Shown: positions 1-33,743 of the stretch, in pieces | How the letters are laid out: each line of letters opens with the position of its first letter | Numbering within the stretch: position 1 is the first letter of the stretch | Origin: Flavobacteriaceae bacterium | GTDB lineage: Bacteria > Bacteroidota > Bacteroidia > Flavobacteriales > Weeksellaceae | Direction: 5' to 3' | DNA length: 33,743 nt | Assembly (NCBI GenBank): GCA_031273305.1 | Contig: JAISSC010000202.1 | Coordinates: forward strand, 1 to 33,743 | The notes under the pieces: model-generated | What the model was told of the DNA's origin: nothing | Database searches by the model: none | Seen by the model: the letters and a program-made list of their open reading frames with translations, nothing else | Program-made: the position numbers and the translations under genes

Positions 1-376
1 AAAGCGTTCAATATTGGGTTAAGAAATAATATTCATTACCTGTTTTTCACCTGACTTTGACACTTTCAAGAGCCTTGTTTTGTAACTATATAATAGTCAA
101 TATTTTATAATTTTTATGAACTAAAATGGGTGTTGCAGGCAGAAGCCTGAAAGGCTTGATTTTCATAACCGCAGGTCGGCGACCTGCGGGAAACGACAAC
201 CAATTACACCGCCTGAAAGGCGGGACTAGTCCTGCCTTTCAGGCATAGAGTGGGGGTGGGTATTCTCCGCAGGTCGGCGACCTGAGGTTATGAATATTCC
301 GCCCTCCGGGCTTTCAAAAAATCATTTAGGGTGACGCATAGTCAAAGTCAGGAGAATTTCGGTAATAAATGATTTA
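1..376. repeat. GC-rich palindromic intergenic block
   Basis: No gene is visible here. Bases 129-320 are much richer in G and C than the surroundings and are built from nested inverted repeats. One perfect stem-loop has CCGCAGGTC (169-177) and GACCTGCGG (181-189) with a 3-base loop. A near copy lies at 267-287. A third hairpin has arms GCCTGAAAGGC (211-221) and GCCTTTCAGGC (234-244) around the palindrome GGACTAGTCC, and the left arm is repeated at 145-155. Bases 163-177 also pair with 279-293 (14 of 15). A 12-bp inverted repeat, CCTGACTTTGAC at 50-61 and its complement at 341-352, brackets the block. It follows murI directly, so it may end that transcript, but it resembles a dispersed REP- or MITE-like element. 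Confidence 0.7.
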
Positions 377-1183
377 CTAGAAAATATTCAGCACTTTCAG
401 ATTTATATTAGTTCCAAAAAATTTCTTTGCTAATTTGGCAAAAGTAGGAGTGAGGTCGGAGACATAAAATTCATAAGCAGGTTTTGCATTGTAAGATGTC
501 CGCCTTTTCTTTTCCAAATCCTGTTTGATATAGTTGGCAACGATCAGAGGAGAATCAATTACCTGAATTTTATTCTGGTAAAAATGTTTTACCTCATTTA
601 GAATCAGGGGGTAATGAGTGCATCCTAAGATAAGAGAATCTATATTTTGCAGTTTTTTATTGTTAAGATAGGTTTTAAGAACAACATCCGAAATGTCGTG
701 ATTGTTAAATCCTTCCTCAATAACCGGTACCAGAAGAGGAGTTGCCAGTTCCTGAACTTCGATATGACGGTTTAACTTCCGGATACTTTTTTTGTAAATA
801 TGAGAGGCTATGGTCGATTTGGTTCCGATGACTCCCACATTTTGATTGAAAGTAAAAGCCATCTTTTCCGCTACGGGAGAAATAACATCATAAACCGGAA
901 CATTTTTTTCTTTGGCTAAGGATTTTACCTCATTCAAAGCATTAGATGTTGCCGTATTACAGGCAATAACAATGGCTTTACATCCTTTTTCCAATAAGAA
1001 CCGGGTAATATGGTTGGAGTATTCTATAATTACCTCTTTAGATTTATCCCCATAAGGAAGATGTTTGGAATCTCCAAAATAAATAAGGCTTTCATTAGGT
1101 AAAAGTCTTTTTATCTCTCTGGCAATAGTAAGTCCTCCCATTCCGGAGTCAAAAATACCTATAGGTTGATCTTCTTCTTTCAT
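377..1183 (-). CDS. murI: Glutamate racemase MurI
   Basis: This cytoplasmic enzyme interconverts L- and D-glutamate and supplies D-glutamate for peptidoglycan. The 268-residue length is normal for the family. The N-terminal motif FDSGMGG (11-17) carries the conserved Asp-Ser pair. The two catalytic cysteines are visible as C75 in ACNTATS and C188 in LGCTHYPL, the latter with the conserved His. The start is ATG in MKEEDQPIGIFDSG, the usual short distance before the first motif. It lies 28 bp downstream of hemW on the same strand and is probably co-transcribed with it. The palindromic block at 1-376 follows the stop codon. Nothing suggests damage. Confidence 0.96.
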   Translation of the reverse strand: MKEEDQPIGIFDSGMGGLTIAREIKRLLPNESLIYFGDSKHLPYGDKSKEVIIEYSNHITRFLLEKGCKAIVIACNTATSNALNEVKSLAKEKNVPVYDVISPVAEKMAFTFNQNVGVIGTKSTIASHIYKKSIRKLNRHIEVQELATPLLVPVIEEGFNNHDISDVVLKTYLNNKKLQNIDSLILGCTHYPLILNEVKHFYQNKIQVIDSPLIVANYIKQDLEKKRRTSYNAKPAYEFYVSDLTPTFAKLAKKFFGTNINLKVLNIF

Positions 1184-1211
1184 TGATGCAAAAATAGAAG
1201 TTTCTTAGTAA

Positions 1212-2348
1212 TTAATCAACGAAAAAGAATTGAGAGATAATTCCATCCGTTAAAAATAAAAATTCAGGGTTGATGGTTAGTATATGGTCGGTTATCTTTA
1301 TCTTGTTTTTAACTTCAGGATTAGCCAGTTCCCTATGAAAATGGTTGATAATAGGATGGGAAAATTCTTTTTCCAGTTCACGGATGTCGATTCCCCACAG
1401 GGTACGTAATCCGAGCATTATTCGTTCATTAAAACGGTCTTTTTCGCTTATTGTTTCTTCTTCCGCAGGAAGAATATCTTTTTCTAACGATCTTAAATAA
1501 TTCATGTTATGAGAGACGTTCCAGCTCCGTTTGTTTTTCCCGTCGTATGAATGAGCAGAAGGGCCTATACCCATGTAGGTTTTATTCTTCCAATAAGAGG
1601 TGTTGTGTCGGGAAAAAAAGCCTTTCTTCCCGAAATTTGAAAACTCATATTGGATATAGCCATTTTCCGATAATATCTTCCTAAGTAGTTCAAAATGACG
1701 AAATTGTTTGTCTTCTTCCACAGGAGGAATTTTTCCTTTTCTTATCTGAAATTCAAAAGCAGTTTTAGGCTCTACGGTTAATGCATAAGAAGAAATATGA
1801 GGAATTTCCAGAGTTAATGCTTTATCCAGATTGGTCAGCCACCTTTCATCCGTAGTAGTTTGTCCTCCATATATCAGATCAATAGTAATATTTTCAAAAC
1901 CCTTATCTTGTGCATTTTTGATACAGCTTTCTGCCTGTTTGGAATTATGTGTCCGATTCATGAATTTCAAATCCTCATCAAAAAAAGACTGGATTCCGAT
2001 GCTTAAACGGTTTATGGGGGTTTTTTCCTTAAGGAAAGTAAGATATTCATCAGATAAATTTTCGGGGTTGGCTTCCAGAGTGATTTCAGTAGTCTGGGAA
2101 ATATCGTAATTTTCTTCTATCTTACGGAATAAAAAATCCAGTTCCTGTGGAGAAAGCAGGGAAGGAGTTCCGCCACCGAAATAGAGGGTTTCTATATGTA
2201 TGGCATTCATTTCCTCTTTCCTCATGAATAGTTCCTTTCCTATGGATTCAATCAGTTTTGACTTAAGCTCCAGTCGGGTAGAAAAATGAAAATTGCAGTA
2301 ATTGCATTTCTTTGTACAAAAAGGAATATGGATATAAAGCCCTGCCAT
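1212..2348 (-). CDS. hemW: Radical SAM heme chaperone HemW
   Basis: This is a radical S-adenosylmethionine protein of the HemN-like superfamily. C11, C15 and C18 form the CxxxCxxC iron-sulfur motif, followed by N-F, which fits HemW (CxxxCxxCxF) rather than true coproporphyrinogen dehydrogenase HemN (CxxxCxxCxC). The GGGTPS motif is at 58-63 and GPSAHS at about 262-267. HNTSYW (248-253) matches the HNxxYW heme-binding signature of HemW. In characterised family members the protein binds heme and passes it to acceptor proteins; oxygen-independent coproporphyrinogen oxidation is the older, less likely label. The length (378) is typical. A TACTTTTG box at 2385-2392 on the minus strand lies just upstream, so hemW probably starts a hemW-murI transcript. 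Confidence 0.93.
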   Translation of the reverse strand: MAGLYIHIPFCTKKCNYCNFHFSTRLELKSKLIESIGKELFMRKEEMNAIHIETLYFGGGTPSLLSPQELDFLFRKIEENYDISQTTEITLEANPENLSDEYLTFLKEKTPINRLSIGIQSFFDEDLKFMNRTHNSKQAESCIKNAQDKGFENITIDLIYGGQTTTDERWLTNLDKALTLEIPHISSYALTVEPKTAFEFQIRKGKIPPVEEDKQFRHFELLRKILSENGYIQYEFSNFGKKGFFSRHNTSYWKNKTYMGIGPSAHSYDGKNKRSWNVSHNMNYLRSLEKDILPAEEETISEKDRFNERIMLGLRTLWGIDIRELEKEFSHPIINHFHRELANPEVKNKIKITDHILTINPEFLFLTDGIISQFFFVD

Positions 2349-2384
2349 AGCAAATTAAAATCAGGTAAAGTTTATACGTTCGTA

Positions 2385-2392
2385 CAAAAGTA
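2385..2392 (-). promoter_or_regulatory. Candidate -7 box for hemW-murI
   Basis: On the minus strand this reads TACTTTTG, matching the Bacteroidota -7 consensus TAnnTTTG. It lies 37 bp upstream of the hemW ATG, giving a short leader. No clear TTG -33 box is seen at the expected distance, so the call rests on the -7 box alone. Confidence 0.45.
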
Positions 2393-2459
2393 CAACAAGT
2401 AAAAATAGTTTTAGGCTTATTTAATCGCAGATTCAACTAACGAATGCAACATTTGGGTA

Positions 2460-2483
2460 GGGACGTCCCTGTGTGGGCGTCTC
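2460..2483. repeat. GC-rich hairpin downstream of nuoN
   Basis: GACGTCC (2462-2468) pairs with GGGCGTC (2475-2481) across a 6-base loop with one G-U pair, inside an otherwise AT-rich 163-bp gap. It follows the nuoN stop codon, but no T-run follows on the minus strand, so it is not a textbook intrinsic terminator. It could be a mobile palindromic repeat or a 3'-end stabiliser. Confidence 0.4.
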
Positions 2484-2511
2484 CTTGAACCTACAAATTG
2501 AACTTACGCAG

Positions 2512-3906
2512 TTAGTTGGTTAGAGCAAAACAGTTAAACACCGGTTCGGGATATATACCCAGAACAATAATTAAAACAACTATAACCACAGCTATAATAT
2601 TATAAACCAAAGGAGCCTTTCGGGCGTTTTGAAGTTCCGGATATTCAGGTTTGAAATACATGGCTATGATCAGTTTTAGATAGTAAGCAATACTTATAGC
2701 CGAGCCAATAATACCGATAAACACCAAAGTAGGCTGAGTAGGGAAAGTCTGGATAAATAAAGTCAGTTTAGCGATAAAACCGGAAGTTAAAGGGATTCCT
2801 GCCATAGATAAGAGGGAAACGGAGGTAGTCAGAGCGAGAACCGGTTGTTTTTTAGCCAGTCCGTTGAATATGCTAATGTCTGAAATTCCGTGTGATACCC
2901 TTTCCACGTAGATAAGACTGATAAAAGCCCCTACGGTAGCTAAGGAATACGCAAGCAGATAAAACGCAAGAGTATATACCGAATTGACATCCGTATTAAA
3001 ATAAATTAACAGCAGGTATCCGGCATGGGATATACTGGAATACGCCAGCATCCTTTTTGCGTTTTTTTGTAAAACGCCTACAATATTTGCAGTTAGCAGG
3101 GTTAAGATAGCAAGATAGAAAATAATATATTGCCATTCATTAAGTTGACCCACAAAAGCAGTTTCAACCAGTTTATATAAAGCTACAAACCCGGATATTT
3201 TTACTACGGAAGCCATAAAAGCTGTTATCAGTGAAGGAGCACCCTCGTATACGTCCGGAGCCCAAAAATGAAATGGTGCTATGGATATTTTGAATAATAA
3301 ACCTACTAATAACAAAATAATTCCGGTCATATAAATAGTGGGATAATGGGCAGTCCCTATGCTGTATTGCCTGATACTGTTCAAATCAAATGAACCCGTA
3401 GTTCCGTAAATTAAAGCAATCCCGAATAATAAAAATCCGGTGGCAAAAGCTCCCAGTAAAAAATATTTAATAGATGCCTCATTGGAACGCAGGTCATTTT
3501 TATTACTTCCCGCCAAAACATAAAGAGGTATGGATAAAATCTCAATACCTAAGAATAAACTCACCAGATTCTGATAAGAAAAAAGTACAATTCCTCCGCA
3601 AAGAGCAAAGAGCAACAGGCTGTAAACTTCTGCCTGATGATGGTCGATAAGGCGGAATGCATATCTTCCTAAAAGGAATATTAATAAGGTGGTAACACAG
3701 GATATTTGAGTAAAGATTTTAGCTGTTTGGTCGAAGATAAACATAGAAGCATAACGGGAGAAGAAAGTACAGTCGCCATAGAAGGAAGCCGCAAGAGCTA
3801 TAATTAGTCCTGCAACTGCAACTGGCTGTGAATATTTTCCGGAACCTAAAACTCCGGAATACAGACTTAAAATAGCCGCTATGAAAATGATGATAATGAT
3901 GCTCAT
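2512..3906 (-). CDS. nuoN: NADH-quinone oxidoreductase subunit N
   Basis: This is an antiporter-like proton-pumping membrane subunit of respiratory complex I. Its 464 residues are nearly all hydrophobic, with about 13-14 membrane segments. The hallmark of the family is PFHFWAPDVYEGAP (211-224), preceded by K206 in the proton channel. K236, the KR pair at 284-285, the AYSSISHAGYLL stretch (288-299) and a buried Glu at 122 also fit NuoN. The gene stands alone: the next gene upstream runs the other way and encodes a secreted glycosidase, and no other nuo gene is in the window. In most Bacteroidota nuoN directly follows nuoM, so it was either moved or the operon has been split. A weak -7 box precedes it at 3943-3950. 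Confidence 0.93.
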   Translation of the reverse strand: MSIIIIIFIAAILSLYSGVLGSGKYSQPVAVAGLIIALAASFYGDCTFFSRYASMFIFDQTAKIFTQISCVTTLLIFLLGRYAFRLIDHHQAEVYSLLLFALCGGIVLFSYQNLVSLFLGIEILSIPLYVLAGSNKNDLRSNEASIKYFLLGAFATGFLLFGIALIYGTTGSFDLNSIRQYSIGTAHYPTIYMTGIILLLVGLLFKISIAPFHFWAPDVYEGAPSLITAFMASVVKISGFVALYKLVETAFVGQLNEWQYIIFYLAILTLLTANIVGVLQKNAKRMLAYSSISHAGYLLLIYFNTDVNSVYTLAFYLLAYSLATVGAFISLIYVERVSHGISDISIFNGLAKKQPVLALTTSVSLLSMAGIPLTSGFIAKLTLFIQTFPTQPTLVFIGIIGSAISIAYYLKLIIAMYFKPEYPELQNARKAPLVYNIIAVVIVVLIIVLGIYPEPVFNCFALTN

Positions 3907-3942
3907 TATAACTTATAATTTTGTTTTATTCAATTTTGCAGC

Positions 3943-3950
3943 CAAAGTTA
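3943..3950 (-). promoter_or_regulatory. Candidate -7 box for nuoN
   Basis: The minus strand reads TAACTTTG (TAnnTTTG) 37 bp before the nuoN ATG. A -33 TTG is not evident. It suggests that the detached nuoN has its own promoter. Confidence 0.35.
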
Positions 3951-4029
3951 CTGTTTTTGGATTAAACTAAGAAATTAAAAAAGTAAAAGAATCTGTCGCA
4001 GATTCAGCTAATGATTACGATTAATTGTG

Positions 4030-4037
4030 TACTTTTG
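4030..4037 (+). promoter_or_regulatory. Candidate -7 box for the secreted glycosidase-like gene
   Basis: TACTTTTG on the plus strand matches TAnnTTTG and would leave a leader of about 100 bases before the ATG at 4144. No convincing -33 box is seen, so confidence is low. Confidence 0.3.
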
Positions 4038-4143
4038 TACCCGACCTATGAGATTTTTAATTTCATTGTAACTATATGAATATTAGTCATAAAGGTACTA
4101 AAACTCAAAGTTTTTTCAAAGTTAAAGATATAAAACTACTTTC

Positions 4144-5400
4144 ATGAAAACCACTACATTATTTTATTTTGTATTTATATTTTGTTCAATTCAGGCACAG
4201 GTTAATTGGGTAAAACACGGACAAAATCCGGTGTTAGTTCCTTCTAATAATCTGTATGAGCAATATATAGGAGGACCAAGTGTCATAAAAGATGAAGGAG
4301 TGTTTAAAATGTACTATGCTTCAACCGGATTGGATAAAAAGGGGAGAATAATGATGGCTACTTCTACGGATGGAGTGAATTGGGATAAAAAGGCTCAGCC
4401 TGTTTTAGATGTAAATCCCGTTGCAGGCTCGTGGGATGGTTTTTTTCTGGATTGTCCGGAGGTGATTAAAGACAATACAGGTTATAAAATGTATTATTTT
4501 GCACAACCGGGTGATGATCCCTTACAAAGTGCTATCGGATTAGCAACTTCTACTGATGGAATTAATTGGGTAAGACATCCTTCAAATCCTGTTTTGGTTT
4601 CCGGAGAAAATCCTGATGATATAGATTATTATTATATCGAATCTCCGGCTGTCACATATATGGATGGTAAATATTACATGTCGTATACGGCAGTGGATGC
4701 TTTATATTTAACCAGAACAGCTTTAGCTTTTTCTGATGATGGGATCAATTGGCAGAAGCATTCCGATAATCCGATATTTGATATTTATAAAGACCCTGAT
4801 GCCTCTAATTTATACATATGGGATGGTGGAGCCTCAAGAATGCCTACCATGCTGTCAAGAAATGAAAAGCTCGAAGTTTGGTATACCGGTATTTCAGTTT
4901 ATAATAGGTATTATCTCGATGAAACGGCATTACATATAGGTTATGCACATTCTCCGGATAAAGGAGCAACATGGATTAAATATAATAATAACCCGGTTTT
5001 GAGTACAACCTCTCCTCCTTTTACCGAATTTGAAACAAGAGGACCTGTAGCCTCCGACGTAATTTATGATGAAGATGATAAAATATATAAAATGTGGTAT
5101 GAAACAAAATATGGTTTTGGAATGGCTATCGGTATAGATGAAGCCTTACAATCGGAGGCTTATCTTACGGATGATTTACAAATATCTGTTTATCCTAATC
5201 CGGTCGAGGGAGCTTTTTTTATAAATTTAAATAATTCCCTTACCGATTATAATATCCGTATAACAGATATTTACGGCAACATTCTTTTAAGAGAAAAGAA
5301 TAAGAATTATATAGATATTTCGGGGTATGAATCAGGAGTATATATAGTAACGATAGAAACAGGAAGTAAAGAAACATCGGTTAAGATTATAAAGAAGTAA
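4144..5400 (+). CDS. T9SS-secreted five-bladed propeller glycosidase-like protein
   Basis: The 418-residue protein begins with a signal peptide (MKTTTLFYFVFIFCSIQAQ, cleaved near 19). The body (20 to about 340) has a motif repeated about five times: Asn/Thr-Trp, two or three residues, His or other polar residue, then NPVL or a variant (NWVKHGQNPVL, NWVRHPSNPVL, NWQKHSDNPIF, TWIKYNNNPVL), with KMYY-type strands between. This is the five-bladed propeller pattern of the GH43/GH32/GH130-like glycosidases. Acidic residues in blades (for example DCPEV near 103 and ESPAV) could be catalytic, but I cannot assign a GH family or substrate. The C-terminal 75 residues start at SVYPNPVEG and end in a basic stretch: a type A T9SS sorting domain, implying secretion and cell-surface attachment. 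It appears monocistronic. Confidence 0.8.
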   Translation: MKTTTLFYFVFIFCSIQAQVNWVKHGQNPVLVPSNNLYEQYIGGPSVIKDEGVFKMYYASTGLDKKGRIMMATSTDGVNWDKKAQPVLDVNPVAGSWDGFFLDCPEVIKDNTGYKMYYFAQPGDDPLQSAIGLATSTDGINWVRHPSNPVLVSGENPDDIDYYYIESPAVTYMDGKYYMSYTAVDALYLTRTALAFSDDGINWQKHSDNPIFDIYKDPDASNLYIWDGGASRMPTMLSRNEKLEVWYTGISVYNRYYLDETALHIGYAHSPDKGATWIKYNNNPVLSTTSPPFTEFETRGPVASDVIYDEDDKIYKMWYETKYGFGMAIGIDEALQSEAYLTDDLQISVYPNPVEGAFFINLNNSLTDYNIRITDIYGNILLREKNKNYIDISGYESGVYIVTIETGSKETSVKIIKK

Positions 5401-5455
5401 GCTAATTAACCTGAGTTAGGGATAAGAACGGAGCACGGTTTTGAGGGGAATCATT

Positions 5456-5490
5456 ATAAAAGAGGCTGCCCGGTTTCCCGAACAGCCTCT
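5456..5490 (-). terminator. Intrinsic terminator of the thioesterase gene
   Basis: AGAGGCTG (5461-5468) pairs with CAGCCTCT (5483-5490), with an inner CGG/CCG pairing. On the minus strand the stem is followed by TTTTATAAT. It sits 34 bp beyond the stop of the minus-strand thioesterase and may also stop transcripts coming from the plus-strand gene. Confidence 0.8.
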
Positions 5491-5524
5491 GTAAAACCAC
5501 AAAATGAAACGTTGTTCAATTACT

Positions 5525-5908
5525 TTATACCACAGAAACAGGTCTCTTATTTTCATCGATCGCCACGAAGGTAAATTCTCCGTTTACGGCTTTTTCGCGT
5601 TTATCCGAGTACATCTGTTCTATAAAAATCTCCACATTTACCTTTAAACTAGTATTGCCTATATAGGTTACTCTGCCTATGAGTTCCACGATAGTTCCTC
5701 CGGGTATGGGTTTCTTAAAATCAATCCTGTCGCTGCTTACCGTTACTACCTGTTTATGACAAAAACGGGTGGCAGTGATAAAAGCGACCTCATCCATCCA
5801 CTGCATGGATTGTCCCCCGAATAAGGTGTCATAATGATTAGTTGTATTAGGAAATACAGCTTTAAAGATTCTGGATTCAGAATTTTTCTTTCGTTCTTCT
5901 ACGGTCAT
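5525..5908 (-). CDS. Hotdog-fold acyl-CoA thioesterase
   Basis: The 127-residue protein has the compact length of a single hotdog domain. The active-site region NHYDTLFGGQSMQWMDEVAF (24-43) matches the N-x-x-D-x-x-F/L-G-G-x-x-M-x-x-M-D motif of YciA/ACOT-type acyl-CoA hydrolases, with Asp27 and the helix holding MDE. Known relatives release CoA from fatty acyl-CoA in the cytoplasm; chain-length preference cannot be read from sequence. The gene is single, with a strong terminator behind it and its ATG followed by a charged helix (TVEERKKNSES). The name YciA would be reasonable but paralogues exist, so no symbol is given. Confidence 0.88.
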   Translation of the reverse strand: MTVEERKKNSESRIFKAVFPNTTNHYDTLFGGQSMQWMDEVAFITATRFCHKQVVTVSSDRIDFKKPIPGGTIVELIGRVTYIGNTSLKVNVEIFIEQMYSDKREKAVNGEFTFVAIDENKRPVSVV

Positions 5909-5961
5909 ATTTTTATTAGTTTGTATGTTATTAATTATCTATAATCTTGAATCAAAAAACT

Positions 5962-5996
5962 CAAAAATTGAGGTGCCTAATTTCTTAGGCAACCTC
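5962..5996 (-). terminator. Intrinsic terminator of the cobalamin-riboswitch operon
   Basis: GAGGTGCCTAA (5970-5980) pairs with TTAGGCAACCTC (5985-5996) with one bulged base and a 4-base loop. On the minus strand a T-rich run (AATTTTTG) follows. It lies about 30 bp after the stop of the last gene of the five-gene operon. Confidence 0.8.
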
Positions 5997-6026
5997 CTTT
6001 TAAGTGTTAATTGTGAAAGTAATGGG

Positions 6027-8312
6027 TTATCTTTTTATAATCTTATACGTCTTATTGTCGACTTTTATTATATAAATTCCTGAATTAAGATTAGGTACAT
6101 TTATCCGGTTCTTTCCGTTGCTTAGAGCCTGTTCGTGTACTTTGGCTCCGGTTACGGAATAAATAGATAAAGTACTTGCCTTATCCGCTTCAACAAAGAA
6201 ATATTCAGTAAATGGATTAGGATATAGTTGCAGAGACAAGGTAGTTTTTATATCGTCTGTTCCCATTAGAGAGGTCACATTTACCGTAAGTTCATGTTTA
6301 ACGATCTTACCGTTGGAATTAAAAATAATTTCAAGAATGGCAGTTCCGACCTTTACTGGGGTTATAACCAACCGGTCTTGTTCATCAATTACCGCACTAA
6401 TAACTCCGTCATTATCAGTTTCCTTAAGACTTTTTACAATTGCCAATGCAAAGTTATCATCATCGGTTACTTTGTCTTTAAGGTCAATATCGGTTACAGA
6501 ATTAATATCTATGGAAGAAGCTAATTTGGTAGAAGCTGTTTCGGATAATTTAGGCGTGGAATTATCCGGGAAAACAGGCAAAGCAGTGAACCAGTAATAA
6601 TCGTTTAATTGATAAGTATTAGATAAAACTCCCTCGTTGGTTACAATATGAACCCAGTTTTTCTGATAATGAGAGCCGTATCCGTTTTCTGTTGTGGTAA
6701 TTACCAGATTATCAGTTACCGGGTCTATTCGCAAACCGGCTCCGTAAAAGACCTGATTGTAGGAGCCTTCCTGTCCGGGAATTTGATAAAAGGATGTATT
6801 TAAAGTATCGGTATCAATATCATATTTGATTACGGTGTTTCCACCACCTATAAATCCGCCACCGCTAGTCCAATAGAGCACGTTGTTTTGTGTACTTGAA
6901 CAGAATCCTCCGGCATTCCATGCTCCCCATGAGCCTGAAATGGAAGCAGATACTGTTATTTCTTCTGTCTCTAAAGTTAGAGGATTGACCTTTATCAATT
7001 TGCTGCCGGCTCCAATCCATACGTTTCCGTCTTTGGACTGGGTGATGGTGTTAACAGATGTATTGGCTATGGTTTGTATTATTGTATGGGATATAGGGTC
7101 AATAACAAAAACGCCCGTACTTTGTTTTGTGGCAAAAACATATTTGGAAGTACGGATCATATTCCCGATTTGGTAGTTATTTCCTCCGGTTCCTTCAATA
7201 AGATTTCCGACCGTAAGGTTTTTAATGTCGAACAAGTAAATTCCTTTGGAAGTTCCTATATATCCGGTATTTTCATCCACTCCGATGAAAGTTCTTCCAT
7301 CGCCTCCGCCTATGTCGTCAAATGAGGCTTTCTTTTTTAAGGTTTTTGCATCCGCTATTACCAGTCTTCCTCCTTTTTTAGCTTCAGTTCCTTTCTGTTT
7401 GGATACCAGATAAAAATTGTCTCCGTAAATGGTGCCATATTGAGTAGTAACCCCAAGAGTATGTCCGTCATTTTCCTTTCTGTAAGCATTATAAATAAAA
7501 TCTCCATTCTCGGTTAAGAAATTAACGGAACCATCGGCATGTCCAAACCAGTCTTCATTAACAAAGAAAATTCCCTTAGTATAATCATATTCAGTTTCCT
7601 GATAAGTAGAAACGCCCGTAAAGGTTTCGCTTAATGGTTGGGAGACAAGTCCGGGGGCAAAAGACCAAGCATCCCAAGAGCCATCTTTCAATTTTCGACT
7701 GGAGGCTCCCAAGCCGGAATATCCAAAACTACCTCCTTCTTCTTTAACCCAATAAGACCAGTATGCTGAGTTCCACCCTGATTGCCAATGGTCGTTAGTG
7801 TCGGAGCTTGTCCAATTATCAAAATTATAGGAGTAAGTAGCCACTATTCCATCGACAGGATAGTCAGGATACGTAGTGTCTCCGCTCAAAATAAGGGCTA
7901 TGGTATTTTTCTGATCCAAATCAAATCCAAATCCTCCTATGGCACTTCCAAGACCGGCTCCGGTATAATATTCTAAAATGTAAAAACGAGGGTCTGCTTT
8001 GGCAATAGCATTTATCATATCGATTCCGTAAGCATCTCCGTCCCATTTATATCCCCATACCAGAGCATCTTGGGTTTTTCCGTCATTCCATTGAACCACT
8101 AAAGCGGCTTTGTTACTTCCTTCTCCTACCCAATATTCAATATCATCGAAAGAGAAAGTCTCATCTGCCGCAGATTTTAACTTTTTGGCAGATTTTAAGG
8201 TTCCTGTTTGTTCCTGATTCAGGTCATTTCTCGGAAATCCCTGAATACTGATTTGCGCTGTTATTCCCCACGATAAAAGCAGGGAAATGAACAATAAATA
8301 AACTTTTTTCAT
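6027..8312 (-). CDS. T9SS-secreted YncE-like propeller protein in a B12-regulated operon
   Basis: The 761-residue protein is the last gene of the riboswitch-controlled operon. It has a signal peptide (1-20, ending GITAQ) and no lipobox. Residues about 50-230 form a domain opening with DDIEYWVGEGSNKAALVVQW and containing GFGFDLD; I recall this pattern from Bacteroidota cell-surface proteins but know no assigned function. Residues about 235-590 are a YncE/DUF5074-like beta-propeller (repeated strands such as GRLVIADAKTL and VFVIDPISHTI), related to the two lipoproteins encoded upstream. A beta-sandwich-like region follows (about 605-685). The last 70 residues (LQLYPNPFTEY to KIIKR) are a type A T9SS sorting signal. 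I infer a secreted or surface-anchored corrinoid-binding protein; this is not shown by sequence. It begins 28 bp after the PKD lipoprotein gene. Confidence 0.78.
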   Translation of the reverse strand: MKKVYLLFISLLLSWGITAQISIQGFPRNDLNQEQTGTLKSAKKLKSAADETFSFDDIEYWVGEGSNKAALVVQWNDGKTQDALVWGYKWDGDAYGIDMINAIAKADPRFYILEYYTGAGLGSAIGGFGFDLDQKNTIALILSGDTTYPDYPVDGIVATYSYNFDNWTSSDTNDHWQSGWNSAYWSYWVKEEGGSFGYSGLGASSRKLKDGSWDAWSFAPGLVSQPLSETFTGVSTYQETEYDYTKGIFFVNEDWFGHADGSVNFLTENGDFIYNAYRKENDGHTLGVTTQYGTIYGDNFYLVSKQKGTEAKKGGRLVIADAKTLKKKASFDDIGGGDGRTFIGVDENTGYIGTSKGIYLFDIKNLTVGNLIEGTGGNNYQIGNMIRTSKYVFATKQSTGVFVIDPISHTIIQTIANTSVNTITQSKDGNVWIGAGSKLIKVNPLTLETEEITVSASISGSWGAWNAGGFCSSTQNNVLYWTSGGGFIGGGNTVIKYDIDTDTLNTSFYQIPGQEGSYNQVFYGAGLRIDPVTDNLVITTTENGYGSHYQKNWVHIVTNEGVLSNTYQLNDYYWFTALPVFPDNSTPKLSETASTKLASSIDINSVTDIDLKDKVTDDDNFALAIVKSLKETDNDGVISAVIDEQDRLVITPVKVGTAILEIIFNSNGKIVKHELTVNVTSLMGTDDIKTTLSLQLYPNPFTEYFFVEADKASTLSIYSVTGAKVHEQALSNGKNRINVPNLNSGIYIIKVDNKTYKIIKR

Positions 8313-8340
8313 GCTATGTTGATTTTAAATTTATGTGTTA

Positions 8341-9561
8341 TCAATTTATTATATGCAGGTCATAGCCTCCATTTACTTCGGTGGAAACCTCACCCAGCCA
8401 TCCTGCTTCCTGATTAGTTCCTGTATAAACTTTGACGAAATCTATCCCCGCAAGTTTTACAGGAGTTCCGTTTTTATCTACTGCCCAGCTAATGTCTATA
8501 TTGGAGGCTTCATCATTATTCGGGGCGTTATCTGCATATCCGTATTCGTAGGATTTTCCTGTCCAGTAAGTGCCGTTGCCGCTTTGGTCTATATAATTAT
8601 CTGCCAGTTTTGTGCCTGTGAAGCTCAAAGTGGGAGAGGAGACCCATTCAGGATAATAACTTTGCTTATGGTATGAATTTTTGGTTTTATAACCGGTATT
8701 TCCCTGATTGTCCGTCCATCTTATATATTGAATGTCGGTTTGCCACCCCTCTGCTCCCGGCACAGGAGTAGCGTTCGGGTCGGGTTTGTGATAAATAAGT
8801 TCATAGTTTTTAATGGTTTCGCTTTTGTGATACTCGCTTCCGGCTATTTCATACCATTCGTCATCCGGGATACCATTTTTGTTTTTATCATAAGAAACCA
8901 GAATAATTCCCGGTTCGCAATTACCTGCTTTTTGACCGGGCGTGGCGTCAGCCCAAAAAGCATTCCCGCGTATTTTAAAATCTCTTTCTCCCTGTATGTT
9001 GATAATGCTATGGTCAAATCCGAAAACGACATATCCGCCGTATCCTCCCAAACTTATCGTTCCGGGAGATGAACCTGTGATAACGCTTGCTTTGGCAATC
9101 ATACTTTCCCGCGTATCGCCCTCTGCCCATTTTGGCAGATCATTCGTAAACTGTCCGATGGCAGGGAGAAAATCGTATACCTTCGCTATGTAAGGGCTAT
9201 AAGAACCGGTTTCTTTTTCTACGGTGATGTAGGTTTGTTTCTCGATGGTTTCCCCTCCGTTTTTGACTTTTAAGGTTACCGAATAGGTTCCCGAATATAG
9301 TGAGATAAAGGAGAAATCCTTGCCTGTGGATGTAAGCGAATCTTCTTGTGTAGTCTTGCTTTTTATCGTCCATTCAAATTCGGCATTTGGGTAGGAAACC
9401 GTGTTAAGGTCAATATCCAGAATACGCAGGCGATCAACGGTATACTCTGATTTTAATCCGAGATCTTCCGGAGTTTGGGTTACATTGTCGTCATCGTCTG
9501 AACAGGAAGCTAAGAATAGCAAGCCTGTCAGGCTCCATGTTAGAATTAGTACTTTTTTCAT
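8341..9561 (-). CDS. PKD-domain surface lipoprotein in a B12-regulated operon
   Basis: I place the start at the second in-frame ATG (MKKVLILTW), because this gives a standard lipoprotein signal; an ATG seven codons upstream (9582) is possible. The lipobox is LASC with Cys20, followed by SDDDD, the surface-export signal type of Bacteroidota lipoproteins. Residues about 35-115 look like a PKD/Ig-like strand domain (FEWTIKSK, GTYSVTLKVKNGG). The rest is a separate domain with DKNKNGIPDDEWYEIAGSEY, whose DxNxNGxxDD core looks like a calcium loop, and several Trp- and Tyr-rich strands. The same kind of protein is often seen near B12 receptors in Bacteroides, but its exact role is unknown to me. 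It is the fourth gene of the operon and probably a surface accessory for corrinoid capture. Confidence 0.8.
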   Translation of the reverse strand: MKKVLILTWSLTGLLFLASCSDDDDNVTQTPEDLGLKSEYTVDRLRILDIDLNTVSYPNAEFEWTIKSKTTQEDSLTSTGKDFSFISLYSGTYSVTLKVKNGGETIEKQTYITVEKETGSYSPYIAKVYDFLPAIGQFTNDLPKWAEGDTRESMIAKASVITGSSPGTISLGGYGGYVVFGFDHSIINIQGERDFKIRGNAFWADATPGQKAGNCEPGIILVSYDKNKNGIPDDEWYEIAGSEYHKSETIKNYELIYHKPDPNATPVPGAEGWQTDIQYIRWTDNQGNTGYKTKNSYHKQSYYPEWVSSPTLSFTGTKLADNYIDQSGNGTYWTGKSYEYGYADNAPNNDEASNIDISWAVDKNGTPVKLAGIDFVKVYTGTNQEAGWLGEVSTEVNGGYDLHIIN

Positions 9562-9604
9562 TTCTATTAAATTTAAATTCATGTATATTTATTTTTAGTT
9601 TGTT

Positions 9605-10744
9605 CTATTTCCACAGGAAAGTAAAATGTCCGGGAATGTCTCCGGTGGTTGCTTTCCATTTAAAATATCCGTCTTTGTCGAAACAGTGTAATCTTCCGGA
9701 GGTTACATAATTGGTTGCATCGGCAATAAAAATGTCTCCGTTCACAGGGTTGACGGTAATGGCATAAGGAATTACAATGTCTTTTTCAATACCGTTCTTA
9801 ATAAATTGGTCGGAAACTACTTCCTGATCGTTTATATCAATAATGCCGTAATGGGTAGTTGCTCCCTGTGCAGTCCATGCATAGCCGTAATAATACATTT
9901 TATCGTCAAAAAAACTCATATCGGAAACAACGGCATTTACCTCTTTTTCAACCGTATCGGTATCCGGGTTCAGGATAAAGGTTCTGGGCGGGTTCTTTCC
10001 ATAATCTCCTCGTGAGGTCACCCACAGCTTGTTATTTTTATCTTTTCGTATCCTCCACAGGTTGATGGCTACCTCAATTTTTTTAATCTCTTTAAAGGTA
10101 TTCAGGTCAATTACCGAAACTGTGTTATCGTAATTTGGAACCCGATAACCTCCGGAGTTGGCAACATAGAGCTTGTTATTGGCAACAACCAGTTCATCCG
10201 GTTGATAACCTACCACTTCCTTGTTTACGATTTGCAGGGTTGCCGTGTCGACTTTTACTACATATCCCGGAGGGGCATTAGGGTCAATCGAGACAGGTCC
10301 GGCATAAGAGGTAACATAGGCGTAGCCTTTATCAAATGCGATATACCGACAATTGGGGATTTGAATTTCACCTAAATGTTTGGCTGTTTTGGCATCCATT
10401 ACTTCAATGTAGTTGGATACATTGATAACCGCATACATCTTAGAGCCATAGATTTGAATGTCATTACCCACATCACCGAGACTATAAGTCACGGTAGAGT
10501 TAACTTTTGAGTAAATATTGTTGGAGAATACCCCTGTGGAATAATCAAAATAATCCAGAGAGGCTTTATTGCTTCCCATATTCCCCTCATTGAGAACATA
10601 TAGCCCCTGTATGTCTATGTTTTCCGGCGAAGTAATTGTTTCTTCGGGAGAATAGGTTGAAGGGAGGGAATCATCCTCGTTGCATGAGAGCATAAAAATG
10701 GCTATAAAAACCGGAAATACCAGTTTTTTTATCGTATTTTTCAT
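9605..10744 (-). CDS. BtuG-like beta-propeller surface lipoprotein, copy 2
   Basis: The 379-residue protein has a lipoprotein signal ending MLSC (Cys21) followed by NEDD, a surface-export type signal. The mature part is a YncE/DUF5074-type seven-bladed propeller: repeated blocks such as IEVMDAKTAKHLGEIQIPNC, YVVKVDTATLQIV and VSVIDLNTFKEIKKIEV. In Bacteroides, BtuG has this fold, is lipidated on the cell surface and binds cobalamin extremely tightly on top of BtuB. The gene lies 15 bp from a close paralogue and two genes from a BtuB-like receptor, all behind a cobalamin riboswitch, which makes a BtuG role likely. The propeller fold alone would not be specific. Both copies end in PGHFTFL. Confidence 0.82.
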   Translation of the reverse strand: MKNTIKKLVFPVFIAIFMLSCNEDDSLPSTYSPEETITSPENIDIQGLYVLNEGNMGSNKASLDYFDYSTGVFSNNIYSKVNSTVTYSLGDVGNDIQIYGSKMYAVINVSNYIEVMDAKTAKHLGEIQIPNCRYIAFDKGYAYVTSYAGPVSIDPNAPPGYVVKVDTATLQIVNKEVVGYQPDELVVANNKLYVANSGGYRVPNYDNTVSVIDLNTFKEIKKIEVAINLWRIRKDKNNKLWVTSRGDYGKNPPRTFILNPDTDTVEKEVNAVVSDMSFFDDKMYYYGYAWTAQGATTHYGIIDINDQEVVSDQFIKNGIEKDIVIPYAITVNPVNGDIFIADATNYVTSGRLHCFDKDGYFKWKATTGDIPGHFTFLWK

Positions 10745-10759
10745 GGTTAATATGTTAAG

Positions 10760-11884
10760 TTATTTCTTTGTCAGAAAGGTAAAATGACCGGGCGATACTC
10801 CGGCGTTCCTTACCCATTTTAAAATTCCGTTTTTGTTTATACAAAATATTTTTCCGGATATTTGGTAATCTCTTGCGTCGGCAATAAAAATGTCTCCGTT
10901 GTCGGGATTGATAATTATTCCGTATGGTACCACAATTTGGGATTCCGTATTCTCATTCATAATATGTGACGAAATCTTGTTTTGGGTATTAATGTCTATT
11001 ATCCCATAGCTGTTAACCGTTTTGTTGGCACTGTCGTAATCGGTTCCATAATAATATAGGTTATTTTCATAAAAGTCAAACCCGGTGATTGTGGCTGTGA
11101 TGGTTTTTATGACAGTATCCGTATTGGGATCAATAATGGATATGAAAGGTTTTATGTCGTTATAATTTCCTCTTGAGGTTACCCAGATATTGTTGTTCTT
11201 ATCGGCTTTTATCTTCCATAAGTTAGCCCCGACATCTATTTTTTTGACTTCCTGAAAGGAAGATAAATCTATAACAGATACGGTTGTGTCATAACTTTCG
11301 GGAGTGTATCCTCCGGAATTGGCAACATAAAGTTTATCATTAACTACGGTCATTTCTTCGGGTTGATACCCTACGGATACATTATTTACAATGGATAAAT
11401 TGGTTGTATCAATTTTAACAATAGTTCCCAACTGCGAATTGTTGGATTGCGGAGTGCCTGCAAAAGAGGAAACATAGGCATAACCTTTGTCAAAGGTAAC
11501 AGACCTGCAATTCGGAATCTGGATTTTTCCTAAATGTTTGGCTGTTTTGGCTTCCATTACCTCTACGTAATTGGAATTATTAATAACGGCATACATTTTG
11601 GAGCCGTAGATATTAATATCGTTCCCGACATCTCCCAGCACTCCCTCATTAGGGTTTACCCATCCGAAATAGTCATTCGTGTAGTTTCCGCTGTCATAGT
11701 CGTAATAAGTAAGTGAGGCTTCATTGCGCCCCCAGCCTCCCTCGCTAAGAATATATAATCCTCTGGAAGCTCCGGGTTCGGGGGTGATGATGTCATCTCC
11801 GGAGTTTTCATACTTGTCGTCATCGCTACAGGATAGCAACCCAAGTAAGATAAAATAAATAAATAAAAAATTTCTTAATCTCAT
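10760..11884 (-). CDS. BtuG-like beta-propeller surface lipoprotein, copy 1
   Basis: The 374-residue protein follows the receptor gene by 19 bp. Its signal ends GLLSC (Cys19), then SDDDKYE, a surface-lipoprotein signal. The propeller is clearly a tandem duplicate of the next gene: both contain LGDVGNDI.IYGSKMYAVIN, AKTAKHLG.IQIPNCR, FDKGYAYV and ..NGDIFIADA. The copies differ most in the N-terminal blade and the loops. In the established BtuBG system, one propeller lipoprotein caps the receptor and hands B12 to it. Two copies here may bind different corrinoids or sit at different stages of transfer; that is inference. There is no frameshift or missing blade. Confidence 0.84.
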   Translation of the reverse strand: MRLRNFLFIYFILLGLLSCSDDDKYENSGDDIITPEPGASRGLYILSEGGWGRNEASLTYYDYDSGNYTNDYFGWVNPNEGVLGDVGNDINIYGSKMYAVINNSNYVEVMEAKTAKHLGKIQIPNCRSVTFDKGYAYVSSFAGTPQSNNSQLGTIVKIDTTNLSIVNNVSVGYQPEEMTVVNDKLYVANSGGYTPESYDTTVSVIDLSSFQEVKKIDVGANLWKIKADKNNNIWVTSRGNYNDIKPFISIIDPNTDTVIKTITATITGFDFYENNLYYYGTDYDSANKTVNSYGIIDINTQNKISSHIMNENTESQIVVPYGIIINPDNGDIFIADARDYQISGKIFCINKNGILKWVRNAGVSPGHFTFLTKK

Positions 11885-11903
11885 AATTAATAATTTGTGT
11901 TCG

Positions 11904-13937
11904 TTATATGTTCATTTGTACTGAAATTCTGTAATTCCGTCCGGGCATAGGATAATTCAATACTATATCATAGTTCCGGTTAAGAATATTATTGACCTCT
12001 AAAGCAACTTTTAATTTTAGTTTATCCAGAGGTATTTCTTTAGATATAAGCAAATCATGGCTAAACCATGCTTTTACATAATTATTCGGGCTGTTCTCAG
12101 GCGAATTATATCGTTCTCCGGTATAGATAAAGCTATAATTCAGATTCCAGTCTTTGTATGCCGTGTTGATGAGAAAACTACCGCTGTGCCACGGAATATA
12201 GGGAATCTGGTCTTTGTATTCCATAGTTAAATTTTGAGCTTTTTCATATGTATAAGAAAGCCTTGTGTTGAGCGAAAGGTTTTTGGAAAGAGACCATGAA
12301 GACCGTGCGGAAACATCAATCCCTCTGATAAGTACTTCTCCCATGTTTATCATAGTCCAGCGGAATTGTTGCCCTTTGGGATACGCAATGATCTTATCTT
12401 TCACCTCGTTGTAATAAGCATCAAGCACCAGATTGATATTCCTCAATGATCCGGATTTAAAATCTTTGTTATATTCAATTCCTATATCGTATTGAGCCGT
12501 GTATTCAGGTTTTAAAAGAGAGTTGCCCAAGTCTGTATAATACAGGTCATTAAAGGTAGGCATACGGAAAATACGTTTATAAAAGGCATGTATATTAAGT
12601 TCTCTGTTTTTGAAAAGTTCGTAATTTAAGAAAACGGTAGGGGTAAATTCTTGTTTATCAGGAGACGGAGCCGCACGTTCGTCATTTTTAACATCTTCCT
12701 GAACGAAGGTTCCTAAAATACTGGTTTGAAATTTGAACCTGTTAAAACGAATATTGGAAGCTAGTGCGACCAATTCCGTATTCCTTTCGGGATAAACAAA
12801 AAGTTTTAAATTGGCATCCATAGTGTTGTACTGATAGTCTGCGGAAAGTGCAATATCCCAAAAGGAGAACAGTGAGTATTGCTGGGCGGTGGAAATATAA
12901 AATTCTTCCTGTTTAAAGGTGTTATCCAGAAAATCCGACTGCACGAGAGAGCCTTGTATGTAGTCAAGGACAAGACGGTAAAAATGGGTATAGTCGTTGG
13001 CATATTTGGCATTGACCAAAATTTTATATTTGTGTGTTATCTCTTTTTCAAATGAACCTTGAAGGAAGAAATTACGATCCCATTGTTTGGAACTACTATT
13101 AAACACATTTTTGACAATAGCTCCCGGAATTCCCCGCTCGGAATCATAATAATATCCTTTTAAATTCCAGGTTCCTTTGTTGAGTTTCCCAAACAACCCG
13201 ACCTCTACACGGAAAGCACTGATATTCCCGTTTTGCCTGATTCCAATAGTATCCCAATGGTCTTTTCTATGTCGGAATTTGTATTTTCCGTTAGAGTTTA
13301 TGTATTCTGTATTTAGGGAAAGGTTAATGTTTTCGGAAAGTTTCTGTTCCCATAAAACCGACGGATTTATCAGGGCAAAGGAACCGGAACGGTAGTTTGC
13401 ACTAAGATTTGTTCTTTTATCGTTTTCAAATTTCGGTTTTTTAGTAGTCATATAAATGCTTCCGGCAGAACCAAAGTCTTTAGCGGATTGAAATATCTGG
13501 CTTTTTTGTCCGTTATATAAAGAAACGGACTCCATATTGTCCAGAGAAAATTTACCCAGATCAACGGTTCCGTTCTGGGCATTTCCCAACTGTATCCCAT
13601 CGTAAAAAACGCCTACGTGCTGACTTCCCATTCCCCGAATATTTACGGTTTTCATTCCTCCGACTCCTCCATAATCCTTTAGTTGTATTCCCGAAAAATA
13701 ACGTAGGGCATCTGATACCGACGAAGCACCGGTTAGGTTTTGCAGTTCTTTTCCTGAAAGTTCCTGATATGAAATGATACCTTTGTTCTCCCTCTTTCCG
13801 ATAGTAATGATCTCCTGAAGTTCGGTAATTTTAGTGCTGTCCTTTCGTTCTTTTTGTTCTTGTGAAAAAAGAATGAGAGTGAGAATACTAAAAATCTGGG
13901 TTAGTAAAAGTTTGATATTTTTATGTTTGTGTATCAT
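11904..13937 (-). CDS. btuB: BtuB-like TonB-dependent cobalamin receptor
   Basis: This 677-residue outer-membrane receptor has a signal peptide (about 1-26) and a short N-terminus with the TonB-box-like ITELQEIITIGKR (38-49). The plug domain spans about 52-167 with VNIRGMGSQHVGVFYDGIQL as the core, and the remainder is a 22-strand barrel (alternating aromatic strands such as NLNYSFIYTGERYN near the end). It lacks the N-terminal carboxypeptidase-like extension of SusC proteins. The substrate is inferred from position: it is the first gene after the cobalamin riboswitch and is followed by BtuG-like lipoproteins. The 677-residue length fits BtuB of Bacteroidota. The C-terminal residue is Ile rather than the more common Phe. 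The inner-membrane transporter BtuCDF is not in this window. Confidence 0.88.
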   Translation of the reverse strand: MIHKHKNIKLLLTQIFSILTLILFSQEQKERKDSTKITELQEIITIGKRENKGIISYQELSGKELQNLTGASSVSDALRYFSGIQLKDYGGVGGMKTVNIRGMGSQHVGVFYDGIQLGNAQNGTVDLGKFSLDNMESVSLYNGQKSQIFQSAKDFGSAGSIYMTTKKPKFENDKRTNLSANYRSGSFALINPSVLWEQKLSENINLSLNTEYINSNGKYKFRHRKDHWDTIGIRQNGNISAFRVEVGLFGKLNKGTWNLKGYYYDSERGIPGAIVKNVFNSSSKQWDRNFFLQGSFEKEITHKYKILVNAKYANDYTHFYRLVLDYIQGSLVQSDFLDNTFKQEEFYISTAQQYSLFSFWDIALSADYQYNTMDANLKLFVYPERNTELVALASNIRFNRFKFQTSILGTFVQEDVKNDERAAPSPDKQEFTPTVFLNYELFKNRELNIHAFYKRIFRMPTFNDLYYTDLGNSLLKPEYTAQYDIGIEYNKDFKSGSLRNINLVLDAYYNEVKDKIIAYPKGQQFRWTMINMGEVLIRGIDVSARSSWSLSKNLSLNTRLSYTYEKAQNLTMEYKDQIPYIPWHSGSFLINTAYKDWNLNYSFIYTGERYNSPENSPNNYVKAWFSHDLLISKEIPLDKLKLKVALEVNNILNRNYDIVLNYPMPGRNYRISVQMNI

Positions 13938-14063
13938 TTTCGCTCATTAATTATATTTAAAACATAATTAATCGCTTCATGAAAAATAAACATGAAAAGT
14001 AGAGATGAAATACTTTTGATGTTTTTAGCCTTGTTCCACGAAAGCTATTAACTATGTAATAAT

Positions 14064-14294
14064 GTTTGGCAGGTTTTCTGACTTACTCCATTTTAAGAAG
14101 CCTTCCCAAGAATATTTCTCAGTGGCAGTTAAATCTTAAAATGCTGTTATGAGATTACAGCAGCGGGCCTGTTCCGGATTCTCACCGGATTCCCTTTTAA
14201 ATTTGCAATTTTTTTAGTTAATGAATCAGCATAGATAAAAAACAGTAACTATTTAGCTCATTCATTATTCACTATAAATTGCAAATACCAAAGC
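14064..14294 (-). ncRNA. Cobalamin riboswitch
   Basis: Read on the minus strand, all main conserved blocks are present in order: AAAGGGAATCCGGTGAGAAT, then CAGGCCCGCTGCTGTAA, then GCCACTG, GGGAAGGC and the 3' block AGTCAGAAAACCTGCC. Pairing supports the fold. P1 can form from TTTGG (14292-14288) with CCAAA (14069-14065). An 11-bp stem joins 14276-14286 with 14201-14211, and a nested 7-bp stem joins 14260-14266 with 14220-14226. It lies in the leader of the btuB-like operon, 127 bp before the start codon. Adenosyl- versus hydroxo/methylcobalamin class cannot be decided here. No intrinsic terminator is visible between the aptamer and the gene, so control of translation is more likely. Confidence 0.95.
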
Positions 14295-14299
14295 AAAGG

Positions 14300-14330
14300 C
14301 AAATATAGAAATTAAATTTACTTTTCCAAA
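14300..14330 (-). promoter_or_regulatory. Promoter of the cobalamin operon
   Basis: On the minus strand a TTTG (14330-14327), a 19-base spacer and TATATTTG (14307-14300) match the Bacteroidota -33/-7 consensus. The expected transcript start, a few bases downstream, falls at the first base of the riboswitch P1 stem, which supports both calls. Confidence 0.8.
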
Positions 14331-14369
14331 TATTTTTAATAAATAAATAAAATATCATAGATTTGAATC

Positions 14370-14729
14370 ATGAATATTCAACTTCCGGAAAAATTATATT
14401 ATTCGATTGGAGAGGTGGCACAGGCTTTTAATGTAAATGCTTCTCTTATAAGGTTCTGGGAGAAAGAATTTGATAGTATTGCTCCTAAGAAGAATAAAAA
14501 AGGCGACCGTTTTTTCACTTCAAAAGATATAGAAAACCTGAAAATTATTTACCATTTGGTGAAGGAAAGAGGGTATACGTTGGACGGAGCAAGGAGTGTA
14601 CTGGTTACTCAACCCAAAATTTCAAAAAGAATAGAGATTATTTCACGTTTGGAATTGGTAAAGGCAGAGTTAGTAAAATTAAAGGAATTGCTTGATGGGG
14701 AAGAAAATAATTTGCATAACGAAATTTAA
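14370..14729 (+). CDS. MerR family transcriptional regulator
   Basis: The 119-residue protein has an N-terminal winged helix-turn-helix of the MerR type: YYSIGEVAQAFNVNASLIRFWE (9-30) followed by the wing with DRFFTSKDIENLKIIYHLV (about 46-64). A short coiled-coil tail (about 90-117) follows and there is no metal- or drug-binding domain, as in the small MerR proteins common in Flavobacteriia. The gene diverges from the cobalamin operon, with the operon promoter in between, but nothing shows that it controls that operon. TAGATTTG at 14358-14365 resembles a -7 box and would give an almost leaderless mRNA. The small acidic gene follows after 39 bp. Confidence 0.88.
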   Translation: MNIQLPEKLYYSIGEVAQAFNVNASLIRFWEKEFDSIAPKKNKKGDRFFTSKDIENLKIIYHLVKERGYTLDGARSVLVTQPKISKRIEIISRLELVKAELVKLKELLDGEENNLHNEI

Positions 14730-14768
14730 AAGTTATCTTTGCCAACGATAATCTAAAATTTTAATTTT

Positions 14769-15023
14769 ATGAAACTACCTAAGTTTTTAATGGCAGACAA
14801 TTCTGATTTTCCTGACGATTTATACGTGGTGCATACGGAATATCCTCGTTTTATACTGAATGTGGAAGAGGAGGAAGTGGAATGGTTGGATGAACCGGAA
14901 GGAGGAGAAGAGGAAATTACTAACGAAGTAAATTCTTTGATAGAGCAGGCTTTTGATTTCTGTGATTCGGAGATTAGTAAATATGAAGTTGAGGATGAGG
15001 AGGAAGAAAAGGAAGAAGAATAA
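14769..15023 (+). CDS. Small acidic conserved protein of unknown function
   Basis: The 84-residue protein is strongly acidic, ending in a run of Glu with Asp (KYEVEDEEEEKEEE). The N-terminal half contains FLMADNSDFPDDLYVVHTEY and PRFILNVEEEEVEWLDE. I remember similar small proteins annotated as hypothetical in Chryseobacterium-like genomes, so it is likely a conserved family and not a chance ORF. There is no signal peptide or membrane segment. It follows the MerR gene by 39 bp and has its own terminator behind it, so the two may form one transcript. Function unknown. Confidence 0.75.
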   Translation: MKLPKFLMADNSDFPDDLYVVHTEYPRFILNVEEEEVEWLDEPEGGEEEITNEVNSLIEQAFDFCDSEISKYEVEDEEEEKEEE

Positions 15024-15050
15024 ATAAGTTATGATTTTTTAATAAAAGAT

Positions 15051-15079
15051 GAGCAGGATATTTATTCTGCTTATTTTTT
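15051..15079 (+). terminator. Intrinsic terminator after the small acidic gene
   Basis: AGCAGGA (15052-15058) pairs with TTCTGCT (15065-15071) around a 6-base loop, followed by TATTTTTT. It lies between the small acidic gene and the SDR gene. Confidence 0.65.
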
Positions 15080-15110
15080 ATATATTTACCTCAGTCAAAT
15101 AATCAAGAAA

Positions 15111-15986
15111 ATGAAGTATACACAGGGTATGCTATCTCCGGATAGTTTAAAAGATAAAGTTATAGTCGTAACAGGAGGAGGAAGCGGGTTAGGAAAGTCC
15201 ATGACCAAATATTTTTTAGAATTGGGAGCAAAGGCTGCAATTGTTTCCAGAAATTTAGAAAAGCTGGAATCGGCGGCAAAAGAACTGAAAGAACAGACAG
15301 GAGGCGAAATATTTACTTATGCTCTGGATGTAAGAGATTATGAAGCAGTAGAGAAAATGAGAAATGCGGTAGTGTCTCATTACGGCAAGATAGATATACT
15401 GCTTAATAATGCTGCCGGGAATTTTATCTCTCCAACGGAAAGGCTCTCTGCTAATGCTTTTGATTCCGTGATTGATATAGTCCTGAAAGGAACCAAGAAT
15501 TGTACGCTGGCTTTAGGGAAATATTGGATAGAAAATAAATTGCCTGCAACGGTATTGAATATAGTAACGACCTATTCATGGACAGGCTCGGCTTACGTGG
15601 TTCCGTCGGCTATGGCTAAGGCCGGAGTTTTGGCAATGACCCGTTCTTTAGCGGTGGAGTGGGCAAAATATAATATCCGGTTCAATGCGATTGCTCCGGG
15701 ACCTTTTCCTACCAAAGGAGCTTGGGACAGACTGCTTCCGGGAGATTTAAAAGATAAATTTGACCTGGCTAAAAAAGTTCCGCTGAAAAGGGTAGGAGAG
15801 CATCAGGAATTGGCTAATCTTGCGGCTTATCTGGTTTCTGATTATTCGTCTTATATTAACGGAGAAGTGGTTACCATTGATGGAGGAGAATGGTTGTTGG
15901 GAGCAGGAGAATTTAATATGCTGGAGCAGGTTCCGAAAGATATGTGGGATATGTTGGAGGCTATGATTAAGGCTAAGAAAAGTTAG
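15111..15986 (+). CDS. SDR oxidoreductase, 2,4-dienoyl-CoA reductase type
   Basis: The 291-residue cytoplasmic protein is a short-chain dehydrogenase/reductase. The nucleotide-binding motif TGGGSGLG is at 21-28, NNAAGNF at 99-105 and IAPGPFPT at 194-201. The usual catalytic Tyr of YxxxK is replaced by Ser166, with Lys170 kept (SAMAK). The missing Tyr, the NNAAGNF motif and the GPFPT loop are seen in the DECR branch, where 2,4-dienoyl-CoA is reduced with NADPH during breakdown of unsaturated fatty acids. R47 in VSRN after the second strand supports NADPH. It could be another DECR-like reductase. The next gene starts 7 bp later. Confidence 0.85.
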   Translation: MKYTQGMLSPDSLKDKVIVVTGGGSGLGKSMTKYFLELGAKAAIVSRNLEKLESAAKELKEQTGGEIFTYALDVRDYEAVEKMRNAVVSHYGKIDILLNNAAGNFISPTERLSANAFDSVIDIVLKGTKNCTLALGKYWIENKLPATVLNIVTTYSWTGSAYVVPSAMAKAGVLAMTRSLAVEWAKYNIRFNAIAPGPFPTKGAWDRLLPGDLKDKFDLAKKVPLKRVGEHQELANLAAYLVSDYSSYINGEVVTIDGGEWLLGAGEFNMLEQVPKDMWDMLEAMIKAKKS

Positions 15987-15993
15987 ATAAGAT

Positions 15994-16587
15994 ATGAAAA
16001 GAATAATTACAATAACGCTTACATTTATAGTTACTCTATATTATTGTCAGGATATTAATCTTTATAATCGTAAAGAAGTAGAATCCATGCAAAGAAAGCT
16101 GGAAGATTCATTGGCTTATAGGTTAAAAGAATCTGATTTGGAAAAATTAGAGGGATATTGGAAGTTAAGCCAAATATTTACTGATAAGAAAAAGCCGTTT
16201 AATAATAAGATTGCTATGTTTATTTCTTTTGGGGATGTCTATACTCAGGATACCATCTCTTTTTCTTACGCAAAATATGATTACGAGATTATAAAAGGCA
16301 GAAAGTTAATAGAGAGAAGAATAGATGAAGGTAGTATAGGCAAATTACATTATAAATGGAGAGAGGATAGAGGTAGAATTGTATATAGTCTTGAAGATGT
16401 GCCTGAAAATTCAGATTTTATAGGAAAATTACCTAAAGATTTGGAAATAAGAAGTATTTATTTTAGCGATCAAATATTGAGAATTTATAAATTAACGGAT
16501 GATGAAATGATTTTATACGAAGTTCCGCCACTAAATTTTTATAAAGTTAAATATTTACTCTTTCATTATAAGAAATATTCTGATTAA
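15994..16587 (+). CDS. Secreted hypothetical protein
   Basis: I do not recognise this 197-residue protein. Residues 1-18 are a signal peptide (MKRIITITLTFIVTLYYC); Cys18 could be lipidated, but YYC is a poor lipobox. A Lys/Glu-rich helix follows, then EGYWKLSQIF (about 53-62) starts a region of alternating strands of a size that would suit a lipocalin-like barrel. It follows the SDR gene by 7 bp and is probably co-transcribed. Its stop codon overlaps that of the converging glycosyltransferase gene: the two TAA codons share bases 16585-16586. Confidence 0.6.
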   Translation: MKRIITITLTFIVTLYYCQDINLYNRKEVESMQRKLEDSLAYRLKESDLEKLEGYWKLSQIFTDKKKPFNNKIAMFISFGDVYTQDTISFSYAKYDYEIIKGRKLIERRIDEGSIGKLHYKWREDRGRIVYSLEDVPENSDFIGKLPKDLEIRSIYFSDQILRIYKLTDDEMILYEVPPLNFYKVKYLLFHYKKYSD

Positions 16588-17615
16588 TCATCATCTATTA
16601 AACAACCCTGATTCCTATACTGGGATTTAAATTTTTCCGTAAATTTTTTCCATTCGGAAGAAGTTGCCCGTTCATTTTTTACCTCATCAAGAAAAAAGGA
16701 AATATATTTTTGTGAAAAATCTTTAGGGAAATTTTCTAATGGGTCAAATTCGTTATTGTACCATTTTTCATTGATAATATGGTTGAATTGATTCATATCG
16801 AAGTTATCTTCAAAGGAATGATACGAATTGGTGGCAGAAGAAATAAAGGAAGTTTTCATCGCTTCTGTATTTAATTGGGCTATCAGGTTTTTATCTTTTT
16901 TATGTTTTCTGTAATATAGGGAAGCGTTGAGAAGCTGACGTTTTTCATCTACCTTTCCATCGGCATTTTTCCATATTTCCAACCAATATTCTTTTTTATA
17001 CATTCCCATTAATATGGAATTTAATACCCAATATTTACCTTTTGTATGATTGGTAACCAAGCCCAATCTGTATAGCAGGCTGAAAAATTTGAACGTGTTA
17101 AAAAAGAACCAACTCATAACGAAACGAGGAGCTGTAAATAACTTCGGATAAACGACAGTAATATCCGACGTTATTCTATGATGTTCAAAATCACCAAATG
17201 GTGATGTATTTCCCAACCATCCTAATTTAACCAGAGAGATGTTTTCTTCGTTCATTGTTTTTTCCAGTTTGGTCACATTAATTCTTTCTGTAAACCAGAC
17301 ATCGTCTTCCGTTATGATGAAATAAGGGGAAGCCTCCTTTACGGATTGAATCCACAGTTGGGTAGGAATTTTAAACCCGTTGATTTCTTTTCCGTTTTGC
17401 AGATTTTCTTCAATAGCGTTCCTTTTTTCGTTGTAATTTTCAGACCTTGTAATTATAACTTTCGGATATTTTTCCTGAATTTTGGTCAGGTATCTTTCGG
17501 GAGTGCCATCATCCATGACCTTAATGGTATATATCCCCTCCACAAATTGATAAATACTGGAAATACATCTGTCCAGATAAAAAGGACGGTTAAATGATTT
17601 GATAAGGATGTCCAT
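16584..17615 (-). CDS. Glycosyltransferase (GT-A fold), last gene of glycan operon
   Basis: The 343-residue protein starts with the GT2-like MDILIKSFNRPFYLDRCISS and KVMDDGTPE (32-40), then has the metal- and nucleotide-sugar-binding acidic motif ITEDDVW with E103-D104-D105. It has no signal peptide; FVMSWFFFNTFKFFSLLY is hydrophobic and may contact the membrane. The second half is not a standard GT2 shape and I cannot name the sugar. Its ATG overlaps the stop of the previous gene by one base (TAATG), so translation is probably coupled. The 3' end meets the plus-strand gene tail to tail. Confidence 0.75.
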   Translation of the reverse strand: MDILIKSFNRPFYLDRCISSIYQFVEGIYTIKVMDDGTPERYLTKIQEKYPKVIITRSENYNEKRNAIEENLQNGKEINGFKIPTQLWIQSVKEASPYFIITEDDVWFTERINVTKLEKTMNEENISLVKLGWLGNTSPFGDFEHHRITSDITVVYPKLFTAPRFVMSWFFFNTFKFFSLLYRLGLVTNHTKGKYWVLNSILMGMYKKEYWLEIWKNADGKVDEKRQLLNASLYYRKHKKDKNLIAQLNTEAMKTSFISSATNSYHSFEDNFDMNQFNHIINEKWYNNEFDPLENFPKDFSQKYISFFLDEVKNERATSSEWKKFTEKFKSQYRNQGCLIDDD

Positions 17616-18511
17616 TACAGGTTCTTTTTTAATAAAAATTTCAATAAAATATATAATTTATCCATTAAAGGAACATTTTTGAATAGTTTATCTTTGAATA
17701 AGATGGATAAAGCTGATTGTTTTTTGCCGGTAGTATCTTTTAAATAGGCATACAGATAAAATTTTTGTTGCTGGCGCAAATTATGGTATACAACTTTATT
17801 ATTTTTATAATAATCACTTATTAAAAATAATGATAGTAACATTTTTTTGTTTCGTATTGAGTTAATTTCAGAGCTCCATACTCCCACACCTTTTCTATAT
17901 ATTCCCATAATTTCAGGAATAAATTTTATTTTTCCCTTTTCAGCATTGTATAAGTGTAAAGGATAATCTCCAATGAAAGAATCTTTAATATAGGAAGGGT
18001 AAGTATGCGAATTTTTATATAATACCGAGAGAGTAGGGATATAATTGTTTTTAGATAAATCTTCTATAGTTGAAATATCTTTTACATTTTTAGCTAAAGG
18101 ATAGGTTTCATTAGTTAGAATATCATTTTCTAATACTTGTACTTGATGAAAAATAATAGAAAAATCAGGATTATTTTCCATAAAGTCTACTTGTTTCTGC
18201 AATTTAAGAGGGTCTGTCCAGTAATCATCTCCTTCACAGATAGCTATATATTTTCCATTTGCCTGATTTAAAGCAAATAAGAAGTTTGGAATTACACCTA
18301 AATTTTTTTCATGAGAAAAGTATTTAATGCTGTTATTTCCAGACAAATATCCTTGTATTATTTTATGAGTATTATCCGGAGAACAGTCATTAGAAATTAT
18401 TAATTCATATTCAAAAGTACATTCTTGCATTAGTATACTTTCTATTGCTTGTTGTATATATTTTTCATGATTATAAGTAATCATAACAACACTTACCATA
18501 TATTGTTGCAT
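17615..18511 (-). CDS. Family 2 glycosyltransferase
   Basis: This 298-residue cytoplasmic GT2 enzyme shows VSVVMITYNHEKYIQQAIES at the N-terminus, NDCSPDNT (41-48) as the nucleotide contact, and the acidic motif EGDDYWTDPLKL (93-104) that binds the metal and sugar diphosphate. GDDYWTDP is typical of GT2 enzymes in O-antigen and exopolysaccharide clusters. A start at Met5 (18499) is equally possible. It begins 4 bp after the acetyltransferase gene. By eye this gene and its neighbours up to 20254 are more AT-rich than the flanking housekeeping genes, which is common for transferred glycan genes. Confidence 0.87.
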   Translation of the reverse strand: MQQYMVSVVMITYNHEKYIQQAIESILMQECTFEYELIISNDCSPDNTHKIIQGYLSGNNSIKYFSHEKNLGVIPNFLFALNQANGKYIAICEGDDYWTDPLKLQKQVDFMENNPDFSIIFHQVQVLENDILTNETYPLAKNVKDISTIEDLSKNNYIPTLSVLYKNSHTYPSYIKDSFIGDYPLHLYNAEKGKIKFIPEIMGIYRKGVGVWSSEINSIRNKKMLLSLFLISDYYKNNKVVYHNLRQQQKFYLYAYLKDTTGKKQSALSILFKDKLFKNVPLMDKLYILLKFLLKKNL

Positions 18512-18515
18512 ACGG

Positions 18516-19160
18516 TTATGTATCTAAAGGTTTTACTTCCTTAATTATTTTTGCGGGTATTCCTGCAACAATACAGTTATCAGGAACATCTTTGGTTACT
18601 ACAGCACCAGCACCTATAGTAACATTTGAACCTATTTTTGTATCTGGTAAAATAGTAACATTTGCGCCGATATGTGAAAATTTTTTTATTGTACATCTTC
18701 CCAGTAGAGTTGCATTAGGCGAAATTTCGACAAAATCTCCAATTTGGCAATCGTGAGTAATAATAGAATTATAATATATCATAGTTCCTGTACCAATTTT
18801 CACGGAGTTGGAAATCATTACTCCGGGAAAAATAATGCAACCGGTTCCTATTTTGATGTCAAAAGATCCTATTTGAGTTTTAGAACTAATCACAGAGGTG
18901 AAATTTCCCCCTAGTTTTTTTATTTTGGAATATAGATTTTTCCTTAAAAAGGGATTACCTATTCCTAGTGTAAAATCAAAATCATATTTTTTAAAATAAC
19001 TAAGGATTTGTTCAGAATTTTTTAATATAGGAAATTTATCAAAAAGTAGTGTAGGAGAGTTTTTATTTACATCATCATAAAAAGCTATGTTTGGAATTTT
19101 GTTTTGAATACAAATTTCCAGAACCTCTTTAGCAAATCCCTTAGCTCCTATTATGACCAT
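18516..19160 (-). CDS. NeuD/PglD-type sugar O- or N-acyltransferase
   Basis: The 214-residue protein has two parts. The N-terminal Rossmann-like domain (VIIGAKGFAKEVLEI, 2-16) binds the nucleotide sugar. The C-terminal left-handed beta-helix (about 95-200) is made of hexapeptide repeats such as IGTGCIIFPGVMIS and IGSNVTIGAGAVV. His136 in ITHDCQIGD lines up with the catalytic His of PglD. Such enzymes transfer an acetyl group from acetyl-CoA to an amino sugar nucleotide. The gene overlaps the aminotransferase by 10 bp, which strongly suggests that it acetylates that enzyme's product, as in VioA-VioB or FdtB-FdtC pairs. Confidence 0.88.
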   Translation of the reverse strand: MVIIGAKGFAKEVLEICIQNKIPNIAFYDDVNKNSPTLLFDKFPILKNSEQILSYFKKYDFDFTLGIGNPFLRKNLYSKIKKLGGNFTSVISSKTQIGSFDIKIGTGCIIFPGVMISNSVKIGTGTMIYYNSIITHDCQIGDFVEISPNATLLGRCTIKKFSHIGANVTILPDTKIGSNVTIGAGAVVTKDVPDNCIVAGIPAKIIKEVKPLDT

Positions 19161-20254
19161 TGTTTTACAAAATTACAAATTTTTTCAACATCACTTAAAC
19201 TTAGTTCAGAGTACATAGGTAAGCAGAGTACTTTCTCGGCTATTTTGTTTGCTACAGGTAAATTTGATTCGGATGCAGAAGGTAATCCTCTGTATGTCGG
19301 CAAATTACTAATTAGCGGGTAAAAATATCTTCTTCCGTAAATATTTTTGGTTTTTAAAAGTTCATATAATTCATCCCTTGTTTTTCCATACTGTTCCTTG
19401 TCAATAAGGATTGGGAAATAAGAGTGAGGGGTCTCCGAATTTTCAGCTTCGGGTAATAATCGTATTCCCTTTATATCTTTTAGTAATTCTCTGTATAGAG
19501 AGTTTATTGATCTTCTTTTGACTAACATTTCATCAATGTATTTCAGTTGTACTAAGCCATATGCAGCCTGAATTTCATTTAATTTAGCATTTATTCCCGG
19601 AGCTACTACCGTTACTTCATCTGCAAAACCGAAATTTTTAAGTTTATCAATACGGTCTTTTGTTTTTTTATCATGAGAAATAATAGCCCCACCTTCAATA
19701 GTACTATACACTTTAGTAGCGTGAAAACTTAAAATAGATAGATCTCCGTAATTTAAAATAGAGTTTCCATTTATTTTAGTACCGAATGCATGAGCTGAAT
19801 CATATAATACCTTTAAACCATAAGTATCTGCAATTTTTTGAATTTTATCTATATCGCAAGGATTACCATAAACATGTACAGGGAGTATAGCGGTTGTTTG
19901 TGGAGTAATTGCAGCCTCTATTTTTTCAGGATCTATGTTCATAAAATCAGGTTCTATATCAACAAAAACAGGTTTTATATTATTCCACCATAAAGAATGA
20001 GTAGTGGCAACAAAACTATAAGGAGTAGTTATTACTTCTCCGGAAAGCTTTAAGGACTGAATAGCTGTTATTAGGGCTAAGGTACCATTAGAAAATAAAC
20101 TGATATATTTTATTCCTAAATAATCGCAAAGTGCCTGTTCCAATTCCTGATGAAGAGGTCCGTTATTAGTAAGCCACTGGTTCTCCCAAATTTTTTTCAA
20201 GTAGCTGTTAAATTCATCTAGAGGAGGCAGTTGAGGTTTCGTTACAGGAATCAT
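19151..20254 (-). CDS. DegT/DnrJ/EryC1-family sugar aminotransferase
   Basis: This PLP-dependent enzyme has 367 residues, normal for the family. Lys181 in SFHATKVYSTIEGGAI forms the internal aldimine, and Asp152 in YDSAHAFG contacts the PLP nitrogen. The opening IPVTKPQLPPL and WLTNNGPLHQELE resemble enzymes acting on dTDP-4-keto-6-deoxyglucose (VioA-like) more than ArnB- or PseC-type enzymes, but the substrate is an inference. It is the first gene of a four-gene glycan operon with a promoter box at 20279-20306. Together with the next gene it would yield an acetamido-dideoxy sugar nucleotide. The genes making the keto-sugar are not in this window. Confidence 0.88.
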   Translation of the reverse strand: MIPVTKPQLPPLDEFNSYLKKIWENQWLTNNGPLHQELEQALCDYLGIKYISLFSNGTLALITAIQSLKLSGEVITTPYSFVATTHSLWWNNIKPVFVDIEPDFMNIDPEKIEAAITPQTTAILPVHVYGNPCDIDKIQKIADTYGLKVLYDSAHAFGTKINGNSILNYGDLSILSFHATKVYSTIEGGAIISHDKKTKDRIDKLKNFGFADEVTVVAPGINAKLNEIQAAYGLVQLKYIDEMLVKRRSINSLYRELLKDIKGIRLLPEAENSETPHSYFPILIDKEQYGKTRDELYELLKTKNIYGRRYFYPLISNLPTYRGLPSASESNLPVANKIAEKVLCLPMYSELSLSDVEKICNFVKQWS

Positions 20255-20278
20255 AAAAACATTTTTGTTAATAAACTA

Positions 20279-20306
20279 CAAATATAATGTTTTTGGTCAA
20301 ATCAAA
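20279..20306 (-). promoter_or_regulatory. Promoter of the glycan operon
   Basis: On the minus strand TTTG (20306-20303), a 16-base spacer and TATATTTG (20286-20279) lie just before the aminotransferase ATG. The -7 box is perfect; the spacer is slightly short compared with the 19 bases seen elsewhere in this window. Confidence 0.55.
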
Positions 20307-20332
20307 ATTATTAAAAAATACACTACTTTGTA

Positions 20333-20364
20333 TTGCATAATACTATATATTATTTATATATTTG
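20333..20364 (+). promoter_or_regulatory. Promoter of the padR-pspC operon
   Basis: TTG (20333-20335), a 21-base spacer and TATATTTG (20357-20364) match the Bacteroidota consensus, 26 bp before the padR ATG. It is divergent from the glycan-operon promoter. PadR proteins often repress their own promoter, so the operator may lie here. Confidence 0.6.
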
Positions 20365-20390
20365 CAGTACCATTTAGCGGGTAAAATAAA

Positions 20391-20735
20391 ATGAATACGG
20401 AAAATATTAAAGCTCAAATGCGAAAAGGTGTATTAGAATATTGTATTTTGAGCATTATAAAAAGAGGGGATGCTTATGTATCCGATTTAATAGACGAGTT
20501 AAAAAAAGGACAGCTCATTGTAGTGGAGGGGACTTTATATCCTCTTCTGACGAGGCTTAAGAATGCAGAATTTTTAACGTATAGGTGGGAAGAATCAACT
20601 TCCGGACCACCCAGAAAATATTATGCAATTACTTCCAATGGCGAAAATTTTTTAAGAGAATTAGCCCAAACTTGGGGAGAACTTACTAAATCTGTAAATA
20701 TAATAACGAATTTAAATAACCACATCCATGAATAG
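20391..20735 (+). CDS. PadR family transcriptional regulator
   Basis: The 114-residue protein is a PadR winged helix: MRKGVLEYCILSIIKRGDAY (11-30) and EGTLYPLLTRLKNAEFL (about 47-63) form the DNA-binding part, and SGPPRKYYAITSNGENFL (about 71-88) is the wing. It belongs to the short PadR-s2 group with a small C-terminal dimerisation helix. Its stop overlaps the start of the PspC gene by 8 bp, so the two are co-translated. This padR-PspC pair is common in Flavobacteriia and suggests control of an envelope-stress function. No ligand can be inferred. Confidence 0.92.
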   Translation: MNTENIKAQMRKGVLEYCILSIIKRGDAYVSDLIDELKKGQLIVVEGTLYPLLTRLKNAEFLTYRWEESTSGPPRKYYAITSNGENFLRELAQTWGELTKSVNIITNLNNHIHE

Positions 20736-22407
20736 ATCAGTATCCATAAGTTTAGGAGGATTATCTTTTTTTATAGAAGAAGATGCCTTTTACGAATTAC
20801 AGAAGTATTTAGAAGAGGTAAAGGCTTCTCTTGAAACAGGAGAAGACGACACCAACGAAATTATCAGAGACGTAGAAGCCCGTATAGCGGAATTATTTAA
20901 AGAATGGTTAGGAAATTATCGTCAGGTAGTAGACATAAAAGATATTGATAAAGTGATAAGTATTATGGGTGCTCCGGAACAATATCACTCAGAAGGAATA
21001 GAAGAAGATTCCATAAAAACTTCGGGAACTTATAAAGAAAAAGAAGATAAGTTTTATCAACGTCAGATGTATCGGGATATGGATGATAAAATGATTGCAG
21101 GAGTTTGTAGCGGGGTGGCACATTTTTTTGGGATTCAGCCCATATGGCTTAGATTGGGGATGATATTGTTATTTATTTTTTACGGATGGTTTTTAGATGG
21201 ATTGATACCTGCGTTTTTCTTTGCTTATATTATTCTTTGGATAGTAATGCCCAAAGCTGTTACGACCTCAGATAAATTAAAAATGAAGGGAAAACCGGTA
21301 AATTTTGATTCTATAAAAGAGTATATCAATAAGGACGAAGTATCTGAACAAGCCGGAAAAATAAAAAAGAACCTGTCAAAGGCAAGCAACGGAATAGGAG
21401 ATTTCCTTGAGACTTTTTTCAAAATAGTGGCTAAAGTTACGGTGCTATTCATGGGAATTATCTTTGTGGTGATTGCTGTTTCATTTATTGTGTCATATTT
21501 TGTTTGTTCCTTTTCATTATCCTTTCCCGGTGGCAGTTCCTCACAGTATATCAATTTGGTTTTTGATTCCTCATGGCAACTGTATCTCTTGGTTATTTTA
21601 TCCGGAATAGTGGTTTTAATCCCGTCTTTATTTCTTTTGTTGATTGGTTTACGGCTTATAACCAAGAAAAAAATTGTTAAAATAACAGTGACGGCTGTGA
21701 TTAGTTTACTTGTAACATGGTTAATTTCAGCAGTAGTTATTACTATAATGAGTATTACTTTGGTTGCATCTCATTTTGGAGATACGATGGAAAAAACAAG
21801 CAAATTTGTAGTTAATACCTCTTCCGATACGTTAAATATCTCCATGAATGATTATGATAAAAATTCAAATTTATTATATAGAAAAAGATTTGGAATAAAC
21901 CCAGATGAGATAAAATTCACCAAAGACAGCATTATAAAGAAGATTGATAGAAAGATAAAAGTGAAGCAAAGTCAGGATTCTAATTTTTATTTGGAAATAA
22001 AAACCAGTGCAACCGGGAAAGATGAACAAATAGCGCAAAAGAATATTTCTAATATTGTTTACACCTATAAAGTAGATGAAAACAATTTGACCCTTAATTC
22101 ATACATTTCCCTGCCTAAAAATGCTAAGTTTAGGAACCAGAGAATAGAACTGACACTTTATGTCCCCAAAGGAAAATATATTAAAACCCGTAATATAAAG
22201 AAAGTTTCCTATAGGGAGAATGGAAATATAAATATTTATTATGATGATGAGGGTAATTCAAATAAAATATTTAAATTTGTAGATAATCATTTGAGATGTT
22301 TAACTTGTGAAGATTCTGATAGTTTTTCCGATGGAGATGATTCAGAAGAAAGTGTAAGCATTGAAAGAGGGAATAAAATAAAAAATCATGGTACAGATTC
22401 TCTTTAA
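20728..22407 (+). CDS. PspC-domain multi-pass membrane protein
   Basis: The 559-residue protein begins with a cytoplasmic helical domain (1 to about 90) containing EIIRDVEARIAELFKEWL, a feature of Bacteroidota PspC proteins. The PspC domain follows (about 115-177: YRDMDDKMIAGVCSGVAHFF, then IWLRLGMILLFIFYGWF). Further membrane segments lie at about 234-260, 285-310 and 318-346. The C-terminal 200 residues appear to be an extracytoplasmic strand-rich domain ending in an acidic Ser-rich stretch. In enterobacteria PspC takes part in the phage-shock envelope stress response; in this family the role is inferred only. It is co-translated with padR. Confidence 0.88.
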   Translation: MNRSVSISLGGLSFFIEEDAFYELQKYLEEVKASLETGEDDTNEIIRDVEARIAELFKEWLGNYRQVVDIKDIDKVISIMGAPEQYHSEGIEEDSIKTSGTYKEKEDKFYQRQMYRDMDDKMIAGVCSGVAHFFGIQPIWLRLGMILLFIFYGWFLDGLIPAFFFAYIILWIVMPKAVTTSDKLKMKGKPVNFDSIKEYINKDEVSEQAGKIKKNLSKASNGIGDFLETFFKIVAKVTVLFMGIIFVVIAVSFIVSYFVCSFSLSFPGGSSSQYINLVFDSSWQLYLLVILSGIVVLIPSLFLLLIGLRLITKKKIVKITVTAVISLLVTWLISAVVITIMSITLVASHFGDTMEKTSKFVVNTSSDTLNISMNDYDKNSNLLYRKRFGINPDEIKFTKDSIIKKIDRKIKVKQSQDSNFYLEIKTSATGKDEQIAQKNISNIVYTYKVDENNLTLNSYISLPKNAKFRNQRIELTLYVPKGKYIKTRNIKKVSYRENGNINIYYDDEGNSNKIFKFVDNHLRCLTCEDSDSFSDGDDSEESVSIERGNKIKNHGTDSL

Positions 22408-22479
22408 AATAGTTCTTGTCATTATGGATTGGATAATGGCGTTCTTCAGTTAGTGTAGTTAAATAAAATTTAAAATACA

Positions 22480-22487
22480 TATATTTG
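22480..22487 (+). promoter_or_regulatory. Candidate -7 box for the acyltransferase gene
   Basis: TATATTTG lies 63 bp upstream of the acyltransferase ATG. No clear TTG occurs 17-23 bases before it. If used, transcription would start at the foot of the hairpin at 22495-22520. Confidence 0.45.
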
Positions 22488-22494
22488 TAGAGTT

Positions 22495-22531
22495 CAGTTG
22501 AGTAGTAAAATACTTGGCTGGGCTTTTTTTT
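22495..22531 (+). terminator. Terminator-like hairpin between pspC and acyltransferase
   Basis: CAGTTGAGTA (22495-22504) pairs over all ten bases, with three G-U pairs, with TACTTGGCTG (22511-22520). GGC and eight T residues (22524-22531) follow. It can end the padR-pspC transcript, 88 bp after its stop. Because it lies between a TATATTTG box and the next ATG, it could also act as a leader attenuator. Confidence 0.65.
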
Positions 22532-22550
22532 GATTAATTAACAGAAATAA

Positions 22551-23111
22551 ATGAAAAAAATATTAGGTAAATTCATGTTGTCCCTTAAAGGTTGGAAGTT
22601 TATATCAGACATTCCGATGGAAAATTATAAAAAGAGTGTACTGATTTGTGCTCCCCATACCTCCAACTGGGATTTTTATTATTGTTTAGCCTGTTTTTGG
22701 GTATTGGGAATACCATATAGAATTATGATTAAAGATTCATACACAAAACCCTGGTATGGATTTATATTCAAAGCATTAGGATGTATCGGGGTGAACAGGG
22801 GGCAGCGTAATAATCTAGTAGAATACTCAGCAAGCCTTATTAAAAAATCCGATTCTATGGCGTTGATAAATACCCCTGAAGGAACCCGCTCTCGGGCTTC
22901 CGAATGGAAAAAGGGCTTTTATTTTATAGCAAAAAGAGCAGATGTGCCTCTAATATTAGCTTATGCAGACTATAAAAATAAGATAGCCGGCATAGCTAAG
23001 ATCATACATATAGGAGATAAGGATGCCAATCAGGTATTGGATGAAATTCAGGATTTCTATAAACCGGAAATGGCAAAATATCCCGAAAAATACAATCCTA
23101 AAATTAAATGA
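22551..23111 (+). CDS. Lysophospholipid acyltransferase family protein (PlsC-like)
   Basis: The 186-residue protein has the glycerolipid acyltransferase motifs: H36-TSNW-D41 (the HxxxxD catalytic pair) in APHTSNWDFYY, an arginine region VNRG (81-84), and TPEGTRSR (108-115), the substrate-binding EGTRSR motif. A hydrophobic stretch around 45-57 would associate it with the inner membrane. It is shorter than classic PlsC (about 240 residues) and lacks a long N-terminal membrane helix, as in small acyltransferases of Bacteroidota. The acceptor (lysophosphatidate, an ornithine lipid or another lipid) cannot be told. It appears to be a single gene between two terminators. Confidence 0.88.
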   Translation: MKKILGKFMLSLKGWKFISDIPMENYKKSVLICAPHTSNWDFYYCLACFWVLGIPYRIMIKDSYTKPWYGFIFKALGCIGVNRGQRNNLVEYSASLIKKSDSMALINTPEGTRSRASEWKKGFYFIAKRADVPLILAYADYKNKIAGIAKIIHIGDKDANQVLDEIQDFYKPEMAKYPEKYNPKIK

Positions 23112-23157
23112 ATATAGATATTTCGGCTTTTCAAAGGATTGATTAAAATATAAAAAG

Positions 23158-23188
23158 AAAAAACCTTGCATTATGCAAGGTTTTTTTT
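23158..23188. terminator. Bidirectional intrinsic terminator
   Basis: CCTTGCA (23164-23170) and TGCAAGG (23174-23180) form a perfect stem with a 3-base loop, flanked by six A residues on the left and eight T on the right. It works in either direction and separates the converging acyltransferase and outer-membrane protein genes. Confidence 0.88.
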
Positions 23189-23230
23189 CATTGTTAAAAT
23201 ATTGTTTATTAAATCTTAGCTAATAAAAAT

Positions 23231-23896
23231 TTAGAATAAGAATTTAACACCAACTTGTAAAGCACCAACAGTTCTATCATCCATAGATTTAAATGGATTA
23301 GCACTAACATTTACTTCGCTAGAAGCTTTTGCATCTTTTACATCTTCTTTTGAACTATGGTAGTTAAAGCTAAAGATAGTAAAAGAAGTTTCAATGGTTA
23401 ACCATTTGTTGATTACATAGTCAAATCCCGGGGATACTTCCAATCCAATGTCAGAGGTATTAGTTTTGTTTTCATTTTTCACTTCCTTACCGGTATTAAT
23501 ATCAACCGTATAAGTATACTTTGTATCAGTACCAATAATCACGGGAGCAGCGATTTGTCCATAGAAGAATAACCCTCCGGTAATATTCCAGTATTTTCTT
23601 ACTAAAGGCTTAATAACAATCTTACTGCTTTTGTCTTGGTCGTAGTCACCTACTTTACTAGAGCCACCTAAGTATCCTATACCTAAACCAACAGCTACAG
23701 ATGGAGAAACGAAAGTACCAACGATAGGTACAGCAGATATGGAACTAGTTTTTTCACTATACTTCTTCCCGTCATCGGTACTACCAAAACCTAATTGACC
23801 ACCTACGAACCAAGTTCCTTTTAGGCCTTCACTTTCCTGAGCTGTTGCAAATAATCCTGTTAATGCTAAAGCTCCTACTAAAAATAATTTTTTCAT
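23231..23896 (-). CDS. Outer-membrane beta-barrel (porin-family) protein
   Basis: The 221-residue protein has a clean signal peptide (MKKLFLVGALALTGLFATAQ) and a mature part made of about eight alternating amphipathic strands, for example GTWFVGGQLGFGS near the start and VGALQVGVKFLF at the C-terminus ending in Phe, as expected for insertion by the BAM machinery. This matches the small OmpA/OprF N-terminal-like barrels annotated as porin-family or PorT-like in Flavobacteriia. Substrate or role is unknown. The promoter is one of the best in the window, which with a short leader suggests strong expression. Confidence 0.85.
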   Translation of the reverse strand: MKKLFLVGALALTGLFATAQESEGLKGTWFVGGQLGFGSTDDGKKYSEKTSSISAVPIVGTFVSPSVAVGLGIGYLGGSSKVGDYDQDKSSKIVIKPLVRKYWNITGGLFFYGQIAAPVIIGTDTKYTYTVDINTGKEVKNENKTNTSDIGLEVSPGFDYVINKWLTIETSFTIFSFNYHSSKEDVKDAKASSEVNVSANPFKSMDDRTVGALQVGVKFLF

Positions 23897-23921
23897 TTTT
23901 TCAAGTTTTAAATTACTGCGA

Positions 23922-23952
23922 CAAATATATAAATAAATATAAGAAAGACAAA
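23922..23952 (-). promoter_or_regulatory. Promoter of the outer-membrane barrel gene
   Basis: On the minus strand TTTG (23952-23949), exactly 19 bases, then TATATTTG (23929-23922). The start codon is 26 bp further on. The spacing is identical to the cobalamin-operon and tRNA promoters. Confidence 0.75.
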
Positions 23953-24037
23953 AAAAGATTAACGTTTTTTTAACAGCGCAATGAATTATTCATAATATTT
24001 CCCTTATTGATTGAGTGTTAGGTAAATGAATGAGAAT

Positions 24038-24075
24038 GAAAAACATGATTTTTATCATAAAAAATCATGTTTTTC
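24038..24075 (-). terminator. Hairpin terminator after the FKBP-like lipoprotein
   Basis: Bases 24038-24053 and 24060-24075 form a perfect 16-bp inverted repeat (GAAAAACATGATTTTT and its complement) with a 6-base loop. The T-run lies inside the stem's 3' arm. It sits 28 bp beyond the stop of the minus-strand lipoprotein gene and may work in both directions. Confidence 0.65.
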
Positions 24076-24102
24076 AATATAGTATAAAACAATGACGACT
24101 TT

Positions 24103-24792
24103 TTATAAGCAAGTTTGCTCTCCCGAACAGACCTTATATAACTCAAAGTTTAAAATAAAGGTAACATCAGCCAGTCCCAGATAGTTGGAATTTCTGGCAT
24201 ATGCTAAACGAGAAGGAACGATAATTACGCCTTGTAGCTTATCATAAGGATCATTTTTTCCTTTCCCGGTAGGTTTGAAATTTTTTAATCCGTTCACTAT
24301 ACCTTTAATAGTATAGTAATTGTCATCATAGGTAGAATTTTCAGGTTTTTTGTAGAAAAAAGGATTTTCCTGAGCAACTCCTATATTGTCAATCGAGCTG
24401 GAAGCCGTGTATAAGTAAGTATATCCGTTTCCACCCTCAGTGGCGGTAAAATATTTGAGGGTGTAATGAATAAGGATGTTATTTTCTCCATCAGGATTTT
24501 CTCCATCTCCCGCCGAAGCCTCAGCGTTTACAACATACCAGAATCCGGAGGGGTCTTTCTTTGCATTTTTACTTAGAGGGTCTTTATCATCGGAAGTAAC
24601 AGTATCCGAGAATTTCGTTACTTTTCCCAGATCATCAAAATAATAATTATCCAGAAAGTTTATGATGGCAGCATCGTCGGCTGCGTTCTGTTCTTCAATT
24701 GATAAAGTTTTCACCTCATCATCATCGCTTTTGCAGGAAGAAAAGAAAGCCAGAGAAATTATGCAGCCTGCCAGAAGAATTTTTTTAATCAT
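24103..24792 (-). CDS. FKBP-like peptidyl-prolyl isomerase lipoprotein
   Basis: The 229-residue protein is a lipoprotein: its signal ends FSSC (Cys20) followed by KSDDDE, a surface-export type signal in Flavobacteriia. A helix with IEEQNAADDAAIINFLDNYY (32-51) is typical of GldI-like FKBP lipoproteins of this phylum. The FKBP fold covers about 105-220: NILIHYTLKYFTATE, PFFYK, IVNGLKNFK, GVIIVPSRLAYA and DVTFILNFELYKV. Several aromatic residues that form the FKBP active site are not obvious, so isomerase activity is uncertain. It may serve folding of secreted proteins. The terminal CSGEQTCL has two extra cysteines. Confidence 0.78.
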   Translation of the reverse strand: MIKKILLAGCIISLAFFSSCKSDDDEVKTLSIEEQNAADDAAIINFLDNYYFDDLGKVTKFSDTVTSDDKDPLSKNAKKDPSGFWYVVNAEASAGDGENPDGENNILIHYTLKYFTATEGGNGYTYLYTASSSIDNIGVAQENPFFYKKPENSTYDDNYYTIKGIVNGLKNFKPTGKGKNDPYDKLQGVIIVPSRLAYARNSNYLGLADVTFILNFELYKVCSGEQTCL

Positions 24793-24860
24793 GTGAATAA
24801 ATATATTAAATTTAGGTGCTAAATTACGATTTAATTTAAAATTGCTAAATTTTATTGTGC

Positions 24861-25241
24861 ATGAGGATAGATAAATTTTTATGGTGTATTCGTTTTTATA
24901 AAACCAGAGCTATTGCTACCGAAGAATGTAAAAAGAATAGGGTATTATCGGAAGATATACCATTGAAGCCTTCCAGAGAAGTAATTGTAGGGTCGATATA
25001 TACCGTTAGAAAAAATCAGATAAATTATAGAATTCAGGTAATTCAACTTCCTGCCGGTCGGGTAGGAGCAAAATGCGTTTCCTTATATATTAAGGATTTA
25101 ACGGAGCCTGAACAGATAGAAATTATGAAAACCCGAATGCAGGCTCAAAATTATTACAGACAAAAAGGATTGGGACGCCCCACCAAGAAAGACAGGCGAA
25201 ATCTGGAAGATTATATACCGGATTGGGATGATGATGAGTAG
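24861..25241 (+). CDS. S4-domain RNA-binding protein (Hsp15-like)
   Basis: I start this at the ATG giving MRIDKFLWCIRFYKTRAIAT (126 residues); an upstream TTG (24855) in the same frame only adds two residues and is unlikely. The S4 domain covers about 1-60 with the classic R-x-D-K-x-L-W opening and a basic helix. The C-terminal tail (about 95-126) is charged with GLGRPTKKDRR. Hsp15 (HslR) binds free 50S subunits carrying nascent chains after heat stress, and the Bacteroidota homologues share this layout. It is transcribed away from the FKBP-like lipoprotein and converges on shikimate kinase with only 8 bp between stop codons. Confidence 0.88.
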   Translation: MRIDKFLWCIRFYKTRAIATEECKKNRVLSEDIPLKPSREVIVGSIYTVRKNQINYRIQVIQLPAGRVGAKCVSLYIKDLTEPEQIEIMKTRMQAQNYYRQKGLGRPTKKDRRNLEDYIPDWDDDE

Positions 25242-25249
25242 AGGATTAA

Positions 25250-25768
25250 TTACCCTGATATTTTTAAAAGAGCAATAATTTCATTGCAGGTCTCTTCTAC
25301 GGATCTATGATTAATGTTGATCTTATATTTAGCTTTTTCGTAGTAAGGAGAACGCTCAAATAGATGCTTGGCTATAAATTCCTCTATATTTTCATCATTT
25401 AAATGGGAAATAAGCGGACGGTGTTCTTTTTCGGGAATCAATCTTTTAGCTAGTTCTAAAGGATTCATTTTTAAGTAAAAAGAAATGCTTTTATCATTAA
25501 TCAAATCCATGTTATCATGATAAACCGGAGTGCCTCCGCCTAAACTTAGTACTATATTATCTTTATTTAAAATCTCCCTTAAACAGGAATTTTCCACTTT
25601 GCGGAAATAAATTTCACCTTTTCCTGAAAAGAGTTCCGTAATTGACCTTTTTTCGTTGGAAATAATATAATCATCCAGGTCAATGAAAACAAAATTCAGA
25701 TATTTGGCTAATAGTTTTCCAACGGTAGTTTTACCACTTCCCATGTAACCGGTCAGAGAAATAATCAT
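25250..25768 (-). CDS. aroK: Shikimate kinase
   Basis: The 172-residue enzyme uses ATP to phosphorylate shikimate in aromatic amino acid synthesis. The P-loop GYMGSGKT is at 7-14, DLDD with D30 and D32 binds magnesium and shikimate, R57 (IYFRKVE) and GGG (77-79 in SLGGGTP) bind shikimate, and R117 in EHRPLI is the lid arginine. The frame stays open for 59 codons further upstream, across the first tRNA, but the ATG at 25768 (MIISLTGYMG) is the correct start because the P-loop then sits at its normal place. It appears to be a single gene; its leader region overlaps the tRNA promoter region on the other strand. Confidence 0.95.
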   Translation of the reverse strand: MIISLTGYMGSGKTTVGKLLAKYLNFVFIDLDDYIISNEKRSITELFSGKGEIYFRKVENSCLREILNKDNIVLSLGGGTPVYHDNMDLINDKSISFYLKMNPLELAKRLIPEKEHRPLISHLNDENIEEFIAKHLFERSPYYEKAKYKININHRSVEETCNEIIALLKISG

Positions 25769-25811
25769 AACATGAAATATTTCCGCAAATATGAGATTTT
25801 TTTTCAGATTA

Positions 25812-25842
25812 TTTGGATAGCCAAAAAAAGTAATTATATTTG
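25812..25842 (+). promoter_or_regulatory. Promoter of the tRNA-Lys cluster
   Basis: TTTG (25812-25815), a 19-base spacer and TATATTTG (25835-25842) match the consensus exactly, 34 bp before the first tRNA. It should drive the whole tRNA cluster. Confidence 0.8.
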
Positions 25843-25876
25843 CACTCGCTAAAAATTTTGGCGAACATTGAGTAAA

Positions 25877-25949
25877 GACTTGGTAGCTCAGTTGGTAGAG
25901 CACAACACTTTTAATGTTGGGGTCCTGGGTTCGAGCCCCAGCCAAGTCA
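25877..25949 (+). tRNA. tRNA-Lys (UUU), copy 1
   Basis: The 73-base cloverleaf has acceptor arms GACTTGG and CCAAGTC with discriminator A, D-arm with GTTGGTAGAGC, anticodon stem CAACA/TGTTG with loop CTTTTAA (anticodon TTT at 25910-25912), and T-loop GTTCGAG. The CCA end is not encoded (CAC follows the acceptor stem). Confidence 0.96.
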
Positions 25950-25984
25950 CTTTAGATAAAAAAACGTAATCGAGGTTAAAGAAA

Positions 25985-26032
25985 GATTTGGTAGAGCAAC
26001 TGACTCTTAATCAGTGGGTCTTTTCGGAGTCA
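25985..26032 (+). pseudogene. Deleted tRNA-Lys(CUU) remnant
   Basis: From 25988 the sequence matches the tRNA-Lys(CUU) at 26182-26254: TTGGTAGAGCAACTGACTCT through GTGGGTC, then skips the T-arm and resumes at TTCGGAGTCA. The 5' acceptor arm and most of the D-arm are also missing, so it cannot fold. The flanking spacers on both sides are near-identical (25950-25984 and 26033-26066), showing tandem duplication followed by deletion. Confidence 0.85.
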
Positions 26033-26066
26033 CTTTAGATAAAAAACATAATCGAGGTTAAAGAAA

Positions 26067-26139
26067 GACCTGGTAGCTCAGTTGGTAGAGCACAACACTT
26101 TTAATGTTGGGGTCCTGGGTTCGAGCCCCAGCCAGGTCA
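26067..26139 (+). tRNA. tRNA-Lys (UUU), copy 2
   Basis: Identical to copy 1 except for one base pair in the acceptor stem: GACCTGG with CCAGGTC in place of GACTTGG with CCAAGTC. The pair change is compensatory, so both copies look functional. The anticodon TTT is at 26100-26102. Confidence 0.96.
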
Positions 26140-26181
26140 CAAAGAGTTGCTTGAGTGTAATCTCAGGCTTTTCTTGTTTTA

Positions 26182-26254
26182 GGCTCCGTAGCTCAGTTGG
26201 TAGAGCAACTGACTCTTAATCAGTGGGTCAAGGGTTCGACCCCCTTCGGAGTCA
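26182..26254 (+). tRNA. tRNA-Lys (CUU)
   Basis: The 73-base cloverleaf has acceptor GGCTCCG/CGGAGTC (one G-T pair), anticodon loop CTCTTAA with anticodon CTT at 26215-26217, and T-arm AGGGTTCGACCCCCT. Discriminator A; CCA is not encoded. Confidence 0.95.
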
Positions 26255-26257
26255 CTA

Positions 26258-26296
26258 CCCCTGAAACCTAATTCTAGCAAGGGTTTCAGGGTTTTT
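26258..26296 (+). terminator. Terminator of the tRNA cluster
   Basis: CCCTGAAACC (26259-26268) and GGTTTCAGGG (26282-26291) form a perfect 10-bp stem, followed by five T residues, directly after the last tRNA. Confidence 0.9.
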
Positions 26297-26366
26297 AAAG
26301 ATAACTTCACGGCGTGTAATTACTTGGAAAGGACATCAGAAACGGCATCCAAAAAGTAATAGACCT

Positions 26367-27372
26367 TTATTTTTTTGTTGAATATGCCTGTTCAGGATGA
26401 TTGATCATTTCAGGATATTTATATTTTAACAGGTTATCTTCTAATAATGGCTTTATAAAATTCCGAGCAATATACTTTTCAGTTCTACCTAATAATTCTG
26501 CAAGTTCTCTTTTTTTGAAATCTCTAATCGAACATATTTCTAAAATTATATTTGATATTTCATTTTTATCATTAGCTCTATGACCCAAATTATTAATCTT
26601 TTCTTGTAAATCTTTAGGTATAGGTTGTGCACTAAGGTCGGTAGGTTGTGCACTAAGGTTAGTAGGTTGTGCACTAAGGTCAGTAGGTTGGGCACTAAGG
26701 TCGGTAGGTTGGGCACTAAGGTCAGTAGGTTGGGCACTAAGGTTGGTAGGTTGGGCACTAAGGTCGGTAGGTTGGGCACTAAGGTTGGTAGGTTGGGCAC
26801 TAAGGTCAGTAGGTTGGGCACTAAGGTTGGTAGGTTGGGCACTAAGGTATTTTTCATTATTTATCAATGATATTAATGATTGGGAAGGAACGTAATAGGT
26901 AAACTTATTTTTACCTCTTTGTTCCAATAATTTCAATTCTTTCAATTTTCTTAAGTCTTTGTTTGATATTATAGACTTAGTACCATTTATTTGACGAGCA
27001 GCAGAATTATCAATAGCTCTTACTTCTCTAATAAAAATTAATATTCTTTTTTGATTATCATTTAATCGAAATGTATCAAATAATTTAAGCCATTCCAAAT
27101 CCTCTTCATTCAATAAGTGATGTAAAAGTAATCGTACAGTGAATCTATTATCTTCTCTGTTGCTTTCAAAAGTAGGAGGCAACATACCAAAGTTCTCCAT
27201 TAATTTTCTCATTGTTCTTATACCACTTCCTTTTGTTTCAGCTAAATTTGTTTCATGGAAAATGGCTGCTATAAACGGGTTTCTGTTTATAGATCCGGGT
27301 TCGCCTAATTTATCTTCTGTTTTTAAGGAAAAACCGGGATTGCTGATTTCAATTCTCTCTGGTACTTAGTCC
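26367..27372 (-). pseudogene. 5'-truncated ATP-binding regulator (RecG/AlbA_2-type) with repeat tract
   Basis: Read on the minus strand, the frame is open from 27372 and encodes the end of a HATPase_c_4/AlbA_2-type regulator: RIEISNPG, then INRNPFIAAIFHETNLAETKG, then SGIRTMRKLMENFGM, the usual C-terminal block. An in-frame TAA lies just before it, and no ATG occurs until 27212, in the middle of the conserved domain (281 residues from there). The N-terminal DNA-binding and ATP-binding parts are absent, so I call it a remnant, though a short protein from 27212 could still be made. Winged-helix-like segments follow (NKDLRKLKELKLLEQRG), then eleven LSAQPT(D/N) repeats and a final HTH-like stretch (FKKRELAELLGRTEKYIARN). 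Confidence 0.7.
26619..26849 (-). repeat. 21-bp minisatellite, 11 copies
   Basis: Eleven head-to-tail 21-bp units code on the minus strand for LSAQPT plus D or N. There are no spacers. Variation is almost all at the D/N codon and a synonymous Ala codon (GCA in the copies nearest 26640, GCC in the rest). Copy-number change would keep the frame, since 21 is divisible by three. Confidence 0.92.
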
Positions 27373-27402
27373 ATCGAATTTTCCCATGTCTATCAGCTTT
27401 TT

Positions 27403-27651
27403 CTATTTTTCAAGTTCTAACCCCTGATCCTTAAGCCTTTCTTTAAGTCTTTCACCGTACTCTATCAAGCTACTAGCAACAGTCTTGTAATTTTTTTCGT
27501 TAAAAAAAGAAGCTGCTGAGGTAATAGTCTTACCTTTCTTTCTAGCATAATTAAAGTAATTTATTTTCATTAATTTTGCCATAGCCTTATCAGTTAAGGA
27601 TAATTCATCTGCTATCCTTAATATCTGTTGTTCAATCTCCTGTCGTGTCAT
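27403..27651 (-). CDS. Small protein of unknown function, possibly HTH-like
   Basis: I do not recognise this 82-residue ORF. It opens MTRQEIEQQILRIADELSLT, then KAMAKLMKINYFNYARKKG (about 22-40) looks like a recognition-helix region of a small DNA-binding protein, and the rest is a charged helix (SLIEYGERLKERLKDQG). It lacks a signal peptide or membrane segment. It lies between the truncated regulator (31 bp away) and the ridA operon. It could be an intact small regulator or the leftover N-terminus of a larger gene lost in the same rearrangement. The 120 bp upstream shows no clear promoter. Confidence 0.5.
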   Translation of the reverse strand: MTRQEIEQQILRIADELSLTDKAMAKLMKINYFNYARKKGKTITSAASFFNEKNYKTVASSLIEYGERLKERLKDQGLELEK

Positions 27652-27771
27652 TTTTTTCTGTTTTTTAAAGATTCCATAATTATATAAATTATCTCAAAAT
27701 TGAACTACAAAAGTAACAGGAAAAATGTAATAATCCAAAATCCAAAGTTTCTGTGCAGAATCTCAGGATGA

Positions 27772-28194
27772 TTATTTTTGAGTTTTTAATACTCTGTTTT
27801 GTAGCCATTCCACTATTCTCGCTCCTAACCATGAGAAGGGGAAAAAGATAAAAAACATGCTGATTTTATACCATGTAGGGTGTCCTTTGAAAATAGATAC
27901 TTCGGCGATGGCTATTAATAGTAAAAGGAAGCCTATCAGCATTGCATAGGCTTTGGGGGCTTTTTTTACGATTAGGGCGCAAATTACGCCTCCTAAGAGA
28001 GAACCCACTCCGGAGGAGATCAACAGGGCTATAAAAAATTCTCCCTTTGCCGTCCTGACGATGGATGTCCAGTATTCTATGGGCAGTCCTTTGTAGTCAT
28101 AAGGAATCCAGTAAGAATTTATCATAACGGAAAAGGTGATAAGGGTAATAGCTACCAGGATTCCCAGTAAAACTGCAAGCGTATTTCTAATCAT
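27772..28194 (-). CDS. Four-helix integral membrane protein of unknown function
   Basis: The 140-residue protein has four predicted membrane segments at about 4-26, 51-76, 80-102 and 109-128, with an extracytoplasmic loop after the first (NSYWIPYDYKGLPIEYW). The helix GVGSLLGGVICALIVKKAPK has a small-residue pattern suited to helix packing. I recall no assigned function. It starts 13 bp after ridA and is probably translated from the same mRNA. The tail is basic (QNRVLKTQK), facing the cytoplasm. Confidence 0.75.
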   Translation of the reverse strand: MIRNTLAVLLGILVAITLITFSVMINSYWIPYDYKGLPIEYWTSIVRTAKGEFFIALLISSGVGSLLGGVICALIVKKAPKAYAMLIGFLLLLIAIAEVSIFKGHPTWYKISMFFIFFPFSWLGARIVEWLQNRVLKTQK

Positions 28195-28207
28195 TTTTTT
28201 ACTTTTT

Positions 28208-28585
28208 TTATTCGGAAGCGATTACTGATATTTCAATGGAAACATTTTTAGGCAGGGCGGAAACTTGTACGCATTCTCTTGCCGGGAAGTTTTCGGAAAA
28301 GTATGAGGCATAGATTTCATTTACTTTGGCGAAGTCGTTCATATCGGTCAGGAAGATAGTGGTTTTACATACCTGATTCCATGAAAGTTCTGCTTCGGTG
28401 AGCAGGGCTTCAATGTTCTTCATTACCTGTCGGGTTTGTTCTTCTATGGTAACCGGGATTTGCCTTGTTTCAGGGTCAACGGGGATTTGTCCTGAAACGA
28501 AAAGGAAATTATGAGTTTTAACGGCTTGGGAATAAGGCCCTATGGCTGCCGGAGCCTTGTCTGTGTTTATATTCTTTCGAGTCAT
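28208..28585 (-). CDS. ridA: RidA family enamine/imine deaminase
   Basis: This 125-residue cytoplasmic enzyme hydrolyses reactive enamines and imines such as 2-aminoacrylate produced by PLP enzymes. The signature GPYSQA is at 16-21, Arg103 in PARECVQVSALP is the carboxylate-binding arginine with Cys105 next to it, and Glu118 completes the active site. The length is standard. It lies 41 bp downstream of lptD and 13 bp upstream of a membrane protein gene. A TACCTTTG box in the gap suggests that ridA can also be transcribed on its own. Confidence 0.94.
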   Translation of the reverse strand: MTRKNINTDKAPAAIGPYSQAVKTHNFLFVSGQIPVDPETRQIPVTIEEQTRQVMKNIEALLTEAELSWNQVCKTTIFLTDMNDFAKVNEIYASYFSENFPARECVQVSALPKNVSIEISVIASE

Positions 28586-28610
28586 GGTTTTTATATTTTG
28601 TTTGAATTTG

Positions 28611-28618
28611 CAAAGGTA
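28611..28618 (-). promoter_or_regulatory. Candidate -7 box for ridA
   Basis: The minus strand reads TACCTTTG, matching TAnnTTTG, 25 bp before the ridA ATG, in the 41-bp gap after lptD. No good -33 box is visible, so it is a weak call. Confidence 0.35.
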
Positions 28619-28626
28619 CGGATTTT

Positions 28627-31203
28627 TTAAAAACCACTTTGATCATTAAAGTTTTTTGCTTCATATTTTAGGGCATCTCTTAATATTGATGCTTTGATTC
28701 CTATGTAGAAGTTCCATGTTCTGTTGTAACTGGATGAGATCGGTGCCCAGTCAAAGTTGATATTGAAACTTCTCAGGTCTCTCATGAGACTTAGCCGTGT
28801 GTATCCGAGCTTTTTGGTATCCATATCATAATTGGTGGATGCCGTAATTTTCCAGTAGGGAGAAGGAGAGATTTCTCCGCTCAGGTTGACGGTGGCGGAA
28901 ACACGGGCATCCCGGTTATATTCACGAGTTGATGTATAGTTAACTCCTATGTCCAGCCTCCACGGGATGTTAAAACGGGCATAGTCGTTGTCATCGAAAT
29001 AATATTTTTCATATCGTATGGTTCCCTGTTTTTTATAGGTACGGTTTTTCTTTTCTCCGAAAAGGGAAGGCTCCAGAGAGAAATTTAGCCCCATAGTATA
29101 GCTGGCTATTGAAAAATGCCCGAACTCGTCTACTTCATGTCCGGTAACGGATTCAGGGGTGTCGAACACAATCTTATAAGGATTGATCCTCATGGCATAG
29201 TTTACTCTTAGCTTAGAGTTGAACAGAGAGGTGGAACCGGTTGCATAGATAGGGCTCCAGTTCAGAGAATCTGCGGCAAAGTTATATGAAGTGTTGATAT
29301 TTAAAGATTCGAGCAGTTTTATCTTTTTTACTCCGCTGGTTTCCTTTTTGCTTCGTACTTTCATTTCGAGGTTGTTGGCGAATGACAGGTTAACGGAGCT
29401 GCTCTCATAACTGGAAGGTGCACCCATTACACCTCTTTCAAAGTAGGAATATTTTATTTCTTTCCCGTCTTTATCTGTATACGTTCCGTAGTATCCCCAT
29501 GAATCTTTGGAGAAATCGGGCATATAGTTATAGCTTATGGTAGGGGAGATCATGTGTCGGATAGCCTGAATCATTCCTCCCTTTTTGAAATTAGCCATTC
29601 CGTACAGGGTAGTGGTCAAATTAAGCGAACCGTCGAAAGTTCTGTATGTTTTGAATCCGTTTTTATCTATTGTCAGCGTTTGGTTCGTAAGAGAGTCATA
29701 CTCTTTCCTGATGGTTTTTGTAGTCCAGATTTCTTTGTAATTCCCGGTTACCCCTAATTGAAAGTAGGAAAACAGGGTCGTGGTGGTACCTAAACTGGTA
29801 GAGTTCCTCATACCGTTTCTGGAATCGTCAAACATTCGGGAAGAGAACATGTCTTCCGTAGTGGTTGTTACGGAGTTCTGCAGGTTCATTTTGTAATCCA
29901 TATACAGGTTATGGAGTATGTTTCTTTTTGGTCCGGATTTAGGTTTAAAAGGATATATCTGAGGCATGGTCACGGACAGGTTGGGAAGTGTCATCGAGAC
30001 CTGCCCTGATGAGATATTTTGTGAGGCAGAGGTGTTCAATGAAACCGTTAAAGGGTTGTTGTTGAACCTTTTGACCAGAGAGATGGAAGAAGAGGTCTGA
30101 TTATTGTTCACGTTTCCATATAGGGCATTTTGATTATATATGCTGTTGTTGTAATAATTTTGGCTCATAAAGTTAACTGAGGCATTGAAAGACAGATTGG
30201 GATTGGCTTTGGGGTCTTGGGAATGTGTCCAGAGTGCTCTGTAATTTTTGACTTCGGAATAGTCGCTTAATCCTTTAGTACTGTTAATGTTTTTCTCATA
30301 AATTAGGTTAAGGTTTCCTGAATATTTATATCTTTTGAGGTATCTGATGCGGTTATCGACCATCCAGCTCCCTTTGGTATATACTCCAAACCGGGTTTCC
30401 AAATCCAGATATTCTCCCATCGGGATATAAATTCCCCATCTTTCCAGATAAAACCCTTTGGACTGTCGCTCTCCGAAAGTACCTATCAGTATGCCGGCTT
30501 CGCGGTTCTTTCCTGAGGAGGGCAGATACAGGAAAGGGAGCATAAAAGGAGTAGGCACTTGTTCTATGTACATGGTCGTAGGCCCGGCAACTATGGTTTT
30601 CTTGTTTTTTCCGGTGATTAGTTTTAGTTTATTGGTGGAAAGGTGATAGTCGGGGAGGGAATCTTTTTTTGCTTTAAAATATTCATCGGTGGTCATAATA
30701 CTCCTCCTCATGTAATAGTCCTGATCGTTCATTCTTTTAGCCTTTTCTGCAAGTATAGCCATTTCGTCTTCTTCCGTCCTCACGTGAAAGGCTGTTCCTT
30801 GTTTGGTGTTCATGTTGAGCATTGCCTCTGTGTATTCAAAGTTCTTTCCGCCTTGTGTAAATTTGATATGATCGATGATTCTTCCCAAGCTGTCTACTTT
30901 TCCTCTGGCAAATACGTCTCCCGTGTTCCAGTCCATAACGATATAATCGGCATCAATAGACATATCCTGATAGGTTACCTTTGCATTGTGAATGAGATAA
31001 GTTAATTTTTTTGAGAAGATATTTCTGATTTCATCTCCCTGAGTATTTATCACGTCTTCCAATTTTTCTTTTTGTATTTTTATTGTGTCAGCAGATATTT
31101 GGGAAGAATCGGGAACATTTTTCCCATCATCCTGTGCTAACAGAATGTTAAAAATTAGAAAGAATTGACAAAGTATATTATATTTGAGTTTTGAATTCGT
31201 CAA
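28627..31203 (-). CDS. lptD: LPS assembly outer-membrane protein LptD
   Basis: This large outer-membrane protein has an OstA/LptA-like N-terminal domain (about 50-190, with AKVTYQDMSIDADYIVMDW and GDVFARGKVD), then a long barrel rich in aromatic strands (from about 235 to the end). LptD with LptE inserts lipopolysaccharide into the outer leaflet. The Bacteroidota form lacks several features of the enterobacterial protein. No ATG fits the start. I choose TTG at 31203, giving the signal peptide TNSKLKYNILCQFFLIFNIL followed by LAQ; a TTG at 31245 is the alternative (872 residues). A TAATTTTG box at 31233-31240 would make the upstream start unlikely. It is divergent from the amidase. Confidence 0.87.
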   Translation of the reverse strand: MTNSKLKYNILCQFFLIFNILLAQDDGKNVPDSSQISADTIKIQKEKLEDVINTQGDEIRNIFSKKLTYLIHNAKVTYQDMSIDADYIVMDWNTGDVFARGKVDSLGRIIDHIKFTQGGKNFEYTEAMLNMNTKQGTAFHVRTEEDEMAILAEKAKRMNDQDYYMRRSIMTTDEYFKAKKDSLPDYHLSTNKLKLITGKNKKTIVAGPTTMYIEQVPTPFMLPFLYLPSSGKNREAGILIGTFGERQSKGFYLERWGIYIPMGEYLDLETRFGVYTKGSWMVDNRIRYLKRYKYSGNLNLIYEKNINSTKGLSDYSEVKNYRALWTHSQDPKANPNLSFNASVNFMSQNYYNNSIYNQNALYGNVNNNQTSSSISLVKRFNNNPLTVSLNTSASQNISSGQVSMTLPNLSVTMPQIYPFKPKSGPKRNILHNLYMDYKMNLQNSVTTTTEDMFSSRMFDDSRNGMRNSTSLGTTTTLFSYFQLGVTGNYKEIWTTKTIRKEYDSLTNQTLTIDKNGFKTYRTFDGSLNLTTTLYGMANFKKGGMIQAIRHMISPTISYNYMPDFSKDSWGYYGTYTDKDGKEIKYSYFERGVMGAPSSYESSSVNLSFANNLEMKVRSKKETSGVKKIKLLESLNINTSYNFAADSLNWSPIYATGSTSLFNSKLRVNYAMRINPYKIVFDTPESVTGHEVDEFGHFSIASYTMGLNFSLEPSLFGEKKNRTYKKQGTIRYEKYYFDDNDYARFNIPWRLDIGVNYTSTREYNRDARVSATVNLSGEISPSPYWKITASTNYDMDTKKLGYTRLSLMRDLRSFNINFDWAPISSSYNRTWNFYIGIKASILRDALKYEAKNFNDQSGF
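31179..31186 (+). promoter_or_regulatory. -7 box of the amidase gene, inside lptD
   Basis: TATATTTG on the plus strand lies 72 bp before the amidase ATG and inside the 5' end of lptD on the other strand. A TAATTTTG on the minus strand at 31240-31233 could serve lptD. The two divergent promoters would overlap, with a total gap of 12-54 bp between genes. Confidence 0.5.
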
Positions 31204-31257
31204 AGTAAGTAAATTCAGAAAAATTTTAGTGTCAAAATTAATCAAAAAAAAGAACTA

Positions 31258-32541
31258 ATGAGAGTTTTAACAATATTTAACTCAAAAAATATAATAGTAA
31301 TAGTATCGTTTTTCCTTATCAATTTCTCATATTCTCAAAAGAAAGATTTTACTCTGGTTTTGGATGCAGGGCACGGAGGGCATGATTTTGGGGCAAGGGG
31401 ACCGTATGCTCATGAAAAAAATGTAAATCTTTCTTTAGTTTTAAAGGTTGGGAGTTTGATTGAAAAAAATAATAAGGAGGTGGAGGTTATTTATACGCGT
31501 AAAACGGATGAGTTTATTCCATTAATAATGCGCGCAGATATAGCTAACAGGAATAAGGCGGATCTATTTGTCTCCATTCATTGTAATGCCGGCACCAAAA
31601 GTGCATATGGAACGGAAACCTTTGTTTTGGGAGCTAGTAGAAATCAGGATAATTTTGATGTGGCGAAAAGGGAAAATGAGGTAATTTATCTGGAAAAGGA
31701 TTATGAAACCAAGTATGAGGGATTTAATCCGTCATCTCCTGAATCCGTTATAGGTCTTACTTTGATGCAGAATATTTATCTGGAAAACAGTCTGAAAATG
31801 GCGGCACATGTTGAAGAAAATTTTAAAAAGGAAGACAGGTTTTCGAGAGGAGTTAAACAGGCCGGTTTTGTGGTTTTGGTACAAACTGCCATGCCTTCCG
31901 TTTTGATAGAAACAGGATTTATCTCCAATTATCAGGAGGGAGAATATCTTGCCTCAGAAGATGGGCAAAATACCATAGCAAAAAATATTTATGACGCTTT
32001 TATCAGTTATAAGAAAGAATATGATAAGAAATCGGGCAAAGAAGAGGTTAAGGAAGTAGTAGTAGTTAAGGAAAAGGAAAAACCTATAGAGAATGTCTTA
32101 AAGGTACAGTTTTTGGCTTCTTTTAATAAATATGGATTAAATGCCTCCCAGCTTAGAGGATTAAAAAATATAGAGATCATTAAATCTAACGGTCGATATA
32201 TTTATTATAGTGGAAGCACAAATATGAGGTCTGAAAGTGAAACTAATTTGAAAGTGGCTAAGGAAGCCGGGTTTACTGATGCAATGGTAGTGGAATTTAA
32301 GGAAAAGGAAGCCTTGAAGAACGAATATTATACCATTGAACTTTTATTGTCTCCAAAGAAATATAGGGAAACGGATGCTATTTTTAAAGGATTGAACAAA
32401 GTCACTCGGGAAAAGAATAACAATGTATACATTTATACGAGTGGAAAGGTGATTAATTATGAATCAGCCAAACGATTATTGGAAAATATCAAAAAATTAG
32501 GATTTTCGGATGCGGTAATATCTAAAATTCCTGCGGGTTAA
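31258..32541 (+). CDS. N-acetylmuramoyl-L-alanine amidase with SPOR-like repeats
   Basis: The 427-residue protein has a signal peptide (about 1-26). The Amidase_3 catalytic domain (31 to about 250) shows the zinc and catalytic residues: H39 in LDAGHGG, E53 in HEKNVNL, H108 in VSIHCNAG, and E218 in VLIETGF. It cuts the bond between muramic acid and the peptide stem in the periplasm. A Lys/Glu linker follows. The C-terminus (about 283-427) is a tandem pair of related repeats of about 70 residues (VQFLASFNKYG...YIYYSG and IELLLSPKKY...YIYTSG), which look like SPOR-type domains that bind denuded glycan at septa. Divergent from lptD. Expected role: cell separation and recycling. Confidence 0.93.
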   Translation: MRVLTIFNSKNIIVIVSFFLINFSYSQKKDFTLVLDAGHGGHDFGARGPYAHEKNVNLSLVLKVGSLIEKNNKEVEVIYTRKTDEFIPLIMRADIANRNKADLFVSIHCNAGTKSAYGTETFVLGASRNQDNFDVAKRENEVIYLEKDYETKYEGFNPSSPESVIGLTLMQNIYLENSLKMAAHVEENFKKEDRFSRGVKQAGFVVLVQTAMPSVLIETGFISNYQEGEYLASEDGQNTIAKNIYDAFISYKKEYDKKSGKEEVKEVVVVKEKEKPIENVLKVQFLASFNKYGLNASQLRGLKNIEIIKSNGRYIYYSGSTNMRSESETNLKVAKEAGFTDAMVVEFKEKEALKNEYYTIELLLSPKKYRETDAIFKGLNKVTREKNNNVYIYTSGKVINYESAKRLLENIKKLGFSDAVISKIPAG

Positions 32542-32791
32542 TGCTCAGTTCCAATTTTTTTCCAATTTTCTCTATTTCTATCAGTAATGTCAGGTCTAAG
32601 TCATTAATCCTCTCCCTGACCAGATTCAGCTTTCCAAGCCCTAAATAATAGTTGATTAAAAACTCAATATATTTTCGAGATTCTTTGATATATATCTGTA
32701 ACTGAATGTCATTTTCTACTTTCCCTGCAAATTCCAGAATTGCTTTTTTAAAAATATCAAATTCTTTATCAGGGTTCTTCTTGTTTTCCAT
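32522..32791 (-). CDS. Small helical protein of unknown function
   Basis: The 89-residue ORF overlaps the last 20 bases of the amidase on the other strand. It is almost entirely helical and charged, with EFDIFKKAILEFAGKVENDI and YIEFLINYYLGLGKLNLV, and has no signal peptide or membrane helix. It could be a small four-helix-bundle-type protein, but I recognise no family. The composition is protein-like and the ORF does not simply mirror a longer gene for most of its length, so I favour a real gene with modest confidence. No strong promoter box is seen upstream. Confidence 0.45.
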   Translation of the reverse strand: MENKKNPDKEFDIFKKAILEFAGKVENDIQLQIYIKESRKYIEFLINYYLGLGKLNLVRERINDLDLTLLIEIEKIGKKLELSINPQEF

Positions 32792-33301
32792 TGTAATTTA
32801 GTTGCGATTTAATTGCTATAATAAATAGTTATGTAAAATTTAATTCATTCACACACGCAATAATTATACCGTTCCAAGTATATTTTTGTATAAGATAGTA
32901 TAGGAGGGAGATATATTTTTTGGTTTTTAATAAAAAATTAATCCATAAATACCAGGCAATAAATTTAGAATCAGGTATAAAGAAAAATGTCAGGATAAAG
33001 TTCGGTCAACTTTTTCCAGTTTTATAAAAATATAGTACTTTTGTCCAGTTGTTGTGTTTTTTGTTTAGATAGGATTTTATTTAGATGACTAAAATAATAA
33101 AGATGTATGTTGATTCCGATTTGGCGGTTGGTGTTTTTGTTATAATTTGTATAATGGGAAATACCTTTCCTATGTTTAGATATAATTGTATTTACAAAAA
33201 ACGAAGCCTTTACCAATTTATATTTTGATTCAAATTAAAATTCACAAAAATTGAAATTTATAAAAAAATTATTTCCGGTAATTTCAGATTTAAAAATTAA
33301 T
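32792..33301. other. 510-bp intergenic region before the polysaccharide export gene
   Basis: This AT-rich stretch holds no convincing gene; a 64-codon minus-strand frame at 33022-33216 is low-complexity and I do not accept it. A TACTTTTG box lies at 33036-33043 (plus). The leader after it would be about 250 bases, with only weak hairpins such as GGAAA/TTTCC near 33160. I see no riboswitch or tRNA. Confidence 0.5.
33036..33043 (+). promoter_or_regulatory. Candidate -7 box for the polysaccharide export operon
   Basis: TACTTTTG matches TAnnTTTG. The -33 region is not convincing. If used, the mRNA has an unusually long leader of about 250 bases before the ATG at 33302. Confidence 0.4.
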
Positions 33302-33743
33302 ATGAGAAAACGTAATTTATATATTGTTTTTGCATTGTTTTTACTATTATTAGGTATAAGTTCCTGCGCTCCAAAGAAAAGCATGTATTATTTTCAGGGC
33401 AATGAGGATACCTTAAATGAAGTATATAAATATACACCTACGCTAAAACCCGATGATTTATTAGTAATAACAGTTTCAGCCCTTGATTTGGAATCCACAC
33501 TTCCATTTAACCAGCAAGACCCTTATAATGTAGGAGGTACATCAACCGCCTCTACTAATAATCCAAGATTAAAAACATATTTAATAGATGAAAACGGTGA
33601 AATAGATTTTCCTGTGTTGGGGAAATTGAAATTAGGAGGATTAACCCGTTCACAGGCGATGGATTTTATGAGGGAAAAACTTACCGTATATATAAAAGAC
33701 CCGTCTGTCAATATAAATATTTCAAATTTCAGGGTTACGGTTT
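33302..33743 (+). CDS. Wza-type polysaccharide export lipoprotein, 3' partial
   Basis: The reading frame is open from an ATG at 33302 to the window end (147 codons, no stop). The protein starts with a lipoprotein signal ending GISSC (Cys22) followed by APKK. The part after it contains TLKPDDLLVITVSALD, the start of the Poly_export domain, and TYLIDENGEIDFPVLGKLKL with LTRSQAMDFMREKL, matching the outer-membrane Wza/BexD family that forms the channel for capsule or exopolysaccharide export. Members are about 260-380 residues, so more than half is missing. It probably starts a capsule or exopolysaccharide locus to the right. Confidence 0.9.
   Translation, partial: MRKRNLYIVFALFLLLLGISSCAPKKSMYYFQGNEDTLNEVYKYTPTLKPDDLLVITVSALDLESTLPFNQQDPYNVGGTSTASTNNPRLKTYLIDENGEIDFPVLGKLKLGGLTRSQAMDFMREKLTVYIKDPSVNINISNFRVTV

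Follow-up and report, generated by a model that had tools for sequence, protein, structure and literature searches.

The five-gene unit that follows a cobalamin riboswitch in this flavobacterial DNA raises the question of what each product would do with B12, and in particular what the last two genes contribute. A sequence-only reading of the window (the whole stretch of 33,743 nt that was analysed) had placed a single riboswitch-controlled operon at 5962–14330, with a BtuB-like receptor and two BtuG-like propellers as the products of genes 1–3 and no known cobalamin role for genes 4 and 5. The coordinates proved exact and every element was found, all on the minus strand, in the order promoter motif, riboswitch, hairpin with U-run, five open reading frames and terminator-like stem-loop.

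Genes 1–3 and the control region

The features are as follows.

14300..14330, minus strand: Bacteroidota-type promoter motif (TTTG-N19-TAnnTTTG), 52 nt upstream of the aptamer
14051..14248, minus strand: cobalamin riboswitch aptamer RF00174, full length (1–189), 93.2 bits, E 3.9e-22
13970..14025, minus strand: between the aptamer and btuB, a hairpin (stacked helices, 6 + 7 bp) then a U-run, fold z −2.85
11904..13937, minus strand: gene 1, btuB, TonB-dependent B12 receptor (B. theta BtuB1, 8blw_A, E 1.1e-130)
10760..11884, minus strand: gene 2, btuG copy a, seven-bladed BtuG-like propeller lipoprotein (DUF5074, 40 bits; lipobox LLSC-SDDD)
9605..10744, minus strand: gene 3, btuG copy b, BtuG-like propeller lipoprotein (8blw_B, E 3.2e-45; lipobox MLSC-NEDD)
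8341..9582, minus strand: gene 4, PKD + BtuH lipoprotein, BtuH domain at residues 126–412 (8347–9207)
6027..8312, minus strand: gene 5, T9SS-exported fusion protein of 761 residues (predicted transcobalamin-type domain, BtuK-like propeller, beta-rich linker, sorting domain)
7599..8252, minus strand: N-terminal domain of gene 5 (N-domain), residues 21–238, predicted transcobalamin-like beta-grasp
6567..7583, minus strand: DUF5074 propeller of gene 5, BtuK1-like, residues 244–582 (PF16819, E 3.8e-113)
6033..6227, minus strand: T9SS type A C-terminal sorting domain of gene 5 (PF18962, 47.7 bits; TIGR04183, 44.4 bits; both above cut-off)
about 5962..6000, minus strand: terminator-like stem-loop with U6 at the operon end, fold z −5.14

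The aptamer scores well above the RF00174 gathering score of 31.5, and it is the only cobalamin riboswitch found in the source assembly (2.1 Mb, 84% complete; as the genome is incomplete, other loci may be missing). The promoter motif occurs four times in the window against 0.34 matches expected from shuffled sequence. The hairpin and U-run that follow the aptamer are a probable expression platform acting by transcription termination, and successive genes are separated by 19, 15, 22 and 28 nt, so that promoter, riboswitch, gene spacing and terminator bear out the proposal of one unit, which would be repressed by B12.

The family assignments suggested for genes 1–3 hold. The best solved relative of gene 1 is B. 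theta BtuB1, with E. coli BtuB far behind, and its match to TIGR01779 (E 3e-34) lies below the cut-off of that model. Structure-derived sequences matched by gene 3 are BtuG1, BtuG3 and BtuG2. In both btuG copies acidic residues directly follow the lipobox, as they do in the signal for export reported from BtuG (PMC6143338). The locus has the make-up of a BtuBG locus, with a TonB-dependent BtuB adjoining a BtuG propeller lipoprotein across the 19-nt gap and a cobalamin riboswitch upstream; from their sequences the products of genes 2 and 3 would be expected to bind B12. The tandem btuG genes were considered as a recent duplication, an idea ruled out by the finding of two copies in the same order in another species of the genus (G006) and by a tree in which copy a clusters with other members of the genus (support 99/99). 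Because the pair is shared in this way we regard the two as old paralogues; btuG is single copy in the other genera examined.

Genes 4 and 5 as probable B12-binding proteins

Genes 4 and 5 had been left without a known cobalamin role, and for both this has to be revised. The PKD domain reported for gene 4 is present, but the main domain of the protein, which had been overlooked, is BtuH (8blw_B H-domain, E 2.8e-72; 7biz, E 1.5e-44), so that the PKD protein is not a new component. BtuH is a B12-binding class published in 2022, with PKD-bearing forms among its members, and its B12 contacts in BtuH2 are Q333, N399, F401, H476, Y510, W511, W577 and L578 (PMC8941943). All eight are identical in gene 4 (Q144, N207, F209, H305, Y339, W340, W395 and L396), the 7biz residue numbers being assigned from the printed alignment with gene 4. 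Judged by its sequence gene 4 is a new BtuH member, homologous to 7biz, and would bind B12.

Gene 5 carries the features of a T9SS type A cargo: a signal peptide (judged by eye), the sorting domain detected by two models and a T9SS in the genome, where a fragment of the component SprA was found. The suggestion that the operon uses two export routes, type IX secretion beside lipid anchoring, is thereby upheld; T9SS-type tails had already been noted in 2025 on B12-binding DUF4465 proteins (PMC12751083). The propeller has as its best structural match 9s6c (Z 33.2 over 314 residues), titled in the PDB 'B12 Binding protein - BtuK1', which leads narrowly over BtuG entries (Z 30–31), with unrelated propellers no higher than about 26. 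By sequence BtuK1 alone was matched (E 7e-16) and BtuG was not. In the published test BtuK1 bound cobalamin, whereas its close relative BtuK2 failed to bind (PMC12751083). It follows by analogy that binding of B12 by the gene 5 propeller is likely, not certain.

The order riboswitch, btuB, btuG, btuH and T9SS protein is complete in nine loci of the named collection (Empedobacter, two; Chryseobacterium, three; Weeksella, Epilithonimonas, Flavobacterium and another member of the Weeksellaceae). Thus the gene order, with one btuG, does recur behind cobalamin riboswitches, as the earlier reading had proposed checking, and its spread across genera indicates that the operon is widespread in these families and not peculiar to the source genome. 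In a related operon a T9SS protein (L111:1392–2378) looked BtuH-like by eye, and BLASTP gave no match.

As the closest solved relatives of the products are B12 proteins (BtuB1, BtuG, BtuH and BtuK1), the case for a B12 capture operon is strengthened, and we consider it very probable that the five genes form a cobalamin-repressed unit for surface capture and import in which gene 5 is a candidate two-site B12 trap. The second of these sites would lie in the N-domain. The suggestion that the operon may hold new corrinoid-binding components is supported, the new candidate lying there, in a part to which the earlier reading had not turned.

The N-terminal domain of gene 5

The N-domain gave no match by sequence in Pfam, NCBIfam or the PDB. 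As the propeller filled the list in a fold search with the whole protein, the N-domain was modelled alone, together with 11 relatives (pLDDT 78.7, pTM 0.79; of the five models, two scored a pLDDT of about 55). The predicted topology is hairpin, helix, hairpin and then a strand pair (E47-55, E62-70, H76-86, E90-96, E103-110, E163-170, E192-200), in other words a beta-grasp core whose helix is followed by an inserted beta-hairpin. The beta-domain of rat transcobalamin has been described with the same layout (PMC11107200), and the inserted hairpin defines the transcobalamin-like clade (PMC1796856). The sequence pattern had suggested a resemblance to transcobalamin ahead of the fold result, so that the fold search served as a test of it. 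When the model was compared with the PDB, ranks 1–14 were all beta-domains of intrinsic factor, transcobalamin or haptocorrin (Z 8.6–10.0 over 101–108 residues, rmsd 2.7–3.0, sequence identity to transcobalamins 7–13%). Rank 15 was the Ruminococcus protein 3u7z (Z 8.1), which we take to be a member of the DUF4430 family, and the next match, the first unrelated one, had Z 5.8. Foldseek alone placed the same entries first, weakly (best E 0.02). On the strength of the model the N-domain is predicted to be of the transcobalamin/intrinsic factor C-terminal type, ubiquitin-like (beta-grasp), and may bind B12. Assignment to DUF4430 (PF14478) by sequence was ruled out, as no member of sets A2 and A5 had such a Pfam match, and for this reason we name the domain by its fold; DUF4430 was also absent from 99 sampled Bacteroidota genomes. 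DUF4465/BtuJ was ruled out in the same way by Pfam, and there were no BtuJ entries among the structure matches, which alone proves nothing.

A profile search found the N-domain in 47 of 395 Flavobacteriales genomes. It is either fused to a propeller or stands alone in a T9SS protein, whose length is about 370 residues when the domain is in two copies and 235 residues when it is single; fused and stand-alone forms are homologous (hhalign probability 99.3). In two Bacteroidales (L014, L067) it is a separate lipoprotein within a btuB operon. No viral contig scanned carried it, and a tblastn search of plasmids gave nothing usable. A cobalamin riboswitch lies upstream on the same strand of the stand-alone gene in all 20 newly fetched loci, and in 19 the gene starts 25–116 nt past the aptamer, btuB intervening in the twentieth. 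These 20 are all the stand-alone matches not previously in hand, less one marginal partial match (G140, E 3e-4); three further loci (L010, L013, L068) were excluded from the count because a contig end truncates them upstream. Two others (L058, L066) likewise have the stand-alone form behind a cobalamin riboswitch. For the fused form, the riboswitch precedes btuB in every scanned locus with enough upstream sequence, with one case directly before btuH. As genomes of the genus hold one to four such riboswitches each, the linkage is not a matter of chance. The transcobalamin-like clade was recorded in 2007 from animals, low-GC Gram-positives, planctomycetes and euryarchaea, Bacteroidota not being listed (PMC1796856), and we found no report in the open-access literature of its presence in Bacteroidota or of a tie to Btu operons. 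From these observations we would give an even chance to the view that Bacteroidota possess a large family of secreted B12-binding domains of the transcobalamin/intrinsic factor fold, occurring singly, in tandem, lipid-anchored or fused to propellers, under cobalamin riboswitches of their own, with the tandem and fused forms clamping one corrinoid between two domains as a bacterial counterpart of the animal two-domain carriers.

Three other explanations were weighed. The operon might be an ordinary BtuBGH/BtuK operon with an N-domain that binds no ligand of this kind, serving as a spacer, an interface for surface proteins or a glycan or metal binder, co-regulated only through its fusion to the propeller. 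Beta-grasp domains have many roles, and the N-domain appears dispensable, since one homologue of gene 5 (G001:C110) lacks exactly this part (residues 1–49 then 238–761 kept, 69% identical) and propeller proteins of two further genomes (G006, G013) are also without it. Against this, the folds closest to it are precisely those beta-grasp members that bind cobalamin. A spacer would also have no need to occur free of any propeller, yet the N-domain does so, coming first after a cobalamin riboswitch of its own in 19 of the 20 loci, and it is found as a lipoprotein in the Bacteroidales btuB operons; we therefore think this explanation unlikely. Somewhat less probable still is that the proteins capture other corrinoids (incomplete corrinoids or other cobamides) and that cobalamin is the regulatory signal only. 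BtuG2 and the transcobalamin beta-domain do bind cobinamide besides cobalamin (PMC10404256, PMC5599065), and the contacts made by BtuG avoid the lower ligand, but the aptamer is of the cobalamin class and the source genome has a frame of 897 residues with a PF02310 B12-binding domain, probably MetH, the cobalamin-dependent methionine synthase. This explanation overlaps the main one and does not exclude it. Lastly, control of btuB alone by the riboswitch, with internal promoters driving the later genes, is very improbable: an internal promoter is active in B. theta operon 1 (PMC12751083) and sigma-70-like matches occur inside the present operon at chance level, but the gaps are of 15–28 nt, the motif TTTG-N17-21-TAnnTTTG was not found between the genes, and in another genome (L063) btuH and the T9SS gene follow the riboswitch immediately, without an intervening btuB.

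Proposed route of B12 and relation to known systems

If the preferred reading of a five-gene capture and import unit with a B12-binding N-domain is adopted, scarcity of B12 would allow the riboswitch to permit transcription, and all five proteins would be made. The PKD-BtuH lipoprotein would hold B12 at the cell surface and hand it to BtuBG, while the fifth protein, exported by the type IX system, would remain attached to the surface or be released as an extracellular trap, its two candidate corrinoid sites being the BtuK1-like propeller and the beta-grasp domain that precedes it. It counts against this reading that the beta-domain of transcobalamin, taken by itself, is a weaker binder than the protein with both domains, and that gene 5 lacks an alpha/alpha domain. 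Transcobalamin takes up its ligand first on the beta-domain, after which the second domain covers it (PMC11107200, PMC5599065); as a guess by analogy, the N-domain and propeller, or two tandem copies, may sandwich one corrinoid. Use of both sites and hand-over between the components would lead to the BtuG lids, which would take the B12, and to BtuB, which would import it across the outer membrane by the TonB-energized pedal-bin mechanism; beyond capture, the scheme is taken from B. theta studies (PMC10404256, PMC8941943). The onward path would run through a FecCD permease, which is present in the source genome, to the probable methionine synthase.

The operon type is known and is here extended to flavobacteria, with BtuH and BtuK-like proteins as added members and the N-domain as the surprise. 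It resembles Bacteroides BtuB1-BtuGH (BT1489-BT1490) in its riboswitch, TonB receptor (BtuB here being closest to BtuB1), propeller lid lipoprotein and BtuH domain, but it encodes BtuG and BtuH in separate genes, has two copies of btuG and includes a T9SS-exported protein besides. Gene 4 shares with BtuH2 (BT1956, 7biz) a lipoprotein form, PKD and a C-terminal B12-binding domain with the eight contact residues, but has one recognised PKD domain instead of three and comes from a flavobacterium, outside the panel of gut Bacteroidetes that was studied. BtuK1 (BT1486, 9s6c) is likewise a riboswitch-linked DUF5074 propeller; it is, however, a lipoprotein consisting of the propeller only, whereas the propeller of gene 5 is T9SS-exported and fused to the N-domain. 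With the transcobalamin-like clade (SLBB beta-grasp; DUF4430) the N-domain shares the predicted hairpin, helix, hairpin insert and sheet-completing hairpin, and its riboswitch context indicates the same ligand. It differs in the lack of recognisable sequence identity, in the long insert that separates its second hairpin from the last, in its fusion to a propeller and T9SS tail, and in belonging to a phylum not listed in the 2007 survey.

The B12-piracy toolkit of gut Bacteroides is in this way extended to environmental and host-associated flavobacteria, with a secreted component besides. Should the N-domain bind B12, the fold of the animal B12 carriers would also be widespread in Bacteroidota as a module for scavenging outside the cell, under direct control of the vitamin; this bears on the origin of the animal carriers, proposed in 2007 to have come by transfer from Gram-positives. 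The family would also be a source of small, easily made candidate B12-binding domains for testing. BtuJ/DUF4465 proteins too bind B12 outside the cell, are controlled by cobalamin riboswitches and in part are exported by T9SS, but they have a jelly-roll fold and unrelated sequence and there is none in the present operon. They do occur in the same genus: at locus L072 of a related genome (G005) the riboswitch is followed by a T9SS-exported DUF4465 protein and then BtuH, so that different B12-binding folds occupy the same place.

Occurrence of the N-domain in other proteins

A 1152-aa protein encoded within a btuG/btuH cluster at locus L013 (3452-6910) begins with the N-domain, the predicted transcobalamin-type beta-grasp of the fifth operon protein, and further contains an Ig domain as well as BspA-type leucine-rich repeats. 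A near relative of the fifth protein (L059:8277-9980) is without exactly this domain, corresponding to residues 1-49 fused to residues 238-761 in the numbering of the window protein.

Other riboswitch-linked loci

In G005, a genome of the window's genus, a cobalamin riboswitch is followed by genes for a T9SS-exported DUF4465 (BtuJ-type) protein and a PKD-BtuH lipoprotein (L072:2980-6447), an arrangement with the secreted DUF4465 B12 binder at the position of the window's T9SS protein. The unit in genome G262 (L063:6777-10798) is capture-only: the riboswitch leads directly into btuH and then the T9SS fusion gene, and btuB and btuG are absent there. L111 and L105 both encode proteins with two transcobalamin-type domains (the tandem T9SS form). 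The operon at L111 (362-5814) comprises a riboswitch, a TonB receptor, a tandem protein, an unassigned 328-aa T9SS protein and a DUF5074/BtuG-like protein; the Pfam matches of the 328-aa protein are to the sorting domain only, and it is a candidate further B12 binder. At L105 (2871-7238) there are two consecutive riboswitches, one preceding a tandem-domain T9SS protein and the other a BtuG-like T9SS-exported propeller and a second tandem-domain protein.

Flanking genes and other features of the window

14370-14729, divergent from the operon: MerR-type regulator gene
5525-5908, minus strand (that of the operon), immediately beyond the terminator: 4HBT thioesterase gene
4144-5400: T9SS-exported protein with matches to a GH32/GH130/GH43-type five-bladed propeller
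25877-26255: three consecutive tRNA-Lys genes (anticodons TTT, TTT and CTT)

Other species of the genus likewise have this same MerR-type regulator gene next to btuB (loci L060, L073 and L075).
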